The translations under genes were made by a program, and so were the position numbers. Below are positions 1 to 64,000 of a stretch of 64,000 bases of DNA, piece after piece. The DNA is from Bacteroidia bacterium (GTDB lineage: Bacteria > Bacteroidota > Bacteroidia > Flavobacteriales > Flavobacteriaceae). A model generated the notes under the pieces. The model had not been told where the DNA came from. It made no database searches and was given only the letters and a program-made list of their open reading frames with translations. Every line of letters starts with the position of its first letter. Position 1 is the stretch's first letter. The stretch covers positions 1 through 64,000 of the forward strand of contig JAUIKY010000009.1 of the NCBI GenBank assembly GCA_030430535.1. The letters are read 5' to 3'.

Positions 1-118
1 AAAGGATTTTGAACAAAATGGCTCTTTAATTGATTTTATAAACCAATACACCGAAACCGCCATTTCAAAAGACGCAAAAATCAACTACAAAGATTACCAT
101 TGGGCTTTAAATGAGTAA
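1..118 (+). CDS. C-terminal end of a DUF547-like protein (partial)
   Basis: An open frame enters from the left edge (codons from base 2) and stops with TAA at 116-118, giving 38 residues that end in NYKDYHWALNE. The ending, with its KDAKI..Y.DY.WALN pattern, resembles the C-terminus of DUF547 proteins of flavobacteria, which are often found beside TIGR04283-type glycosyltransferases; this is recalled family knowledge and the fragment is too short to prove it. The next gene starts 9 bases downstream on the same strand, so the two are probably cotranscribed. Start, length and any signal peptide lie outside the window. Confidence 0.55.
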   Translation, partial: KDFEQNGSLIDFINQYTETAISKDAKINYKDYHWALNE

Positions 119-127
119 ATTTAACTC

Positions 128-850
128 ATGCATTACATTTCTACCATTATCCCTGTTTTAAATGAAGAAAGGCATATAGGTAAATTGCTGGATTATTTGG
201 TAAAAAACGTAAAGCACAAAACCCATTTTGAAATTATTATTGTGGATGGCGGCAGTACCGACGGCACAGAAAAAGTTGTCAGTTCATTCATTAAAAACTG
301 CAATACCGAAATCGGAATAACACTTTTACATTCTGAAAAAGGCCGTGCCAAACAAATGAATTACGGTGCCCAGCACGCCCAAGGCAACATCCTTTATTTT
401 TTGCATGCCGACTCGTTTCCGCCAAAACATTTCGACCAATTTATAATCGACGAGATAAAAAAAGGCAACCCAGCGGGATGTTTTAGAATGCAGTTTGACA
501 GCAACCATTGGTGGCTTCAACTGGCCGGTTGGCTCACCCAGTTTAATTGGCGGGCCTGCCGCGGTGGCGACCAAAGTCAGTTTATCACAAAAAAACTATT
601 TGATGCCATTGGTGGCTACGACGAAAATTACATTATCTACGAAGACAATATTTTGATTGACGCTTTGTATTCCAGAAAAGAATTTGTGATCATCAATAAA
701 AAGCTGGAAACCTCAGCAAGAATGTACCGTAAACACGGCATCTGGAAATTACAATTTCTTTATTGGGCTATCTATGTAAAAAGATGGTTGGGAGCCGATG
801 CCAACGCATTATTTCTCTACTACAAGAAACACCTAATGCCAAGCAATTAA
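128..850 (+). CDS. TIGR04283-type family 2 glycosyltransferase
   Basis: A 240-residue GT-A fold glycosyltransferase. Visible motifs: IIPVLNEERHIGKLL at residues 7-21 (nucleotide-sugar binding start of GT2), the IIIVDGGSTDGT segment near 36-47, LHADSFPP near 92-99 (DxD-like metal site reduced to HAD) and GGDQSQFI near 145-152 followed by GGYDE. The short length and the GDQ block fit the TIGR04283 family, named for its link with arsenosugar biosynthesis in cyanobacteria and other bacteria. It lies 9 bases behind the DUF547-like fragment and converges with the phosphatase gene, overlapping it by 4 bases. The family assignment is firm; the actual acceptor is unknown because no arsM or other arsenic gene is inside the window. 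Confidence 0.8.
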   Translation: MHYISTIIPVLNEERHIGKLLDYLVKNVKHKTHFEIIIVDGGSTDGTEKVVSSFIKNCNTEIGITLLHSEKGRAKQMNYGAQHAQGNILYFLHADSFPPKHFDQFIIDEIKKGNPAGCFRMQFDSNHWWLQLAGWLTQFNWRACRGGDQSQFITKKLFDAIGGYDENYIIYEDNILIDALYSRKEFVIINKKLETSARMYRKHGIWKLQFLYWAIYVKRWLGADANALFLYYKKHLMPSN

Positions 851-1578
851 TCTCTGTTCCTTCCTTTTTCGTCAGGGTACAAACCGGGCAAATTATCACT
901 CTGCCAAAAGGCTTTCGTATCGATATCCATACCCGTTAATTTCCCCTTAAAAGCAGCACCGGTGTCGATATTCCATACATTGGCAGCATTCATGGGTTCG
1001 TCAACACCAAAGTTGGTGGTTGGCGTGTGGCCAATGTAAATTTCCTGGTAATGCGTTAGCCTTTTAGGGAACAATTCAGAATCGCTTTCAATGCTTTTAT
1101 CCATGGTCAAAGCCATTTCCCAAAGGGTTCTATCAAAATATAGAGTATTTTGGAATACTTCCTTTTCAACACCGTGCATCGAAGTAAAACCAGCATGTAA
1201 AAACAGTCGGTTTTTTTCATCTAAATGATACATTTTCAAGTTTTCAAAAAAGGCTAAATGGTTCTGTTTATCTTCCTTTGAAAAACCTGCATAACTCTCC
1301 ATGGTTTCTTTTCCACCGTGGATATACCAAGTCATATCCACGCTCCCGTCTCGCAACCATTCCTCGCACCACACATCGTGGTTTCCTTTTATAAAAATAC
1401 AATTGATTTTTTCAGACAGCTCAATTAAAAACTGGATTACCTGTGCCGATTCACTCCATCCATCTACATAATCGCCCATAAAAATCAGGGTGTCACCATC
1501 CTTAATTTCCAATTTATTTAAAAGTTGAACCAAAGCTCTTAATCCGCCATGAATATCTCCAATTGCTAAAACCCGCAT
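847..1578 (-). CDS. Calcineurin-like metallophosphatase, PPP-like
   Basis: A 243-residue metallophosphoesterase. All signature blocks of the PPP-type serine/threonine phosphatases are present in order: GDIHG (residues 7-11), GDYVDGW (about 35-41), GNHD (about 65-68), HAGF (near 128) and GHTPT (near 183). These supply the two-metal site. The protein resembles short bacterial PPP enzymes such as the bis(5'-nucleosyl)-tetraphosphatase/PrpA group; substrate cannot be told from sequence. No signal peptide, so cytoplasmic. Its 3' end overlaps the convergent glycosyltransferase by 4 bases. A -7 box (TAGTTTTG on the minus strand, 1596-1603) stands just upstream, so it is probably transcribed alone. 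Confidence 0.82.
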   Translation of the reverse strand: MRVLAIGDIHGGLRALVQLLNKLEIKDGDTLIFMGDYVDGWSESAQVIQFLIELSEKINCIFIKGNHDVWCEEWLRDGSVDMTWYIHGGKETMESYAGFSKEDKQNHLAFFENLKMYHLDEKNRLFLHAGFTSMHGVEKEVFQNTLYFDRTLWEMALTMDKSIESDSELFPKRLTHYQEIYIGHTPTTNFGVDEPMNAANVWNIDTGAAFKGKLTGMDIDTKAFWQSDNLPGLYPDEKGRNRD

Positions 1579-1595
1579 AATATTTAATTTTTCAA

Positions 1596-1603
1596 CAAAA
1601 CTA
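1596..1603 (-). promoter_or_regulatory. Bacteroidota -7 box for the phosphatase gene
   Basis: Minus-strand TAGTTTTG matches the Bacteroidota -7 consensus TAnnTTTG and lies 17 bases upstream of the start codon at 1578. No clear TTTG -33 box at the usual spacing. Confidence 0.4.
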
Positions 1604-1696
1604 AGGGTTTACCAGCAAAATAGTCAAGCAGAATATTAATTTAAGTTTAAATGGTTGACTTGCACAGATTGAAATTTGTATTTTAAGCACTATATT

Positions 1697-1860
1697 TAGA
1701 ACTCGTTTAAACTTTTTGGATAGAAGCGAAAATTAGGGGTTTTTTGACCAATTGAAGATTTTTTTGAGTTGCATAGCATCGCTACGGAAGGAAAAAAAGG
1801 CAAAAAGTGGGTGAAAAAGGACAATTTTTTAGCCAATTGAAAAAATTTAAACGAGTTCTA
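1697..1860. repeat. MITE-like element with 15-bp perfect terminal inverted repeats
   Basis: TAGAACTCGTTTAAA at 1697-1711 is the exact reverse complement of TTTAAACGAGTTCTA at 1846-1860. The 134-bp interior has no useful reading frame and contains two direct copies of CCAATTGAA and a small palindrome TAGCATCGCTA. The element fills most of the 305-base gap between the phosphatase and pyc and ends 23 bases before the pyc start codon. The left flank of the gap (1579-1696) shows only the phosphatase promoter. Short, non-coding, TIR-bounded: consistent with a MITE or a folded intergenic repeat; a matching transposase is not in the window. Confidence 0.65.
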
Positions 1861-1883
1861 TATGACAAACTAACACGTATCGC

Positions 1884-4800
1884 ATGAAAATAAAGAAAGT
1901 TTTAGTGGCCAACCGCGGTGAAATAGCCATAAGAATTTTTAGAGCCTGCACCGAAATAAATATAAAAACCGTAGGCATTTATACCTACGAAGACCGCTAC
2001 TCACTGCATCGATACAAGGCCGACGAGTCTTATCAAATCGGTGAAGACAACGAGCCATTAAAGCCTTATTTAGATATTGATGCGATTATAAAAATTGCTC
2101 TTGAAAATGGCGTGGATGCCATCCACCCCGGTTATGGTTTTCTTTCTGAAAATGCCCATTTTGCACAAGCTTGTGAAGATAACGGCATTATTTTCGTCGG
2201 CCCAAAAGTGTCCGTTTTAAAAGCTCTAGGCGATAAAATTACTGCCAAAGAAGTAGCCATTGCCAACAACATACCTATTATAAAGAGTAACGAAAAGCCT
2301 TTGGCGGATGTTGAAACCGCCATTTCTGAAGCTAAAAAAATAGGCTACCCCATTATGCTTAAAGCGGCCTCGGGCGGTGGTGGACGTGGCATGCGGGTGA
2401 TCAGGAATGTTGACGAACTAAAAAAAGCCTACACCGAAAGTAAACGTGAAGCCTTAAATGCTTTTGGCGACGACACCGTTTTTTTGGAAAAATTTGTTGA
2501 AAACCCAAAGCATATTGAAATACAGATTGTAGCCGATAGCCATGGCAATACCGTGCATCTTTTTGAACGCGATTGCTCGGTGCAACGCCGCTACCAAAAA
2601 GTGATTGAATTTGCGCCATCGTACGGCTTAAAAGAAAAAACCAAACAAGCCCTTTACGATTACGCTATAAAAATTTGTACCGCGGTAAATTACAACAATA
2701 TTGGTACCGTGGAGTTTTTGGTGGATGACGACGATTCCATATATTTTATTGAAGTAAACCCTCGAATTCAGGTGGAGCATACCGTAACCGAGGTGATTAC
2801 CAATATCGATTTGGTAAAAACACAATTGTTCATCGCCGGAGGCTACAAACTCAGCGACGAACAAATAAAAATTGCCAATCAGGAATCCCTTAAAATAAAC
2901 GGTTATGCCCTGCAATGCCGGGTGACCACCGAAGACCCACAAAACGATTTTAAGCCCGATTACGGAACCGTGTCTGCTTACCGAAGTGCCTCAGGTTTTG
3001 GAATACGGCTCGATGCCGGCAGCATTTACCAAGGTGCTAAAATTTCGCCGTTTTTCGATTCTATGTTAGTAAAAGTTACGGCTCATGGCCGAACGCTTGA
3101 CGGTGCCAGCAGAAAAATACGCCGTGCCTTGGCCGAATTTAGGATCCGTGGCGTAAAAACCAACATGCCGTTTTTAGATAATATTTTAAAGCACGACACC
3201 TTTAGGCAGGGACAGGTAACGGTTAATTTTATCAAGCAAAACCCAGATTTGTTTCAATTTAAGGCACCACGGAACCGGGCTACAAAATTGATAACTTATT
3301 TGGGCGACATTATTGTAAATGGCAATCCGGATGTTAAAAAAATTGACCACAGCAAAACCTTTGTAAAACCGAAAGCTCCCAAGTTTGATGTCTATGCCGA
3401 CTATCCCGAAGGCACCAAAAACCTGTTGACCAAACTAGGACCGGATAAATTCTCCGAGTGGCTGAAAAATGAAAAGAAAGTCCTTTTTACCGATACCACC
3501 ATGCGAGATGCCCACCAAAGTTTATTGGCCACCCGTATGCGAACTTTCGATATGTTGAAAGTGGCCGAAGGCTATGCCAAGAACCACCCCAATATTTTCA
3601 GCATGGAAGTTTGGGGCGGCGCCACTTTTGATGTTTGTTTGCGCTTTCTTCAAGAAAATCCGTGGGAACGTTTGCGATTACTGCGTAAAGCCATGCCCAA
3701 TTTACTATTGCAAATGCTTATTCGTGGCTCCAATGGTGTAGGCTACAAGGCCTACCCTGACAATTTGATTGGTGAATTTGTGGAGCACTCTTGGGAAAAC
3801 GGTGTGGATGTTTTCAGAATTTTCGATTCGTTGAACTGGATGAAATCACTCGCCCCATGCATTGAGCATGTTCGTAACCGCACTAAAGGTTTGGCAGAAG
3901 GTTCCATTTGTTACACCAATGATATTTTAAATCCAGACAACAAAAAGTATAATTTAAAGTATTACGTTAGCTTAGCGAAAGACCTTGAAAACGCCGGAGC
4001 CCATATTTTAGGCGTGAAAGATATGGCAGGTTTACTGAAACCTTACGCTGCTTATGAGTTGATTTCAGCATTAAAATCAGAATTAAATATTCCCGTTCAT
4101 TTACATACTCACGACACCTCATCCATTCAAGCCGCCACCTATTTAAAAGCTATTGAGGCTGGTGTCGATGTGGTTGATGTGGCCTTGGGCGGCTTGTCGG
4201 GTTTAACCTCCCAGCCTAATTTCAATTCGGTGGTGGAAATGCTCAAATTTCAGGAACGCGCCAGTGATATTGATATCGACTCCTTAAATGAATATTCCAA
4301 TTATTGGGAAACCGTTAGGGAGTTCTATTATCCTTTTGAATCGGGTTTAAAAGCCGGTTCTGGCGAGGTATTTAAACATGAAATTCCGGGCGGACAATAC
4401 TCAAACCTAAAACCACAGGCCAGAGCACTTGGTTTGGAAGACAGATTCCATGAAATTACCCAAATGTACAGCGATGTTAATCATTTATTTGGTGATATCG
4501 TAAAAGTAACGCCCAGCTCGAAAGTAGTGGGTGACATGGCCCAATACTTGGTGAGCAACAACTTGACTATTCAGGATGTTTTAGAAAAAGGCGAAAGCCT
4601 ATCTTTTCCGCAGTCGGTAGTCGATTTTTTTAAAGGTGATTTAGGGCAGCCCGTTGGCGGTTTTCCAAAAGACTTACAGAAAATCATTCTAAAAGATCAA
4701 AAACCATATTCCGACAGACCCAATGAGCATATGCCTCCTTTGGATTTGGAAAAAGAATACGAGGATTTTAAAAAAATATTCGAGCAGGATTTAAGCAGAA

Positions 4801-5339
4801 ATATTGATTATACCGATTTTCTGTCTTACCAATTGTATCCCAAGGTATTTACTGATGCCTACAACAAGCATTTGAAATATGATAATTTAATGAACCTTCC
4901 CACCAAAAATTTCTTTTACGGTATGGAAGTAGGTGAAGAAATTATTGTTGAAGTAGATCGGGGAAAACGCCTGCTCATAACACTAGAATCTGTTGGGCAA
5001 CCTAACGGCGACGGCATGGTTACGGTTTATTTTAAACTAAACGGGCAAGGTCGCAGTGTTGAAATTAAAGACCAATCTATTAAAGTTGACAAGGTAGAGC
5101 ACGTTAAAATTGACAAAACCGACAGTAATGAAATTGGCGCTCCGTTACAGGGGATGCTTTCTACCATTTTAGTGAAACGTGGAGAAAAAGTGGCCAAAAA
5201 CCAACCATTATTTATTATCGAAGCCATGAAAATGGAAACCACCATTACAGCCAATGCCGACGCTACCGTTAAAAAACTGGTTTTAAAACCGGGTATTATG
5301 GTCAATGCCGACGATTTGGTTATGGTCTTGGAGTCGTAA
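1884..5339 (+). CDS. pyc: Pyruvate carboxylase (biotin-dependent, single chain)
   Basis: ATP- and bicarbonate-dependent carboxylation of pyruvate to oxaloacetate, the main anaplerotic step. At 1151 residues it has the full single-chain architecture: biotin carboxylase with ATP-grasp (about 1-460; glycine-rich loop GGGGRGMRVI near 164-173), carboxyltransferase TIM barrel (from about 530; FTDTTMRDAHQSLLATRMR), the allosteric/PYC-OADA region, and the C-terminal biotinyl domain with EAMKMET, biotinylated Lys near 1116. The start ATG at 1884 directly precedes the conserved KKVLVANRGEIAIRIFRAC. It stands alone, between a MITE-like repeat and a convergent GH113 gene; a strong hairpin follows at once. 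With pckA at 42362 and the 1150-aa protein at 21884 it defines the PEP/pyruvate/oxaloacetate node. Confidence 0.97.
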   Translation: MKIKKVLVANRGEIAIRIFRACTEINIKTVGIYTYEDRYSLHRYKADESYQIGEDNEPLKPYLDIDAIIKIALENGVDAIHPGYGFLSENAHFAQACEDNGIIFVGPKVSVLKALGDKITAKEVAIANNIPIIKSNEKPLADVETAISEAKKIGYPIMLKAASGGGGRGMRVIRNVDELKKAYTESKREALNAFGDDTVFLEKFVENPKHIEIQIVADSHGNTVHLFERDCSVQRRYQKVIEFAPSYGLKEKTKQALYDYAIKICTAVNYNNIGTVEFLVDDDDSIYFIEVNPRIQVEHTVTEVITNIDLVKTQLFIAGGYKLSDEQIKIANQESLKINGYALQCRVTTEDPQNDFKPDYGTVSAYRSASGFGIRLDAGSIYQGAKISPFFDSMLVKVTAHGRTLDGASRKIRRALAEFRIRGVKTNMPFLDNILKHDTFRQGQVTVNFIKQNPDLFQFKAPRNRATKLITYLGDIIVNGNPDVKKIDHSKTFVKPKAPKFDVYADYPEGTKNLLTKLGPDKFSEWLKNEKKVLFTDTTMRDAHQSLLATRMRTFDMLKVAEGYAKNHPNIFSMEVWGGATFDVCLRFLQENPWERLRLLRKAMPNLLLQMLIRGSNGVGYKAYPDNLIGEFVEHSWENGVDVFRIFDSLNWMKSLAPCIEHVRNRTKGLAEGSICYTNDILNPDNKKYNLKYYVSLAKDLENAGAHILGVKDMAGLLKPYAAYELISALKSELNIPVHLHTHDTSSIQAATYLKAIEAGVDVVDVALGGLSGLTSQPNFNSVVEMLKFQERASDIDIDSLNEYSNYWETVREFYYPFESGLKAGSGEVFKHEIPGGQYSNLKPQARALGLEDRFHEITQMYSDVNHLFGDIVKVTPSSKVVGDMAQYLVSNNLTIQDVLEKGESLSFPQSVVDFFKGDLGQPVGGFPKDLQKIILKDQKPYSDRPNEHMPPLDLEKEYEDFKKIFEQDLSRNIDYTDFLSYQLYPKVFTDAYNKHLKYDNLMNLPTKNFFYGMEVGEEIIVEVDRGKRLLITLESVGQPNGDGMVTVYFKLNGQGRSVEIKDQSIKVDKVEHVKIDKTDSNEIGAPLQGMLSTILVKRGEKVAKNQPLFIIEAMKMETTITANADATVKKLVLKPGIMVNADDLVMVLES

Positions 5340-5368
5340 AACATCATTTTTAATACATTATTTAATTG

Positions 5369-5404
5369 AAAAGCAATATGGTCAGTTTTGTCCGTATTGC
5401 TTTT
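5369..5404. terminator. Bidirectional terminator between pyc and the GH113 gene
   Basis: AAAAGCAATATGG (5369-5381) pairs with CCGTATTGCTTTT (5392-5404) over 13 bp with one wobble, flanked by A-tract and T-tract. It lies 30 bases after the pyc stop and overlaps the last codons of the minus-strand gene. Confidence 0.75.
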
Positions 5405-6401
5405 TTATAATTATTTCGGCTGGTTTATTTTGTGGGGTAAACCTATTATTATTTTCACCCCCTGCCCTTTGGTGGTTGTGATGCCATTTCCACACAAAAC
5501 CACCAGCAAACCAGTCCTCATGCCAAAACATATCGAACAAGGCCTGCGTGGCGTTAGCTTGGGCTTCAAGATTCACTTCGGTTATTCCACGGTCGCTATT
5601 CCAAGGTGCTTTCCCAGCGTAATCTACACTTCGGTATCCGTATTCGGTGAATAAAATAGGTTTATTATTGGTATTGGCGATATTTAGAATCTCTTCTTTA
5701 TGTTTTTCCCAAGCCATTTTACAGGCTTTCACACTTGGTGCTTTGCTATCACTTACCGGAAAATAAGCATCAATCCCAATATAATCCAATTGTTCCCAAA
5801 ATGGGGTTTGTTTAAATTCATTCCAATTGGAAGCATAGGTGAGTTTTCCTTTGTAAATCTGTTTAACATCACTAATTAACTGACTCCAAAACTTTGGTCG
5901 GTGTTTAACAAATCGCTCCAACTCTGTACCGATACAAAATAATTCTGCATTAATAGCCTCGGCGAGTTGAGCATTGCTTAATATAAATTTCGAATAACTT
6001 TCTTCAAAAAGCTTCCAATCGGCTTCCGATGTCATTTCAATGAAACCAGTAAAAGTACCGCCGCGAATCCAAATTTGCGGCTTCAGCATAATTTTTATCT
6101 TTTCAGCTTTTAAAATTTCAGCATATTGCTTTATGCCTTTATCGGTTTCACCAAACCATTGTCGTTCGCCATTAAATTTTATCTTCGGTTCGTTTGAACT
6201 TCCCATAAAACCGAAGGGCATCAGCGCCGCAAAACTAGCATTAATATTTACTAAGGGCTGGGTATGAACTTTGGTTATTGGTTCTCGTGAGGCTACAAAA
6301 CTCACCCCGTTAATTTTTGTAGATTGCGTGTTACAAGACTGCATGCTACACAACAAAAGCAGCACTAAAAATCGAATCCATTTCATTGGCCTAAATGTCA
6401 T
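5382..6401 (-). CDS. GH113-family glycoside hydrolase lipoprotein
   Basis: A 339-residue secreted enzyme. The N-terminus is a lipoprotein signal: basic start, leucine-rich core and a cysteine within SMQSCNTQ (Cys23), so it is probably tethered to a membrane facing the periplasm or exterior. The mature part looks like a TIM-barrel GH113: GTELER near residue 157-162 holds the likely acid/base glutamate and ILFTEYGYRS near 248-257 the likely nucleophile; GFVWKWHH near the end matches the barrel closure. Known GH113 members are beta-mannanases or mannosidases, so mannan-type substrate is plausible, not shown. ATG codons at residues 1 and 6 are both possible starts. No sugar transporter or other CAZyme adjoins it, so it is not part of a visible polysaccharide utilisation locus. 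Confidence 0.75.
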   Translation of the reverse strand: MTFRPMKWIRFLVLLLLCSMQSCNTQSTKINGVSFVASREPITKVHTQPLVNINASFAALMPFGFMGSSNEPKIKFNGERQWFGETDKGIKQYAEILKAEKIKIMLKPQIWIRGGTFTGFIEMTSEADWKLFEESYSKFILSNAQLAEAINAELFCIGTELERFVKHRPKFWSQLISDVKQIYKGKLTYASNWNEFKQTPFWEQLDYIGIDAYFPVSDSKAPSVKACKMAWEKHKEEILNIANTNNKPILFTEYGYRSVDYAGKAPWNSDRGITEVNLEAQANATQALFDMFWHEDWFAGGFVWKWHHNHQRAGGENNNRFTPQNKPAEIIIKKQYGQN

Positions 6402-6570
6402 TGTTTTGGCTCTAAATTAAACTTTTAGAGTAAACATACTGTTTTTAAATGGTTTGTAGAAAATAGTCCATTCATACCCCCAAAAAGAAAGTTTAAATTA
6501 TTATAAATTAACAAATTCATGATAAGTTATTACCTTTAACATCGACCTATAAGCACATAATCAACAAAAT

Positions 6571-7911
6571 ATGGAAGAACATATTGTAATTATTGGTAAT
6601 GGTATTTCGGGTGTAACGGCGGCGCGACACATTAGAAAATTATCCGATACTGAACCAAGTTCAGCACAAGCTAAAAAAATTACGATTATTTCTGCCGAAA
6701 CCGAATATTTCTTTTCTCGAACAGCCCTGATGTATGTTTACATGGGACACATGACGTTTAAACACACGCAGCCCTACGAAAATTGGTTTTGGAAGAAAAA
6801 TAAAATCAACTTAAAAAACGCTTATGTTACAACTGTTGACACCTCAACCAAGACCCTATTTTTTTCTGAAGGCGATACGCTGCAATATGACAAATTGATT
6901 ATCGCCACAGGCAGCAAACCCAATAAATTTGGTTGGCCGGGACAAGATTTAAAGGGTGTTATGGGTCTGTACCACAAACAAGATTTGGAAAATTTAGAAA
7001 CATGCGCGCCCAACAACCAAGTGTGCAAACGCGCCGTTATTGTTGGTGGCGGATTGATTGGTATCGAGCTTTGCGAAATGCTGAGTTCCAGAAATATTCC
7101 CGTCACGTTTTTAGTACGGGAGTCCAGTTTTTGGAACAGTGTTTTGCCCGACGGAGAAAGCCAAATGATTAACCGCCACATAAAACATCATCATATCGAT
7201 TTACGGTTAAGTACCAATTTAAAGGAAATTAAAGCAGACGACAACGGAAAGGTAAAATCGGTAATTATTGAAGAAACCGGTGAAGAAATTATCTGCGATA
7301 TGGTAGGGTTGACTGCAGGGGTATCACCTAATATTGATTTTTTAAAAGATTCAAAAATCGAAACTGAAAAGGGTGTAAAAGTAAACCGTTATCTCGAAAC
7401 CAATATTAAAGATGTTTATGCCATTGGTGATTGTGCCGAGCAGCACGAAGCCATTGGCCAACGCCCTTCCATTGAAGCCGTTTGGTACACGGGCCGCATG
7501 ATGGGCGAAGTGGTGGCGCAAACCATTTGTGGCAACCGTATGCCCTACAGTCCTGGGCATTGGTTCAACTCCGCCAAGTTTTTTGATATTGAATACCAAA
7601 CCTACGGCTGGGTACACGGCAGTAAAGGCAGGCCAGATTACGAAGTCCATTTCCATTGGAAACATGAAGATGACACCAAATGCATCACCGTTGCGTACAA
7701 CAAAAACACCAATGCATTTTTAGGAATAAATACCTTCGGTATCCGAATGCGGCACGAAACATTCAACAAATGGCTTAACGAAAAGCGGGATGTTGATTTT
7801 GTTATTAAACATTTAGGGGAAGCCAATTTTGACCCCGAGTTTTACAAACGATACGAAAAAGCCATTTTATTGGCTTATAAGAGTAGCAACGAAACTGCAA
7901 CCACTATTTAA
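6571..7911 (+). CDS. FAD/NAD(P)-dependent pyridine-nucleotide oxidoreductase
   Basis: A 446-residue two-Rossmann flavoprotein. The FAD-binding GNGISG lies at residues 9-14, the second dinucleotide motif VGGGLIGIE near 157-165, and the FAD-ribityl aspartate block YAIGDCAE near 282-289. The order matches the class that contains NADH-dependent nitrite reductase flavin subunits, rubredoxin reductases and NADH oxidases; the roughly 120-residue C-terminal part is unlike the usual dimerisation domain and is rich in aromatic residues and histidine. Only 12 bases separate it from the membrane 4Fe-4S protein, so a two-gene operon passing electrons from NAD(P)H through FAD to the Fe-S protein is likely. 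Substrate unknown. A weak -7-like TACCTTTA lies about 35 bases upstream. Confidence 0.8.
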   Translation: MEEHIVIIGNGISGVTAARHIRKLSDTEPSSAQAKKITIISAETEYFFSRTALMYVYMGHMTFKHTQPYENWFWKKNKINLKNAYVTTVDTSTKTLFFSEGDTLQYDKLIIATGSKPNKFGWPGQDLKGVMGLYHKQDLENLETCAPNNQVCKRAVIVGGGLIGIELCEMLSSRNIPVTFLVRESSFWNSVLPDGESQMINRHIKHHHIDLRLSTNLKEIKADDNGKVKSVIIEETGEEIICDMVGLTAGVSPNIDFLKDSKIETEKGVKVNRYLETNIKDVYAIGDCAEQHEAIGQRPSIEAVWYTGRMMGEVVAQTICGNRMPYSPGHWFNSAKFFDIEYQTYGWVHGSKGRPDYEVHFHWKHEDDTKCITVAYNKNTNAFLGINTFGIRMRHETFNKWLNEKRDVDFVIKHLGEANFDPEFYKRYEKAILLAYKSSNETATTI

Positions 7912-7923
7912 AACAGAACTGCA

Positions 7924-9489
7924 ATGGCTTTAACCAAACCCGAAATAAATCATTTATCCAGAAAGCAAAAATTGGCTGTTTTTGTTGGTAGTTTGGGGCT
8001 TTTCCTTTTAGCCTTAGCGCTTTTTGGTATAAACTTCCCCAATAAAAGTTTGTTTTTAATCCTGTCGTTGGGACTTATTTCCGTAGGGACCATCATTTTT
8101 TCGAACGATTTATATTTAAACAAGCTAGAAGGCATAAAAAACGATGCCACGTGGTTTAAGTCTATTTCATCGCGTGGGGTTTTAGCTTGGGTTTTGGGCA
8201 TTGTGTTAACTGGTTTTTATATTGTACTATACTTTTATCCTGAGTATTTAGGCCAAACCCCTTCCGACAAACCCAACAAAGGACTCATTGCCTTGTTCGA
8301 CCCCTTGAGCGAATTACTTAGCGGCCGCCCAGCCAGCCAGTGGTTTGTTTATGGCACATTATATACCGTGGCTATTTTAATTTTTGGTTATAAATTCCTG
8401 CTGAAATACCGCCATAACCGATACGAGCAACTCCGCACCATTTCGGTAATGTTCTTTCAACTGGCATTTGCCTTTTTAATACCGGAATTTATGTATGTAA
8501 TGAATTCCGATTTGCCTTATTACGACCTCAAAAACATCTGGCCACTCAACTATTATAATTTTGAACAATATCGGGTTAATGCTTTTATCAATGCCGGAAA
8601 CATAGGCTTGGCTATGCTTATTTTTGGGGTGTTATCCATTTTCGTTATTACCCCCATTCTTACTTATAAATACGGAAAGCGTTGGTATTGCTCATGGGTT
8701 TGTGGTTGTGGCGGACTGGCCGAAACAGCGGGTGACCCGTTTAGACATTTAAGCGACAAACGCCTTTTTGCTTGGAACGTGGAGCGTTGGGTAATACACA
8801 GCGTTTTGGTTTTTGTGGTATTGATGACCACTGCCGTGATTTACACCTATTTGGGTTACGACCCTAAAAAATATTGGCTTACCCGCGATGTATTTTTATA
8901 TTCGGTTGCTGGGTTTTTAACGCTCATTTTTGTGCTCACCATGGTTTTTAAACGCCGTGAATTGGGCAAAGATGCCAAATATGGTGCCGTAGGGTATTTT
9001 GTAATTATTATGGCACTTATTGCCATTCATCTGTTCAGTTCAGAAACTAAACTGTTTTTATTTAAAGCTGAAACGTTGCGGTCTTCATACGCGTTTTTAA
9101 TTGGTGCTATTTTCTCAGGGGTCATCGGCACGGGGTTTTATCCCATTTTTGGCAATCGGGTGTGGTGTCGTTTTGGGTGTCCTATGGCTGCCGTTCTAGG
9201 TTTTCAACAACGCTTGTTTTCAAAATTTAGAATTACCACTAATGGCGGACAGTGCATTTCTTGCGGAAACTGCTCGGTATATTGCGAAATGGGCATTGAC
9301 GTTCGCGCCTATGCCCAAAAAGGTGAAAACATTGTCCGTTCCAGTTGTGTGGGCTGCGGTATTTGTTCGGCGGTGTGTCCACGCGGTGTTTTAAAACTGG
9401 AAAACGACAGTATGAATGGACGCATTAATTCCAACGACATTTTATTGGGCAACGATGTTAATTTGATGGATTTAGTCAATAAAAAGTAA
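7924..9489 (+). CDS. Membrane 4Fe-4S protein, NapH/NosR/CcoG-like
   Basis: A 521-residue integral membrane electron carrier. Several hydrophobic helices are visible (about 16-35, 38-58, 79-100, 115-135, 150-175, 215-240, 290-315, 325-345, 355-375, 395-410). Cysteine clusters: CSWVCGCGG near 256-264 and WCRFGCPM near 413-420, the CxxxCP style of NapH/NosR proteins, then two ferredoxin-type clusters CISCGNCSVYC and CVGCGICSAVCP near 443-490 that should each bind a 4Fe-4S centre at the C-terminus. It follows the FAD oxidoreductase by 12 bases. Such proteins move electrons across or along the inner membrane; no nitrate, nitrous oxide or oxidase gene is nearby, so the terminal acceptor is unknown. 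Confidence 0.8.
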   Translation: MALTKPEINHLSRKQKLAVFVGSLGLFLLALALFGINFPNKSLFLILSLGLISVGTIIFSNDLYLNKLEGIKNDATWFKSISSRGVLAWVLGIVLTGFYIVLYFYPEYLGQTPSDKPNKGLIALFDPLSELLSGRPASQWFVYGTLYTVAILIFGYKFLLKYRHNRYEQLRTISVMFFQLAFAFLIPEFMYVMNSDLPYYDLKNIWPLNYYNFEQYRVNAFINAGNIGLAMLIFGVLSIFVITPILTYKYGKRWYCSWVCGCGGLAETAGDPFRHLSDKRLFAWNVERWVIHSVLVFVVLMTTAVIYTYLGYDPKKYWLTRDVFLYSVAGFLTLIFVLTMVFKRRELGKDAKYGAVGYFVIIMALIAIHLFSSETKLFLFKAETLRSSYAFLIGAIFSGVIGTGFYPIFGNRVWCRFGCPMAAVLGFQQRLFSKFRITTNGGQCISCGNCSVYCEMGIDVRAYAQKGENIVRSSCVGCGICSAVCPRGVLKLENDSMNGRINSNDILLGNDVNLMDLVNKK

Positions 9490-9571
9490 CATCCCCCACC
9501 TTTAATACCAAAACAGAAAGGCTTCATCAAAAAAAAATAACGATAAATTTTTATTAGTTAGGATTCCTTAC

Positions 9572-9579
9572 TATATTTG
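9572..9579 (+). promoter_or_regulatory. -7 box that fixes the start of the thioredoxin-like gene
   Basis: TATATTTG fits TAnnTTTG and lies 33 bases before the ATG at 9613. It overlaps a possible upstream TTG start (9577), which is therefore unlikely to be translated. Confidence 0.5.
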
Positions 9580-9612
9580 ATTAGTTATTCATTAATTCTA
9601 AAACTTAATATT

Positions 9613-9846
9613 ATGAGCAAGTCCATTTTTTATCACGCCGGTTGTCCTGTTTGTGTGAGCGCTGAACACGACATCGTTAATTTAATTGGAGCCGAAAACG
9701 TTGAAATTGTACATTTTGGTGAAGATGCCTCCAGAATTCCAGAAGCCGAAAAGGCTGGAGTAAAATCGGTACCCGCCTTGGTGACGCCCAATGGCAACGT
9801 ACTCCACATTAATTTTGGGGCTTCTATGGCAGATGTGAAAGCTTAA
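9613..9846 (+). CDS. Small thioredoxin/glutaredoxin-like protein (CPVC)
   Basis: A 77-residue protein with the redox motif GCPVC at residues 10-14 and a cis-proline loop VKSVPALV near 50-57, the two hallmarks of a minimal thioredoxin fold. No signal peptide, so cytoplasmic. The ATG at 9613 is chosen over an in-frame TTG at 9577 because a -7 promoter box covers the TTG. It lies between the membrane Fe-S protein (123 bases upstream) and the Cys-rich MarR regulator (171 bases downstream), suggesting a thiol or redox role within this cluster. The exact partner cannot be told; the family is usually annotated only as thioredoxin-family protein. Confidence 0.75.
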   Translation: MSKSIFYHAGCPVCVSAEHDIVNLIGAENVEIVHFGEDASRIPEAEKAGVKSVPALVTPNGNVLHINFGASMADVKA

Positions 9847-9880
9847 TTTTTGCATCCTATTGTTAGGATTACTAACTTTG

Positions 9881-10007
9881 AAGCTGTCTAAAAGACGTAC
9901 CATTTCGAATAAGGTGAATCATCTCAAAACACAAGCCTTTTTGCTTACAATAAAATGAGATTTCTCGACTGCGCTCGAAATGACACAAAATTCCTTTTAG
10001 ACAGCCT
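9881..10007. repeat. 127-bp folded repeat with 14-bp terminal inverted repeats
   Basis: AAGCTGTCTAAAAG (9881-9894) pairs with CTTTTAGACAGCCT (9994-10007), 13 of 14 bases. The inside repeats the palindromic logic: CATTTCGA with a downstream TCGAAATG (9975-9982), within the GACTGCGCTCGAAATGAC string that I recognise as a dispersed flavobacterial intergenic repeat. It ends 10 bases before the MarR start codon and thus occupies the whole leader of that gene. Confidence 0.65.
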
Positions 10008-10017
10008 CTTTTGATTT

Positions 10018-10620
10018 ATGAGCGATAGTATTTTCAATCCAGATTTTCAACAACAAAACCTACCCAGTAAAATTGTGGCCGGTTTAGAGCGCATTTCCGA
10101 AGTTTTTAAAGTATTGCTTTGGGAAAAAGCCAAGTTATTGGGTTTAAGTCCTATTCAAATTCAAATCCTTATTTTTATTCGTTATCACCACATTGAAGTT
10201 TGTAATGTAAGCCATTTGGCCAAGGAATTTAACGTTACCAAACCCACCATTAGTGATGCGGTGCGGGTATTGGTAAAAAAGCAGTTGATTCAAAAAGTAT
10301 CCGCTTCCTCCGATAGTAGAAGTTATGCCATCCAATTGACCGAAATAGGAAAAACCACGGTCGCCGAAACCGAAAACTTTGCACAGCCACTAAAAACGCA
10401 ATTGGAAAACATTGACGGAAAAGCCCTGGAAAGCACTTTTGAAACTTTAAGCCAACTAATTTATAAACTCAACCAAATTGGGGTTTTAACCGTACAGCGA
10501 ACCTGCTACGCCTGTAAATTTTACAAAAAAACCGAAACGGCCCATTTTTGTAATTTGATGGAAAAGGAATTGCAAAACACCGAAATTAGAATTGATTGCC
10601 GGGAGTTTGAGGTTAAATGA
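10018..10620 (+). CDS. MarR-family regulator with a four-cysteine C-terminal tail
   Basis: A 200-residue winged-helix regulator. Residues about 25-150 form the MarR fold; the recognition helix is in VTKPTISDAVRVLVKK and the wing carries DSRSYAIQLTEIG. Unlike ordinary MarR proteins (about 140-150 aa) it has an extra tail with C163, C166, C178 and C194, spaced CxxC-x11-C-x15-C and preceded by a basic TVQRT. The spacing suits a Zn or Fe-S ligand set, or a thiol switch; this is inference. Upstream neighbours are a CPVC thioredoxin-like protein and Fe-S/FAD electron carriers, so it may sense redox state or metal and control them. The leader is filled by the folded repeat at 9881-10007. Confidence 0.82.
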   Translation: MSDSIFNPDFQQQNLPSKIVAGLERISEVFKVLLWEKAKLLGLSPIQIQILIFIRYHHIEVCNVSHLAKEFNVTKPTISDAVRVLVKKQLIQKVSASSDSRSYAIQLTEIGKTTVAETENFAQPLKTQLENIDGKALESTFETLSQLIYKLNQIGVLTVQRTCYACKFYKKTETAHFCNLMEKELQNTEIRIDCREFEVK

Positions 10621-10622
10621 AA

Positions 10623-10740
10623 GTCATTGCGAGAAAAAAGTAGCCTGCACTGAGCGCAGTCGAAGTGTGGCAATCTTTTTGCCAAAACTAAAATTTTAAC
10701 AGATTACCACGTCGCTCCTTTTGTCGCTCCTCGGAATGAC
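10623..10740. repeat. REP-like inverted repeat between marR-like gene and dnaE
   Basis: GTCATTGCGAG (10623-10633) and CTCGGAATGAC (10730-10740) are inverted with one mismatch. Inside is a CTGAGCGCAGTCGAAG segment, the complement of the GCGCTC-type core in the repeats at 9881 and 46721. It fills the gap between the stop codons of two convergent genes. Confidence 0.6.
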
Positions 10741-10746
10741 AGAGCG

Positions 10747-13700
10747 CTAATTCAACTTAAACCGCACGTTTTGAGTTTCCAGTTCACTGATTAATTCCTG
10801 GCAAACATTCACTTTTTGTCTTCTGCTGGACATATTCAGTTTCATCTTTTCCTTGGTATCGTAAACCACAAAATTAAGAGCTTTACTTCCGGGGTGCAAG
10901 CTTATCAGTTCTTTTAGTGCAACGATTTTTTGCTCGTTCAAATCGTTTATATCCACTTGAATGGAAAGCTTTTTGGCATACTGTTCCATCACATCGTGCA
11001 ACAACTGAAAGTTATTGAACTGTAACCTTGGGTCACTGCGCTTACCGGTATCTTTATTCACCCAGCCTTCGCGCACAAAGGTTTTTACGAACACAAAATT
11101 ATTCTGCATTAAAAAGTGGCGGAATTTGAGGTATTCTTCTCCAAAAATCCGGAACTCATAACTATCAGTATAATCTTCAATGGTGAACAGTGCCCAGCCT
11201 TTGCCCTGTTTGCTAACACGGTGCTGCACATCGGTAACCACCCCGCCAAAAACCAATTCGCGGTTCACGTAAGGCTCCAAATTATTGAACATACCGACTT
11301 TGGCGTTGCAGAAGGTTTTCATTTCTAGTTTAAAGTCATCCAAGGGATGCCCGGAGATGTAAACCCCAACCACTTCACGTTCTTTGCTGAGTTTTTCCAT
11401 GGTGCCCCACTCTTCGCATGGTGGCACTTGGGGCTCTTCGATTTGCACTTCGCTGGCTTCACCGAACAAACTGACCTGAGCCGAGTTTTCGTTTTCTTTA
11501 TGTTTTTGGGCGTATTTAATGGCTTTTTCCAAAAAGGTAATGCCATCGCCGTCGTCATGGAAATATTGAGCGCGGTGGGTATCACCAAAACTGTCGAAGC
11601 CACCCGCTAAAGCTAAGTTTTCAAAAGCCTTTTTATTGGCCGCTCTTAAATCGATACGCTTGGCCAAATCGAAAATGGATTTGTAATGGCCATCTTTTCG
11701 GTTTTCAACAATAGTCATCACCGCACCGTGGCCAACGCCTTTAATCGCACCCATTCCGAAGCGTACCGCACCATCTTTATTTACCGAGAATTTATAGTAA
11801 CTTTCATTCACATCTGGTCCAAGAACATCCAACTTCATACGTTTACACTCTTCCATAAAGAAGGTCACCTGCTTGATGTCGTTCATGTTATTGGAAAGCA
11901 CCGCCGCCATATATTCCGCAGGGTAATGGGCTTTTAAATAAGCGGTTTGGTAGGCAATCCAGGCGTAACAGGTGGAGTGCGACTTGTTGAAGGCGTAACT
12001 CGCAAAAGCCTCCCAGTCTTTCCAAACTTTTTCTAAAATTTTAGCATCATGTCCATTGGCACTAGCCTGCTCGATAAACTTAGGCTTCATTTTTGCCAGT
12101 ACAGCAAGCTGCTTTTTACCCATAGCCTTACGTAACACATCGGCTTCACCTTTAGAGAAATTTGCCAATTTTTGCGATAGCAACATCACCTGCTCCTGAT
12201 ATACCGTAATACCATAAGTTTCCTTGAGGTATTCTTCCATAGCCGGCAAATCGTACTCGATTTCTTCATCACCGTGCTTTCTACGAACGAAACTCGGAAT
12301 GTATTCCATAGGCCCCGGACGGTATAGGGCATTCATGGCAATAAGATCTTCGAAAACCGTGGGCTTTAAATCGCGAAGGTGTTTTTGCATTCCGGGCGAT
12401 TCGTATTGGAATACCCCAACCGTTTCTCCTCTTTGGAACAGCGCATAAGTTTCTTCATCGTCAAGCGGAAAGGTTTCGGGATCCAGCTCAATGCCGTGTT
12501 TGGCTTTGACTATTTTAACCGTGTCTTTAATGAGGGTCAATGTTTTTAACCCCAAGAAATCCATTTTTAGAAGTCCGGCTGATTCCACCACCGAGTTATC
12601 AAACTGGGTAACATACAAATCGGAATCTTTGGCTACGGAAACAGGTACAAACTTGGTAATATCATCTGGCGTGATAATCACACCACAGGCATGGATACCC
12701 GTATTTCGAACGGAACCTTCCAACACTTTTGCCAAGTTTACGGTTTCAGCCTGCAAATCGCTTCCATCGGCAATATTTAAAAGCTCGTTGATTTTTTCTA
12801 AATCTTCAGCCCTAAACTTTTTTCCCAATTCTTTTTCATCCAAACCAAAAATTTTGTTCAGTTTAGACATATTGGGGATAAGCTTCGCAATTCTATCGGC
12901 ATCGAATAGTGGTAAATCCAACACACGAGCAGTATCGCGAATGGACGACTTTGCCGCCATCGTACCATAAGTAATAATTTGCGCTACCTGATTGGCACCG
13001 TATTTTTCGATAACGTAATCCATCACACGGCTTCGGCCTTCATCATCAAAATCGATATCGATATCGGGCATACTTACACGATCCGGATTCAGGAAACGCT
13101 CAAAAAGCAGATCGTACATCATCGGGTCGATGTTGGTAATCCAGAGGCAATAGGCCACTACCGAACCAGCGGCCGATCCACGTCCCGGTCCCACAGAAAC
13201 GTCCATATTCCTGGCTTCACGGATAAAGTCTTCCACAATCAAGAAATACCCCGGATACCCCGTGTTTTCAATAACGCTGAGCTCAAAATCCAATCGTTCG
13301 ATGACTTCTTCCGAAAGCGGTTCACCATAGCGCTTTTTGGCGCCTTCGTAGGTTAAATGACGGAGATAGGCGTTTTCACCGCGCTTGCCACCATCAACCA
13401 AATCTTCTTCATGCTTAAATTCATCGGGAATGTTAAAAGCAGGCAAGAGTACATCACGAGCCAACACAAACGGCTCTACTTTATCAACAATTTCCTGAAC
13501 ATTAAAAATCGCTTCCGGAATATCCTGAAACAATTTTTTCATTTCTTCGGAAGATTTAAAATAGTACTCTTGGTTAGGCAACCCATAACGATACCCCCGT
13601 CCACGACCAATGGGTGTGGATTGCTTTTCACCATCTTTTACACACAACAAAATATCGTGTGCATTGGCATCTTCCTGCTTTTGGTAATAGGTGTTGTTGG

Positions 13701-15132
13701 TGGCCACAATTTTTACACCATGTTTCTGGGCCAAACTAATCAACGTTGGGTTAACACGGTTTTCATCCTCTTGGTTATGACGCATCAGCTCGACATACAA
13801 ATCGTCTCCAAACTCTTCTTTCCACCACAATAGCGCTTCTTCAGCTTGATTTTCACCAACATTCAATACTTTACTGGGCACTTCACCGTACAAATTCCCG
13901 GTAAGTACCATAATGTCTTCTTTATATTGCTGGATGAGTTTTTTATCAATTCGCGGCACATAATAAAACCCGTCGACAAAGGCATGGGACGACAGTTTTG
14001 CCAAATTATGGTAGCCATTTTTGTTTTTAGCCAGTAGCACTATTTGGTAACCGTTGTCTTTTCTAGTTTTATCGGTATGGTCCTCGCACACAAAAAACTC
14101 GCAGCCCACAATGGGTTTTATTTCTTTGGCCGTAACCGTTTCACCCGAATCTTGGGCGGCTTCAATCTTTGCCTTTACGCCTTTGTTGTGGTTGCTTACT
14201 GCATTTACAAAGTGGAAAGCCCCCATCATATTGGCATGGTCGGTCAAGGCTACAGCTGGCATATTGTGTTCGGCAGCTGCGCTTACCAAATCGGCCACAC
14301 TCATGGTAGACTGCAGTACCGAAAACTGCGAATGGTTGTGTAAATGTGTAAACTCGACTTCGGCTAAATCGGAACGGTTTTGTTTTATTTCTTCGGAAGA
14401 AATCTGCGTGCCCTCGGCCTTTTTTAATCGCTCGCGGATTTTGGCACTTTCCTTTTTAAGGTTGATGTGCTTAAGCCCGATGAGTTGGATTTCGGATGGA
14501 TTGGCTTCCTTGAAATTTTCAAAATAATCGGGTTCAACGTCCAGTTCTTCCTTGGTATATTCCTCTAAACGAATCAATTCCAAAAAACAACGGGTAGTAG
14601 CTTCCACGTCGGCCGTCGCGTTATGCGCTTCAGCAAACGGTTCGTTGAACAGATGTTCGTGCAACTCAGTCAATGTGGGCAGTTTAAATTTTCCGCCACG
14701 ACCACCGGGAATTTGGCACAGTTGTGCCGTATGCTCAGTACAGGTATCTAACACCGGTAGTTCCTGCAATGGGTTTTCAACATTTTCGCGTACAAACTCA
14801 GCTCCCATAATGTTCAAATCGAACTTTACGTTTTGCCCTACCACAAATTTGGTCTTATGCAAAGCGGCATTGAATTTTTCTAAAACCTCACTTAAAGGCA
14901 CACCTTGTTCTTGAGCCAATTCGGTAGAAATACCATGTACTTTTTCGGCATCGTACGGAATATTGAATCCTTCGGGCTTCACCAAAAAATCTTGACTTTC
15001 GATGCAGTTTCCCATAGCATCGTGTAACTGCCATGCTATTTGAATACAGCGTGGCCAGTTATCTACATCGGTTATTGGGGCATCCCAACGTTTTGGTAAT
15101 CCGGTAGTTTCGGTGTCGAAAATTAAATACAT
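10747..15132 (-). CDS. dnaE: DNA polymerase III alpha subunit with fused 3'-5' exonuclease
   Basis: The replicative polymerase, 1461 residues against about 1160 in E. coli. The extra part is an N-terminal DnaQ-type proofreading exonuclease (about 1-200): Exo I FDTETTG (D6, E8), Exo II NVKFDLNIM near 103-111 and Exo III HNATADVEAT near 170, a DEDDh set. Then PHP domain from about 260 (FTHLHNHSQFS, ALTDHANMMG), the polymerase core with catalytic PDIDIDF near 687-693, fingers, the helix-hairpin-helix region and a C-terminal OB fold (GVVTDVQHRVSKQGKGWALF). This is not PolC order, where the exonuclease lies inside PHP. Starts with ATG at 15132; a REP-like repeat follows the stop. No partner genes of the holoenzyme are adjacent. 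Confidence 0.96.
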   Translation of the reverse strand: MYLIFDTETTGLPKRWDAPITDVDNWPRCIQIAWQLHDAMGNCIESQDFLVKPEGFNIPYDAEKVHGISTELAQEQGVPLSEVLEKFNAALHKTKFVVGQNVKFDLNIMGAEFVRENVENPLQELPVLDTCTEHTAQLCQIPGGRGGKFKLPTLTELHEHLFNEPFAEAHNATADVEATTRCFLELIRLEEYTKEELDVEPDYFENFKEANPSEIQLIGLKHINLKKESAKIRERLKKAEGTQISSEEIKQNRSDLAEVEFTHLHNHSQFSVLQSTMSVADLVSAAAEHNMPAVALTDHANMMGAFHFVNAVSNHNKGVKAKIEAAQDSGETVTAKEIKPIVGCEFFVCEDHTDKTRKDNGYQIVLLAKNKNGYHNLAKLSSHAFVDGFYYVPRIDKKLIQQYKEDIMVLTGNLYGEVPSKVLNVGENQAEEALLWWKEEFGDDLYVELMRHNQEDENRVNPTLISLAQKHGVKIVATNNTYYQKQEDANAHDILLCVKDGEKQSTPIGRGRGYRYGLPNQEYYFKSSEEMKKLFQDIPEAIFNVQEIVDKVEPFVLARDVLLPAFNIPDEFKHEEDLVDGGKRGENAYLRHLTYEGAKKRYGEPLSEEVIERLDFELSVIENTGYPGYFLIVEDFIREARNMDVSVGPGRGSAAGSVVAYCLWITNIDPMMYDLLFERFLNPDRVSMPDIDIDFDDEGRSRVMDYVIEKYGANQVAQIITYGTMAAKSSIRDTARVLDLPLFDADRIAKLIPNMSKLNKIFGLDEKELGKKFRAEDLEKINELLNIADGSDLQAETVNLAKVLEGSVRNTGIHACGVIITPDDITKFVPVSVAKDSDLYVTQFDNSVVESAGLLKMDFLGLKTLTLIKDTVKIVKAKHGIELDPETFPLDDEETYALFQRGETVGVFQYESPGMQKHLRDLKPTVFEDLIAMNALYRPGPMEYIPSFVRRKHGDEEIEYDLPAMEEYLKETYGITVYQEQVMLLSQKLANFSKGEADVLRKAMGKKQLAVLAKMKPKFIEQASANGHDAKILEKVWKDWEAFASYAFNKSHSTCYAWIAYQTAYLKAHYPAEYMAAVLSNNMNDIKQVTFFMEECKRMKLDVLGPDVNESYYKFSVNKDGAVRFGMGAIKGVGHGAVMTIVENRKDGHYKSIFDLAKRIDLRAANKKAFENLALAGGFDSFGDTHRAQYFHDDGDGITFLEKAIKYAQKHKENENSAQVSLFGEASEVQIEEPQVPPCEEWGTMEKLSKEREVVGVYISGHPLDDFKLEMKTFCNAKVGMFNNLEPYVNRELVFGGVVTDVQHRVSKQGKGWALFTIEDYTDSYEFRIFGEEYLKFRHFLMQNNFVFVKTFVREGWVNKDTGKRSDPRLQFNNFQLLHDVMEQYAKKLSIQVDINDLNEQKIVALKELISLHPGSKALNFVVYDTKEKMKLNMSSRRQKVNVCQELISELETQNVRFKLN

Positions 15133-15241
15133 GCGCTATGTTTTCAGATTGATTATTTTGGGTTCGTTTGCAAAAAACGAAGTGTATAAAAGTACGTAGA
15201 ATTTATATTTCTGCACTTAGGAAAACCCAAAGAGTTGTAAA

Positions 15242-15280
15242 CAAAAAACGCCCACATTGTTTAAAACAATGCAGACGTTC
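15242..15280 (-). terminator. Rho-independent terminator of the first DUF2383 gene
   Basis: On the minus strand AACG-TCTG-CATTGTTT is followed by AAACAATG-TGGG-CGTT and a run of T. It starts about 23 bases after the stop at 15303. Confidence 0.65.
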
Positions 15281-15302
15281 AAACTAACCAACCAAATTTA
15301 TA

Positions 15303-15752
15303 TTAGGAGACTAACTCCTCGTGTACTTTTTCGGTATTTATTGCTGCCTGAATAGCGTTTCTTTGTTTAAATAACATTTGGTCGATGCTAGGTGGCAAGT
15401 TTCTGTCTTTAAGAACTTCGTTATATTCTTCAAGGCTGGCCTCTTCACCGCGAATGGCTTCTTCTAAAATAGCTTCCTCATCATTTGACTTGAACAAAGC
15501 TTTTAAGCTCATCCAGTTACGGTGCACGGCACCCTTAAAACTACCAGAATCCTTTGGATCTTCACCGTATCTTAAAATTTCTGTTCTTAACTCTTTGGCG
15601 AATTCGCTTCGTTCGGTAGCCCGGCGCTTAAAGAAAATTTTTAATTTTGAATTTTCTACATTATCTGCAGCATTGAGGTAGCCTTTTTCGGCATCATAAT
15701 TTTTTACCAACAATTCGTTTAATTTGTTTGAAATCTCTTCTGTATACTTCAT
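15303..15752 (-). CDS. DUF2383 (PA2169-type) four-helix-bundle protein, copy 1
   Basis: A 149-residue, almost wholly helical, soluble protein. The pattern ISNKLNELLVKNYDAEKGYL at the start, a central FFKRRATERSEFAKEL and the end FKQRNAIQAAIN fit the DUF2383/PA2169 ferritin-like bundle family. Acidic residues (E22, E46, E51, E101, E104 region) recur at helix positions that would line a bundle core, but I cannot show a complete metal site. Function of the family is unknown; a stress or ferritin-like role is often supposed. Two paralogues lie at 18477 and 19108 on the same strand. It ends in its own terminator and has a long (about 200-base) upstream region, so it is probably a single-gene unit. 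Confidence 0.75.
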   Translation of the reverse strand: MKYTEEISNKLNELLVKNYDAEKGYLNAADNVENSKLKIFFKRRATERSEFAKELRTEILRYGEDPKDSGSFKGAVHRNWMSLKALFKSNDEEAILEEAIRGEEASLEEYNEVLKDRNLPPSIDQMLFKQRNAIQAAINTEKVHEELVS

Positions 15753-15950
15753 AATATCCTGTTCATTTTTTAAATTTCAATAAATTCTTTTTAGATGCGT
15801 ATTGTTTCACATCTACTCCGAATATACAAACCAGACCCCGCCATGTCAAGGCCATTTAACAAAGTTTAGCATTATATCCGCTATTTTAACACACTGTACA
15901 CCATTGTTAACAAGTTTGGAAAAGTCCATTTAACATTTACTTAAAAAACT

Positions 15951-15958
15951 TATTTTTG
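15951..15958 (+). promoter_or_regulatory. -7 box of the lactonase gene
   Basis: TATTTTTG matches TAnnTTTG and covers a TTG (15956) that could be mistaken for the start codon; the ATG at 15977 lies 18 bases further on. Confidence 0.45.
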
Positions 15959-15976
15959 AAAAAAAACCCGTCTTAC

Positions 15977-17047
15977 ATGAATTCTATTTTTTCTCTTGTT
16001 TTTACTTTTTTAAGTACTGTGATTATATACGCTCAAAACATCCCGCTGTACGTCGGCACATTCACCAACGAAAATGCCCAAGGCATTTACCAGTATCAAT
16101 TCAATACGGAAACCGGGGTGATTTCCAACGAAATTTTAGCTATTGAAATAGAAAGCCCTAATTTTTTGACCTATTCGTCCGACAGAACATTTATGTATTC
16201 GGTAAACCGTTCGGAAGACAAATTTAAGCCAGATTATGTTGCTGCTTATAAAATTAACAACGGAACATTAACTTTAATCAACACCCAAGACAGCCATGGC
16301 GCTGCTCCTTGCCACATTGCCATTAACGCAGCGGGCACAAAAATTGTGGTTTCCAATTACAATGGTGGAACGGTATCTCTTTACAATATAAATAGTGATG
16401 GCAGTTTAAGTGAAGCCATTCAGGTTTTTGACCATAATTCTGAAGCTGAAAAATCGCACGCCCATTCCGCACAATTTTTTAATAACGAACTATATGTTGC
16501 CGATTTGGGCAGAAACGCCGTGTACCAATACCAATTGAAAAACAACCAATACGAACTGGCAAAGCCCAAAATCATCGACATGACAGGCAACCCTGGGCCA
16601 CGTCATTTTTCAATAAGCAACAACGGAAAATTTATATACATTATCAATGAATATGGCAGCTCGATAACCACTGCAAAACGGACAAAAGACGGTTTTAAGG
16701 AAGTGGATTTCAACACCACTTTAAGCGATGGTTACAAAGGCAAAAACTCCTGTGCCGACATCCACCTTTCTCCAGACGAACGTTTTTTGTATGGCTCTAA
16801 CCGAGGCGAAAACTCTATTGCTGTTTTTAAAAGAAATACGCGTAATGGAAAAATCAAGAAAATCCAGAACATAAGTGTTGAGGGCGACTGGCCAAGAAAT
16901 TTTACGCTCGACCCCAGCGGAAACTTTTTATTGGTGGCCAACCGTAGAAGCAACAATATCTCAGTTTTTAAAATTGATAAAAAATCAGGCTTATTAAGCT
17001 TTCTTTACAAAATAGATTCGCCAACACCCGTACACCTATTGTTTTAG
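15977..17047 (+). CDS. Secreted lactonase-family seven-bladed beta-propeller
   Basis: A 356-residue exported protein of the Lactonase (6-phosphogluconolactonase-like, YbhE/Pgl) family. A hydrophobic signal segment (SIFSLVFTFLSTVIIYAQ) ends in AQN, as in many flavobacterial secreted proteins. Repeated blades are visible: YVGTFTNENAQGIYQY, a PNFLTYSSDRTFMYSVNR blade, APCHIAINAAGTKIVVSNY, PGPRHFSISNNGKFIY and WPRNFTLDPSGNFLLVANR. The last matches the conserved PR.F.L.P.G.FL..AN pattern of this family. Because it is exported, an action on 6-phosphogluconolactone in the cytoplasm is unlikely, so I do not assign pgl. Start at ATG 15977 rather than TTG 15956, since a -7 box overlaps the TTG. Confidence 0.78.
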   Translation: MNSIFSLVFTFLSTVIIYAQNIPLYVGTFTNENAQGIYQYQFNTETGVISNEILAIEIESPNFLTYSSDRTFMYSVNRSEDKFKPDYVAAYKINNGTLTLINTQDSHGAAPCHIAINAAGTKIVVSNYNGGTVSLYNINSDGSLSEAIQVFDHNSEAEKSHAHSAQFFNNELYVADLGRNAVYQYQLKNNQYELAKPKIIDMTGNPGPRHFSISNNGKFIYIINEYGSSITTAKRTKDGFKEVDFNTTLSDGYKGKNSCADIHLSPDERFLYGSNRGENSIAVFKRNTRNGKIKKIQNISVEGDWPRNFTLDPSGNFLLVANRRSNNISVFKIDKKSGLLSFLYKIDSPTPVHLLF

Positions 17048-17110
17048 TTTTCAGAACCAAAAGCCATTAAGTTCATTTAAAAAAATCATGGTTTATTAAA
17101 AATAATAAAG

Positions 17111-17118
17111 TATCTTTG
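17111..17118 (+). promoter_or_regulatory. -7 box of rpsP, with a short leader hairpin
   Basis: TATCTTTG fits TAnnTTTG, 46 bases before the ATG at 17165. The leader contains GAGGT (17135-17139) and ACCTC (17145-17149), a small hairpin that could be a ribosomal-protein control element; this is speculative. Confidence 0.55.
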
Positions 17119-17164
17119 CGCCTCATTAATAACCGAGGTCGAGAACCTCAAATAATTAATTATT

Positions 17165-17683
17165 ATGCCAGTAAAAATTAGATTACAACGTCACGGTAAA
17201 AAAGGAAAACCTTACTACTGGATCGTAGCCGCAGATTCGCGTGCAAAGAGAGATGGTAAATACCTAGAAAAATTAGGTGCTTACAATCCTAACACCAACC
17301 CAGCAACTATTGAATTGAACATTGATAGTGCTGTACAATGGTTGCAAAATGGTGCGCAACCAACCGATACCGCTAAGAACTTATTGTCTTACAAAGGGGC
17401 TTTATTAAAGAACCATTTGGCAGGCGGTGTTAAAAAAGGCGCTTTAACCGAAGAGCAAGCTGAAGCAAAATTCAACGCTTGGTTAGAAGAGAAAAACGCT
17501 AAAATCCAAGCTAAAGCTGAAGGTTTATCTGAAGCTGAAGCTAAAGCTAAGGCTGAGGCTCTAGCTGCTGAAAAAGCGGTTAACGAAGCTAGAATAGCTG
17601 CACAAGCTCCAGTTGTTGAAGAAGAAGCTGCTGAAGAGGAAGCTCCTGCTGCAGAAGCTGAAGCAACAAACGAAGAAGAATAA
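17165..17683 (+). CDS. rpsP: 30S ribosomal protein S16
   Basis: S16 of the small ribosomal subunit. [21 protein letters not shown] at the start and [19 protein letters not shown] are diagnostic. At 172 residues it is about twice the length of the E. coli protein; residues from about 95 on form an alanine/glutamate/lysine-rich tail ([16 protein letters not shown] and [21 protein letters not shown]), predicted long helix then acidic end. Such tails occur in Bacteroidota S16. The tail DNA is built of repeated GAAGCT/GCTGAA codon pairs, so it is prone to length change. A strong terminator follows and then rimM, the usual partner. Confidence 0.96.
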
Positions 17684-17704
17684 AAATTTATTTTTTATAC
17701 TTTT

Positions 17705-17736
17705 AAACTCCGATGGGAAACCGTCGGAGTTTTTTG
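17705..17736 (+). terminator. Terminator or attenuator between rpsP and rimM
   Basis: AAACTCCGATGG (17705-17716), GAAA tetraloop, CCGTCGGAGTTT (17721-17732) with one wobble, then T-run. Textbook intrinsic terminator 22 bases after the rpsP stop, although rimM follows in the same direction. Confidence 0.85.
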
Positions 17737-17770
17737 TTTACCCCCTTTCTTTTTTGATAGGGGTTAAACA

Positions 17771-17839
17771 ATTCCCATGAAAATGGGAATCTTATCATCA
17801 TAAGAAATAAGGCAAATAGATTCCCGTCTTCACGGGAAT
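17771..17839. repeat. Two tandem REP-type hairpins in front of rimM
   Basis: ATTCCCAT-GAAA-ATGGGAAT (17771-17790, bases 17779-17782 as loop) and ATTCCCGT-CTTC-ACGGGAAT (17820-17839). The second belongs to a widespread ATTCCCG..CGGGAATGAC-type repeat. Its trailing ATGACA supplies a false upstream start (17838) for rimM. Confidence 0.65.
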
Positions 17840-17858
17840 GACAAAAATGACGCTCTCG

Positions 17859-18386
17859 ATGAAAAAGGAAGATTGTTTTTACCTAGGAAAAATTGTAAAA
17901 AAATATAGTTTTAAAGGGGAAGTATTAGCAAAACTCGATACCGACCAGCCCGAACTTTACGAAAACCTTGATGCCATTTTTTTGGAACTGAGAAACAACT
18001 TAGTGCCTTTTTTTGTGGAACGTTCCCAATTGCACAAATCGGAGTTACTTCGTTTAAAGTTTGAAGACGTGGATAGCGAAGCCGATGCCGATAGCATCAT
18101 GAAAAGCAATCTGTTTCTTCCGTTGGAGTTACTGCCAAAATTAGAGGGCAATAAATTTTATTTCCACGAGGTCATCAATTTTACCATTGAAGATGTTAAT
18201 TTTGGGACTGTGGGTACCATAAAAGCCATCAACGATTCTACTGCACAAGCCCTCTTTGAGGTGGACAGAAATGGCACGGAAATACTCATCCCGATGAACG
18301 ACGAATTTATCGTAAAAGTAAATCGTAAAACCAAAACGATTCTTGTTGAAACCCCAGAAGGCTTAATCGACCTCTATATTCAATAG
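17859..18386 (+). CDS. rimM: Ribosome maturation factor RimM
   Basis: Assists maturation of the 30S head, binding S19, and normally pairs with rpsP as here. Residues about 1-85 form the N-terminal barrel (CFYLGKIVKKYSFKGEVLAKL) and about 90-175 the PRC-barrel part (FYFHEVINFTIEDVNFGTVGTI, IPMNDEFIVKVNRKTKTILVETPEGL). The conserved ending LVE.PEGL.DLY is present. Start taken as ATG 17859 (175 aa, followed by KKEDCFYLG) because the in-frame ATG at 17838 belongs to the REP hairpin. The rpsP terminator and the repeat together separate it from rpsP, so read-through or an own promoter is required. Confidence 0.92.
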   Translation: MKKEDCFYLGKIVKKYSFKGEVLAKLDTDQPELYENLDAIFLELRNNLVPFFVERSQLHKSELLRLKFEDVDSEADADSIMKSNLFLPLELLPKLEGNKFYFHEVINFTIEDVNFGTVGTIKAINDSTAQALFEVDRNGTEILIPMNDEFIVKVNRKTKTILVETPEGLIDLYIQ

Positions 18387-18406
18387 CATTTAGTTTTTAC
18401 GCTATA

Positions 18407-18450
18407 AAAAAATCCGAGGGCTATCGTAAAAGACAACCCTCGGATTTTTT
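18407..18450. terminator. Bidirectional terminator after rimM
   Basis: AAAAAATCCGAGGG (18407-18420) and CCCTCGGATTTTTT (18437-18450) pair over 14 bp. It lies between convergent rimM and the second DUF2383 gene and has T-runs in both directions. Confidence 0.85.
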
Positions 18451-18476
18451 AATATATATTGTTGTGAATGCCTTTT

Positions 18477-18926
18477 TTAAGCAATCAACCTGTCGCCAAT
18501 TTGAATGGAGTGCAAACTCCGCTCTAAGGTATCGCGCTGTTTTTTCAGTAATTGTGCAATGCCTTCAGAATGCTTCACCCTGTCTAAAATAGCATTATAT
18601 TTTTCTAAACTCCAGGTCTTAATCCTACATACTTCATTAAAAAGCACATTCTCATCCTTCTTAGAAATGCCTTTCTTAAACTTGCTCCAGAGTCTAGACA
18701 GACCACCTCTCATTTGATCGGAGTATTCAGGCTTTCCACCTTTTTGTATAATTTCGGCACCTAAGAACCTGCAAAACTCATTTCTTTCAAAGGCCATAGC
18801 CCTGAAAAAATGTTTTAAATCTTCGCTTTCAACTTGTTTTAAGGCTTCCAAATACATTTTCTCGGCCTCATAATTAATAGCTAAAAGTTCATTTAGCTGG
18901 GCAATAGTTGGATTTGATTTTTTCAT
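18477..18926 (-). CDS. DUF2383 (PA2169-type) four-helix-bundle protein, copy 2
   Basis: A 149-residue helical protein of the same length and layout as copy 1: IAQLNELLAINYEAEKMYL at the start, FFRAMAFERNEFCRFLGAEI in the middle and LLKKQRDTLERSLHSIQ at the end. The glutamates following NYE, the ER in AFERNEF and the E before SLEKYN line up with copy 1. Soluble, no signal peptide. It is convergent with rimM, sharing the terminator at 18407-18450, and is followed upstream on the same strand by copy 3 (180-base gap). Function unknown; the conserved acidic pattern suggests a ferritin-like bundle. Confidence 0.7.
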   Translation of the reverse strand: MKKSNPTIAQLNELLAINYEAEKMYLEALKQVESEDLKHFFRAMAFERNEFCRFLGAEIIQKGGKPEYSDQMRGGLSRLWSKFKKGISKKDENVLFNEVCRIKTWSLEKYNAILDRVKHSEGIAQLLKKQRDTLERSLHSIQIGDRLIA

Positions 18927-19107
18927 TGTTCTGGGGTTTAAAAAGAGTTAGTACAATAAATTTAAATAGGGTTGAGCTAAGAAATATAAACAATAACTCC
19001 CAATAATTCAATGTTTTATCTATTAATTTTACTTTTCAGCTATGCTTTTAACCCTTTAACGATACTTAGTCCTCAAACAAATTGCCCAGAAATATATAAT
19101 CTAAAAA

Positions 19108-19566
19108 TCAAATATCTTGGACAATTAAGTGCTCCAAACGCCTTATGGCGTTCATATTCGACTGCACCTTATCACGCTGTGCAGATAACAGTTTACAAAG
19201 GGATAAAGGTAAATTCAACTCACTTAACAAAGCGTTATATTTATTTATGGTAACCTCTTTAATTCGACAAACCTCTTGTACAATTAGGCTGTGATCCTTT
19301 AAAAAAATTAAGTTTCTAAAATTCATTGATGCTTTATAAGATTCATTAACCATACTTTTGGGAAGCTTGGCGTCTCCAAGAAGCTTTTCCAATTCCAAAC
19401 ACAACTGTTCGTTGTACATTCTGCGTTCTTCTTTTCTCTCGTTGAAAAACATCTTTAACGATTCACCCGGCACAGTTTTAAACGCTTCATCATAAATATT
19501 TTCAAGCTCTTGATTGGTTACCAATAAATCATTTAATTTCTTTAATATTTTATCTTTGTTCCTCAT
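19108..19566 (-). CDS. DUF2383-like four-helix-bundle protein, copy 3 (diverged)
   Basis: A 152-residue helical protein if started at ATG 19566 (MRNKDKILKKL); an upstream ATG at 19587 would add seven residues. It shares the plan of the two neighbours: LKKLNDLLVTNQELENIYDEAF, FFNERKEERRMYNEQLCLEL and LLSAQRDKVQSNMNAIRR, but the NYDAEK signature has become NQELEN and the fold signature is weaker. It lies divergent to the trmN6-like gene with a 130-base AT-rich gap that includes both promoters presumably. I place it in the family by length, helix pattern and position; function unknown. Confidence 0.6.
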   Translation of the reverse strand: MRNKDKILKKLNDLLVTNQELENIYDEAFKTVPGESLKMFFNERKEERRMYNEQLCLELEKLLGDAKLPKSMVNESYKASMNFRNLIFLKDHSLIVQEVCRIKEVTINKYNALLSELNLPLSLCKLLSAQRDKVQSNMNAIRRLEHLIVQDI

Positions 19567-19718
19567 TATCTTTATTCCCTGAATCATTCTTGCGCGCTTA
19601 AAATTATATACGTGTCTAAACTAAAAATTAGCCCACAAAAAAAATGCTTTTTAACACTGTTTTATAAAATTTAATACATTTTAACGATTTTTAAACTCCG
19701 TTTAACCCATCAATTTCA

Positions 19719-20453
19719 ATGCCAAAATCCACTTTTAACTTTAAACAATTTAGCATAGACCAAGACAGATGCGCCATGAAAATTGGAACAGACGGCGTGC
19801 TACTTGGGGCATGGGCCAGTATAGGCCATAACCCATTTTCAATTTTAGATATTGGTGCTGGTACCGGGGTTTTATCGCTTATGCTGGCACAGCGCAGTGC
19901 TTCTGAAATTATTGATGCCTTAGAGATAGACAGCGATGCTTACGAGCAATGTGTTGATAATTTTGAACAGTCGCCTTGGGGAGACCGCTTGTTTTGCTAC
20001 CATGCATCGCTTGATGAATTTGCCGATGAAATTGAGGACCAATACGATTTAATTGTTTGCAATCCGCCGTTTTATTCTGACGATTACAAAGCAGAAAACA
20101 AACAACGCGCTATGGCACGTTTTCAGGATGCTATGCCTTTTGGGCATTTAATTGAAAGCGTTTCAAAGTTACTTTCTGAATCTGGTATTTTTTCCGTGGT
20201 CATCCCCAAAAAAGAAGAAGCCGATTTTATAATATTAGCTGCAAAATTTAACCTCTTCCCAAAAAGGATTTTACATGTAAAAGGCACTCCAACTTCTGAA
20301 ATAAAGCGTAGCTTATTGGAGTTTTCTTTTAGAAAAACAGAAAACGAGCAAAATTTAAGCAGTGAAACAAGTCAGTTAATTATTGAAACCTCAAGACACC
20401 AATACACCGAAGATTACATCAAATTAACCCAAGATTTCTATTTAAAAATGTAG
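19719..20453 (+). CDS. tRNA1(Val) A37 N6-methyltransferase-like protein
   Basis: A 244-residue SAM-dependent methyltransferase of the YfiC/TrmN6 group, which methylates N6 of A37 in tRNA1(Val) in E. coli. FNFKQFSIDQDRCAMKIGTDGVLLGAW at the start is the family signature; motif I is LDIGAGTGVLSLML (about 44-57) and the catalytic NPPF (about 111-114) is intact, as required for N6-adenine transfer to an exocyclic amine. The C-terminal ends with RHQYTEDYIKLTQDFY, also typical. Cytoplasmic. Divergent from the DUF2383 copy 3 gene. Target tRNA in this organism is inferred only from the family. Confidence 0.88.
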   Translation: MPKSTFNFKQFSIDQDRCAMKIGTDGVLLGAWASIGHNPFSILDIGAGTGVLSLMLAQRSASEIIDALEIDSDAYEQCVDNFEQSPWGDRLFCYHASLDEFADEIEDQYDLIVCNPPFYSDDYKAENKQRAMARFQDAMPFGHLIESVSKLLSESGIFSVVIPKKEEADFIILAAKFNLFPKRILHVKGTPTSEIKRSLLEFSFRKTENEQNLSSETSQLIIETSRHQYTEDYIKLTQDFYLKM

Positions 20454-20560
20454 CGAATAAATAAAGATTAATTAAATTTGAGAGGATTTATTGCTGAATT
20501 TTCAACAATATTAGCATTATCCTAATTATTTTGTTTCAACAGAACTTAAATTTAATCTAA

Positions 20561-21739
20561 ATGAAGCCCGATTTATTTCAAGCGCCCGACTATTATAATG
20601 TTGATGAATTGCTTACCGACGAACATAAATTGGTTCGCAACGCCACCCGAGATTGGGTAAAAAAAGAAGTTTCTCCCATTATTGAGGAATACGCACAAAA
20701 AGCAGAATTCCCAAAGCAGATTATAAACGGACTTGCCGAAATTGGTGCTTTTGGGCCATATATCCCAACGGAATATGGGGGTGCTGGTTTAGACCAAATT
20801 TCTTACGGCCTCATTATGCAGGAGATTGAACGGGGCGATTCGGGCATTCGTAGCACGGCTTCGGTGCAATCTTCTTTGGTAATGTACCCCATTTGGAAAT
20901 ACGGCTCTGATGCCCAACGTAAAAAATATTTACCCAAGTTGGCCAGCGGCGAATGGATGGGCTGTTTTGGACTTACTGAACCCGACCACGGCAGTAACCC
21001 CGGCGGAATGACCACTAATTTTAAGGATAAAGGCGACCACTTTTTACTCAACGGAGCCAAAATGTGGATTAGTAACGCTCCTTTTGCACAAGTCGCGGTG
21101 GTTTGGGCAAAAGATGAAGAAGGCCGCATCCACGGTTTGATTGTTGAACGTGGCATGGAAGGCTTCACTACCCCCGAAACCCACAATAAATGGTCGTTGC
21201 GCGCCAGTGCCACCGGCGAACTTATTTTCGACAACGTTAAAGTACCAAAAGAAAATTTATTGCCCAACAAATCGGGGCTTGGGGCTCCTTTGGGCTGTTT
21301 GGATTCTGCCCGTTACGGCATTGCATGGGGCGCCATTGGTGCAGCTATGGACTGCTATGATACGGCCTTGCGATACAGTAAGGAACGCACACAATTCGGA
21401 AAACCCATCGGTCAATTTCAGCTTCAACAAAAAAAACTGGCCGAAATGATTACCGAAATCACCAAAGCCCAATTGTTAACTTGGAGGCTTGGTGTTTTAC
21501 GCAATGAGGGCAAAGCGACCTCAGCACAAATATCAATGGCCAAACGCAACAATGTAGATATGGCTTTAAGTATAGCACGCGACGCCCGACAAGTTTTGGG
21601 CGGTATGGGCATAACCGGCGAGTATAGCATTATGCGCCACATGATGAACCTGGAAAGCGTAATTACCTACGAAGGCACACACGACATCCATTTATTGATT
21701 ACCGGATTGGATGTTACAGGGCTCAATGCCTTTAAATAA
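20561..21739 (+). CDS. Acyl-CoA dehydrogenase, glutaryl-CoA dehydrogenase type
   Basis: A 392-residue FAD enzyme with the full acyl-CoA dehydrogenase fold. GCFGLTEPDHGSNPGGM (about 139-155) binds FAD and substrate, WISNAPFA follows, and TYEGTHDIHLLI near the end carries the catalytic glutamate. The YEGTHDIH form and the ERGDSGIRSTASVQSSLVM segment match glutaryl-CoA dehydrogenases, which oxidise and decarboxylate glutaryl-CoA to crotonyl-CoA in lysine and tryptophan breakdown. It stands alone. Related flavobacterial enzymes are often annotated only as acyl-CoA dehydrogenase, so gcdH is likely but not certain. Confidence 0.8.
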   Translation: MKPDLFQAPDYYNVDELLTDEHKLVRNATRDWVKKEVSPIIEEYAQKAEFPKQIINGLAEIGAFGPYIPTEYGGAGLDQISYGLIMQEIERGDSGIRSTASVQSSLVMYPIWKYGSDAQRKKYLPKLASGEWMGCFGLTEPDHGSNPGGMTTNFKDKGDHFLLNGAKMWISNAPFAQVAVVWAKDEEGRIHGLIVERGMEGFTTPETHNKWSLRASATGELIFDNVKVPKENLLPNKSGLGAPLGCLDSARYGIAWGAIGAAMDCYDTALRYSKERTQFGKPIGQFQLQQKKLAEMITEITKAQLLTWRLGVLRNEGKATSAQISMAKRNNVDMALSIARDARQVLGGMGITGEYSIMRHMMNLESVITYEGTHDIHLLITGLDVTGLNAFK

Positions 21740-21830
21740 ACCTTTCAATGTTATTCCATTACGCAAACGTTTTCTTAAAAATTATCTCCCGAATATGACT
21801 TTCGACAGTTTTTTTCAGAAATACGGAATT

Positions 21831-21838
21831 TAACTTTG
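21831..21838 (+). promoter_or_regulatory. -7 box of the 1150-aa PEPCK-like gene
   Basis: TAACTTTG matches TAnnTTTG. An in-frame ATG at 21845 would sit about at the transcription start, so the ATG at 21884 is the better start. Confidence 0.5.
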
Positions 21839-21883
21839 TAGCAGATGTTCGTAAAGCACGGGCAAAACTCAAAGTTAAACAAC

Positions 21884-24800
21884 ATGGAAGCATCAAGAAA
21901 AGACATCATTCAATTTATCAATTTGCAATTGGCCGTAATTGGGCAACCCACTTTTAAGGACAAACCAGACAGCACAGAAAAGTTTTGCGACAACGAATTT
22001 AACAAAACAACTGGCCCGCTTATAATGAGTCTCAGGGAAAAATCGAGACTTTTAGCAGACCATCTTTCGCCTGCCGATGCCAGAATTCAAGCTTTTATAG
22101 ACGATTATTTAAAGGATGTAAAAACCAATAAATCGTATAAATTACCAAATAACACCTTAATACTTTCTAAAAAAGGACAAGCCCGAGAAGCGAGTTTACC
22201 TCCCGATGGCGATTCGTTTGAAAGCGATTTGGTTAACTCCAAAAGATTAAAACAAGGGATTTTAAACAATCCGCTGCACGATAAAAGAACCACAAAAGGA
22301 ACTTTCCACATTGTGGAAGGACCACTCCCTGTTCCGTTAGACAAAAAAGAAGTACCACGTGAAGTGTTGGCACATTTTTTAAATGAAGCTTTCAAACCAT
22401 CGGACGAGTTGAACACACTGCCGTTTACATCTAGTCAAGATGAAAAGGCAAAAACTATGGTTTCGATGCTTTTAAGACCCGTGGTGTGCCCAGAGGTAAA
22501 AGGTGTTATTTCTGAAAAGCGATTGGAAGTTCGCTTTTTCGCACCAGGCTCTTTAGTAAGTAATTTGGACTTTGTTGAAAATATATTTGGCAATGCAGGC
22601 AATCCCAACTTAGCACATAACGATGCAGCACTAGACCCTGAGCACTGGACAGGACACACCGGATGCATCATTCTTGCTCCGCAACTTTTAAAACTAAAAA
22701 AGAAGGATGTTGGTTTGCCTCATTTCGATGATGCTACCGAGCGCCAGAAAAAAGACGGTATGTGCTGGATTGAAGAAAATGAACTTTACAATGATGGCGG
22801 TGCTTTTAAAATTACCTGTAGAGACGACAGGGGTGTGGTTGTTACTTTAATTGCTGATAACTATTATGGTTATTCAAAAAAAGAAATCAAAACCCAAATT
22901 AGCTATTCGGCTAACTTATATGGTATTTTGGAAGAAGAGCATGCCGGCGGTGCCATTGCCTATGCCAGACGCGTAATGGGCGACACCGTAAACTGTAACG
23001 ACTACAATCAATATTACGGGCTAGACCATACTATTGAAGATGTAAAAACCTTGTTGGGCGACCGCATTGAGGTAAAACCAGAAAATTATGCGATAGACAA
23101 GAAATATCCAAATGTGGTGTACATTCCAGAATCGTCGTATTTCAATACCAATACCAATAGTATCACTTGGCATTACAAAGGCAAAGAACAAAAATTAAAA
23201 CTGTCGCCTTTTAAAACCTATATGCACCCATCTGGAAATAAGCTGAGATTGGAAAAACACAAGTCTATCGATTTATGGCGCATTGTTGAAACCTATCCCG
23301 AGGGCGTATTTTGCCATAAGCCTTGTACGGTTTCAGGTGGCGGAAAATCGGAGATTTCAAAATCGATGCAAAATGCCATAACCTACAGCCGTTTTAACAT
23401 TCACAATATTGAAGAAGATTTTAAAAAGGCTGATGAAATTATTGAGTTCGACTATTCCTCACGATGGAAAGATAAAGATTCCAACAGGCCAAAATCAAGA
23501 TCGTTCTTGAGCGAAAAAAGAACTTTAGGCTCGGTGGTTAAACTGTTAACCCCTTCAGAAGAAAACTCAGATGAGTTTAATGAATGGTTAAATGGTATTC
23601 CGGTGCATGTTCGTTCGTTGGTACTGTTTGTAAAACGGTTGTTTAGACAAGCACATGGCGCCAACCTAAACTGGAAGGATATGATGTCGGTTGAAATCAT
23701 CAACGGTGTAAAAGGCACATCTTTAATTTACAATAACTCCCCGGTTGTGGGAAGTTATGTGCGTATTGGCTTCAACCAACAAGGCAACTGGATGCTGAAT
23801 AAATTGCGTTCTGATTTTTCAGCATGTGAAAAAATACAGACTGAGGACGACATTACGGCATCTATTACGCTTCCCAGAAATCAGTTTAAAGATCTAAATC
23901 CTGAATACACCAACCAAAGTGTAAAAGTATTAACCAACTGCGAGGCGCATCTGTTTCAAAGACCAGACGAAGCCATTGTAAGAGGTTACGATAAAGGTGC
24001 TGAATTGGATATTATTTCAGATGGAAGGTTCCTCACCAACTATGAAATGTTAACGAAAAAGGACGCCATTGAAATTTATGAAGATACCATCAATTATGAC
24101 AAATACACCCAGCCCGTAAAAGATTTCATAAAGGATATTGTTGATAATGAAGATGACGATGTTCAATTTGTATTGCCATCGCATCCCAGAATTGTTGAAG
24201 ATGGATTACCAACAAAAAATCCGCGTTATTTAGAGCCAAACAGGTTTTATAATGAAACTGAAGCTTCATACATTTCGGATATGGGCGTGCGATTAAAACG
24301 AAAAATCAAACTAGACGACCCTGTAATCCACACCGTAAATGCAGTTCTACCGGGCAGACGAAACAACCCTGTGGACAAAGAAGCAGGTATTAGACCTTTG
24401 GCGGTTTACAACCCCATTCACTATCAGGAAACTCCAGAATTATTTATGGATTTCATCTGTAGTTTAACGGGCAAGTCGCCGTCAACTACAGGCGCTGGAT
24501 CGGAAGGTGCATTAACAAAAGCACCGTTTAATATGTTAACACCAACTACCGACTTAAACAACGCGCTATTATCGCATATCCTAACGGAATCTAACGGATT
24601 CAGTACCGCTGCCGGTTATGTTGGTGCCGAAAAGAAAATAGACCACGACGTGAGCTTATTGATACCCGAAATTTGGGCAAGAATGGCTCCCGAAGATAGA
24701 GACCCCAATAACCTCATTGCTAACGGTGCTTTAGAAAAATTGGAAGATTTTGAATATGAAGGCAAAAAAATATTGGCAAGCCGTTTAGGCTACAGAATTA

Positions 24801-25336
24801 CTAAAACATTTGCTTTATTATGTTTAAACCGTCTGTTTGATGAACCAACCGCTGTTTTCGACGACAGAATGCTAAAACCAGAACTCCAAGGCATGGAAGA
24901 TTATGTTGATGGTATTAATAATATTGTTGAAGCCCAGCAAAAAGTTGCCCTAAATTATTTTGAAGACGGCAGTATTGAAGCCGCCATTCCACCGTTAAAA
25001 ATCCTTTTGCACATCATGGCCTACGGAAATTATGAAGGCAAAGACATTAACGACCCCGAATTGCGTCAATATTTCAATAGAGACTACGTGCTGAACGCCA
25101 ATTGGTATAAAGAACGATTAGCATTAAAACAACAGAAGGACATTGAGTTTTATCAATCGCAAATTGAGTATTTAGAAGCCTTTAAATCCAATCCGTTTAA
25201 CAAGGTTTTGGTTGGTGAATTAGGAATAGAACAGCGATTAGCCAATGCTAAAGCGTTGTTCAGCAAAGTAAAATCCAAAGATTATCTTAACAGTTTGGTC
25301 GGCACCATTGGGGCAGACCCACTGTTTAGAAAGTAA
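21884..25336 (+). CDS. Large PEP carboxykinase-like protein, possible PPi-type PEPCK
   Basis: A 1150-residue soluble protein. I do not see a common bacterial family in it, but several features suggest a remote PEP carboxykinase: a P-loop-like CTVSGGGKSEISKSM near 482-496; a DNYYGYSKKEIKTQISYSANL segment near 324-344 that resembles the GY..NSLLGKK lysine loop of GTP-PEPCK; and an arginine-rich R-loop-like stretch followed by RPLAVYNPIHYQETPELF. Pyrophosphate-dependent PEPCKs described from Entamoeba and Propionibacterium have this length (over 1100 aa) and convert oxaloacetate and PPi to PEP, CO2 and phosphate. That assignment is inference from size and motifs. No neighbouring gene helps; pyc and ATP-type pckA lie elsewhere in the window. 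A strong terminator follows. Confidence 0.5.
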   Translation: MEASRKDIIQFINLQLAVIGQPTFKDKPDSTEKFCDNEFNKTTGPLIMSLREKSRLLADHLSPADARIQAFIDDYLKDVKTNKSYKLPNNTLILSKKGQAREASLPPDGDSFESDLVNSKRLKQGILNNPLHDKRTTKGTFHIVEGPLPVPLDKKEVPREVLAHFLNEAFKPSDELNTLPFTSSQDEKAKTMVSMLLRPVVCPEVKGVISEKRLEVRFFAPGSLVSNLDFVENIFGNAGNPNLAHNDAALDPEHWTGHTGCIILAPQLLKLKKKDVGLPHFDDATERQKKDGMCWIEENELYNDGGAFKITCRDDRGVVVTLIADNYYGYSKKEIKTQISYSANLYGILEEEHAGGAIAYARRVMGDTVNCNDYNQYYGLDHTIEDVKTLLGDRIEVKPENYAIDKKYPNVVYIPESSYFNTNTNSITWHYKGKEQKLKLSPFKTYMHPSGNKLRLEKHKSIDLWRIVETYPEGVFCHKPCTVSGGGKSEISKSMQNAITYSRFNIHNIEEDFKKADEIIEFDYSSRWKDKDSNRPKSRSFLSEKRTLGSVVKLLTPSEENSDEFNEWLNGIPVHVRSLVLFVKRLFRQAHGANLNWKDMMSVEIINGVKGTSLIYNNSPVVGSYVRIGFNQQGNWMLNKLRSDFSACEKIQTEDDITASITLPRNQFKDLNPEYTNQSVKVLTNCEAHLFQRPDEAIVRGYDKGAELDIISDGRFLTNYEMLTKKDAIEIYEDTINYDKYTQPVKDFIKDIVDNEDDDVQFVLPSHPRIVEDGLPTKNPRYLEPNRFYNETEASYISDMGVRLKRKIKLDDPVIHTVNAVLPGRRNNPVDKEAGIRPLAVYNPIHYQETPELFMDFICSLTGKSPSTTGAGSEGALTKAPFNMLTPTTDLNNALLSHILTESNGFSTAAGYVGAEKKIDHDVSLLIPEIWARMAPEDRDPNNLIANGALEKLEDFEYEGKKILASRLGYRITKTFALLCLNRLFDEPTAVFDDRMLKPELQGMEDYVDGINNIVEAQQKVALNYFEDGSIEAAIPPLKILLHIMAYGNYEGKDINDPELRQYFNRDYVLNANWYKERLALKQQKDIEFYQSQIEYLEAFKSNPFNKVLVGELGIEQRLANAKALFSKVKSKDYLNSLVGTIGADPLFRK

Positions 25337-25368
25337 CTGTGTTTATCTTGGTGTTTGTTTTTAGTTGA

Positions 25369-25412
25369 GCCAAAAAAGTGTATTTAACAACACACTTTTT
25401 TGGCTTTTTTTC
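25369..25412 (+). terminator. Terminator after the 1150-aa gene
   Basis: GCCAAAAAAGTGT (25369-25381) and ACACTTTTTTGGC (25392-25404) form a perfect 13-bp stem, followed by a T-run. Confidence 0.85.
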
Positions 25413-25426
25413 ACTTTCTTTAGCTT

Positions 25427-26326
25427 ATGCTTTCATCAAGAAAAAGATTGGATAACGCTTACAAAAATGCCAAAGTCATTGAATTCGATGATGATAGTAA
25501 ATTCATTCTATTTAGCGATTGCCACCGTGGCGACAACAGCTTTGCCGACGATTTTGCCAACAATCGCAATATTTATTTCCATGCGCTAAAACATTATTAC
25601 GCCGAAGGATTTCAGTACTGCGAATTGGGAGACGGCGACGAGCTTTGGGAAAATCTGTCGTTTGAATCTATTCTCAACGCTCATAAAAATGTGTACATGC
25701 TTATGAGGCTTTTTCATAAGGACAATAAACTACACATGATATGGGGCAACCACGACATGGTATATCGCGACCCCGAATATGTTAAAAAACACCTCTCCAC
25801 ATATTTCGACCCTAAAACCGGGCAAGATGAAGAATTATTTGGAAACATAACTTACCACGAGGGCATTGTTTTAAAACATTGCATGACGGGGCAGGAACTG
25901 TTCTTAACCCACGGCCACCAAGCCGATTGGTGGAATTACCTATTTTGGAAATGGAGCCGATTTATGGTTCGTATCCTCTGGAAACCCTTAAATGTTATGG
26001 GCATCGCCGACCCCACCAGTCCGGCAAAAAACTACAAAGAACTTATAAAAGTAGAGCGACGCACCAAAAGGTGGATTATTGAGAACAACAATTTACTGAC
26101 CATTACCGGCCACACGCACCGGCCACGTTTTCCTGAACCTGGCGATATTGCTTTTTTTAACGACGGTAGCTGTGTACACCCACGGAGTATTACTGGAATT
26201 GAAATTGAACACGGTGAAATTTCGTTGATTAAATGGCAAATTGCCACGAAAGACGATGGCACGCTTCAAATTGTAAGAGTGCTTTTGGAAGGGCCAAAAA
26301 GACTCATTGATTATAAAACCTCTTAA
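25427..26326 (+). CDS. Metallophosphoesterase, calcineurin-like
   Basis: A 299-residue dimetal phosphoesterase. Blocks in order: FSDCHRGD (about 30-37, D..H), ELGDGDELW (about 66-74), WGNHD (about 105-109), LTHGHQADWW (about 161-170) and TGHTHRPRF (about 223-231). These complete the metallophosphatase fold. The pattern is near UDP-2,3-diacylglucosamine diphosphatase LpxH, but the GDGDELWE form and the insert with aromatic residues after HGHQ are different, so substrate is uncertain. No signal peptide; a hydrophobic patch (WNYLFWKWSRFMVRILWKPL) may touch the membrane. It starts 15 bases after a terminator, so a promoter must lie within or just before that hairpin. Confidence 0.8.
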   Translation: MLSSRKRLDNAYKNAKVIEFDDDSKFILFSDCHRGDNSFADDFANNRNIYFHALKHYYAEGFQYCELGDGDELWENLSFESILNAHKNVYMLMRLFHKDNKLHMIWGNHDMVYRDPEYVKKHLSTYFDPKTGQDEELFGNITYHEGIVLKHCMTGQELFLTHGHQADWWNYLFWKWSRFMVRILWKPLNVMGIADPTSPAKNYKELIKVERRTKRWIIENNNLLTITGHTHRPRFPEPGDIAFFNDGSCVHPRSITGIEIEHGEISLIKWQIATKDDGTLQIVRVLLEGPKRLIDYKTS

Positions 26327-26330
26327 CAAA

Positions 26331-26366
26331 AAAAATGCCCCAAGCTAATTAAGCCAAGAGCATTTT
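26331..26366. terminator. Probable bidirectional terminator
   Basis: AAAATGC and GCATTTT pair around an inner AAGCT..AAGCC fold, between the convergent phosphoesterase and ferritin genes. Stem is AT-rich and modest. Confidence 0.45.
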
Positions 26367-26390
26367 ATTCTTTTTTAACTTTTATTAGAG

Positions 26391-26897
26391 TTATTCCGTT
26401 GGGATACGCTCGTCTATCATTTTTAAAGGCATACCTTCCATTAAATCGAAAATATCGATAATGCTCCTAAAGGTATCTTCTTCTTCAGATTGTTCGGTAA
26501 TAAACCACTGCAAAAAGATTTCAGTAGTAAAATCGTCAACCTTTCTAGCTGTTTTAAAAATCTTAAAAATAGACTCAGTAACCTTAATTTCTTGCTCTAG
26601 TCCTGTTTCGTAAATTCCTCTAAGGCTTTCAAAATCATTGTTTACATTGGTGACATTTGGTGATATTGCCGCCCCACCATTATCGTTAATAAATTCGAAG
26701 ATTTTCATAGCGTGCTCGCGCTCTTCCTCAGCTTGTCTGTAAAAAAACGCTTTACTGTGCAAGAGTTCACGTTGGTCGCACCAAGACGCCATTGCTAAAT
26801 ACGACGCCGATGCTTTCATTTCCATTCCTATTTGATTATTCAGTAAATCCATCACCTCCGGGTGAATAGACATTTGTTTTCTAACTATAGTGTTCAT
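26391..26897 (-). CDS. Non-haem ferritin
   Basis: Iron-storage protein, 168 residues with ATG at 26897 (an in-frame ATG at 26915 would add six residues). The four-helix bundle ferroxidase residues are visible: E in NNQIGMEMKAS (helix A), EEEREHAMKIF with E and H on helix B, and E in TEQSEEEDTF on helix D. It oxidises Fe(II) to Fe(III) and stores it as mineral in a 24-mer shell. It lies at the end of a minus-strand set with ferredoxin, NifU and ApbC upstream, giving the region an iron/Fe-S theme. Distance to the next gene upstream (26985) is about 90 bases, with its own promoter likely. Confidence 0.93.
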   Translation of the reverse strand: MNTIVRKQMSIHPEVMDLLNNQIGMEMKASASYLAMASWCDQRELLHSKAFFYRQAEEEREHAMKIFEFINDNGGAAISPNVTNVNNDFESLRGIYETGLEQEIKVTESIFKIFKTARKVDDFTTEIFLQWFITEQSEEEDTFRSIIDIFDLMEGMPLKMIDERIPTE

Positions 26898-26984
26898 AAT
26901 TCCGCTTTTACACAAAGTTACAACAAAATAAGGCCCTAAAAGCCTGTAAATAAAATTTAAAGAAAGTCTAAATAAACTTAAAAA

Positions 26985-27293
26985 CTACGCACAAACGGCT
27001 GCAGAAGTATGAAAAAATGCCGAAATTTCTTCTTTAAGTTTTAGTAATTGGGGGATTTCAAGAAATATTAAATGCTGTTTATCGGCCACAAAGAGCAGAG
27101 CAAAATTCTCGTTATTAACGATTCTATTAAGTGAACTGTAAGTGGTCAGTTCATTGATTTTACGCCTTAGCTCAAGCATTTGCGGAAAACTCAAATCAAT
27201 GGTTTTGTTTGGGGTATGCAACACATACTTACAAAACGTAAGGTGCTTGATTTGGTAGCTCTGGTTTATATCAATTTCTTTATTCACGGGCAC
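26985..27293 (-). CDS. Unknown 102-residue protein beside ferritin and ferredoxin
   Basis: A small soluble protein I do not recognise. Sequence features: mostly helical C-terminal half (FALLFVADKQHLIFLEIPQLLKLKEE), an FCKYVLHTP stretch near 20-28, and two cysteines (about 21 and 101). Two similar blocks, LSFPQMLELRRKINEL and LEIPQLLKLKEEISAF, look like an internal duplication about 40-45 residues apart. Reading frame uses the same codon habits as its neighbours and no better frame overlaps it, so it is a real gene. It sits 31 bases from the ferredoxin gene on the same strand, so it may be part of that transcription unit; function unknown. Confidence 0.6.
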   Translation of the reverse strand: MPVNKEIDINQSYQIKHLTFCKYVLHTPNKTIDLSFPQMLELRRKINELTTYSSLNRIVNNENFALLFVADKQHLIFLEIPQLLKLKEEISAFFHTSAAVCA

Positions 27294-27324
27294 AAATATA
27301 ACTTTTATTTAGAATAAATAAAAA

Positions 27325-27654
27325 TTAACTTTCAGGAGCGAGCTCAACTTCAAGACCTTCCATCTCGGGTGTCATTTGGATTTGACAACCTAAACGGCTA
27401 TTGTCCTTAACATCAAAAGCTTCAGCCAACATCGCATCTTCGTCATCGCTCATTTCGGGCAACTCATGGTCGCTAAGCACATAACACTGGCAAGACGCGC
27501 ACATGGCCATACCGCCACAAATACCTATAGTTCCCTCAGGAGCAAGTTCATAAGAGCGAACTACTTCCATAAGGTTCATGGCCATATCGGTGGGTGCTAC
27601 AATCTCGTGTGTTACGCCGTCTCTGTCGGTAATTTTAATGTTAATGTCGCTCAT
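27325..27654 (-). CDS. 2Fe-2S ferredoxin, adrenodoxin type
   Basis: A 109-residue electron carrier. Cysteine ligands C46, C52, C55 form C-x5-C-x2-C (ICGGMAMCASC) and a fourth lies in RLGCQI near 92, the vertebrate/ISC-type 2Fe-2S pattern. The acidic stretch ELPEMSDDEDAML matches adrenodoxin-like ISC ferredoxins that supply electrons to Fe-S assembly or P450/hydroxylases. It lies with NifU and ApbC upstream on the same strand, supporting an Fe-S assembly role. No ferredoxin reductase gene is adjacent. Confidence 0.92.
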   Translation of the reverse strand: MSDINIKITDRDGVTHEIVAPTDMAMNLMEVVRSYELAPEGTIGICGGMAMCASCQCYVLSDHELPEMSDDEDAMLAEAFDVKDNSRLGCQIQMTPEMEGLEVELAPES

Positions 27655-27753
27655 TACTAAAGTTTTGTATTTTTAATAGCACGTCATTTTTCGTGCCACA
27701 AATTTAAGGTATGTGTGTTTATTTTTATAGGAATTGAATGCCAATTTGAAAAA

Positions 27754-27803
27754 GGGCATGCAAAAATAAGAAATCGTTAAAATTCCTTTATTTTCACATG
27801 CCT
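27754..27803 (-). terminator. Weak hairpin after nifU
   Basis: GGCATG (27755-27760) pairs with CATGCC (27797-27802) with an A/T-rich imperfect extension. It lies between nifU and the ferredoxin gene and may end the nifU transcript. Confidence 0.35.
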
Positions 27804-27858
27804 ATTGACATCATAAACTTATTCTGATTGAAAGTTTATCAGTTTTTATTTAAAAAAG

Positions 27859-28101
27859 TTAAGCTTCAATATTAACCACCTGCTCAATTTGCGGAGCGTG
27901 CTTTTTTATGGTCATCTCCACACCCGATTTAAGGGTCATTTGATTAACGCTACAGCCCACACAAGCACCGGTTAATTGAACCTTTACCAATTTACCGTCC
28001 TCAATGGACAATAATGAAATATCACCACCATCACTTTGAAGGAAGGGACGGATTTCCTCTAGCGCTATTTCCACTTTTTCTCTTAATTCTTCTGAAGTCA
28101 T
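27859..28101 (-). CDS. NifU-like C-terminal domain protein
   Basis: An 80-residue Fe-S scaffold/carrier consisting only of the NifU C-terminal domain. Key motif CVGC at C47-C50 (LTGACVGCSVNQMTLKSGVE) binds a labile cluster; FLQSDGGDISLLSIEDG is the family's upstream signature. It probably hands 4Fe-4S clusters to apoproteins, as do NfuA and Nfu1. It is directly downstream of apbC (51-base gap) on the same strand, consistent with an Fe-S delivery operon. Confidence 0.93.
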   Translation of the reverse strand: MTSEELREKVEIALEEIRPFLQSDGGDISLLSIEDGKLVKVQLTGACVGCSVNQMTLKSGVEMTIKKHAPQIEQVVNIEA

Positions 28102-28152
28102 ATCTGTTTAGTTGCAATTACGTTACCTTAATTACAAAAGGTTGCAATGTAT

Positions 28153-29289
28153 TTACTTTTTAACTGCCGAACAGCCGGCCATAGTTGTTATTTTAATGGC
28201 TTCGGTAGGCGGTAAATCGTCATTACGTCTCACCACTTCCTGAACCACATTTTGGGTCAGTTTTTCAAAAGACTGCTCTAAAGGCGTGGCCATCTGTAAG
28301 GCTGCTGGACGCCCCACATCACCGGCTTCCCTAATGCTCTGCACCAATGGTATTTCACCTAAAAATGGTACGCCTAAATCTTCTGCTAGGTTCTTCGCGC
28401 CTTCCTTTCCAAAGATATAGTATTTATTATCTGGCAATTCAGCAGGCGTAAAATACGCCATGTTTTCTATAATTCCTAAAACAGGCACATTTATACTTTC
28501 CTGTTGGAACATGGCCACCCCTTTTTTGGCGTCGGCAAGCGCTACATTTTGCGGCGTACTCACTACCACTGCACCTGTAATGGGCAGCGATTGCATGATG
28601 CTCAGATGGATATCGCCCGTTCCTGGAGGCAAGTCCAAAAGCAGGAAATCAAGTTCCCCCCAGTGGGCATCGAAAATCATTTGGTTTAAGGCCTTTGCTG
28701 CCATAGGTCCACGCCATACCACCGCTTGGTTAGGTTGGGTGAAAAAGCCAATGGACAACACTTTTACACCATAATTTTCAATAGGCTTCATTTTTGATTT
28801 TCCTTCAATATTTACTGCCAAAGGTTTTTCAGCCTCAACATCGAACATAATAGGAATGGATGGTCCGTAAATATCGGCATCCAAAACGCCTACTTTAAAG
28901 CCCATTTTGGATAATGACACCGCTAAATTTGCTGTTACTGTAGATTTACCTACACCGCCTTTACCGGATGCCACGGCAATAATATTTTGAATACCGGGTA
29001 TTGGCTTTCCTTTTATAACATTGGCTTTGGGTTTTTCGGGCGCGTCAACGGTTACGTTCACTTTTATTTTAGCCTTTTCGTAAACCTGCTCGTGTATGGT
29101 TTTTAAAATATCGACCTCAGTTCGTTTTTTAGCCTGTAAACTGGGGTTTTTTATGGTAATGTCTACAATCACCTCATCACCAAACGTTACTACATTTTTT
29201 ACCGCTCCGCTTTCCACCATATTTTGCCCTTCACCAGGTACCGTTATGGTTTCCAACGCTTTTAATATATCGTTTTTGTTAAGTTTCAT
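28153..29289 (-). CDS. apbC: ApbC/Mrp-type Fe-S cluster carrier ATPase
   Basis: A 378-residue P-loop ATPase of the Mrp/NBP35 family. The N-terminal DUF59/MIP18-like domain occupies about 1-90, then the deviant Walker A SGKGGVGKSTVTANLA near 107-122 and DLPPGTGD near 205-212. The C-terminal part carries FTPAELPDN and KEGAKNLAEDLG. The CxxC common in family members is not present in full: single cysteines are seen near the end (AGCSAVKK). It is thought to carry and transfer 4Fe-4S clusters. It precedes nifU in the same orientation. The gap to the next gene upstream on this strand (29443) is 153 bases with no strong promoter match. Confidence 0.93.
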   Translation of the reverse strand: MKLNKNDILKALETITVPGEGQNMVESGAVKNVVTFGDEVIVDITIKNPSLQAKKRTEVDILKTIHEQVYEKAKIKVNVTVDAPEKPKANVIKGKPIPGIQNIIAVASGKGGVGKSTVTANLAVSLSKMGFKVGVLDADIYGPSIPIMFDVEAEKPLAVNIEGKSKMKPIENYGVKVLSIGFFTQPNQAVVWRGPMAAKALNQMIFDAHWGELDFLLLDLPPGTGDIHLSIMQSLPITGAVVVSTPQNVALADAKKGVAMFQQESINVPVLGIIENMAYFTPAELPDNKYYIFGKEGAKNLAEDLGVPFLGEIPLVQSIREAGDVGRPAALQMATPLEQSFEKLTQNVVQEVVRRNDDLPPTEAIKITTMAGCSAVKK

Positions 29290-29442
29290 CGTTTTTATTC
29301 AGAATAAATCCAAATGCAAAGATAGGTAATAAAGCTTGAAGACGGAAGTGTGAAGCTTGAAGTTTTATTAATGCCAAAATTCAGATTTCAATATCCACTT
29401 TATATTTTTAGTTTTTTGTAATTTTTGACAACTTGCAAATAA

Positions 29443-29778
29443 TTACAAATGCTCTGCGGGGTCCCAAAACACCTTTTCAAAATTTTTTATTTGACTATCA
29501 ATCACCTCAATACCTTCGCTTTCCAATAATTGCTGCATCAGGTTGGTGCCTTCAAAATGCTGTTTACCGGTAAGGAGGCCTTTCCGGTTTACCACTCGAT
29601 GCGCTGGGATATCTTTTCCAACAGAACCATTCATGGCATAGCCCACCATTCGGGCGCTTCTGGCCGCGCCTAAATATCTGGCTATGGCGCCGTAACTGGT
29701 TACCCTTCCGTAAGGTATCTGTTTGGCTACCTCATAAACCCTTTCGAAAAAACTCAATGTTTCGGGTTTCATTGCCAA
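29443..29778 (-). CDS. Alkyltransferase-like (ATL) protein, MGMT fold with Cys to Ala
   Basis: A 111-residue MGMT-like DNA-binding domain. The catalytic motif of O6-alkylguanine transferases, PCHR, reads IPAHRVVN here: the acceptor cysteine is replaced by alanine, the hallmark of non-enzymatic ATL proteins. The DNA-binding helix ARSARMVGYAMNGS and the VTSYGAIARYLG helix are intact. ATLs bind O6-alkylguanine and flag it for nucleotide excision repair. Its start overlaps the end of the LysE gene by 10 bases, so they are translated from one transcript with trmB. No wild-type ogt-type gene is visible here. Confidence 0.87.
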   Translation of the reverse strand: MAMKPETLSFFERVYEVAKQIPYGRVTSYGAIARYLGAARSARMVGYAMNGSVGKDIPAHRVVNRKGLLTGKQHFEGTNLMQQLLESEGIEVIDSQIKNFEKVFWDPAEHL

Positions 29779-30404
29779 AAATCCTTTAGGATATTAATTA
29801 GTGTTATAATCGAGATTATTCCCGTTATACCACCGATAATGAAATTCATATTTCGTTGGCTGGTAAACTTCTTATCCTTTATTTTATCAAAAAAGAAAAT
29901 GTACATATATAACGTAACGAAGGTACCCGTACCGGCACCGGCCACATACGATAAAATATTGAATTTTTCAAAAGACATCCAACCCACCGAAGCCAATGTG
30001 ATGGTGATGTAAGCTTGATAAGGGATAGGAAATACATTGATGGCCGACATTAAAATACCTTGAAAAAAACGACTGTGCTTGCTCCGCATTTTTGGCTCAA
30101 TTTGCTGCGTGGGGGCCGACTTGGCAACGAACAAAAAATAAATGGTAATTAATATGAAAATGACCAAAGCCACCCCACGGAGTACACTTACCGCTTCGGG
30201 ATGTTTGCTCAAATATCGAGCAAAAATGGCCGCCAAATAGGTTTGCGCAAATACCACTACACAAACTCCAATTGAAAACATAATACCCCTAACATGCCCT
30301 TCCTTAAGGCTTATTTTTGCGGCAGTCATATTAAGTAAACCCGGAGGAATAACGCCAATTAGCGCAAAAACAACTCCCAGAAAGAAAATAAGAGTAATAT
30401 CCAC
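29769..30404 (-). CDS. LysE-family translocator
   Basis: A 211-residue membrane protein with about six transmembrane helices (5-25, 38-60, 68-92, 107-125 weak, 142-165, 185-205) of the LysE/RhtB exporter family: GVIPPGLLNMTAAKISLKEG at about 18-37 is the family's PGP-like start. It probably exports amino acids or related solutes; substrate unknown. It is separated from trmB by 2 bases and overlaps the ATL gene by 10 bases, so trmB-lysE-atl forms one operon. Confidence 0.82.
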   Translation of the reverse strand: MDITLIFFLGVVFALIGVIPPGLLNMTAAKISLKEGHVRGIMFSIGVCVVVFAQTYLAAIFARYLSKHPEAVSVLRGVALVIFILITIYFLFVAKSAPTQQIEPKMRSKHSRFFQGILMSAINVFPIPYQAYITITLASVGWMSFEKFNILSYVAGAGTGTFVTLYMYIFFFDKIKDKKFTSQRNMNFIIGGITGIISIITLINILKDFWQ

Positions 30405-30406
30405 GG

Positions 30407-31081
30407 TTACTTAATTTTAAACCGAATATACGTAATTGGTTTGTTCTGTTCTAAATATTGCGATTCGTAAAAGGTTTGTATGGCCGTAACATCTTCAGGA
30501 CTCCCTTCCTGTTTGTAAACATTGTGGTTGGCATAAAGCACCTCATGGCCTTCACCATGCAGCAAACCAAGCGTATAGCCATGCATAAATTCGCTGTCGG
30601 TTTTCAAGTTTACAACACCATCGGGTTTCAGTACTTTTTTGTAGCGTTGCAAAAATGCCGTGTTAGTCATTCGGTGTTTGGTGCGCTTGTATTTTATTTG
30701 CGGATCAGGGAAAGTAATCCAAATTTCATTCACCTCATTTTCGGCAAAAGCATATTCTATCAATTCAATTTGGGTACGCAGAAAAGCCACATTGGGAATA
30801 TTATCTTCAACCGCCGTTTTTGCACCGCGCCAAAAACGCGCCCCTTTAATATCGATACCAATGAAATTTTTGTTGGGATACTTTTGCGCCAAAGCCACCG
30901 AGTATTCTCCTTTTCCGCAGCCCAACTCCAAAACTATCGGGTTGCTATTTTTAAAGACATCCTTTTGCCAGTTGCCTTTTAAGTTAAAGGTTGAGTTCAC
31001 CAAATCGTCGCGTGTTGGCTGGAATACATTATCAAAGGTTTCGTTCTCCTTAAATCGTCTAAGTTTGTTCTTGCTTCCCAA
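30407..31081 (-). CDS. trmB: tRNA (guanosine(46)-N7)-methyltransferase
   Basis: A 224-residue SAM methyltransferase adding the N7-methyl group to G46 of tRNA. The SAM loop VLELGCGKGEYSVALAQKYP lies near 50-69, GIDIKGARFWRGAK near 74-87, the catalytic/target block ITFPDPQIKYKRTKHRM near 121-137 and the ending QFYESQYLEQNKPITYIRF is family typical. Family length is usual. First gene of the minus-strand operon with the LysE transporter and the ATL protein. The upstream region (31082-31226) is AT-rich and shared with the divergent glycosyltransferase gene. Confidence 0.95.
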   Translation of the reverse strand: MGSKNKLRRFKENETFDNVFQPTRDDLVNSTFNLKGNWQKDVFKNSNPIVLELGCGKGEYSVALAQKYPNKNFIGIDIKGARFWRGAKTAVEDNIPNVAFLRTQIELIEYAFAENEVNEIWITFPDPQIKYKRTKHRMTNTAFLQRYKKVLKPDGVVNLKTDSEFMHGYTLGLLHGEGHEVLYANHNVYKQEGSPEDVTAIQTFYESQYLEQNKPITYIRFKIK

Positions 31082-31155
31082 GGTTTGTTAACTATTTCTT
31101 ATTATTATTTTATTTTTGGTAAAATTAAGGAAATATACAACAGCCGTCATAGCCT

Positions 31156-31163
31156 TATTTTTG
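31156..31163 (+). promoter_or_regulatory. -7 box for the MurG-like glycosyltransferase
   Basis: TATTTTTG fits TAnnTTTG, 63 bases before the start codon at 31227. A second TATTTTTG occurs at 31111-31118. Confidence 0.4.
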
Positions 31164-31226
31164 AATTTTTATAAACAAGGGTGAAGCCACACTTTTGGCC
31201 GTCAGTTACACACCATAATAGTCGAA

Positions 31227-32273
31227 ATGAAAAAACGGATTTTAGTTGCACCTCTAAATTGGGGTCTGGGCCATGCCACACGATGCATCCCCATTATAAA
31301 CGCCTTAATGCAACAAGGTTTCGTACCCGTTATTGCTAGCGATGGGGTAGCGTTGTCGCTATTGCGGAAGGAGTTCCCCAATCTGTCGTCCATCGAACTG
31401 CCGTCATATAATGTCACTTACGCCAAAAACGGAAAGCTTTTTAAGCTGAAATTGATAAAGGATTCCCCAAAACTCCTAAAAGCTATAAAAGCTGAAAAAA
31501 ATGCGATAAAAGCTATTTTGGAGCACAACGATATTGCCGGAATAATTTCGGATAACCGATTGGGCGTTCGAAGCAAAAAGGTGCCTTCGGTATTCATTAC
31601 CCACCAATTAAATGTTTTAAGCGGAAGCACCACATGGTTTAGCACTAAAATGCATCAAAAATTCATTCAAAAATTTGACCAGTGCTGGGTACCCGATGCC
31701 GAGGGAGAAATTAATTTGAGTGGAAAACTGGGGCATGTAAAAACCTTCGACATCCCCACCAAATATATTGGGCCGCTGAGTAGATTTACCCCGACCACAA
31801 ACGAAATAAAAAACGATTTGATGGTGTTGCTTTCGGGCCCGGAACCGCAGCGTACCCTTATTGAAAAAAAGTTGTTTTCTGAGCTTAAAAACTATAAAGG
31901 CAAAGTGGTGTTTGTTAAAGGCATCATGGAAGCCGAGCAAACCATACAGGTTATTGGCCACATGACCATTTATAATTTTATGACGTCAGCCTTATTGGAA
32001 AAAACCATCAACGAGAGTGCATTGATTATTTCGCGTTCGGGCTACACTACGGTTATGGACTTGGCCAAACTAAACAAAAAGGCCTTTTTTATCCCCACAC
32101 CCGGACAGTTTGAACAAGTGTACCTGGCCGAAAGATTGACCGAAATGCAAATGGTGCCCAGCTGCAAACAGGATGAATTCAGCATCGACAAATTAGACCA
32201 AGCTCAAAATTTTATGGGACTAAAAGCGTTTAATTTTGATGTAGATTATAAGGAATTATTTAGCCTTTTCTAA
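31227..32273 (+). CDS. MurG-like (GT28-type) glycosyltransferase
   Basis: A 348-residue GT-B fold protein. RILVAPLNWGLGHATRCIPII at the start is the glycine-rich nucleotide-sugar glycosyltransferase loop seen in MurG-like and MGT proteins; LLSGPEPQRT near 204-213 begins the second domain; ALIISRSGYTTVMDLAKL near 269-286 is the donor-binding part and FIPTPGQFEQVYLAERL follows. No membrane segment. Acceptor and donor cannot be deduced. The 3' end overlaps the convergent histidine kinase gene by 18 bases. Confidence 0.75.
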   Translation: MKKRILVAPLNWGLGHATRCIPIINALMQQGFVPVIASDGVALSLLRKEFPNLSSIELPSYNVTYAKNGKLFKLKLIKDSPKLLKAIKAEKNAIKAILEHNDIAGIISDNRLGVRSKKVPSVFITHQLNVLSGSTTWFSTKMHQKFIQKFDQCWVPDAEGEINLSGKLGHVKTFDIPTKYIGPLSRFTPTTNEIKNDLMVLLSGPEPQRTLIEKKLFSELKNYKGKVVFVKGIMEAEQTIQVIGHMTIYNFMTSALLEKTINESALIISRSGYTTVMDLAKLNKKAFFIPTPGQFEQVYLAERLTEMQMVPSCKQDEFSIDKLDQAQNFMGLKAFNFDVDYKELFSLF

Positions 32274-33299
32274 AGTAAACGAAAACTCGCTACCTACACC
32301 GTACTCGCTTTCTACGTATATTTTTTCTTCGTGTGCTTCGATAATATGCTTTACTATAGAAAGCCCCAAACCAGAACCGCCTTCTTTACGTGAGCCACTT
32401 TTATCAACCCGATAAAAACGCTCAAACAGCCTGGGCAAATGCGCCTTTCCTATACCTTCGCCATTATCGGTAACGCGCACAATGACTTTATTTTTTATTA
32501 AGTTTTCTATACTAATTTCCGTAGTCCCTTTATAGTTTCCGTACTTTAAAGAATTTACCACTAAATTCACCAAAACTTGCTGTATGCGTTCTTTATCGGC
32601 ATTGACCATTATGGGGTTGGGGTAATCGCGATCGAAGGTTAAGGTTATTTTCTTTTTGGCGGCCTTCATCTCCAGCATTTCGAACACACTTTTTGTGAGT
32701 TCAACAATATCAAACGTTTCTATTTTTAAACGCAAATCGCCCACCTCCAACTTGGTAATCATATCCAAATCCTTGACTATGTAGCCCAAGCGTTCAATAC
32801 CTTTACTGGCCCGAAGCAAATACTTTTCCCTGATGTTTTTGTCGTCCATAGCGCCGTCCAACAGGGTTAAAATATAGCCCTGAACAGTGAAAAGAGGGGT
32901 TTTAAGTTCGTGCGATACGTTTCCAAAAAATTCCTTTCGGTATTCTTCCCTTACTTTTAGCGTTTCAATTTCAATTTTTTTATCCCTAGCAAACCTATCA
33001 ATTTCCTGGGTAAGTGTCCGCATATCGGTAGTTATGGGGCCTTTACTTAAATTAGCCGATTCCAACAAAGTTAAATCGTCGTAAATTTTTTTGATCCTTT
33101 TGTATATAAAACGCTCTACACTATATTGAATGATTAAAAAAGAGAATACAAATAAGCTGATGGAAATACCCAAAACTTGGTACCACCTAAACTCATAGAA
33201 ATAATATAAAAAAACACTCATGAGGAGTGTTATGTAAATAGTAATGTACAGCGATGTTTTTATCGCAAACTTATACGATCTCTTAAATTTTGCTTGCAT
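32256..33299 (-). CDS. PhoR-like sensor histidine kinase
   Basis: A 347-residue membrane sensor kinase. Two adjacent transmembrane segments (about 11-31 and 36-59) leave little periplasmic part, so the stimulus is probably sensed in or near the membrane. The HisKA box SHELKTPLF holds the phospho-acceptor histidine near 130; N box NLVVNSLKYG near 237-246, G1 VTDNGEGIG and G2 GSGLGLSIVKHI complete the ATPase. Domain order and pairing match PhoR/PhoB types; no PAS domain is obvious. Its start overlaps the response-regulator stop by one base, so the pair is translationally coupled. Input signal unknown. Confidence 0.88.
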   Translation of the reverse strand: MQAKFKRSYKFAIKTSLYITIYITLLMSVFLYYFYEFRWYQVLGISISLFVFSFLIIQYSVERFIYKRIKKIYDDLTLLESANLSKGPITTDMRTLTQEIDRFARDKKIEIETLKVREEYRKEFFGNVSHELKTPLFTVQGYILTLLDGAMDDKNIREKYLLRASKGIERLGYIVKDLDMITKLEVGDLRLKIETFDIVELTKSVFEMLEMKAAKKKITLTFDRDYPNPIMVNADKERIQQVLVNLVVNSLKYGNYKGTTEISIENLIKNKVIVRVTDNGEGIGKAHLPRLFERFYRVDKSGSRKEGGSGLGLSIVKHIIEAHEEKIYVESEYGVGSEFSFTLEKAK

Positions 33300-33979
33300 T
33301 AGTCTACAAACTTATAACCTACGCCTTTAATGGTTTTAAAACTTTCGTCGCCCAGTTTTTCGCGAAGTTTTCTTATGTGCACATCGATGGTGCGGCCTCC
33401 TACAACCACTTCGTTGCCCCAAACGGTATCTAGTATTTCGTCTCTTTTGAAAACCTTACCGGGCTTTGACGCCAATAAAGATAACAATTCAAACTCTTTT
33501 CGGGGCAATATTATTTCTTTTCCTTTTGAAGTAATTTTGTATTCATCGCGATTTATCACCAAACTACCCACCTTAACCATATCGTCAACATCTTCTTCCT
33601 TAAAGCGTCTCAATAAAGCCTTCACTTTACTAATAAGCACTTTTGGCTTTATGGGTTTTGTAATATAATCGTCGGCACCTGCATCAAACCCAGCCACTTG
33701 CGAGTAATCTTCGCCGCGTGCCGTTAAGAAAGTTACCATGGTATTTTTTAAATCGGGATGCTTCCGTATTTGCTCACAAGCTTCAATACCATCCATTTCG
33801 GGCATCATCACATCCAAAATAATTAAGTGAGGAAGTTCCTTTTTGGCTTTTTTTACGCCTTCCAAACCGTTTTCGGCAGTTATGACTTGATAGCCTTCGT
33901 TGCTAAGATTATAACCAACAATTTCTAAAATATCTGGTTCGTCATCAACCAATAATATTTTGATGTCCTTTTTTTTCAT
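33299..33979 (-). CDS. PhoB/OmpR-type response regulator
   Basis: A 226-residue two-domain DNA-binding regulator. The receiver domain has the acidic pair D12-D13, the phosphorylated D56 in LIILDVMMPEMDG and the switch lysine in DDYITKPI near 103-110. A winged-helix domain follows (KEFELLSLLASKPGKVFKRDEIL and VGGRTIDVHIRKLREKLG). The downstream histidine kinase gene overlaps by one base. The upstream region (33980-34205) is AT-rich and shared with the T9SS gene. Targets unknown. Confidence 0.92.
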   Translation of the reverse strand: MKKKDIKILLVDDEPDILEIVGYNLSNEGYQVITAENGLEGVKKAKKELPHLIILDVMMPEMDGIEACEQIRKHPDLKNTMVTFLTARGEDYSQVAGFDAGADDYITKPIKPKVLISKVKALLRRFKEEDVDDMVKVGSLVINRDEYKITSKGKEIILPRKEFELLSLLASKPGKVFKRDEILDTVWGNEVVVGGRTIDVHIRKLREKLGDESFKTIKGVGYKFVD

Positions 33980-34130
33980 TTGTCAACTACTTATTTTATC
34001 GAAGTAAAGATAAAACTTAAAACATAATTCATATTAAATCCACATATTAATAACGTTAAGATAACAAACAACTTACGTTGAGTTAACTTTCGTCGAATTT
34101 CCATCATTTTAGCGGTGTTTTTAACATGAT

Positions 34131-34165
34131 TTTGGCACTACTTTTGATTACTATTTTTAACTTTG
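34131..34165 (+). promoter_or_regulatory. Promoter of the small T9SS gene (-33 and -7)
   Basis: TTTG (34131-34134), 23-base spacer, TAACTTTG (34158-34165): fits the Bacteroidota TTTG/TAnnTTTG pattern. Leader of about 40 bases before the ATG at 34206. Confidence 0.6.
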
Positions 34166-34205
34166 TAATTAATCCTTTGAACAAGATTTGTATAATTTAA
34201 AATAG

Positions 34206-34550
34206 ATGAAAAAAAAATACTTAGCTTTTTTATTTTTCTTTTTTACCCTGTTTTTTGCTCATAACATTACAGCACAAAACATGGCACGAACGGTTTCAAT
34301 TGAAAAAAATATTGAAGGGCTAACGGTTTACCCCAACCCTTTAAACAGCACAACACACACGTTTTTAACCATTCAGTCGGATTTGAATTCCGATAAAAAT
34401 ATTGAATTTTTTGATGTTTTAGGAAAACGCCTTTTCGCTACGGTTTTAAGAGGAAAACAATTAAATATTTCGCAACTAAATCCTGGCGTTTATATTTTGA
34501 AGATTACTGAAAACGGCATAAGTGAAGCCCGAAAATTAATAATTAAATAG
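34206..34550 (+). CDS. T9SS sorting-domain-only secreted protein
   Basis: Only 114 residues: a signal peptide (KKKYLAFLFFFFTLFFA, cleavage near ITAQ) followed almost at once by a type A T9SS C-terminal sorting domain. Marks of the domain: LTVYPNPLN near 39-47, FFDVLGKRLF near 71-80, and the ending NPGVYILKITENG..EARKLIIK. Between signal and sorting domain lie only about 12 residues, so there is no cargo. This may be a small surface peptide, a remnant of a larger protein, or a decoy/adhesion element; I infer no function. A terminator follows and the LuxE-like gene starts about 85 bases later. Confidence 0.75.
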   Translation: MKKKYLAFLFFFFTLFFAHNITAQNMARTVSIEKNIEGLTVYPNPLNSTTHTFLTIQSDLNSDKNIEFFDVLGKRLFATVLRGKQLNISQLNPGVYILKITENGISEARKLIIK

Positions 34551-34573
34551 ATTGAATTTCTAAACATAAAACT

Positions 34574-34606
34574 AAAGCGTTGCCCATTGGCAGCGCTTTT
34601 TTTATT
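34574..34606 (+). terminator. Terminator after the small T9SS gene
   Basis: AAAGCGTTGCC (34574-34584), loop CATT, GGCAGCGCTTT (34589-34599) with one wobble, then T-run. Confidence 0.8.
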
Positions 34607-34609
34607 TTT

Positions 34610-34617
34610 TACTTTTG
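34610..34617 (+). promoter_or_regulatory. -7 box of the LuxE-like gene
   Basis: TACTTTTG fits TAnnTTTG, 17 bases before the ATG at 34635. It comes right after the preceding terminator, so the in-frame start at 34587 (inside the hairpin) is wrong. Confidence 0.55.
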
Positions 34618-34634
34618 TTTTATTATTCAAAAAT

Positions 34635-35615
34635 ATGATAGACACCCAATCTATATTCCATATTAAAAATGATGCCCAATTTAGAGATTTGGCGTTAAAG
34701 GTTTTTAAATTTCAGTTTGAAAACAATAGGACTTACCGGTCGTTTTGCGATTTGTTGTACAAACATCCCAGCGACGTAAAAACGATAGCAGACATTCCGT
34801 TTTTGCCCATTCAGTTTTTTAAAACCCGTGATGTTTTAAGCAGCACAGCACCGATTGAAACCACATTTACCAGCTCTGGCACAACGGGAAATACCACCAG
34901 CAGACATCTTGTTACCGATTTAAATCTTTACAAAGAAAGTTTCAGCAAAGGATTTGAACATTTTTATGGAAACATTAAAGATTATGTGGTTTTAGCTTTG
35001 CTCCCATCGTATTTAGAACGTGAAGGTTCGTCGCTTATTTACATGGTCGATGCTTTGATAAAAGCCTCCGAACAACCCGAAAGTGGTTTTTACCTCAACA
35101 ACCTTTCGGAATTACAAAAGCAACTCACAAGATTGGATGCTGAAGGAAAAAAAGTATTGCTCATTGGGGTTTCTTTTGCGTTGTTGGATTTGGTTGAAGC
35201 TCACCAATTCCGACTTAAAAACACCATAGTTATGGAAACGGGCGGCATGAAAGGACGGCGAAAGGAAATGATTCGTGCCGAACTTCATCAGGAATTAAAA
35301 CGAGGATTTGGGGTGGAACACATCCATAGCGAATACGGCATGACCGAACTTTTAAGCCAAGCCTACTCCAACGGCAACGGTATTTTTGAATGCCCACCGT
35401 GGATGAAAGTTTTAACCCGAGATACCGAAGATCCGCTAACACTAAATACCCAACAAAAAGCAGGCGGTATCAATATTATTGATTTGGCCAACATCTACTC
35501 CTGTGCTTTTATCGCCACCCAAGATTTAGGGAGAATACATGCCGATGGCACTTTTGAAGTGATTGGCCGTTTCGACCATTCCGATATTCGGGGTTGCAAC
35601 CTATTAGCGCTTTAA
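34635..35615 (+). CDS. LuxE-like acyl-protein synthetase / AMP-binding protein
   Basis: A 326-residue LuxE/PaaK-type adenylating enzyme. The nucleotide motif TSSGTTGNTTSRH (about 75-87) activates a carboxylate as acyl-AMP; GFGVEHIHSEYGMTELLSQAY near 215-235 is the second AMP-forming block. The chain ends GRFDHSDIRGCNLLAL: LuxE proteins accept the acyl group on a cysteine near the C-terminus, and Cys321 here lies in the matching place. So an acyl-thioester enzyme intermediate is plausible. Outside lux systems the substrate is unknown: no LuxC/LuxD or luciferase gene is seen. Start set at ATG 34635, with the -7 box just upstream. Confidence 0.72.
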   Translation: MIDTQSIFHIKNDAQFRDLALKVFKFQFENNRTYRSFCDLLYKHPSDVKTIADIPFLPIQFFKTRDVLSSTAPIETTFTSSGTTGNTTSRHLVTDLNLYKESFSKGFEHFYGNIKDYVVLALLPSYLEREGSSLIYMVDALIKASEQPESGFYLNNLSELQKQLTRLDAEGKKVLLIGVSFALLDLVEAHQFRLKNTIVMETGGMKGRRKEMIRAELHQELKRGFGVEHIHSEYGMTELLSQAYSNGNGIFECPPWMKVLTRDTEDPLTLNTQQKAGGINIIDLANIYSCAFIATQDLGRIHADGTFEVIGRFDHSDIRGCNLLAL

Positions 35616-35712
35616 AAAATATTTTGGCTTAAATGTAAGGTTTAAAGAAAAGTAACGACTTAAAAACCAGCTAATAAAAAGAAAAATTTAGTTATTAGTT
35701 TGGTTTGTTAAC

Positions 35713-35750
35713 AACGCGGCCCGAATTTAAATTCGGGCCGCGTTTATTTT
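35713..35750. terminator. 32-nt perfect palindrome, bidirectional terminator
   Basis: AACGCGGCCCGAATTT (35713-35728) is followed at once by its exact reverse complement (35729-35744), then T-rich sequence. It separates the convergent LuxE-like and tyrS genes. There is no separate loop in the palindrome; the centre (AATTTAAATT) would form it. Confidence 0.85.
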
Positions 35751-37044
35751 AATTGAATTGCAACACAAAATAATTCTTTTTGCCGCGTTGTAGCAACACA
35801 AACTTGTTGTTTATCAAATCTTCGGCAGTAATGCTATAATCTTCTTTTACTTTTTCCTTATTTACCGAAATGGAGTTTTCCTTTAACGCTCTTCTCGCCT
35901 CACCATTCGATTTTAAAAAGCCACCTTTTTCGGCCAATGCCGCAATCACGTCCAATCCGCTTTCAATTTCAGATTTTGGCAACTGCATTTGTGGCACACC
36001 ATCAAACACATCCAAAAAGGTTTGTTCGTTAAGTTGTTTTAAATCTTCAGCAGTCGATTTCCCAAAAAGGATGTTGCTCGCTTTTATGGCATTTTCCAAA
36101 TCTTCTTTAGAATGTACCATTATGGTAATTTCTTCAGCCAAACGTTTTTGCAAAGCACGCAAGTGTGGCGCTTCGTTATGCTCTTTTACCAGATTTTCAA
36201 TGGTTTCACGATTTAAAAAGGTAAATATTTTGATATACTTTTCGGCATCTACATCACTGGTATTCAACCAGTATTGGTAAAATTTATAAGGTGATGTTCG
36301 GTTGGCATCCAACCAAATATTGCCGCCTTCGGTTTTCCCGAATTTAGTACCGTCGGCTTTTGTAATCAATGGCCACGTTAAAGCGAAACCTTTTCCAGAA
36401 TCAATTCTTCTGATAAGTTCGGTACCCGTAGTAATATTACCCCATTGGTCGCTTCCGCCCATTTGCAGCGTGCAGTTTTTATCACGGTACAAATGCAGGA
36501 AATCATACCCCTGCACCAATTGATAGGTGAACTCGGTAAAACTCATTCCCACCGAAGCATCGGAAGATAAACGTTTCTTCACCGAATCTTTCGCCATCAT
36601 GTAATTTACGGTGATATGCTTGCCGACATCGCGAATGAATTCCAAAAACGAAAAGTTTTTCATCCAATCGTAATTATTCACGATAATAGCAGCATTTTTG
36701 GCATCGCTGTCAAAATCCAAAAATCTGGACAACTGTTCTTTTATGGCGTTTTGGTTGTGCCTTAGAGTTTCTTCATCCAACAGGTTACGCTCGGAAGATT
36801 TCCCCGAAGGGTCACCAATCATTCCTGTGGCACCGCCCACTAAAGCCACTGGTTTGTGTCCAGCCAACTGAAAATGCTTCAGCCCCATAACGCCCACCAA
36901 GTGCCCAATGTGCAAAGAATCGGCAGTAGGATCAATCCCTACATACGCCTGGCGCATGGCTTCCATTAAATGTTCTTCGGTTCCGGGCATGCTATCCTGT
37001 ATCATGCCACGCCAAGTTAATTCTTCAACAAAATTCTTTATCAT
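35749..37044 (-). CDS. tyrS: Tyrosine--tRNA ligase
   Basis: Charges tRNA-Tyr. 431 residues, class Ic. HIGH block SLHIGHLVG at about 43-51; the KMSKS-equivalent KFGKTEGGN near 231-239 (the bacterial TyrS form); S4-like RNA-binding domain at the C-terminus (about 365-431: [29 protein letters not shown]). [12 protein letters not shown] is the tyrosine-binding start. A -7 box stands 24 bases upstream of the ATG. Confidence 0.97.
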
Positions 37045-37067
37045 GGTGTACTTTTTAAAAAACTATG

Positions 37068-37075
37068 CAAAGATA
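37068..37075 (-). promoter_or_regulatory. -7 box of tyrS
   Basis: Minus-strand TATCTTTG, 23 bases before the start codon, fits TAnnTTTG. Confidence 0.5.
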
Positions 37076-37129
37076 AAAATACGGGTATAATTACCGGGCG
37101 TTATTGAATATTTCTTTAATTTCGTTTTT

Positions 37130-38131
37130 ATGATTTTAGTAACAGGAGGTACAGGTTTGGTGGGTGCCCATTTGCTTTATAAACTGGCAAGTGAAGGTAA
37201 AGCCGTTCGTGCTATTTACAGAAACGAACACACACTCGACAACACCAGAAATGTTTTTTCTAGTTATACCGACGACTACAAAACTATTTTTAAAAAAATT
37301 GAATGGGTTGAATCTGATATTTTAGATATTCCTGCACTAACCGAAGCGTTTAATGGCATTACCGAAGTATACCATTGCGCGGCCTTTGTATCGTTCGAGC
37401 CCGACAAATACCATCTTTTACGCAAAACAAATATTGAAGGCACGGCGAATATCGTTAATATTTCGTTGGCGAAAAACATCCAAAAGCTGTGCTATGCCAG
37501 TTCTGTGGCCACTTTGGGAAACACTTTAAACAACGAACCCATTACCGAAAACACCTTTTGGAACCCCGAAAACGACAATAGTGTTTACGCTATTACTAAA
37601 TACGGTGCTGAAATGGAAGTTTGGCGCGGCACACAAGAAGGACTGAACGCCGTTATGGTGAATCCAGGTGTTATTATTGGTTCTGGAATTTGGCGTTACG
37701 GCACGGGCTGTTTGTTTAAAAGAGCCAAAAAAGGTTTAAATTTTTACACCGCTGGCTCAGTGGGACTTGTTGCGGTTGAGGATGTTGTTTCGGCAATGGT
37801 AAAATTAATGGACAGCAGCATCAGCAACGAACGTTATGTTTTAGTGGCCGAAGATTGGAGCTACAAAAAATTTCTTCAAACTTTGGCTAAATCGGTAAAC
37901 GCTAAACCGCCAAAAAAATTAGCCAGCAAAACGTTACTCAAGATTGCTTGGCGACTGGATTGGCTAAAGCATAAAATCACAGGAAAACGCCGACAACTCA
38001 CTAAACAATTGGCTAAATCGTTATCCACCAAAAATAATTATAGTAGCGAAAAGATAAAAACTGCATTAGATTTTGAATTCCAAGACATGGAAAACACCAT
38101 TAATTCTGTAGGGAAACAGTATCTAAAATAG
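37130..38131 (+). CDS. NAD-dependent epimerase/dehydratase-type extended SDR
   Basis: A 333-residue extended short-chain dehydrogenase. Cofactor loop ILVTGGTGLVGAHL at about 2-15 (GxxGxxG), active-site YAITK near 160-164 and a serine upstream (CYASSVATLG). This suits a sugar-nucleotide epimerase, reductase or 3-beta-HSD-like role; substrate not given by the sequence. It is convergent with the DUF4296 gene, overlapping it by 32 bases, which is longer than usual. The upstream gap to tyrS is shared. Confidence 0.78.
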   Translation: MILVTGGTGLVGAHLLYKLASEGKAVRAIYRNEHTLDNTRNVFSSYTDDYKTIFKKIEWVESDILDIPALTEAFNGITEVYHCAAFVSFEPDKYHLLRKTNIEGTANIVNISLAKNIQKLCYASSVATLGNTLNNEPITENTFWNPENDNSVYAITKYGAEMEVWRGTQEGLNAVMVNPGVIIGSGIWRYGTGCLFKRAKKGLNFYTAGSVGLVAVEDVVSAMVKLMDSSISNERYVLVAEDWSYKKFLQTLAKSVNAKPPKKLASKTLLKIAWRLDWLKHKITGKRRQLTKQLAKSLSTKNNYSSEKIKTALDFEFQDMENTINSVGKQYLK

Positions 38132-38663
38132 GCGCAATTAAACCTTTACCGTCCTTAACCTTTTTTTGAAGTAGTTTTGTGGTCAACGAATCTTTTCTTT
38201 GTTTCATTTTCAAAGAATCTACAATCTTAACCCCTATTTTGTTCTCAATCGAATCTTTTTTTATTGCTTTTAAGGAATCTTCCTCCCGCTTGGTTTGTAT
38301 TTTCCACTCTTCAGCCTCCTGCTCTTTTAGCTTTTCCTTCAGTTTTTCCAAGCTATCGGAAACCATGGTGTAAATAGCATCATATTCCTTCACATGAAAG
38401 GCGTAATAGTTGTTACTTTCGGCAAATTGCAAACTATCAATATTGTGGCGCTTAAACACGTAATCGTTAATCACCACGCCGCTGTCCTGCATCGTTCTTT
38501 TGTTAATGGAACTAGCCGAAGAAATAATTTTGGCGTCAATTATAATGCTGACCATTTCCTTTTTGGAAATGAGATTTTCAGGCTTATCGGGTCCTTTTAA
38601 TCTGTTGCATGCCACAACAAAAAAAAGCAACCCAATAACTCCTATTATTTTTTTAAAAATCAT
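38100..38663 (-). CDS. DUF4296 lipoprotein
   Basis: A 187-residue protein with a lipoprotein signal (FKKIIGVIGLLFFVVAC, Cys19) and a DUF4296-type body: PENLISKKEMVSIIIDAKI, then a charged helix from about 110 on (LKEKLKEQEAEEWKIQTKRE). The family is found in Bacteroidota and its function is unknown. Its start overlaps the dihydroorotase stop by 4 bases, so it is in the operon with dihydroorotase and the GT2 gene. Its 3' end overlaps the SDR gene on the other strand by 32 bases. Confidence 0.82.
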   Translation of the reverse strand: MIFKKIIGVIGLLFFVVACNRLKGPDKPENLISKKEMVSIIIDAKIISSASSINKRTMQDSGVVINDYVFKRHNIDSLQFAESNNYYAFHVKEYDAIYTMVSDSLEKLKEKLKEQEAEEWKIQTKREEDSLKAIKKDSIENKIGVKIVDSLKMKQRKDSLTTKLLQKKVKDGKGLIAPILDTVSLQN

Positions 38664-40003
38664 CTATCGAACGTTAAGCGTTTAGCCGCTTTTTCTTTGC
38701 TAAACTTTGAATTTTGATACACCAAACTACCATTTAAAAAGGTATGTGTAATTCTCGATTTAAAGGTAGTACCTTCAAATGGTGACCATCCGCATTTATA
38801 CAAAATATTGTCTTTATTTACTGTCCATGGGTTGTTTAAATCTACCATCACCAAATCGGCATAATAACCCTCGCGGATGTAACCACGCTTTTCCACTTGG
38901 AATAAAATGGCTGGGTTGTGACACATTTTTTCAACCACTTTTTCCAAGGTTATTTTTCCGCGGTGGTACATTTCCAACATGGCCGGCAATGCATGTTGCA
39001 CCAATGGCCCACCCGACGGCGCACTGGTATAAACGTTATTTTTCTCCTTTATAGTATGTGGCGCATGGTCTGTAGCGATTACATCAATCCTATCATCTAA
39101 AAGCGCTTCCCATAATTGCTCGCGATCTTTGGCTGTTTTTACAGCCGGGTTCCATTTTATCAACATACCTTTTTTCTCATAGTCTTCATCTGAAAACCAC
39201 AAGTGATGAATACAAACTTCAGCAGTGATTTTTTTATCCTTTAGAGGGATTTTATTGCTGAACAATTCTGTTTCCTTTCCTGTTGAAAGATGGAAAATAT
39301 GCAGACGCGCCCCTGTTTTTTTGGCGAGCTCAATGGCTTTTGAAGACGATAGATAACAGGCCTCTTCACTTCTAATTTTAGGGTGATATTTAATCGGAAT
39401 ATCATCACCGTACTTATCGTGATATTTTTTAAAATTGCTCTTTATAGTACCTTCATCCTCGCAATGCACCGAAATAACCATGTCGGTACTTTTGAAAATC
39501 TTTTCCAAAACTTCCGGATCATCAACCAACATATTTCCGGTTGAAGACCCCAAAAACAATTTTAACCCGGCCACTTGGCCAGACTCCAATTTTAAAATTT
39601 CCTCTAAATTATCATTGGTACCGCCAAACATAAAAGAGTAATTGGCCGACGATGTTTTTGAAGCTATCTTAAACTTTTCCTCCAATTTTTCTATGGTAGT
39701 GGTTTGCGGATTGGTATTGGGCATTTCTATAAACGATGTGATACCACCCGCAATGGCCGCTTTACTTTCGGTTTCAATATTGGCTTTTTGCGTTAGCCCC
39801 GGCTCCCTAAAATGCACTTGGTCATCAATAGCACCAGGCAAAATGTATTTACCTTCGGCGTCTACGACATTCACATCGGCCGATTTCGGACTAATCGATT
39901 CGGCTATGCGCTTTATAAATTCGCCCTCAATTAAAATATCGCCACTAAAAACAGTGCCTTCGTTTACAATATTGGCATTTTTTATTAAAGTAGTTTTTTT
40001 CAT
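38660..40003 (-). CDS. Dihydroorotase, class I type
   Basis: Zn-dependent cyclic amidohydrolase making dihydroorotate from carbamoyl aspartate in pyrimidine synthesis. 447 residues; the barrel starts after LPGAIDDQVHFREPG near 53-67. In the classic motif the metal site is DxHxH; here the first histidine position is glutamine (DDQVHFR), a form I associate with Bacteroidota dihydroorotases. Later metal ligands (HLHIF-like RLHIFHLS, ATDHAPH) are present. The C-terminal APH and KCGWSPFEG motifs agree with dihydroorotase. In operon with the GT2 gene (4-base gap) and the DUF4296 lipoprotein (overlap). Confidence 0.85.
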   Translation of the reverse strand: MKKTTLIKNANIVNEGTVFSGDILIEGEFIKRIAESISPKSADVNVVDAEGKYILPGAIDDQVHFREPGLTQKANIETESKAAIAGGITSFIEMPNTNPQTTTIEKLEEKFKIASKTSSANYSFMFGGTNDNLEEILKLESGQVAGLKLFLGSSTGNMLVDDPEVLEKIFKSTDMVISVHCEDEGTIKSNFKKYHDKYGDDIPIKYHPKIRSEEACYLSSSKAIELAKKTGARLHIFHLSTGKETELFSNKIPLKDKKITAEVCIHHLWFSDEDYEKKGMLIKWNPAVKTAKDREQLWEALLDDRIDVIATDHAPHTIKEKNNVYTSAPSGGPLVQHALPAMLEMYHRGKITLEKVVEKMCHNPAILFQVEKRGYIREGYYADLVMVDLNNPWTVNKDNILYKCGWSPFEGTTFKSRITHTFLNGSLVYQNSKFSKEKAAKRLTFDR

Positions 40004-40007
40004 CTGC

Positions 40008-40730
40008 TTATTTTTTAAAAATACTTTTCAGTTTCATTGAAATCACACCAAAGATGGCTTCGGAAATAATTCCGGAACTCAACTTCGATTCGCCTTTGGT
40101 TCTATCGGTAAAAATAACGGGCACCTCAACAATTTTAAAGTTTTTAATATACGCTTTAAATTTCATTTCAATTTGAAAGGCATAACCAATAAATTTTACT
40201 TTGTTAAGATTGATGCTTTCCAAAACATGCCTTTTATAGCACACAAAACCTGCCGTAGCATCGTGTATTTTCATGCCGGTAATGAGACGCACATATTTTG
40301 ATGCAAAATACGACATAAGCACCCGTGCCATAGGCCAATTCACCACATTAACACCCTTAACATATCTAGAACCAATAGCCATGTCGGCACCTTCGGCTTT
40401 ACAAGCTTCGTACAATCTTAAGATGTCGTTAGGGTTATGCGAAAAGTCGGCATCCATTTCAAAAATATAGCTGTACGCCCGTTCTAAACTCCACTTAAAA
40501 CCATGGATATACGCCGTGCCCAAACCTGATTTTTCCTTTCTGGATTCTAAAAACAAACGGCTAGGAAACTCTTTTTGAAGCGATTTCACCTTTAGGCCCG
40601 TTAAATCTGGAGAATTATCGTCAACTATCAACACATCGATGTTTTCTGCCTGCGAAAATACAGCCCTGATAATAGCTTCAATATTATCAATCTCGTTATA
40701 TGTTGGAATAATTACAACAATTTCGGTCAT
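40008..40730 (-). CDS. Polyprenol-phosphate mannose synthase-like GT2
   Basis: A 240-residue family 2 glycosyltransferase of the dolichol/polyprenol-phosphate mannosyl transferase group. Motifs: IIPTYNEIDNIEAIIRAVF at about 7-25, LIVDDNSPD near 33-41, MDADFSHNP near 93-101 (DxD-type metal site). C-terminal region (ISEAIFGVISMKLKSIFKK) is amphipathic and short, so it lacks the two-helix anchor of some homologues. It would transfer a sugar from a nucleotide donor to polyprenyl phosphate at the inner membrane. First gene of the minus-strand operon with dihydroorotase. Confidence 0.85.
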   Translation of the reverse strand: MTEIVVIIPTYNEIDNIEAIIRAVFSQAENIDVLIVDDNSPDLTGLKVKSLQKEFPSRLFLESRKEKSGLGTAYIHGFKWSLERAYSYIFEMDADFSHNPNDILRLYEACKAEGADMAIGSRYVKGVNVVNWPMARVLMSYFASKYVRLITGMKIHDATAGFVCYKRHVLESINLNKVKFIGYAFQIEMKFKAYIKNFKIVEVPVIFTDRTKGESKLSSGIISEAIFGVISMKLKSIFKK

Positions 40731-40850
40731 AATTCGGTTTTAAAAAAACTATAAAAGGTTTTCCGCAAATGTACATTAATCAGCCTTTATTTTTTCTAAA
40801 TATTACCTAATTATCCATAACGATTTTAAAAAATATAATAATTTTACGGC

Positions 40851-41498
40851 ATGTTACGCCATATAGTTTCAAACGAATTATTTACCATACTCATGGTTAT
40901 TGGGCTGGTACTCATTGCTGCAGCTAAGTTGGCGGCCCCAAAACGGTTTGATGACTTCGTTTTGGTTTTGGGCAACGACAAATACCTTAAAATTTACTCG
41001 CGCGAGCAAAAATTCTTCGATAAATTCGATGCCCTGCTCTTTACCAATTTGGTCATTTCGGTTTTGGTTTTTTGTTTCATTGCCCTCCGGCACACAAGGG
41101 AGCAGTACCAACTTTCAATGGATGATATGTTTAAATTATGGGTCGCCATTGCCGTTTTTATTTTGATCAAAGTACTTGCCGAGCGCCTTATTGGAAGCCT
41201 TTTTGAAATCGACAAATTGATTGACCAGTACATTTTTCATAAGATAAGTTTTAAAAACTACTTAGGGCTTATTTTAGTTCCCATAAACGCACTGCTTCTT
41301 TTTAGTTTTACCCCAAACGCTAACTTAATTTACGGCATTGTTATCTTATTGTTAATTCTAAATGTTGTAGGATTAATAAGTTCTTTTAAAGAGCATCAAA
41401 GTTTAATAAAACACAACATATTTTATTTTATTTTATATCTTTGCGCTCTCGAAATTGCGCCTTATGTAATTTTATATAAGGTGTTTATCGATAAATAA
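40851..41498 (+). CDS. DUF4271 membrane protein
   Basis: A 215-residue inner-membrane protein with about five or six hydrophobic helices (10-27, 58-80, 97-115, 140-158, 160-180, 190-210). Length, the LIDQYIFHKISFKNYLGLILVPIN block and the position directly before hemD (20-base gap) match the DUF4271 family of Bacteroidota. Function unknown; the constant link with hemD may point to haem synthesis or envelope work. No signal peptide beyond the first helix. Confidence 0.85.
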   Translation: MLRHIVSNELFTILMVIGLVLIAAAKLAAPKRFDDFVLVLGNDKYLKIYSREQKFFDKFDALLFTNLVISVLVFCFIALRHTREQYQLSMDDMFKLWVAIAVFILIKVLAERLIGSLFEIDKLIDQYIFHKISFKNYLGLILVPINALLLFSFTPNANLIYGIVILLLILNVVGLISSFKEHQSLIKHNIFYFILYLCALEIAPYVILYKVFIDK

Positions 41499-41518
41499 AA
41501 GAAAAACTGCCCGCGCTT

Positions 41519-42268
41519 ATGAAAGTGAAAACAATTTTAGTGTCTCAGCCAGAACCAAAAGTTGAGAATTCGCCATATTTCGATTTACAGGAAAAACAAC
41601 GCGTAAAAATTGATTTCAGACCATTTATCCACGTTGAAGGTGTACCCGCTAAAGAAGTTAGACAACAAAAGGTAGATTTAAGCAAATACACGGCGATTAT
41701 ACTTACCAGTAGAAACGCTGTTGATCATTTTTTTAGAGTTGCAAAAGAAATGCGCTTTAAGGTACCAGATACATTGAAGTACTTCTGCCAGTCTGAAGCT
41801 GTCGCCTACTACCTTCAAAAATATGTGGTATACAGAAAACGTAAAATTTATGTGGGCAAACGCACATTCGCCGAACTTTCGCCTTTAATTAAAAAATACA
41901 AAGACGAAAAGTTCCTTTTACCAAATACCGATAAAGTAAAGCCCGAAGTTCCCAATACTTTGGATGCGCTTGGTGTAGATTGGAAACAAGCCACTTTTTA
42001 CAAAACGGTGGTTAGTGATTTATCTGATTTGGAAAATGTGACTTACGATGTTTTGGTATTCTTCAGCCCTTCAGGAATTGAATCGTTGTTTCAAAACTTC
42101 CCAGATTTCAAACAAAATAACACCCGAATCGCCGTATTTGGAAACACTACCATAAAAGCCGTTGAAGAAAAGGGATTGCGTGTAGACATTGCCGCACCAA
42201 CACCCGAAACCCCTTCTATGACCATGGCTTTGGAAAAATACATTGAAAAGGTTAACAAAGGAAAATAA
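41519..42268 (+). CDS. hemD: Uroporphyrinogen-III synthase
   Basis: Closes hydroxymethylbilane to uroporphyrinogen III, the branch point of haem and sirohaem. 249 residues; typical weakly conserved HemD: KTILVSQPEP at the start, AIILTSRNAVDHFF near 60-73, FYKTVVSDL near 160 and VFFSPSGIESLF near 180-191, IAVFGNTTIKAVEEKGL near 205-221. The usual catalytic-site serine/tyrosine pattern cannot be judged by eye. It is the second gene of the DUF4271-hemD pair. An imperfect hairpin follows the stop. Confidence 0.88.
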   Translation: MKVKTILVSQPEPKVENSPYFDLQEKQRVKIDFRPFIHVEGVPAKEVRQQKVDLSKYTAIILTSRNAVDHFFRVAKEMRFKVPDTLKYFCQSEAVAYYLQKYVVYRKRKIYVGKRTFAELSPLIKKYKDEKFLLPNTDKVKPEVPNTLDALGVDWKQATFYKTVVSDLSDLENVTYDVLVFFSPSGIESLFQNFPDFKQNNTRIAVFGNTTIKAVEEKGLRVDIAAPTPETPSMTMALEKYIEKVNKGK

Positions 42269-42284
42269 ACCTTAATAATCATAT

Positions 42285-42324
42285 AAAAAAGAGGGTTGAC
42301 TTTAACTTTAGTCATCCCTTTTTT
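42285..42324. terminator. Imperfect terminator between hemD and pckA
   Basis: AAAAAAGAGGGTTGACT (42285-42301) pairs with AGTCATCCCTTTTTT (42310-42324) with a bulge; T-rich on one side, A-rich on the other, so it can serve both convergent genes. Confidence 0.6.
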
Positions 42325-42361
42325 ATTTGGCGCATATATATTACGCCCTTTTCTTTCCTGC

Positions 42362-43978
42362 TTAAAACGCATAGCGCTGTGGACCGCCACGCCGGATTTC
42401 CTCACTACAGTGGGCTTCAAATTTTTTAAAATTGTTCCTAAAGGCATTGGTTAATTTGAATGCGGTTGTATAATAAGCTTCATCATCGTTCCAAGTGGCT
42501 CTCGGGCTCAACACACTGGTTGGTACACCCGGACAACTTCGAGGCTGGGCTACTCCAAACACCGAATGGATGTGGTAATCGTCGTAATTATAAAGTCCTA
42601 AATCGCCATTTAAAACGGCGTTTATCATCGCTCGGGTGTATTTGAGTTCCATACGTTTACCTATACCATAAGGCCCGCCAGTCCAACCGGTATTGACCAA
42701 CCAAACATTTACACCAGCATCAATCATTTTTTTGCTCAACATTTCGGCATATTTCGAGGGGTGCAAAGGCATAAAAGGCGCACCAAAACAGGCCGAAAAT
42801 GACGGCACTGGTTCCACTACACCAGCCTCGGTTCCAGCTACTTTTGCCGTATAGCCCGAAATAAAATGATAGGCTGCCTGGCTAGGTGTTAATTTTGAAA
42901 TGGGCGGAATAACTCCAAAAGCATCAGCTGTTAAGAAAAATATATTCTTCGGGTTTTTCCCTATGGAAGGAATCTTAATATTTTCAATATGGTGGATGGG
43001 GTAACTTACTCTCGTGTTTTGGGTGATGGACGTATCTGCAAAATCTACATGGCCATCTTTATCCAAAATCACGTTTTCAAGAATAGCCCCTTTTTTTATG
43101 GCATCATAAATTTCGGGCTCGTTATCTCTCGAGAGATTGATGACTTTGGCATAACATCCGCCTTCAAAATTGAATACCGAATTTTCGGAAGTCCACCCGT
43201 GTTCGTCGTCACCAATCAAACTGCGGTTGGGGTCGGTTGAAAGTGTGGTTTTCCCCGTACCAGAAAGTCCGAAAAAAATAGCCGTGTCACCAGCCTTGCC
43301 TACATTGGCACTACAGTGCATGGGCAAAGTGTTTTTTTCTACCGGAAGAATAAAATTCAAGGCCGAAAAGATACCCTTTTTAATCTCTCCCGTGTAACCC
43401 GTTCCGCCAATAAGTGCAATTTTTTTGGTAAAATTCAGAATCGCAAAATTATGCTGACGTGTACCATCTTCATCTGGATTGGCTCTGAAACCCGGCGCGT
43501 TTACCACCGTCCATTCCGGATCAAAACGCTTGATATCTTCTTCAACAGGGCGCAAAAACATATTGTAGGCAAAGAGATTGCTCCATGGGTATTCGTTAAT
43601 CACACGAATATTCATTTTATAATTTTCATCTGCGCAAGCATAACAGTCGCGTACAAAAATTTCTTTGTTCGATAAATAATCGGTTACTTTTCTGTAAAGC
43701 GCATCAAAAGCATCGCTATCAAACGGAATATTAATGTTTCCCCACCAAATTTTATTTTCGGTTATTTTATCTTTTACAATAAACCTGTCCTGTGGAGAAC
43801 GCCCCGTAAACTCGCCCGTATTCACGGCCAACGCCCCAGAGGAAGCCTCTACACCTTGCCCCTTTTCTATAGTGATTTTATGCAACTCTTCGGGCTGTAA
43901 TTGATATTTTACCGTTGCATTTTTAATACCGTACTCGTCTAATGAAACCGTTCGTTTTACCTGGGCTTTTTTTTCCAT
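42362..43978 (-). CDS. pckA: Phosphoenolpyruvate carboxykinase (ATP)
   Basis: Gluconeogenic enzyme, ATP + oxaloacetate to PEP + ADP + CO2 (reversible, in some anaerobes used for carbon fixation). 538 residues. P-loop/kinase-1a GLSGTGKTTLS near 236-246, metal site IGDDEHGW near 255-262, substrate-site TGRSPQDRFIV near 53-63. The start ATG at 43978 is followed by EKKAQVKRTVSLDEYGIKNA. Alone on its strand, convergent with hemD. It is unrelated in fold detail to the larger 1150-aa candidate at 21884. Confidence 0.97.
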   Translation of the reverse strand: MEKKAQVKRTVSLDEYGIKNATVKYQLQPEELHKITIEKGQGVEASSGALAVNTGEFTGRSPQDRFIVKDKITENKIWWGNINIPFDSDAFDALYRKVTDYLSNKEIFVRDCYACADENYKMNIRVINEYPWSNLFAYNMFLRPVEEDIKRFDPEWTVVNAPGFRANPDEDGTRQHNFAILNFTKKIALIGGTGYTGEIKKGIFSALNFILPVEKNTLPMHCSANVGKAGDTAIFFGLSGTGKTTLSTDPNRSLIGDDEHGWTSENSVFNFEGGCYAKVINLSRDNEPEIYDAIKKGAILENVILDKDGHVDFADTSITQNTRVSYPIHHIENIKIPSIGKNPKNIFFLTADAFGVIPPISKLTPSQAAYHFISGYTAKVAGTEAGVVEPVPSFSACFGAPFMPLHPSKYAEMLSKKMIDAGVNVWLVNTGWTGGPYGIGKRMELKYTRAMINAVLNGDLGLYNYDDYHIHSVFGVAQPRSCPGVPTSVLSPRATWNDDEAYYTTAFKLTNAFRNNFKKFEAHCSEEIRRGGPQRYAF

Positions 43979-44036
43979 AGTATTGCAGATTATTTTCCGT
44001 TAAGTTAATTATAATGTTTCTAATTATTGATATCTA

Positions 44037-44432
44037 TTAGCTATTTTCGGGTTTCATCTTAATGAAGTTAACCAGCAAAACTACCCAAGCCGATATTAAA
44101 AGGAGTCCACCAATAGGCGTAACAAAACCAATGGTTTTAAAGTTGAAAGTTGTTAGAACGTTGGTTGACAGTAAATAAATAGATCCTGAAAACAAAACAA
44201 TGCCTAGAACCACCAAGTAAGTCAGTATTTTTTTAGCTTTTTCTGATATATTCGGAATGACCCCTAAAAACAGTAAAAACAAGGCATGGTACATTTGGTA
44301 CCTAACGCCGATTTCAAAACTGTTTTGCGATTCAACAGAAATCATTTCCTTTAATGCATGGGCACCAAAAGCACCAAAAATGATACTCAAGGCACCTAAA
44401 ACAGAAGCTGTAATTAAAACTCTTTTATTCAT
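44037..44432 (-). CDS. DUF423 (YgdD-like) membrane protein
   Basis: A 131-residue inner-membrane protein with four helices (7-27, 45-65, 71-91, 100-120). The block SIIFGAFGAHALKEMI near 16-31 is the DUF423 signature. Function unknown. The gap to pckA (43979-44036) and to the divergent saccharopine-dehydrogenase-like gene upstream are short; no regulatory motif seen. Confidence 0.85.
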   Translation of the reverse strand: MNKRVLITASVLGALSIIFGAFGAHALKEMISVESQNSFEIGVRYQMYHALFLLFLGVIPNISEKAKKILTYLVVLGIVLFSGSIYLLSTNVLTTFNFKTIGFVTPIGGLLLISAWVVLLVNFIKMKPENS

Positions 44433-44542
44433 TATTATAAATAATTCTCAACAATTCCTTTTATTGACTATTAATTTCGTAAAAATAAATATTATTTTAG
44501 CACTTAACTAAAATAAATTGAATTTTATTAAAGCGTTTGGCT

Positions 44543-45907
44543 ATGCGACAAGTTTTGGTAATTGGTTCGGGAAAATCGACTTCATATTTATTAAAATACT
44601 TATTGGATAAATCGGAAGAGGAGCAACTTCTTGTTACGGTTGCCGATTTAAACGTTAAGCACGCCCAATCCCTTGTTGCCCAGCATAACCGTGCCAAAAC
44701 GATGGTTTTGGATGTTTTTAATGAAACCGACAGAACAAAAGCTATAAAACAGGCAGACATTGTTATTTCGATGCTTCCGGCGCAATTCCATATTGAAGTA
44801 GCCAAAGACTGCATCCGTTTTGAGAAAAATATGGTCACCGCATCATACATCAGCCCCGAAATGCAAGCTTTGGATGATGAAGCCAAAAATAAAGGTCTCG
44901 TTTTTATGAACGAAATTGGCGTAGATCCGGGCATTGACCACATGAGTGCCATGCAGGTTATTGACCGCATTCGAAATAAAGGCGGAAAAATGATTTTATT
45001 TGAATCGTTTACTGGCGGGCTGATTGCTCCCGAAAGCGACAACAACCTCTGGAACTACAAATTCACCTGGAATCCCAGAAACGTTGTTATTGCGGGGCAA
45101 GGCGGGGTTGCCAAATTTTTACAGGAAGGCACCTATAAATATATTCCGTACCACCGATTGTTCCGCCGCACCGAGTTTTTGGACGTTGAAGGCTTTGGCC
45201 GATTTGAAGCCTACGCTAACCGCGATTCCTTAAAATACCAAACGGTTTACGGACTGGAAAACGTAAAAACTTTGTATCGTGGCACCATGCGCCGTGTGGG
45301 CTTTAGCCGGGCCTGGAACATTTTTGTGGCCTTGGGCATGACTTACGACAGCTACACCATTGAAGACAGTGAGCACATGAGTTATCGAGATTTTGTGAAT
45401 GCCTTTTTGCCCTACAGTCCTTCCGATTCTGTGGAACTGAAACTACGCCATCAATTAAAAATAGAACAAGACGATGTGGTTTGGGACAAACTGTTGGAAC
45501 TCGACATCTTCAACCCCAACAAACGGGTGGACTTGAAAAATGCCACCCCAGCACAAATCCTTCAAAAAATATTGGAAGAAAAATGGACACTTCTGCCAAA
45601 CGACAAAGACATGATTGTAATGTACCATAAATTTGGCTATGAATTGAATGGCAAAAATCACCAAATAGATGCCAACATGGTCGTTCTGGGCGAAAACCAA
45701 ACCTACACCGCCATGGCCAAAACTGTTGGATTGCCCGTTGCTATGGCCACCATCGCAATTTTGAACGGCAAAATAAAATTACCCGGCGTACAACGCCCCA
45801 TCAACAAAGAAGTTTACCAGCCTATTTTGGCAGAACTGCAAAACCACGGAATTGCTTTTAATGAAAAAGAAGTGCCTTATTTTGGGTATAATCCGTTGCA
45901 TCAATAA
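44543..45907 (+). CDS. Saccharopine dehydrogenase family protein
   Basis: A 454-residue NAD(P)-dependent enzyme. RQVLVIGSGKSTSYLLKYLL at the start is the Rossmann loop; VISMLPAQFHIEVAKDCIRF, GVDPGIDHMSAMQVID and ESFTGGLIAPES are typical of the LYS9-like reductase family. Members act in lysine metabolism (saccharopine or carboxynorspermidine-like compounds); the true substrate in Bacteroidota is not settled. The ATG at about 44543 is preferred to an in-frame TTG two codons earlier because the family starts with this Rossmann strand. The Lrp-type regulator 82 bases downstream on the same strand is a likely partner in amino-acid control. Confidence 0.8.
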   Translation: MRQVLVIGSGKSTSYLLKYLLDKSEEEQLLVTVADLNVKHAQSLVAQHNRAKTMVLDVFNETDRTKAIKQADIVISMLPAQFHIEVAKDCIRFEKNMVTASYISPEMQALDDEAKNKGLVFMNEIGVDPGIDHMSAMQVIDRIRNKGGKMILFESFTGGLIAPESDNNLWNYKFTWNPRNVVIAGQGGVAKFLQEGTYKYIPYHRLFRRTEFLDVEGFGRFEAYANRDSLKYQTVYGLENVKTLYRGTMRRVGFSRAWNIFVALGMTYDSYTIEDSEHMSYRDFVNAFLPYSPSDSVELKLRHQLKIEQDDVVWDKLLELDIFNPNKRVDLKNATPAQILQKILEEKWTLLPNDKDMIVMYHKFGYELNGKNHQIDANMVVLGENQTYTAMAKTVGLPVAMATIAILNGKIKLPGVQRPINKEVYQPILAELQNHGIAFNEKEVPYFGYNPLHQ

Positions 45908-45989
45908 TTACATTACCATAAGGTTTGAGATACGCATTTCAAATTAAAACCAAATCACTATTTTTATGTTTTAGATTGAAAGAACAACC

Positions 45990-46460
45990 ATGGCAAATAA
46001 GCAAAAAACCATTACCATTGATGGTATCGACAAAAAAATACTCCGCGCCCTAATGCAAGATGCCCGAACCCCTATTTTGGAAATTGCCCGCAATGTGGGC
46101 ATATCGGGAGCGGCCATTCACCAACGCTTACGGAAACTGGAAAAGGCGAAACTCATTTCGGGGTCTAAATTTATTATCAACCCCGAAGTTTTGGGGTATT
46201 CCACCATGGCTTTCATAGGCATTTATCTAGACAAAACGGCCATTACCACCGATGTAGTCCGTGCCCTAAAACGCATTCCCGAAGTTTTGGAATGCCACTA
46301 CACCACGGGGCATTACAGCTTATTTATAAAGCTGCTCAGTTTAAACAACACGCATTTGATGCATTTGCTGCACGAAAAAATTCAAAATATTTCTGGAGTG
46401 CAACGCACCGAATCACTTATTTCTTTGAATCAAGTGATTGATAGGCAGGTACATATTTAA
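45990..46460 (+). CDS. Lrp/AsnC-family regulator
   Basis: A 156-residue feast/famine regulator. Winged helix at the N-terminus (DKKILRALMQDARTPILEIARNVGISGAAIHQRLRKLEKA) and a RAM ligand-binding domain from about 72 on (FIGIYLDKTAITTDVVRALKRIPEVLECHYTTGHYS). It follows the saccharopine-dehydrogenase-like gene, so amino-acid sensing and control of that gene are likely, unproved. A TATTTTTA box near 45958 may be its promoter, in weak form. The convergent region after it is filled with repeats. Confidence 0.88.
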   Translation: MANKQKTITIDGIDKKILRALMQDARTPILEIARNVGISGAAIHQRLRKLEKAKLISGSKFIINPEVLGYSTMAFIGIYLDKTAITTDVVRALKRIPEVLECHYTTGHYSLFIKLLSLNNTHLMHLLHEKIQNISGVQRTESLISLNQVIDRQVHI

Positions 46461-46529
46461 CGTAACAGGGCAAACTCGATATTTAAACAACAAAATACCA
46501 GGCTTGTATCAGCTTTTTAAACGAAAATT

Positions 46530-46634
46530 GTCATTCCGAACCTTTCGGCTTCGCTCAAGACAGGCTTAGTACGAGAAGGAATCTCATAATTATGGGATTT
46601 CTCGTCGGTCGTCCCTCCCTCTGTCGAAATGACA
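46530..46634. repeat. 105-bp folded repeat with a long inner hairpin
   Basis: TGTCATTCCGA (46530-46540) and TCGAAATGACA (46624-46634) are near-perfect inverted ends. Inside, GAGAAGGAATCTCAT pairs with ATGGGATTTCTC around AATT. This is another copy of the CATTTCGA-type dispersed repeat. It lies in the 313-base gap between Lrp and glyS, both convergent; the rest of this gap holds the terminator at 46680 and the element at 46721. Confidence 0.65.
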
Positions 46635-46679
46635 AAGTCCTATTGAATCGCAAGGTTTAAACCCTCATTTAAAAACAGA

Positions 46680-46709
46680 AAACCCGAGCGTTGCTACTCG
46701 GGTTTGTTT
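46680..46709. terminator. Terminator between Lrp and glyS
   Basis: AAACCCGAG (46680-46688) and CTCGGGTTT (46697-46705) with an 8-base loop, T-rich on both flanks. Confidence 0.75.
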
Positions 46710-46720
46710 TATTTATGAGA

Positions 46721-46764
46721 TGCTGAATCAAGGCTTCGACTGCGCTCAGCCGGACAGTTCAGCA
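46721..46764. repeat. REP-like element near the glyS stop
   Basis: TGCTGAA (46721-46727) and TTCAGCA (46758-46764) are inverted around CTTCGACTGCGCTCAG, the same core as the repeat at 9881. It is followed by TGACGA and runs to within 10 bases of the glyS stop codon. Confidence 0.6.
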
Positions 46765-46773
46765 TGACGATGA

Positions 46774-48318
46774 TTACTTCATCTTCAACAACCAGTTACG
46801 CACATCCACTTCTTTTTTGATGATGTCGCGTAAATCGTCAATCTTTACACGTTGCTGTTCCATGGTATCCCTGTGGCGGATGGTCACACTATTATCTTCC
46901 AAAGTATCGTGGTCCACAGTGATACAAAACGGTGTCCCGTTGGCATCTTGCCTTCTATAACGTCTTCCAACGGCATCTTTTTCATCGTAAATAATGTTGA
47001 AATCCCATTTCAGTTCTTCCACAATTTGTCGTGCTACTTCCGGCAACCCGTCCTTTTTAACCAATGGCAAAACGGCGGCTTTTACTGGCGCCAATACACT
47101 TGGTAATTTTAAAACCGTTCTGGTAGTACCATTTTCCAATTCTTCTTCTTGTAACGAATTCGAAAATACCGCCAAGAACATTCTATCTAAACCAATAGAC
47201 GTTTCCAATACGTACGGTACATAGCTTTTATTTTCCTCAGGATCGAAATATTGTAATTTTTTCCCGGAGTATTTTTCATGCTGGCTTAAATCGAAATCGG
47301 TACGCGAATGGATACCTTCCAATTCTTTAAATCCGAATGGAAATTTGAACTCGATATCGGCAGCGGCATCAGCATAATGTGCTAATTTTTCGTGGTCGTG
47401 GAATCGGTAATTATCTTCACCCATACCCAAACTCAAGTGCCATTTTAATCGGGTTTCCTTCCAATGCTCATACCATTCTTGCTGCGTACCTGGCTTGATA
47501 AAAAATTGCATTTCCATCTGTTCGAACTCACGCATACGGAAAATAAACTGGCGCGCTACAATCTCGTTTCTAAAGGCTTTTCCGGTTTGTGCAATACCAA
47601 ACGGAATCTTCAATCGGCTGGTTTTTTGAACGTTCAAAAAGTTGACAAAAATACCCTGTGCGGTTTCTGGGCGCAGGTATAAATCCATGGCATTTTCTGC
47701 GGAAGCCCCCAATTTGGTACCGAACATTAAATTGAACTGTTTCACATCGGTCCAGTTTTTACTTCCCGTTAGTGGGTCGGCAATTTCCAACTCTTCAATA
47801 AGCGCTTTTACATCGGCCAAATCTTCGTTTTCCAACGATTTTGCCATCCGCGAAAGCGTGGTATTTATTTTTTCCTGATAGCCCAACACCCGTTGGTTCG
47901 TGCTAACAAATTCTTCTTTATTAAAAGCATCACCAAAACGCTTTTCGGCCTTAGCCACTTCCTTGTCGATTTTGGCTTCAATTTTAGCACAATAATCTTC
48001 AATAAGCACATCGGCACGGTAGCGCTTTTTGGAATCTTTATTATCAATTAACGGATCGTTAAAAGCATCAACGTGGCCAGACGCCTTCCAAGTGGTGGGA
48101 TGCATAAAAATAGCGGCGTCAATACCCACTATATTTTCATTCATCTGCACCATGGCGCGCCACCAGTAATCGCGGATGTTCTTTTTTAATTCTGCACCGT
48201 TTTGTGCGTAGTCGTAAACTGCACTCAATCCATCATAGATTTCACTACTCTGGAACACGTAACCATACTCTTTTGCGTGAGAGATTACCTTTTTAAATTG
48301 ATCGTCTTGATTTGCCAT
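46774..48318 (-). CDS. glyS: Glycine--tRNA ligase (alpha2 type)
   Basis: Charges tRNA-Gly; the homodimeric class II form, 514 residues. FQSSEIYDGLSAVYDYAQNG near the start, motif 2 FRNEIVARQFIFRMREFEQMEMQFF and motif 3 SIGLDRMFLAVFSN are present, with a C-terminal anticodon-binding domain (about 420-514). Start ATG 48318 (MANQDDQFKKVISHAKEYG) matches the usual family start. A -7 box occurs only six bases upstream, so the transcript may be nearly leaderless. Confidence 0.96.
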   Translation of the reverse strand: MANQDDQFKKVISHAKEYGYVFQSSEIYDGLSAVYDYAQNGAELKKNIRDYWWRAMVQMNENIVGIDAAIFMHPTTWKASGHVDAFNDPLIDNKDSKKRYRADVLIEDYCAKIEAKIDKEVAKAEKRFGDAFNKEEFVSTNQRVLGYQEKINTTLSRMAKSLENEDLADVKALIEELEIADPLTGSKNWTDVKQFNLMFGTKLGASAENAMDLYLRPETAQGIFVNFLNVQKTSRLKIPFGIAQTGKAFRNEIVARQFIFRMREFEQMEMQFFIKPGTQQEWYEHWKETRLKWHLSLGMGEDNYRFHDHEKLAHYADAAADIEFKFPFGFKELEGIHSRTDFDLSQHEKYSGKKLQYFDPEENKSYVPYVLETSIGLDRMFLAVFSNSLQEEELENGTTRTVLKLPSVLAPVKAAVLPLVKKDGLPEVARQIVEELKWDFNIIYDEKDAVGRRYRRQDANGTPFCITVDHDTLEDNSVTIRHRDTMEQQRVKIDDLRDIIKKEVDVRNWLLKMK

Positions 48319-48323
48319 AGCTG

Positions 48324-48331
48324 CAAAAATA
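48324..48331 (-). promoter_or_regulatory. -7 box very close to the glyS start
   Basis: Minus-strand TATTTTTG fits TAnnTTTG and ends only 5 bases before the ATG. Either glyS is leaderless or the match is by chance. The rest of the gap to comF (48332-48542) has a CCACGAATGCACGAAT string that recurs in flavobacterial intergenic DNA. Confidence 0.35.
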
Positions 48332-48542
48332 ATAAACCGCTTTAAACTAATGCATTTTTAATGAAAAATTAGTGGAGGATTATTTTAGCCACGAATGCAC
48401 GAATGTTATTGCACATCTATCTATTGTTTTTATATGTTATCCAAAAACAAATATTATGCAATCAAATAATTTTCAGTAAATTAAAGCACTAAAACAAACG
48501 TGGATTCATGGCCAATTTTAGATTTATCCAACGTCATTGCAC

Positions 48543-49220
48543 ATGCTAAACCCCATCATCAATTTATTCTTTCCGAAGGTATGTGTGGCGTGCCATAATT
48601 TATTGGGCGATAACGAACATACCATTTGTATGGATTGCCGACACGATTTGCCCGTAACCAACTTTCATTTTGATGATAGTGATGTGGTTAAAAAAGTATT
48701 GTACGGTCGTGCGAAAATTGAAAATGGCACGGCATTATTTCGGTTTGAAAAGAAAGGAAAAGTGCAACAGCTTATCCATAATTTAAAATACCGCGGCCAT
48801 GAAAACATTGGTCATTTTCTGGGAAATTGGCTGGGCGGCGAGCTAAAAACCATTGAAGCCTACCAACAGATTGATGCCGTTATCCCCGTACCCATGCACC
48901 CTAAAAAACAAAAAAAGCGGGGCTACAATCAAGTGACCAAATTTGGACAACAAATTGCCGAAGCACTCAACGCCGAATTTAAAGACGATGTTTTGGTAAA
49001 AATTACCAACACCCAATCGCAAACCATAAAAAGCCGTTTTTCGCGGTGGGACAGTAGTAACGAGCTATTTGCTATTAATAATCCCAACAGCATAAAAGGC
49101 ATGCACATTCTTTTGGTTGACGACCTCATCACTACCGGGGCAACGCTTGAAGCCTGCATTAACGTTTTAAACCAAGCCAAAAACGTAAAAATTAGTGTTG
49201 CCACCATGGCAATAGCGTAA
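48543..49220 (+). CDS. ComF-family phosphoribosyltransferase-like protein
   Basis: A 225-residue protein: a zinc-ribbon head with two CxxC pairs (CVACHNLLG and CMDCRHDL, residues about 15-37) and a type I phosphoribosyltransferase core with ILLVDDLITTGATLEAC near 190-206. ComF homologues take part in DNA uptake in competent bacteria, or in nucleotide salvage. ATG at 48543 preferred over TTG at 48537. No competence gene is adjacent. Glycine tRNA ligase is divergent upstream. Confidence 0.85.
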   Translation: MLNPIINLFFPKVCVACHNLLGDNEHTICMDCRHDLPVTNFHFDDSDVVKKVLYGRAKIENGTALFRFEKKGKVQQLIHNLKYRGHENIGHFLGNWLGGELKTIEAYQQIDAVIPVPMHPKKQKKRGYNQVTKFGQQIAEALNAEFKDDVLVKITNTQSQTIKSRFSRWDSSNELFAINNPNSIKGMHILLVDDLITTGATLEACINVLNQAKNVKISVATMAIA

Positions 49221-49386
49221 ACACTTAACCGTTATATTTTTAATTTTACGTAGGTTTCTTCAGTAATAACTGAAATCTTGTTCAAAAAATCGCAAAATTT
49301 TGTTTCATTTTAGTAACCGCTTCGCTAGTACATAAATTATTTTATTCTGTTTTTTTTTTGTGAATTTCAGAACAAAAAAATTCATG

Positions 49387-49394
49387 TACTTTTG
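49387..49394 (+). promoter_or_regulatory. -7 box of the Ig-like lipoprotein gene
   Basis: TACTTTTG fits TAnnTTTG, 20 bases before the ATG at 49415. Confidence 0.5.
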
Positions 49395-49414
49395 TTAAAA
49401 ATTTAAAATTGTTG

Positions 49415-51019
49415 ATGAACAAGTCGTTTTTAAACTTTGTTTTGGCCGTTTTTATCGGTCTTATTTTAGCCAATTGTGCCAACCGTGGGCGCCCCGAAGG
49501 AGGCCCGAAGGACGTTACCCCGCCTAAAATAATAAAGTCGATTCCCGAAAACTACACCACCAATTTTAAAGGCGATGAAATTGAAATCTATTTCGACGAG
49601 TTTATAAAAATAAAAGACCTGCAAAAACAGCTCATTATTTCACCCCCAATGAATACCCAACCCAATGTAACCCCATTGGGCGGTGCGAGCAAGTATATCA
49701 CCATAAAAATTTACGATACGCTACAACCCAACACCACTTATGCGTTCAACTTCGGAAACAGCATTACCGATAATAACGAGGGCAACCCGTACCCATACTA
49801 CCGCTATGTGTTTTCAACTGGCGATTACATCGACTCGTTAACCGTAAAAGGCAACATTGTCGATGCGCTTTTAAAACAGCCCGAAACCTTCGTTAATGTG
49901 GCGCTTTATGAAGTCGATTCTACATATTCCGATTCCATTGTTTACAAAGATAAGCCCAAGTACATCACCAACACGCTCGACAGTTTAACCACCTTTACCA
50001 TTGAAAATATAAAACCCGGAACATATAAACTCATCGCTCTTAAAGACAACAACAGCGATAATAAATTTCAACAAAAAACCGATCAAATAGCATTTCATGA
50101 AGGGTTTATTACAGTACCAAGCGACACCTCGTACACCTTAAAATTATTCAAGGAAAATTTAGATTTTAGAGCCACTCGCCCCAGATTGATTTCGGGTGAA
50201 AAAATAGCTTTTGGTTACGAGGGCAGTTATAAAAACATGAATATTGATATCCTTTCGGAAACTCCACCAGAGTTTGAATACCGTATTACCAAAGACGAAA
50301 AAACCGATTCGTTGATGTATTGGTACAAACCCCGTTTGAAAGTCGATTCGCTTCATTTTAAAGTGACACACCCCACTTTTGAAAAAGAATTCATAGTGCG
50401 CATCAGTGAACAGAAACGTGATTCGTTGACCATTAAAACCCAACCCTCGGGTTCCATAGGTATTGAAGAAGATTTAAAAATAACAGGCTCAACGCCTTTT
50501 GTTGAATTTAATGCTTCTAAAATCACGCTATTAGACAAAGATTCAACGCAAGTGGATTTCAAGACGCGCTTCGACACCATCAACAACACCTATGCCTTCC
50601 AGTTTAACAAAACCGAAGATAACAGCTATAAAATGCAAATTCTTCCTGAAGCCTTTACCGGATTCTTCGGAAACAAAAACGACACCATCAATGTGTCCTT
50701 AAAAACAAAAAGTGCTTCATCTTTTGGCTACGTGCGATTTACCCTCGCCAATGCTCCAAAATATCCACTCATTATACAATTGACCGACAATAAGGGCAAA
50801 GTAAAAGTGGAAGGCTACACCCACGAACAAGACGTTGTTGATTTTTTAAATTTAGACCCAGGCACCTATTCCATACGGGTGGTGCACGATGTTAATGGCA
50901 ATCAGCTATTCGATACGGGAAGTTTCTTAGGCAACATTCAACCAGAAAACGTAAGTCATTTTCAAGATATTGAAATCAGGGCCGATTGGGGTATTCAGGA
51001 AACTTTAACTTTTAACTGA
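49415..51019 (+). CDS. Ig-like domain lipoprotein of Bacteroidota type
   Basis: A 534-residue secreted protein. The first 21 residues form a lipoprotein signal (NKSFLNFVLAVFIGLILANC, with Cys21), so it is probably anchored at the outer membrane. The front part, GPKDVTPPKIIKSIPENY with EIEIYFDEFIKIKDL, is a SbsA-type Ig-like (Big_5) fold; further beta-rich repeats follow (carboxypeptidase-regulatory-like IENIKPGTYKLIALKDNNSDNKF and a repeat near the end DLDPGTYSIRVVHDVNGN-like). Function unknown; structural or gliding-related surface roles are possible. Start ATG rather than two upstream TTG codons. Its end overlaps the nitrilase gene by 8 bases. Confidence 0.78.
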   Translation: MNKSFLNFVLAVFIGLILANCANRGRPEGGPKDVTPPKIIKSIPENYTTNFKGDEIEIYFDEFIKIKDLQKQLIISPPMNTQPNVTPLGGASKYITIKIYDTLQPNTTYAFNFGNSITDNNEGNPYPYYRYVFSTGDYIDSLTVKGNIVDALLKQPETFVNVALYEVDSTYSDSIVYKDKPKYITNTLDSLTTFTIENIKPGTYKLIALKDNNSDNKFQQKTDQIAFHEGFITVPSDTSYTLKLFKENLDFRATRPRLISGEKIAFGYEGSYKNMNIDILSETPPEFEYRITKDEKTDSLMYWYKPRLKVDSLHFKVTHPTFEKEFIVRISEQKRDSLTIKTQPSGSIGIEEDLKITGSTPFVEFNASKITLLDKDSTQVDFKTRFDTINNTYAFQFNKTEDNSYKMQILPEAFTGFFGNKNDTINVSLKTKSASSFGYVRFTLANAPKYPLIIQLTDNKGKVKVEGYTHEQDVVDFLNLDPGTYSIRVVHDVNGNQLFDTGSFLGNIQPENVSHFQDIEIRADWGIQETLTFN

Positions 51020-51791
51020 TATTGAACGTATCGCGGTCGTTTAAGAATTTGAATTTATTGCGATAGGCTTCAATGTGCCTTTTTTCTAAAGTGATGATTT
51101 CAATTTGTTCTTTTCCGTGTTGAAAATCGGCGATGGGGTTCCCCAATACGTCATAAGCCCCAGAATGCCCCACATATTCTATATCTATACCATCAACACC
51201 TACACGGTTTACACCAATACAGTAACTCATATTTTCAATGGCACGGGCTTTTAACAGAGCATCCCACGCTGAAATCCTGGGTTTTGGCCAATTGGCCACA
51301 TAGATTAACACATCGTAATCTTCAACGTTTCTGGCCCAAACAGGAAAGCGCAAATCGTAACATACCTGCGGACATATTTTCCAGCCCTTGTAATCAACAA
51401 TCACTTTTTCGGTTCCGGCGGTGTAGGTTTTATGTTCGTTCGCCAAAGTAAACGTGTGGCGTTTGTTGTAGATTGAAATATTTCCGGAAGGCTCAACGAA
51501 CAAAAAACGGTTGTAAAACTTACCATGTTCCTTAATCACAAGGCTTCCCGCGATGGCAGCATTCTTCCCAGTCGCTATTTGTTTCATCCAAATAACGGTT
51601 TCGCCCTGCATGGTCTCGGCCACTTTTTCGGCATTCATGGTAAATCCTGTGGCAAACATTTCGGGCAGCACTACCACATCGACAGGCTTGGAAATATCTT
51701 CTATTTTTTTGGTGAAGTTCTTCAGGTTTGCTTCGGGGTTTTCCCAAGCTAAATCGGACTGCACCAATGCAATATTAAGCTGGTTTTGCAA
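51012..51791 (-). CDS. Nitrilase-superfamily amidohydrolase, omega-amidase-like
   Basis: A 259-residue cytoplasmic enzyme of the nitrilase superfamily with the Glu-Lys-Cys triad: E in VVLPEMFATGF near 44, K in YNKRHTF near 110 and C in CPQVCYDLRFPVWAR near 144. The YafV/Nit2 type acts on 2-oxoglutaramate and related omega-amides; this type of ending supports it, other amides remain possible. The gene is convergent with the Ig-like lipoprotein gene and upstream of the coiled-coil pair on the same strand (13-base gap), so they may be cotranscribed. Confidence 0.83.
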   Translation of the reverse strand: MQNQLNIALVQSDLAWENPEANLKNFTKKIEDISKPVDVVVLPEMFATGFTMNAEKVAETMQGETVIWMKQIATGKNAAIAGSLVIKEHGKFYNRFLFVEPSGNISIYNKRHTFTLANEHKTYTAGTEKVIVDYKGWKICPQVCYDLRFPVWARNVEDYDVLIYVANWPKPRISAWDALLKARAIENMSYCIGVNRVGVDGIDIEYVGHSGAYDVLGNPIADFQHGKEQIEIITLEKRHIEAYRNKFKFLNDRDTFNIS

Positions 51792-51803
51792 AACTTTTCG
51801 GTA

Positions 51804-52280
51804 TTACAGTTTTCTTTTGGCTTTGGCGGTTTGTTCTTTTAACTTTTCTATTTTAGAAAGCCATTTTTGTTCGTCTTGAGGTGACAATTTACCTTTCTTT
51901 TTTAACTTTTCATACTTTTGCTGGGCACTTTCATATTTCTCTGTTAATTTTTCATAATTGGAGTGCGCCTTTTCTTTTTGTTTCAAGGCTTTTTCAGCCT
52001 TTTTTTGCTTCTTTTCGGCTGCTTTTTGTTTTTTCTCTGCCTTTTTTAGCGCCTTTTCTGTTTCATTGGCTGCATCGAGTGCTTGTGTCTTTTTGTTTAA
52101 AGCCTTTTTTACTTCCAAACGTTCTTCTAAACTTAATGTGTTTGTTACATCAACACCATTTTTTAAAACAACATCTCCTTTAACGCTGTATGTAGCTCCA
52201 TTCCAAGTAACTTCCTGTGCAGATAAGGAAAGTCCTAATGCCATAACCAAGGCTATAAACCATTTTGTAATTGCTTCCAT
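51804..52280 (-). CDS. Secreted coiled-coil protein A
   Basis: A 158-residue protein with a signal peptide (KWFIALVMALGLSLSAQ) and a highly charged lysine/alanine/glutamate coiled coil from about 65 to 158. Near the end it has KKKGKLSPQDEQKWLSKIEKL. A homologous front segment (TWNGATYSVKGD...NGVDVTNTLSLEE) resembles that of the next gene. No known domain; likely periplasmic, perhaps a spacer. It lies four bases from gene B on the same strand, so both come from one operon, probably with the nitrilase gene downstream. Confidence 0.6.
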   Translation of the reverse strand: MEAITKWFIALVMALGLSLSAQEVTWNGATYSVKGDVVLKNGVDVTNTLSLEERLEVKKALNKKTQALDAANETEKALKKAEKKQKAAEKKQKKAEKALKQKEKAHSNYEKLTEKYESAQQKYEKLKKKGKLSPQDEQKWLSKIEKLKEQTAKAKRKL

Positions 52281-52284
52281 CTGT

Positions 52285-52809
52285 TTATTTTAACTGTTTA
52301 TAAATTTCGTTTGCTTTATTTAGCTCTGCTTCGAATTCAGCAATTCGGGCTTGCCATTTTTCTTCATCTCGTGGCGATAATTTGCCTTTGGCCTTTAACG
52401 TTTCGTAGCGTTCTTTTTTATCAAGGAGGCGTTCTTTGGCTTTCAAAACATCTTCGCGTGCTTCTTCCCTGGCCTTTATTTTTTCTTCCAACTGCTCTTG
52501 ATTGGCTTCAAGTTCTTCCTGCCTTTCTTTCGCTCTTTTTAAAGCTTCTTCAACTTTTTCCTGTTCTTCTGCGAGTTCCTTTTTCTTATCTTCAGCCATT
52601 CGCTGTGCCTCAATGCGTTCGTTCAACGTGTTTTTTATGGCTGCTTTTTCTTCACTTGTTAATTCTGCTGAAATATCTTTACCGTTGTGGTAAAAACTAT
52701 TATTCTTTATTTTATAAATGGTGCCATCGTCCATAATCACTTTTTGACTACTTCCACATGCTACCATTATGGCGATTGAAAAAATCGATACTATTTTTAA
52801 AAACTTCAT
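52285..52809 (-). CDS. Coiled-coil lipoprotein B, paralogue of A
   Basis: A 174-residue lipoprotein: signal FLKIVSIFSIAIMVAC (Cys18, start ATG 52809 preferred over 52845) and a coiled coil from about 60 on. The front part (DGTIYKIKN...NGKDISAELTSEEK) lines up with A's, and the end (KAKGKLSPRDEEKWQARIAEFEAEL) with A's KKKGKLSPQDEQKW. So the two are paralogues of a family I do not recognise, diverged in the middle. The lipid anchor here and the free signal peptide in A suggest an outer-membrane and a soluble member. First gene of the pair. Confidence 0.65.
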   Translation of the reverse strand: MKFLKIVSIFSIAIMVACGSSQKVIMDDGTIYKIKNNSFYHNGKDISAELTSEEKAAIKNTLNERIEAQRMAEDKKKELAEEQEKVEEALKRAKERQEELEANQEQLEEKIKAREEAREDVLKAKERLLDKKERYETLKAKGKLSPRDEEKWQARIAEFEAELNKANEIYKQLK

Positions 52810-52885
52810 ATTTCTGGTTCTATTCGGTTCTATTAATTTAGACACTAAATTGAACGGATGTCACGCCATTAACGTGTTTTTAACA

Positions 52886-54031
52886 TTATAGCCCGCATAA
52901 TATTTCGGCTGCTTGTTTTAAGGTATCTTCGGTTTTGGCGAAACAAAAACGCAGCACTTTATAATCTATATTATCGATATTGAAAACCGACATGGGTATC
53001 GAGGCCACACCGTTTTCAATAGTCAATCGCTTTGCAAAATCCACATCGTTTTCTTGGGTGATTTGGGAGTAATCCAAAACTTGGAAATACGAGCCCTTGG
53101 CTGGGGTAAACCTGAACTTTGAATCCTTCATTAAATTTAAGAATAAATCGCGTTTCTTTTGATAAAAATCGGGCAATTTCAGGTAATGCTCGGGATTTTG
53201 CATATAATCGGCGATGCCTTTTTGAGTGGGGTGATGGATGCAAAACACTACAAATTGGTGCACTTTTAAAAACTCGTCCATCAGCGCTTTTGGCGCACAG
53301 CAGTAACCCACGCGCCACCCCGTATTGTGGAAGGTTTTACAAAACGACGACACCACAAAACTCCGAGCCTTTAAATCGGGAAACAAACAAGCACTTTGGT
53401 GCTGTTCGCCATCGTAAATCATGTGTTCATAAACCTCATCACTCAAGACTATAATATTTGTATTTTTAGTAATTTCCTGTAATTGCAACATATCTTCCTT
53501 AGAGAAAATACTGCCGGTAGGGTTATGCGGTGAATTAATAACAATCATTTTGGTACGGCTATTAATTTTAGCTTTCACCGTTTCCCAATCTACTTTATAT
53601 CCATTTGAAGCTTTGAGCTGAACAGGGATAGGAATACCACCATTTAATTGCACGTTAGGTTCATAACTATCATAAGCTGGTTTAAAAACAACCACTTCAT
53701 CATTGGGTTTTATAAAAGTTGAAATGATAGTAAAAATAGCCTGTGTGGCCCCAGCAGTCACAACAATTTCGGTTTCTGGATGATAGCTTTCTCCATAAAC
53801 CAATTCATATTTTTTTGAAATAGCGTTTCGGAGTTCCAAATGGCCGCGCATGGGCGCATATTGGTTGTAGCCCGAATCCATAGCCTTACTGACCAAATCA
53901 ATTAGTTTTTGGTCGCTTTTAAAATTAGGAAAACCCTGTGACAGATTAATGGCACCGTGCTTTGCCGCCAAAGCACTCATCACCGAAAAAATGGTGGTGC
54001 CCACATGAGGAAGTTTAGATGAATGTTGCAT
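52886..54031 (-). CDS. Class I/II aminotransferase, methionine/kynurenine type
   Basis: A PLP-dependent aminotransferase, 381 residues with ATG 54031 (the in-frame ATG at 54064 would add 11 residues). GAINLSQGFPNF near 26-37 is the usual front; the Schiff-base lysine lies in SSFCKTFHNTGWRVGY near 227-242, and the conserved SPHNPTG is near 165-171. The pattern (SQGFPNF, NQYAPMRGHLELR) belongs to the YbdL/kynurenine aminotransferase-like group that uses methionine, aromatic or glutamine-type substrates. Soluble. It is between the coiled-coil pair and a small membrane gene. Confidence 0.83.
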   Translation of the reverse strand: MQHSSKLPHVGTTIFSVMSALAAKHGAINLSQGFPNFKSDQKLIDLVSKAMDSGYNQYAPMRGHLELRNAISKKYELVYGESYHPETEIVVTAGATQAIFTIISTFIKPNDEVVVFKPAYDSYEPNVQLNGGIPIPVQLKASNGYKVDWETVKAKINSRTKMIVINSPHNPTGSIFSKEDMLQLQEITKNTNIIVLSDEVYEHMIYDGEQHQSACLFPDLKARSFVVSSFCKTFHNTGWRVGYCCAPKALMDEFLKVHQFVVFCIHHPTQKGIADYMQNPEHYLKLPDFYQKKRDLFLNLMKDSKFRFTPAKGSYFQVLDYSQITQENDVDFAKRLTIENGVASIPMSVFNIDNIDYKVLRFCFAKTEDTLKQAAEILCGL

Positions 54032-54106
54032 GCTTAAAGCTACACAATTTTCATCTTTCTTCAATAGAAAGTATGAACGTTAAATTTAAACTTTACTGGT
54101 TACGAA

Positions 54107-54475
54107 TTAATTTTCTGAATGGTCATTTTTGTCATTTAAACCCTGTTCTATTTTTTGTTGACTTAAACGTTTTGCCTTTTGGAAGTTTTCTATATTGTCT
54201 TGAAGCGCATTTTCAATGGATTTTTTTGAATTGTTATAACTGTTTTCCATGGATTGGATATACGCTAAAGCCTTAATGCTTTTTGAAAAATCGGCTTTTT
54301 CTTTAGTTTCTGCATCATTAAATACTGTTTTTTCCCTGACAACTTCCTGCTGAAAATCTTCATCATACAATTCCATGGATTCTTTTTCAAACCTCCTAAA
54401 ATCTGAATCAGATTTGAACACCTTTACAACATATATCACTACAAGACCAATAAAAAAACACCACAACCAAACCAT
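54107..54475 (-). CDS. Small membrane-anchored coiled-coil protein
   Basis: A 122-residue protein I do not recognise: one N-terminal transmembrane helix (VWLWCFFIGLVVIYVVKVF, 2-20) followed by a charged, likely coiled-coil region. It has the neighbours' codon use and a full frame, so it is probably a real gene. Flanked by the aminotransferase on one side and the MutS-like ATPase on the other, same strand; no functional hint. Confidence 0.5.
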   Translation of the reverse strand: MVWLWCFFIGLVVIYVVKVFKSDSDFRRFEKESMELYDEDFQQEVVREKTVFNDAETKEKADFSKSIKALAYIQSMENSYNNSKKSIENALQDNIENFQKAKRLSQQKIEQGLNDKNDHSEN

Positions 54476-54597
54476 AGACCCCTAATATTAAACGATTTAT
54501 GATTCAAAAATAATATTAAACTTACAGAAACAATGCCGTCCTTCGATTAGTAAGTATTATCTTTAGACGAATGGCAATAAACTCAAGATAAGTCAAT

Positions 54598-56370
54598 TCA
54601 TACAATTTTCATTTTCTGCAATAAAAATGACGCATTCATATTTTTACAAACTCCTTTTTTAAGAACATAATCGAAATGAAGTTCGTCGTTGATGATTTTG
54701 GCATCAAAAAAATAATTTTTTACCGCTTGCAATTCTTCTGCAATCTCACATAAGCTTAAATCGTGTGTAGCAATGATTCCGGTAGCCTTTGATGCTACCA
54801 GTTTTTCAACAAACTTTCGTGACCCCATAGCTTTATCGGTGCTGTTGGTACCTTTTAAAATTTCGTCCAACACAATAAAATAGGGCTCATTTTCGAGGGC
54901 ATCAACAATGTATTTTAAACGGGTAAGTTCTGAAAAGAAATACGAACTCTCATCGGCTAACGAATCGGTAGTCCGCATACTGGTAATCAATTTTACGGGC
55001 GAATATCGGCTCGACTTGGCGCAAACGGGCAAGCCTATATTAGCCATAACAATATGCAACGACACCGTGCGCAAAAAAGTACTTTTCCCAGCCATATTGG
55101 CCCCGGTTACTATAAAAAACTGCTCATTATTAATGGTTAAATCGCTATCGATTCGCTTTTCTTTTTTCAATAGCGGATGCCCCAAACCTTTAGCTTCAAT
55201 AGTGGTTGTATTATTGGTTATTTCAGGAAATACGAATTCGGGATGATTAAAAGCAAAATTGCCCAACGAATTGTAAGCATCAAAAAAAGCGACCACTTCA
55301 AACCAATCGGCCACCTTGTCACCATACCGAGTTATCCATTTTTCGATACGACAACTATTTTTCAAATCGGTTAAAAACCAACCATTACCAAAAATGGCTC
55401 CAATAAAATTGTTTCTGTTATCTAAGGCATCTAAAGCCCTTGAAAAACGTTTAAAAATAAGCGAAGCTTTTTCATCTTTCAATTGGATTTGCTGCTGCTT
55501 TTCTTTCAATAATGCCGAAGAAAAAGAACCATTTTCAATTAAATATAACAATGAAGCATATTGACGAAAGGTATCCCGAATTTTATCGGTATTTGATGCT
55601 AAAACATTAATCTTTTTTAAATATATCCCAGTAATGGCCAAGCCCAAAACCAACCAATAACCTATAATGCCAAGGTTATTCAAAACTCCGAAAACAGCCA
55701 AACCGAATAGTAGCACTGTACCCAAGCCGAACGCCAGGGGCAACCATCGCATAACTTTTGGCAGAAACGATTGATGTTTTTTAAACCAAGTGGTAATTTG
55801 GCTGGCAGGGGTTTCCACTTGAACCAAACTCGAGGTTGCCGCAAACTTTTGTCGCCACTCCGGATTTGTGCTCAATTCTTTTATAGCCTTTTGCCGTGCT
55901 ACAATTCCGTTGGTATTATTGGCCTTTAATTCATCGGCTAATCTTTTAGCTCCTTCGGCACTCGTAGTGCGGTTTATATATTGAAAGAACGAGCCGCGAC
56001 CAAACAAATCGATATCCAAACTGTAAAAATGGTTGGTATCCTGAAACTGTAAACCTTGCTCCCTATCATAAAAATGCCCCGACGCTATTTTCAGTTCCGT
56101 TTCGTTAATATCCACCAAAGCTTTGTTGAGCGTTCGTTGCCTCTTAACATCTGAATATTTTGAAAGAAGAAAAACAAAACCGGCGCCACCTAAAACAGTA
56201 ATAGCCAAAGCTACTTGCCAATTATTGAAAAACCCATAAATGCCAACCGCGGTTAGAACAAAAACCAACAAACGCAAAGTACTCAACAGCAATATCTTTT
56301 TCTGGTATTTTTTTAATTGCAATTGATAGGTTTGCGAATGAGCTTTATAATATTCTAAAGGATTATCCAT
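54598..56370 (-). CDS. Membrane-anchored MutS-family ATPase
   Basis: A 590-residue protein with a MutS C-terminal ATPase and no mismatch-recognition domain. Walker A GANMAGKST near 422-430, Walker B FIVLDEILKGTN near 500-511 and the ATHD switch are complete. The N-terminal half has four hydrophobic helices in two pairs (about 28-45, 50-68 and 209-226, 232-250) that would anchor it. Between lie MutS core-like helices with a linker of about 160 residues. MutS relatives of this kind are common in Bacteroidota and are not the mismatch repair MutS; their role is unknown. The bordering genes are the small membrane protein and the giant T9SS protein (101 bases away). Confidence 0.8.
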   Translation of the reverse strand: MDNPLEYYKAHSQTYQLQLKKYQKKILLLSTLRLLVFVLTAVGIYGFFNNWQVALAITVLGGAGFVFLLSKYSDVKRQRTLNKALVDINETELKIASGHFYDREQGLQFQDTNHFYSLDIDLFGRGSFFQYINRTTSAEGAKRLADELKANNTNGIVARQKAIKELSTNPEWRQKFAATSSLVQVETPASQITTWFKKHQSFLPKVMRWLPLAFGLGTVLLFGLAVFGVLNNLGIIGYWLVLGLAITGIYLKKINVLASNTDKIRDTFRQYASLLYLIENGSFSSALLKEKQQQIQLKDEKASLIFKRFSRALDALDNRNNFIGAIFGNGWFLTDLKNSCRIEKWITRYGDKVADWFEVVAFFDAYNSLGNFAFNHPEFVFPEITNNTTTIEAKGLGHPLLKKEKRIDSDLTINNEQFFIVTGANMAGKSTFLRTVSLHIVMANIGLPVCAKSSRYSPVKLITSMRTTDSLADESSYFFSELTRLKYIVDALENEPYFIVLDEILKGTNSTDKAMGSRKFVEKLVASKATGIIATHDLSLCEIAEELQAVKNYFFDAKIINDELHFDYVLKKGVCKNMNASFLLQKMKIV

Positions 56371-56419
56371 TTTAAGTTTCTATTTTTTGAATCAGAAGTT
56401 TTCATTTTCCAAATAAACG

Positions 56420-56443
56420 AAAAAAGCCCTGAAAAACTCAGGG
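56420..56443 (-). terminator. Terminator of the giant LamG/T9SS gene
   Basis: CCCTGA (56427-56432), loop AAAAC, TCAGGG (56438-56443); on the minus strand followed by a T-run. Confidence 0.75.
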
Positions 56444-56471
56444 TCCGTTTAATATTGAAGGCATCAGGGAT

Positions 56472-59400
56472 TTAATCCACCACTATCTTTTTGGTCAGTA
56501 CGGCATTGTTCTCGGTCCTCAGGCATACCACATAGGTGCCCGTGGCCAAATTGTTCAACCGGATGCCGCTCTCCAACTGGGCGTTTGACACGCCACTGAG
56601 GTCCAGCACTTCACGCCCGCGCATGTCCACCACCGCTAAGCGGGCAACAGCGCTGTCCATATTTTTGGCATAGAACGTTTTGGAAGGGTTTTGGTAATAG
56701 GTGCGGTTTTTGGTTCCGGCCACTTCCTCTGCACCCAAGGCCTGTTGTTCGCTCTGGAACACCACCTCAAGCCTGTCCTTGAACACCCCGGCACCAGATG
56801 TGAAGCGGTACGCACCGCCACCCGTAAGCTCGAAGTACTCGCCCGTCTGGCGGTCGTGCAGGTACACCCTTTGGCTTTCCCTGAGGTGCTCCATATCCGA
56901 TATCTTTAGCTCGAAGGTATTGTTGCCCGAGGACCTCAAGTTTAAAGGCAGCACCTTGTCCTTGGCTATCTCTCCATAGGCCTGCATCACCATATTCTTC
57001 CCGTCCAGCGACAGGTTCAGATCGTTGTTGTTGGTCTCCGTACTCTTGGCATCGTAGCCATAGTCGAAGCCATCGGTGGTATAATCGCTGAAACCCATCA
57101 AAAGCTCCCTCCTGGTCTTGGGGCCCGTTACCGAGCTGAACTCCAATCGTATCTTCTGCATCGTACCGGTCGACGCCTCCTGCTTTGCCTTTTTTCCGTC
57201 GGAAGACTTTGAGAACGTAGAACCATTATCGTAAGTGCCATCGGCATCGGCTTCCTTGACGAACACGCGCTGGCCGTTGTTGAACTCCACCTGCCCATCG
57301 GCCAACACCTCCACCATGAAGCCCTGCCCCACGGGAAGGTACCTGGTGGGCACGATCGTGCCGTCCTGCGAGCCATTGTTGGCACCGTAGAATCCCTCGA
57401 ACTGGTACGCACGGCAATAGCCCAGTTTGTTCACCTGGGCATAGCCGCCCTGGTACTCGTTTAAATAATGTGAATTTCCGCCCCATTGTTGCCACAGCTG
57501 CAGCGTGCCGTCTATTACCCCCGCATTGTCGTCGATGAACTTATGGATATCGATTGCCGAGGCGTAGGGGTTGCCCAGAAGGTATTCCGTCTTGGACTGG
57601 TTGGGCACGGAGCCCGCTCCGCCCTTGTCCGTTACATCCAACAAAATGGTGCCGTTATTGGGCTTGCCCTCAAAAATATATTGTTGTTCCACCCCGGCAT
57701 TCCCGGTCCCTTTTTGGGTATAGCCCACGCCCGGGTTCAATGATGTGGATGGCGATATGTTCGCCCAGTCCCAGTACGTCAGCCCATTGATGTACGTGTA
57801 GAGCCACTGGGTACTGATTTTACCATTGCCTGTTTGGCTTGAAGTAAATATACAGCCTGATCCCGCTTCATCTTTGAGCATGTTCAGTCTGAATGCCGTA
57901 TTGTTGGCATTGTGCCCCGTATTGTTGTCCGAAAGCGCCGTAACGCCCGTAGAACCCACCGGTGAGGCCCAATAGTTGTACCTGTACGGGCTTGCCTGGC
58001 CTTCTTGCCTTCTTAAAATCTTGCCCTCGGCCGAGGTCACCAGATCACTGTTCTCGGTCTGCAGCAGTTGGGAATCGCCCATTAAATCCAATGTGCCGTT
58101 CAGCTCCAGGTACCAGCTGTTCTCTATCAGGTTGTCGCCGTTTACCGTTAGGGTTTTGTCCGCGTCTATTATCAGACCCAAATGGCTGTGCGAACCCGTA
58201 GTGCTTATGTTGTGCGATATCTGGACGATGCTCCAGTCTTTGTTATGCGACGCATTCTCGATGTCCCATACATCGCCGTGCAGCCATGTAGACTCGCTGC
58301 ACCAGCAGCCGTTAGAGGACGTAACGTAGGGCATAGGCGCGGTTTGTGGCTGTACCGTGGTGATGTTGTGCAGGCGTGCCGAAAGACCATTGCCCGAATA
58401 ATCGGTGGTCGTCATGTTCACGATGTCCGTCATGGGGTAGTAGGCCTTTAAATTTGACCATGGGATTACCGCCGATGTGGCCGAATCGGATACCGGTTTG
58501 GGAATGGTACTGCCCTGCACCGTGCCCGAATTATTGTTTATCTCTTGGTAGACCGTCTTGCGCAGCTGGTCCTCGGTCAGCGCCACGTCAAATACGCGCA
58601 CCTCGTCTATCGCTCCGTGGAACGGCAGGGCGTGGTCCAGTGCCCTGGACCCGATGGTAAAGCTATCGCCAGAGGCATAGATGCTGCCGGAGAGCGAACC
58701 GTCGTTGCTCGAACCGTGGAGCGCGCCGTTTACGTAGGCCCTGAGCTTGGCCGAGGCCGAGGCGCTGTCGTACACCAGGGCCACGTGCACCCAGACGTCA
58801 CGGTCGAACTTCGCCGTTGGCGCGATCGTCGCATCGTTAACCTTGAACCACAGCTGCCTAGAGCTGTGCGCCTGGATGTGCAGGTTCCCGAAGTTCGCCA
58901 CATAGCCCGAGCCCGAAAAGCCCGCGTCAAGCTTTATCCAGGCCATTACCGTCGCTGCTGTAAGCCCGCCAAGGTCCAGGGCGCTGTCCAGGTAGTCGTC
59001 GACACCGTCGAAATCGATCGTCGCAGACGATGGCGGGTTCACGTCGAATAGGTCTCGGTAGTCCAAATCACCGCCAGCGAACAAATCGCCGTCGGCGTCG
59101 GGTAAAACCGAAAGGTCAGTAGGGTTATCAATATCATCATTTGGGTCATTCGGGTCATAAGGGGTCGAGCCCTCAAAAAGAATATCCAAACCATCGTTAT
59201 CGGTGTCTGAAAACACTATGATTTCATCTGCCATACCATTTTCTTCGATATCCAACAAGCCATCATCATCGCTATCTAAATCAAGAAAATCTGGCATTAA
59301 ATCCCAATCTGTAAAGACAACATCTATCCCACTACCATAAACAACATCTATTCCTGTAGAAGCTACAACTCCAGATGGCGTAATATAGCCTAAGGTAGTT

Positions 59401-60650
59401 TGCCCTTCTACGTTATCAGGAATTCCGTCGTTATCACTATCAATATCTAAGTGATTATAAACCCCGTCATTGTCAAAATCTTCACCCGTTACTATGGTTA
59501 AAGAATTGGCGTTGAAATCTAAAAATTCACATTGTGTGAACGACATGGCATACTGCCTTGTTGAAGAACCAGAAGATGTTTTTATAGCTTGCATTCTCAT
59601 GGTAAACGAATTCCCTATAAACTGGTAATATGCTCTTAACCATGACAATGTGGAAAATCCGTTTACCGTGGTATCTCCAGAAGTCATTTCAATATTATTC
59701 GAACCTAAATCCGTCACGGTTAAATCTGAAGGGTTATCAATACCATAAGCCGCGGGATTATAGTAAATAACCGACTCTAACAAACTTGAAGTACCGTCGC
59801 AATCCCAAGTAATACCATTCACCCTAAAAATATTTGTAGAAGGCGTGGCGGTACCTGAATCTACAATGGTAAATTTAAAAGTAGCTCCTGGAGTTCCCGT
59901 TCCGGAGAAAGTAAGTGTAGTTTGTAAATAGGGCACATTACCCGTAGTATCATCATCAATATTCGCAATGGTTGTATTGGTGAGTTCTGTAATTTCCATA
60001 AGAACATCATACCCTGTAATAGTGTTTCCAAACCTATACACGGCACCAACAGCCCCTTCTGCTCCAGTACTTACAGAACTATCGTAGTATCCGTTTTCAA
60101 AATTTAAAGGTGGGAGTGTGCATTCAAATCTATTTTCCCCTAAATTTTCAATGGCATCGGGTATGCCATCACCATCATCATCGTAATCTAAGTAATCGCC
60201 AACACCATCTTGATCTAAATCAGGAATGTTGTTACAGGTGGAATCTCCTCCCGACACATCGAAATAAATGATTTGGCCAGAAGTTGTTGCTCCAGCCCCA
60301 TTGTCGTTGACCACTTGCACACCATCTACCTCTACTTTTACGCTTCCGCCGTCCCAACCGTTGTTGGCGACATCGTATAATTTAACGTAGTAATTTGTAC
60401 CGTTAGGAACACATCCTAAATCGTACTTTACGCTATACCGATCTGTAGAAGTAACTTGACTTGAAGTGTAACACTGCGAATCGTCGCACAGGGTAAGTAA
60501 TAAATCGTTAGCCGTATTATAAAGTTCAACTTTATGCTCGTAAGACTGTTTAGGCCATTTAACCCTCACCTTTATCGGTGAATTTTGGGCGTTGCCTAAA
60601 TTAAAAACAAGGCATACCACGAGTAGGTGAAAAAATAATTTTGTTTTCAT
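56472..60650 (-). CDS. Giant T9SS surface protein with calcium-binding repeats and LamG domain (GC-chimeric)
   Basis: A 1392-residue secreted protein with ATG at 60650; a promoter box overlaps the earlier in-frame start at 60674. Signal peptide (KTKLFFHLLVVCLVFNLGNAQ), then a domain with repeated DxDxDG calcium loops like thrombospondin type 3 (DLDQDGVGDYLDYDDDGDGIPD and DSDNDGIPDN-like) to about residue 510, a LamG/ConA-like lectin domain about 540-720, a region of repeats with WLHGDVW and NGTLDLMGDSQ, and a T9SS sorting domain at the end (YYQNPSKTFYAKN, DMRGREVLDLSGVS, LATGTYVVCLRTENN). From about residue 517 on, at roughly 59100, DNA turns sharply GC-rich; the first part is AT-rich. It shares its last two thirds with the next gene. 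Likely surface adhesin. Confidence 0.85.
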   Translation of the reverse strand: MKTKLFFHLLVVCLVFNLGNAQNSPIKVRVKWPKQSYEHKVELYNTANDLLLTLCDDSQCYTSSQVTSTDRYSVKYDLGCVPNGTNYYVKLYDVANNGWDGGSVKVEVDGVQVVNDNGAGATTSGQIIYFDVSGGDSTCNNIPDLDQDGVGDYLDYDDDGDGIPDAIENLGENRFECTLPPLNFENGYYDSSVSTGAEGAVGAVYRFGNTITGYDVLMEITELTNTTIANIDDDTTGNVPYLQTTLTFSGTGTPGATFKFTIVDSGTATPSTNIFRVNGITWDCDGTSSLLESVIYYNPAAYGIDNPSDLTVTDLGSNNIEMTSGDTTVNGFSTLSWLRAYYQFIGNSFTMRMQAIKTSSGSSTRQYAMSFTQCEFLDFNANSLTIVTGEDFDNDGVYNHLDIDSDNDGIPDNVEGQTTLGYITPSGVVASTGIDVVYGSGIDVVFTDWDLMPDFLDLDSDDDGLLDIEENGMADEIIVFSDTDNDGLDILFEGSTPYDPNDPNDDIDNPTDLSVLPDADGDLFAGGDLDYRDLFDVNPPSSATIDFDGVDDYLDSALDLGGLTAATVMAWIKLDAGFSGSGYVANFGNLHIQAHSSRQLWFKVNDATIAPTAKFDRDVWVHVALVYDSASASAKLRAYVNGALHGSSNDGSLSGSIYASGDSFTIGSRALDHALPFHGAIDEVRVFDVALTEDQLRKTVYQEINNNSGTVQGSTIPKPVSDSATSAVIPWSNLKAYYPMTDIVNMTTTDYSGNGLSARLHNITTVQPQTAPMPYVTSSNGCWCSESTWLHGDVWDIENASHNKDWSIVQISHNISTTGSHSHLGLIIDADKTLTVNGDNLIENSWYLELNGTLDLMGDSQLLQTENSDLVTSAEGKILRRQEGQASPYRYNYWASPVGSTGVTALSDNNTGHNANNTAFRLNMLKDEAGSGCIFTSSQTGNGKISTQWLYTYINGLTYWDWANISPSTSLNPGVGYTQKGTGNAGVEQQYIFEGKPNNGTILLDVTDKGGAGSVPNQSKTEYLLGNPYASAIDIHKFIDDNAGVIDGTLQLWQQWGGNSHYLNEYQGGYAQVNKLGYCRAYQFEGFYGANNGSQDGTIVPTRYLPVGQGFMVEVLADGQVEFNNGQRVFVKEADADGTYDNGSTFSKSSDGKKAKQEASTGTMQKIRLEFSSVTGPKTRRELLMGFSDYTTDGFDYGYDAKSTETNNNDLNLSLDGKNMVMQAYGEIAKDKVLPLNLRSSGNNTFELKISDMEHLRESQRVYLHDRQTGEYFELTGGGAYRFTSGAGVFKDRLEVVFQSEQQALGAEEVAGTKNRTYYQNPSKTFYAKNMDSAVARLAVVDMRGREVLDLSGVSNAQLESGIRLNNLATGTYVVCLRTENNAVLTKKIVVD

Positions 60651-60671
60651 AATAGATAGATTTGGGATAAA

Positions 60672-60679
60672 CAAAATTA
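60672..60679 (-). promoter_or_regulatory. -7 box of the giant T9SS gene
   Basis: Minus-strand TAATTTTG, 21 bases before ATG 60650; it covers the alternative start at 60674, which is thus unlikely. Confidence 0.5.
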
Positions 60680-60773
60680 ACTCATTATCAGGTTTTTACA
60701 TATTTTATTCGTTTAAAACCATAATATTTACTATAAAATCAACGCGGTATAGACCAAGTACTATTTTTAACCG

Positions 60774-63700
60774 TTAATTAACCACTATCTTCCTAGTAAT
60801 CAATTCGTTATTTTCAGTTCTTAAGCACACCACATAGGCTCCAGTAGCTACATTGCTAAATTGAATGCCTTGTTCTAATTCGGCACGTGTTACATCTTTT
60901 AATTCCAGAACATTTTGTCCGCGCATATTTATCAATGCAAAATGTTTTACCGTACTGTTTAATTTTTTGGCATAAAATGTTTTGATACTGTTTTGATAAT
61001 AGACAAAATGTTCTGTAGCCATCACCTCTTCAGCACTTAAGGATTGTGCTTCATCTTGGAACACAATTTCGAATCGGCTATTGAATACACCTGGTTCTGA
61101 ACTAAATTGATAGACTCCATCTTGTGATAGGTCGAAATACTCACCAGTTAAATTATCTTTTATGTAAATGGGTTGGTCTTCCTCTATATTTATTTTTTCA
61201 GATATTTTTATTTCAAATGTGTTTTTTCCAGACGATTTAAAGTTAAGCGGTACCACCTTATCGGCTGTTATAGAACTGTAGGCTTGCATGATCATGCCTT
61301 TTCCTTCGAGCGCTAAATTAAGGTCGTTATTATTCGTTTCGGTACACTTGGCATCATATCCAAAGTCAAAACTGTCTTTTGTGTAATTACTAAATCCAAG
61401 CAAAAGTTCTCGTTTGGTTTTAGGCCCCGATACAGAAGTAAACTCCAAACGGATTTTCTGCATCGCACTTTTTTCAACTTTTTCTTTTGAAGATTTGCTG
61501 GATTTGGTTGATTTTGAAAAGATAGCCCCCTGATCGTAAGTGCCATTGGCATCTGCTTCTTTAATAAACACTCGCTGCCCGTTATTGAACTCTACCTGTC
61601 CATCTGCAACCACCTCAACAACAAACCCCTGACCCACAGAAACGTAACGCGTAGGCACAATTACTCCGTATTTGGAATTATCAATATTTCCTTCTATTCC
61701 AACAAATTGATAAGCCCTACAACCGCCAAGCTTATTGACTTGAGCATATCCGCCTTGGTACTCATTTAAATAATGTGAGTTTCCTGCCCACTGTTGCCAC
61801 AAATAAATGGTTCCATCTATTACGCCCGCGTTATCATCTATAAACTGATGAAGATCTAAAGCCGAAGCATAAGGATTCCCTACCAAATATTCGGTTTTTG
61901 TTTTGTTGGGCACAGAACCGACACCGCCCTTATCTAAAACATCAATCAAAACAGTACCATTATTGGGTTTACCTTCAAAAATATATTGTTGCTCGTTGCC
62001 GGGACTACCTGTTCCTTTTTGGGTATAACCCACTCCTGGGCTTAATGGCGAAGTGGGAGATACAGCTTTCCAATCCCAATAGGTCACACCATTTTTAAAA
62101 GTATATAGCCAAGCCGTACTTATACTTCCATTACCTGAATGTCCTGAAGTAAAAGGCAAGTTGAAACCTGATTCATCCTTTAGCATATTCAATTTATAGG
62201 ATGTGTTATTGGGGTTATTATTAGAGGCATTATCATCTGTAAGTGAGGTAGCTGCCATTGTACCAATTGGTGCAGACCAGTAATTGTACCAAAACGGACT
62301 TGCAGTACCCTCTTGTCTCCTAAGCAATTTACCCGTTGCCGATGTTACCAAGTTGCTATTTATGGTTTGGATAAGCTGCGAATCTTCCATTAAATCTAAA
62401 GTTCCGTTGAGCTCAAAATACCATTCGTTCTTTACCTGGCGTGTTCCGTTTACCGTTAAGGTTTTACCGGAATCAATGAAAAGCCCCATGGTATTGATAT
62501 CACGATCAATAGAAATGTTGTTTTTTATTTGAACAATTCCCCATTCATTATCATCTCCTAAATTTGAAATATTCCAAACATCGCCATGAAGCCAAGTAGA
62601 GCTTGAGGCCCATGGTCCATCGGCGCTTGTTACATAAGGCAGTGGTGCTGTTTGTTCTTGAACTGAAGCACGATTATTTTTTGAATACCCGTTGATATTA
62701 TTACTTGAAAAATCGGAAGCCGCATTGTTAGCCATCGGGTAGTATCCCTTTAAGTTCGCCCAAAGCAAATTATCTGAAATATTAGAAGCGATTAATTTTC
62801 CACGAACCCCTGTTCCGCTTTGAACAATTTCCTGGTTCATCATTTGCCTTATCTGTTGTTTGCTAAGAGCCACATTCCAAATACGGACTTCATCTATATA
62901 CCCATCAAAACAATACTTGGGTGTATTTGGTGTACTGCTATCATAACTAGCTCCTAATAAAAAACTGTAACTATTATTTGAAGGCGCTGAGGCACTTACA
63001 CTTGTAGCAACCAACACGCCATCAACGTATAGTGACACCGTATTTCTAGTGTATGTTGCTGCTACGTGGTACCATTTATTATTCTCAATTTGGTTTGGCG
63101 AGATAATAGTTAGTACAGGTATGCCTGAATTATTATACCACAATAAACTAGGATACCCATTTTCCAATGTGAAATGATAGCCCCTAAGCGCCCCCAATGC
63201 AACATCACCTTTAGACATAATTGTTGCCTTGGCACTTGTAGACTTTTGTAGCACCCAAGCTTCTAGGGAAAAATTACGGGACAAATCATGATTATCGCCA
63301 AAATCTACATAATAGTCTGTTCCATTGAAATCAACAAAGGTATTCTCAACGCACAAAGTAAACGTACCGGTGTTACCAGAATAAGCATCTACAGAAACAT
63401 AATAAGTTGCTCCTGGGGTTAAATTAAAACCAGAAACTACCACATCATCATTATTGGTTGTATACCTTTTACTATCTACTTCAACCGTTCCTCCATCTTC
63501 CCACATAGCAACTTGCGTTCTTCGCTGGGTTCCCTTGGTTCCATCAACATCAACAGTAATGCTTATTTGTCCTGTTTCGGGTGCTGTAAACTTAAACCAA
63601 CGGTTATATTTTGGCCCACTATTGTTCCAATTAGAACCCGCTACTTTATCGGGAGTCGCTCCAGTGGTATCGTAAATGGCATCTTCCGAACAAGTATTTA

Positions 63701-64000
63701 TAAGCTCTGTAATATCGATAGCCCCTTCGTAAAAATCATAACTTATGCTATCCTTTACACATAAGGTAAACGTGCCATCATAACTTGAGTTATAAACATC
63801 AACGGACACATAATACACTTCACCTGGCGTGAGTGATGTATAACCCAAAATAACATCATCAGTATTGGAAACGTACCTGTTACTGCTTAACTCAGTAAGT
63901 CCGTCGGTTTCCCAAAGAGCTATTTGGGTGGTTTTTTGGGTACCTTTTTCTGCGTCAACATCAACGGTTACTTCAATTTGCCCAGTTGCTGGTGCTGTAA
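60774..64000 (-). CDS. Giant T9SS LamG surface protein, paralogue (5' truncated by window edge)
   Basis: At least 1074 residues; the frame runs off the right edge. Before the LamG part there are at least two near-identical modules of about 110 residues (LTPGxxYYVSVDxY...GTFTLCV), like bacterial pre-peptidase C-terminal (PPC) domains. LamG domain about 190-350 in the visible part (VDFNGTDYYVDFGDNHDL), then the region ASSSTWLHGDVW, NGTLDLMEDSQLIQT, GVGYTQKGTG and EQQYIFEGKPNNGT shared with the neighbour, ending with a T9SS sorting domain (YYQNSIKTFYAKK, NVATGAYVVCLRTENN). AT-rich like the rest of the window. Probable secreted, cell-surface adhesin. Confidence 0.85.
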   Translation of the reverse strand, partial: TAPATGQIEVTVDVDAEKGTQKTTQIALWETDGLTELSSNRYVSNTDDVILGYTSLTPGEVYYVSVDVYNSSYDGTFTLCVKDSISYDFYEGAIDITELINTCSEDAIYDTTGATPDKVAGSNWNNSGPKYNRWFKFTAPETGQISITVDVDGTKGTQRRTQVAMWEDGGTVEVDSKRYTTNNDDVVVSGFNLTPGATYYVSVDAYSGNTGTFTLCVENTFVDFNGTDYYVDFGDNHDLSRNFSLEAWVLQKSTSAKATIMSKGDVALGALRGYHFTLENGYPSLLWYNNSGIPVLTIISPNQIENNKWYHVAATYTRNTVSLYVDGVLVATSVSASAPSNNSYSFLLGASYDSSTPNTPKYCFDGYIDEVRIWNVALSKQQIRQMMNQEIVQSGTGVRGKLIASNISDNLLWANLKGYYPMANNAASDFSSNNINGYSKNNRASVQEQTAPLPYVTSADGPWASSSTWLHGDVWNISNLGDDNEWGIVQIKNNISIDRDINTMGLFIDSGKTLTVNGTRQVKNEWYFELNGTLDLMEDSQLIQTINSNLVTSATGKLLRRQEGTASPFWYNYWSAPIGTMAATSLTDDNASNNNPNNTSYKLNMLKDESGFNLPFTSGHSGNGSISTAWLYTFKNGVTYWDWKAVSPTSPLSPGVGYTQKGTGSPGNEQQYIFEGKPNNGTVLIDVLDKGGVGSVPNKTKTEYLVGNPYASALDLHQFIDDNAGVIDGTIYLWQQWAGNSHYLNEYQGGYAQVNKLGGCRAYQFVGIEGNIDNSKYGVIVPTRYVSVGQGFVVEVVADGQVEFNNGQRVFIKEADANGTYDQGAIFSKSTKSSKSSKEKVEKSAMQKIRLEFTSVSGPKTKRELLLGFSNYTKDSFDFGYDAKCTETNNNDLNLALEGKGMIMQAYSSITADKVVPLNFKSSGKNTFEIKISEKINIEEDQPIYIKDNLTGEYFDLSQDGVYQFSSEPGVFNSRFEIVFQDEAQSLSAEEVMATEHFVYYQNSIKTFYAKKLNSTVKHFALINMRGQNVLELKDVTRAELEQGIQFSNVATGAYVVCLRTENNELITRKIVVN

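Follow-up and report, generated by a model that had tools for sequence, protein, structure and literature searches.

Organization of the array and domain content of A1

The window analysed here (positions 1 to 64,000 of contig JAUIKY010000009.1, from a member of the Flavobacteriaceae) contains, close to its end, the gene of a T9SS-secreted LamG protein, hereafter A1, which is the first copy of an array (Table 1). The first-pass annotation had described two adjacent paralogues, and the adjacency holds, but the array comprises four copies and the neighbouring one, A2, ends at contig position 66671, outside the window. Copies of this array are named A1 to A4, and those of the corresponding array in a sister species of the same genus B1 to B4. 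The A1 open reading frame presents an alternative TTG start at 60674, and orthologues of its N-terminal part occur in several genera at 62 to 74% identity. Both the LamG domain (PF13385) and the type A sorting domain (TIGR04183) score above cut-off; in particular, the sorting domain reaches 32.8 bits with TIGR04183 (curated cut-off, 23) and 27.9 with PF18962 (cut-off, 27), which identifies A1 as a T9SS type A cargo protein. Compared to other T9SS type A LamG proteins (TIGR04183, PF13385), the domain make-up of A1 is the same in kind, and the surprise lies in its base composition.

Table 1. Array copies and parts of A1
Feature	Position	Strand	Description
Array copy 1 (A1)	56472..60650	-	T9SS-secreted LamG protein, 1392 aa; equal-length syntenic orthologue in genome G001
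A1 N-terminal part	59103..60650	-	Residues 1-516; GC3 0.33
A1 GC-rich cassette	56475..59102	-	Residues 517-1392; GC3 0.725
LamG domain	58563..59006	-	PF13385; residues 549-696 of A1
T9SS type A sorting domain	56478..56696	-	TIGR04183; residues 1319-1391 of A1
Array copy 2 (A2)	60774..64000 (gene ends at contig position 66671)	-	Cassette GC3 0.32
Array copy 3 (A3)	66835-69912		Beyond the window
Array copy 4 (A4)	70562-75394		Beyond the window

GC step inside A1

In 300-base windows, GC content is 0.51 to 0.62 over about 56550 to 59100 and 0.36 to 0.44 over 59100 to 60600, while GC3 is 0.326 up to residue 517 (window position 59102) and 0.725 from there on, the interval within 2 log units being residues 511 to 519 (59120 to 59096). 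The log-likelihood gain of this change point is 107, compared to a maximum of 10.7 in 500 permutations, which were tried at every fifth split. The abrupt change previously placed at about 59100 is therefore borne out by both the change point and the windowed GC, and the counts of 39, 22, and 23 G/C in 60 bases given with it proved exact. The genus background, i.e., 7211 windows of 150 codons from 679 ORFs (about 1.03 Mb) of one same-genus genome, has a mean GC3 of 0.379 (SD, 0.081), and A1 reaches 0.83; the 32 ORFs of at least 200 aa that lie in the window outside the array have a mean of 0.414 and a maximum of 0.479. The GC-richest stretch of A1 is the LamG domain, with GC3 up to 0.88. The DNA following the stop codons (84 to 163 bases) is not GC rich in any of the eight copies of the two arrays (GC, 0.23 to 0.32), and the stops of B1 and B3 are followed by about 50 identical noncoding bases.

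An assembly chimera, which the first-pass annotation had wished to see excluded, can be discarded, since B1, the syntenic gene in the single-contig genome of the sister species, carries the same joint; B1 and A1 share 90 to 98% DNA identity across residues 1 to 760, joint included.

Concerted evolution of the C-terminal cassettes

The C-terminal cassettes of the array copies are largely homogenised within genomes, whereas the N-terminal parts keep to separate orthologous lines. In the tree of the C-terminal part (48 rows), the eight copies from the two species are united in a single clade (100/99), and in some ten further genomes the paralogues cluster with one another, with exceptions. B1 and B3 are 99 to 100% identical at the DNA level over residues ~721 to 1392, where the GC3 of B1 is 0.35 to 0.55, except for the block 1001 to 1040, which has a GC3 of 0.80 and 98% identity to A1. 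Furthermore, the change point of A1 (residue 517; 511 to 519) coincides with the onset of the likeness between B1 and B3 (~515). A1 has at present no near-identical partner, A3 being at ~80%.

Residues 561 to 720 of A1 and B1, within LamG, have a GC3 of 0.72 to 0.88 and lie outside any identical tract present today; over this stretch B1 and B3 share ancestry and only 64 to 71% identity. It should be observed that this gap in partners, the GC-richest stretch having no near-identical copy now, counts against a reading by conversion.

Direction of the base changes

The polarised changes establish that the GC-rich state originated within the genus, on the line of the first gene, through an excess of A/T-to-G/C changes at all codon positions. 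In LamG, the branch leading to A1 and B1 has 65 AT>GC changes versus 4 GC>AT changes (15:2, 11:1, and 39:1 at positions 1, 2, and 3), and the stem shared with B3 has 37:1 at position 3; the LamG gain mostly predates the split of the two sampled species. The C-terminal part of A1 presents ratios of 27:9, 15:5, and 89:22 at the three positions, and this gain may fall before or after that split, the sister copy having been overwritten. Computed per opportunity, the excess has Fisher p values of 1e-10 for LamG of A1 and B1 and 7e-11 for the C-terminal part of A1, and of 0.0006 and 0.008, respectively, when positions 1 and 2 are taken alone. As a control, the A2 and B2 lineage shows 13:16, 6:6, and 8:8; per opportunity it has no AT>GC excess and leans the opposite way (p = 0.037), and an excess is likewise absent from the N-terminal part of the first gene (third position, 0.21 versus 0.18).

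A second case in Hyunsoonleella aquatilis

In Hyunsoonleella aquatilis, two copies (h1 and h2) are identical from residue 370 to 1189, with a GC3 of about 0.35 before the step and 0.76 after it, while a third, diverged copy (h3) has a GC3 of 0.38. The change point of h2 falls at residue 371 (369 to 390), i.e., at the first identical codon, and that of h1 at residue 343, 26 residues ahead of the identical tract; GC3 is already 0.47 to 0.60 in residues 331 to 390, around and before the tract start. In the C-terminal part of the pair, the AT>GC:GC>AT counts reach 83:2 at third positions and 41:9 at first and second positions combined, and h3 lacks an AT>GC excess per opportunity (40/125 versus 7/21). 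This GC jump is independent of the one in A1. Selection keeping the copies apart is an unlikely cause, as the Hyunsoonleella pair is both identical and GC rich.

Identity between copies and GC3 in other arrays and repeats

We surveyed 44 copies in multicopy arrays, measuring GC3 excess over flanking genes, counting copies with identical cassette ends once (such as the second copy in genome G176), and requiring at least 500 flanking codons per array. All 13 copies that have a partner identical at roughly 80% or above showed a positive excess, compared to 4 of the remaining 31, the 80% split having been chosen post hoc. The rank correlation between identity and GC3 excess was 0.50 over the 44 copies; without the three discovery arrays it was 0.38 (p = 0.028; 33 copies), or 0.52 by array (p = 0.039; 16 arrays). 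Homogenised copies were the higher ones in four out of four arrays that mix both kinds, three of which are discovery arrays. GC3 excess is thus associated with identity between copies across arrays, yet the LamG stretch 561 to 720 and two copies of genus g133 are enriched with no present partner (the latter being G322 6489, at +0.165, and the copy in G134, at +0.088), and the homogenised 180-base repeat L221 is unenriched, with no excess over its genome baseline (-0.007). Moreover, the L074 pair is only 0.03 above its flanks, with zero gain within its best tract.

Cassettes have a higher GC3 than N-terminal parts in 37 of 39 other genomes; however, N-terminal parts lie below the flanking genes in 31 of 32 cases and cassettes above them in 10 of 32 (p = 0.25), and we dropped this contrast as support because it reflects low N-terminal parts and not high cassettes. 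No GC3 difference was found between multicopy and single-copy genomes (p = 0.66); the variable that mattered is the identity between copies, not the copy number of the genome.

An excess is also seen in some, not all, unrelated homogenised repeats of the genus. In particular, a T9SS gene of G001 with leucine-rich repeats, the first in rank among 679 ORFs, has a GC3 of 0.64 inside its identical 564-base repeats and 0.22 outside, and in G002 a giant gene carries a 258-base repeat with a GC3 of 0.50 inside and 0.29 outside, while the short repeat L072, which lies away from clear genes, is GC poorer than its flanks. The repeat scan does not include the pair B1/B3, which lies in two separate stretches, and matches joining the two ends of the G001 contig were excluded, being taken for a circular overlap that had not been trimmed.

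GC-biased ectopic conversion as the proposed mechanism

The existence of GC-biased gene conversion in bacteria is disputed. We consider enrichment of the A1 cassette in place, through GC-biased ectopic gene conversion, the best explanation of these data, with a probability of roughly 65%. The concerted evolution that it includes is shown: the copies do exchange sequence, even though residues 561 to 720 of LamG in A1 and B1 show no present tract. AT>GC changes were fixed in excess at both synonymous and nonsynonymous positions, and a bias of repair towards G/C, inferred here from one genome per species, would be the other component. Besides the LamG stretch, several observations weigh against this explanation: A1 as a whole has no near-identical partner today, the g133 copies are elevated without one, the repeats L221, L072, and L074 show little or no enrichment, GC3 rises ahead of the identical tract in Hyunsoonleella, LamG transversions are strand asymmetric, and the DNA behind the stops is GC poor. 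According to this scheme, array copies would exchange sequence ectopically across the shared LamG-to-tail tract, heteroduplexes between copies would be repaired to G/C more often than to A/T, and repeated rounds of copying would raise the GC content of the shared tract, in opposition to the AT-ending codons that the ribosomal gene cluster prefers. As a more general statement, it is about an even chance that, in this group of bacteria, ectopic conversion with biased repair drives coding segments that are kept identical (cassettes of tandem secreted-protein genes and long internal repeats) to high GC, overriding codon preference and altering amino acids.

GC-biased gene conversion has been proposed for bacteria by Lassalle et al. 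2015 (PMC4450053), who related gene GC to intragenic recombination across species. As in that work, GC3 is higher where there is recombination, and AT-ending optimal codons are lost in return; different from it, the exchange considered here takes place among copies in one genome, and GC3 steps by about 0.4 inside single genes. The terms "paralog" and "ectopic" do not occur in that text. The arms of primate X-chromosome palindromes are GC richer than their single-copy flanks (PMC8981503), with GC-biased replacements; there, too, identity is kept by intrachromosomal conversion and GC is raised relative to the flanks, but those palindromes are mammalian, and the present case concerns bacterial genes, both tandem protein genes and internal repeats. 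Our literature search, conducted mostly outside subscription papers, retrieved no report of GC-enriched homogenised tracts of this kind and no paper joining gene conversion, T9SS, and paralog. If the proposal is true, such loci are natural recorders of bacterial GC-biased gene conversion; arrays and repeats offer a large contrast within genes and within genomes, with internal controls, which makes the question testable. They also warn against reading every abrupt GC change within a gene as horizontal transfer.

Alternative explanations

The first-pass annotation had read A1 as a mosaic due to gene conversion, replacement, or transfer from a GC-richer donor; mosaicism and conversion are supported (B1/B3, 99 to 100%), and a donor is not supported by trees or codons. 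Import of the LamG-to-tail cassette from a GC-rich donor, followed by spread or erosion through local recombination, would fit its composition and codon use, strongly unlike those of the host, its abrupt edge, and the LamG stretch that is GC rich with no present partner, and one copy converting the other would likewise yield the identical GC-rich tracts of Hyunsoonleella. However, the LamG part of A1 is sister to B3, followed by AT-rich copies of the first-gene type from Flaviramulus and Algibacter, and its C-terminal part nests among the eight copies that belong to the genus (rows below 52% identity to A1 for the C-terminal part, or 40% for LamG, were left out of the trees, except Hyunsoonleella, added by name). 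External homologues (n = 28) have a GC3 of 0.16 to 0.40; among 59 named loci obtained in a further pattern search, Hyunsoonleella alone is GC rich (0.71 to 0.77), the next being one metagenome-assembled genome at 0.46 to 0.50. Apart from the genus itself, the sole clearly GC-rich homologue found has 55 to 61% identity and lies elsewhere in the tree.

In the sampled collections, no whole-cassette match outside the genus exceeded 66 to 67% identity. The family search matched 140 of 397 genomes at 1e-60; the class search (395 genomes, 1e-120) returned only the window's own genome; peptide patterns in a named genome collection gave 18 stretches and no relative; and plasmids gave six weak matches, all below 60%. 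The AGG share of Arg codons in the A1 cassette is 0.43 (13/30), with CGN near the host share, and the ATA share of Ile codons is 0.42 (15/36), unlike a GC-rich Hymenobacter sample used as the one reference (AGG, 0.03; CGN, 0.92; ATA, 0.14); on these small counts, the codons look like host codons altered at third positions. A donor would, moreover, be needed twice, separately. Within the sampled genomes, where the relatives are same-genus and AT rich and the codons host-like, we reject this explanation, which we regard overall as unlikely.

It is also improbable that selection on GC-ending codons, expression, mRNA structure, or protein composition enriched the cassette with no involvement of conversion, although the gain sits in coding sequence and ends at the stop codon. 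The comparison with ribosomal genes advised in the first-pass annotation sets the cassette against the usage of the ribosomal gene cluster, which favours AT-ending codons (GC3, 0.284; correlation with the cluster ORFs, -0.44), so that the enrichment is independent of optimal-codon selection, Hyunsoonleella being judged against the G001 ribosomal reference. Cassettes A2, A4, B2, and B4 have the same domains and no GC gain, the bias extends to codon positions 1 and 2, and unrelated repeat proteins are enriched as well.

Causation could run in reverse, with GC-rich coding segments recombining or remaining identical more readily and homogenisation following GC, a reading compatible with the relation between identity and GC3 across arrays, which is an association only; we deem it very improbable, as the polarised changes indicate that GC was gained on these lines, A1 is the GC-richest copy with no near-identical partner, the homogenised pair B1 and B3 has a moderate GC3, and the initial gain would be left without explanation. 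A MutS-like neighbour (54598-56370) was set aside as a cause because 119 other loci hold no homologue of it at 1e-60. Finally, strand-specific mutagenesis is unlikely over a tract of 2.6 kb: LamG transitions are strand symmetric, with 26 A>G and 24 T>C changes, although the 12 A>C and 3 T>G transversions are asymmetric.

The GC-rich cassette and its genomic setting

The protein of the gene under study, A1, joins an N-terminal part (N-part, residues 1 to 516), with stretches that we take to be calcium-repeat-like, to a cassette running from the LamG domain to the T9SS tail (residues 517 to 1392). The GC mosaic described by the first-pass annotation was confirmed, GC3 stepping from 0.326 to 0.725 at residue 517 (window position 59102); cassette GC3 is 0.72 in A1, 0.32 in A2, 0.50 in A3, which is partly GC rich at residues 841 to 1200, and 0.34 in A4. 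An assembly chimera, raised there as an alternative, is ruled out by the matching array (B1 to B4) of the independent, single-contig, same-genus genome G001, where B1 matches A1 at 90 to 98% DNA identity per 40-codon window over residues 1 to 760, joint included, with a LamG GC3 of 0.75. G002, a third genome from this genus, gave distant matches only (28 to 35%).

Features discussed in this section, with their coordinates
Feature	Location	Strand	Remarks
A1	56472-60650 (to 60674 from TTG)	minus	1392-aa protein; copy 1 of the four-gene tandem array (A1 to A4 share one contig)
A2	60774-66671
A3	66835-69912
A4	70562-75394
LamG domain	A1 residues 549-696		PF13385
T9SS sorting tail	A1		TIGR04183
MutS-like ATPase gene	54598-56370		~100 bases separate it from A1's GC-rich end
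Hairpin and T-run	56420-56471		terminator-like; 3' of the first and third copies in both species
radA	L012 15672-17030 (contig C27 75672-77030)		borders the array opposite the MutS-like gene
Leucine-rich-repeat T9SS gene, G001	L227 1678-4331		identical 564-base units
Giant T9SS gene, G002	L032 8482-18001		at least 17 near-identical 258-base (86-aa) units
Paralogue pair, G176	L073, 799 and 7561 onwards		~2100 aa each
Single copy, G322	L104, 6489 onwards

The same MutS-like and RadA genes flank the array in G001, and its genomic place seems old because, among 119 loci of other genera, 86 have a radA homologue. For the MutS-like gene, kept in G001, a search at 1e-60 across these 119 loci gave no homologue, and the gene's position beside the GC-rich end of A1 is probably a coincidence.

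Origin of the cassette and direction of base change

The annotation's further suggestion of a cassette from a GC-richer donor was not supported, tree placement and searches of the sampled genomes both speaking against a foreign origin. In the LamG tree (48 rows), A1 and B1 were joined by B3 (100/93) and then by AT-rich Flaviramulus and Algibacter copies, whose order differs between two trees; in that of the C-part (the cassette portion used beside LamG; 48 rows), all eight A and B copies formed one clade (100/99), with A1, A3, B1 and B3 grouped (100/100). These groupings were confirmed with 56 and 101 rows, and an N-part tree (11 rows) placed A1 and B1 among gene-1 orthologues from other genera. 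The family search gave matches at 1e-60 in 140 of 397 genomes (best external identity, 67%), and named genomes yielded 59 loci with cassette homologues (at best 66% over the whole cassette), all titled as Flavobacteriaceae genera or as unclassified Flavobacteriaceae or Flavobacteriales; judged by these relatives, the window belongs to the Flavobacteriaceae. Closer single parts included an Algibacter MAG N-part (80%) and an Algibacter fragment of 353 C-part residues (71%), both AT rich.

It is highly likely that the GC content of the cassette rose in place. The A1+B1 LamG branch carries 65 AT>GC against 4 GC>AT changes (269 AT and 160 GC sites), and the stem with B3 is also biased at third positions (37/54 versus 1/15), while B3's own LamG branch is unbiased (6/27 versus 10/35). 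In the A1 C-part the counts are 131 and 36 (882 AT and 717 GC sites), compared with 27 and 30 in A2+B2, 12 and 20 in A4, 25 and 14 in B4, 24 and 11 in A3, and 12 and 11 in B1/B3. Per-site rates are needed, raw third-position counts being misleading where GC sites are few: the gene-1 N-part gives a raw 23:2, yet equal rates (0.21 and 0.18). The cassette bias is common to codon positions 1 and 2, and therefore amino acids also changed.

The GC jump in Hyunsoonleella aquatilis (L136) is an independent replicate. Its tandem gene-1 type copies h1 and h2 are identical over h1 residues 370 to 1189, then 88 to 99% identical per window to the end; before the step their GC3 is 0.34 to 0.36 and after it 0.76, against 0.38 in the diverged third copy. 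The step begins at a different protein place than in A1: that of h2 (371) coincides with the first identical codon, that of h1 (343) lies 26 residues earlier, and GC3 over residues 331 to 390 is already 0.47 to 0.60 in both. The pair falls apart from A1 in a six-row clade (98) with the third copy, two G322 copies and one G134 copy, the closest row to the third copy coming from G322. C-part changes (AT>GC:GC>AT) number 83:2 at third positions, and those at positions 1 and 2 together number 41:9; the third copy, as control, has equal third-position rates (40/125 and 7/21).

Homogenization and GC content

Gene conversion, also proposed at first pass, was borne out, within limits, as homogenization (concerted evolution) of the paralogues. 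B1 and B3 are 99 to 100% identical at residues ~721 to 1392 and on through the terminator-like hairpin after the stops, ~90% at 521 to 560, and only 64 to 71% at 561 to 720. Because GC3 in this identical tail of B1 is 0.35 to 0.55, except for block 1001 to 1040 (0.80; 98% identical to A1), a once GC-rich B1 tail was probably overwritten by conversion. Paralogues cluster by genome in the 48-row C-part tree for G072, G046, G176, G348, G170, G214, G135, G172, G150 and one G210 array; the pair from G164 and part of the G324 copies are separated there. In larger trees, certain copies from G135, G169, G348, G322 and Seonamhaeicola likewise have their partner in a different genome, as does the third Hyunsoonleella copy.

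Among 47 pairs examined, six arrays had a tract of at least 97% identity, with GC3 above flanking genes in all four arrays having flanks in that comparison; the L074 tract was not above its own gene. Among arrays that had flanking genes and two or more copies (44 copies in all), the amino-acid-controlled GC3 excess over flanks was positive in 13/13 copies with a partner at ~80% identity or more, a cut set post hoc, and in 4/31 others, copies of one array being non-independent. When the arrays from which the idea arose were left out, the excess occurred in 7/7 versus 3/26 copies and in 4/4 versus 1 or 2 of 12 arrays (Fisher, 0.003 to 0.008), and identity and excess were rank correlated (copies, 0.38, p 0.028; arrays, 0.52, p 0.039). 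The excess within arrays was +0.39 for the pair and -0.006 for the third copy in L136, +0.03 and -0.036 in L074, +0.11 for B1/B3 and -0.04/0.00 for B2/B4, and +0.28/+0.13 for A1/A3 and -0.11/-0.085 for A2/A4. The G176 paralogues have near-identical tails of ~900 residues, with GC3 of 0.31 there and 0.15 to 0.17 elsewhere.

Repeats within a locus, of 150 bases or more and at 95% identity or above, were scanned in 179 loci (3.27 Mb), over half of them fetched for holding the cassette; three of the places were new repeats in genes unrelated to the array. GC exceeded the flanks in 13 of 14 intervals, two by just 0.01, and in 7 of 8 places, without amino-acid control; the eighth is a short repeat outside clear genes, GC-poorer than its flanks. 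In the G001 leucine-rich-repeat gene, GC is 0.49 to 0.53 in repeats versus 0.25 to 0.30 at its own ends and GC3 0.64 versus 0.22 (+0.24 over baseline), its two ORFs ranking first and joint second of the 679 background ORFs; one 563-base spacing that splits the frame into these is a frameshift or a sequencing error. The G002 giant gene is GC rich in its homogenized, presumably HYR-like, units only (GC, 0.54 versus 0.41 in the flank; GC3, 0.50 versus 0.29; +0.11 over baseline). A 180-base repeat of G001 exceeds the remainder of its gene (97 codons) in GC3, but not baseline (-0.007).

Codon selection and proposed biased conversion

Codon selection is an unlikely cause. ORFs of the G001 ribosomal cluster have a GC3 of 0.284, which lies 0.075 below baseline once amino acids are controlled for, and the codon check proposed by the annotation showed cassette use running opposite to them (correlation, -0.44 for A1 and, against the G001 reference rather than its own, -0.52 for Hyunsoonleella), the two cassettes correlating at 0.86. 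In the passages of Lassalle et al. (PMC4450053) on this point, loss of AT-ending preferred codons is expected under biased conversion, not under selection.

The Arg AGG share is 0.43 (13/30) in A1 and 0.46 (11/24) in the Hyunsoonleella cassette, with CGN near the host share; Ile ATA, which has no silent route to gain G or C, was kept (15/36 and 13/52).

Homogenization, AT>GC bias and their association are observed; GC-biased ectopic conversion would be their link to the GC rise, with a probability of roughly 0.65 as its cause, and heteroduplex mismatches between copies would be repaired towards G/C. Against its simple form, the A1/B1 LamG stretch and the copies of the genus of G322 and G134 are GC rich without a present partner; one might guess at relics of lost partners or of between-strain exchange. 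In the G322 copy at L104, which lacks a near-identical partner in its genome, GC3 steps at residue ~900 from ~0.23 to 0.5-0.65.

Ribosomal protein L2 was not found in the window's assembly, rated 98.8% complete, probably through an assembly gap. The first ~25 kb of G001 contig C1 (L030, L131, L132, L210) recur as its last ~25 kb at 99 to 100% identity, which looks like an uncut circular overlap.
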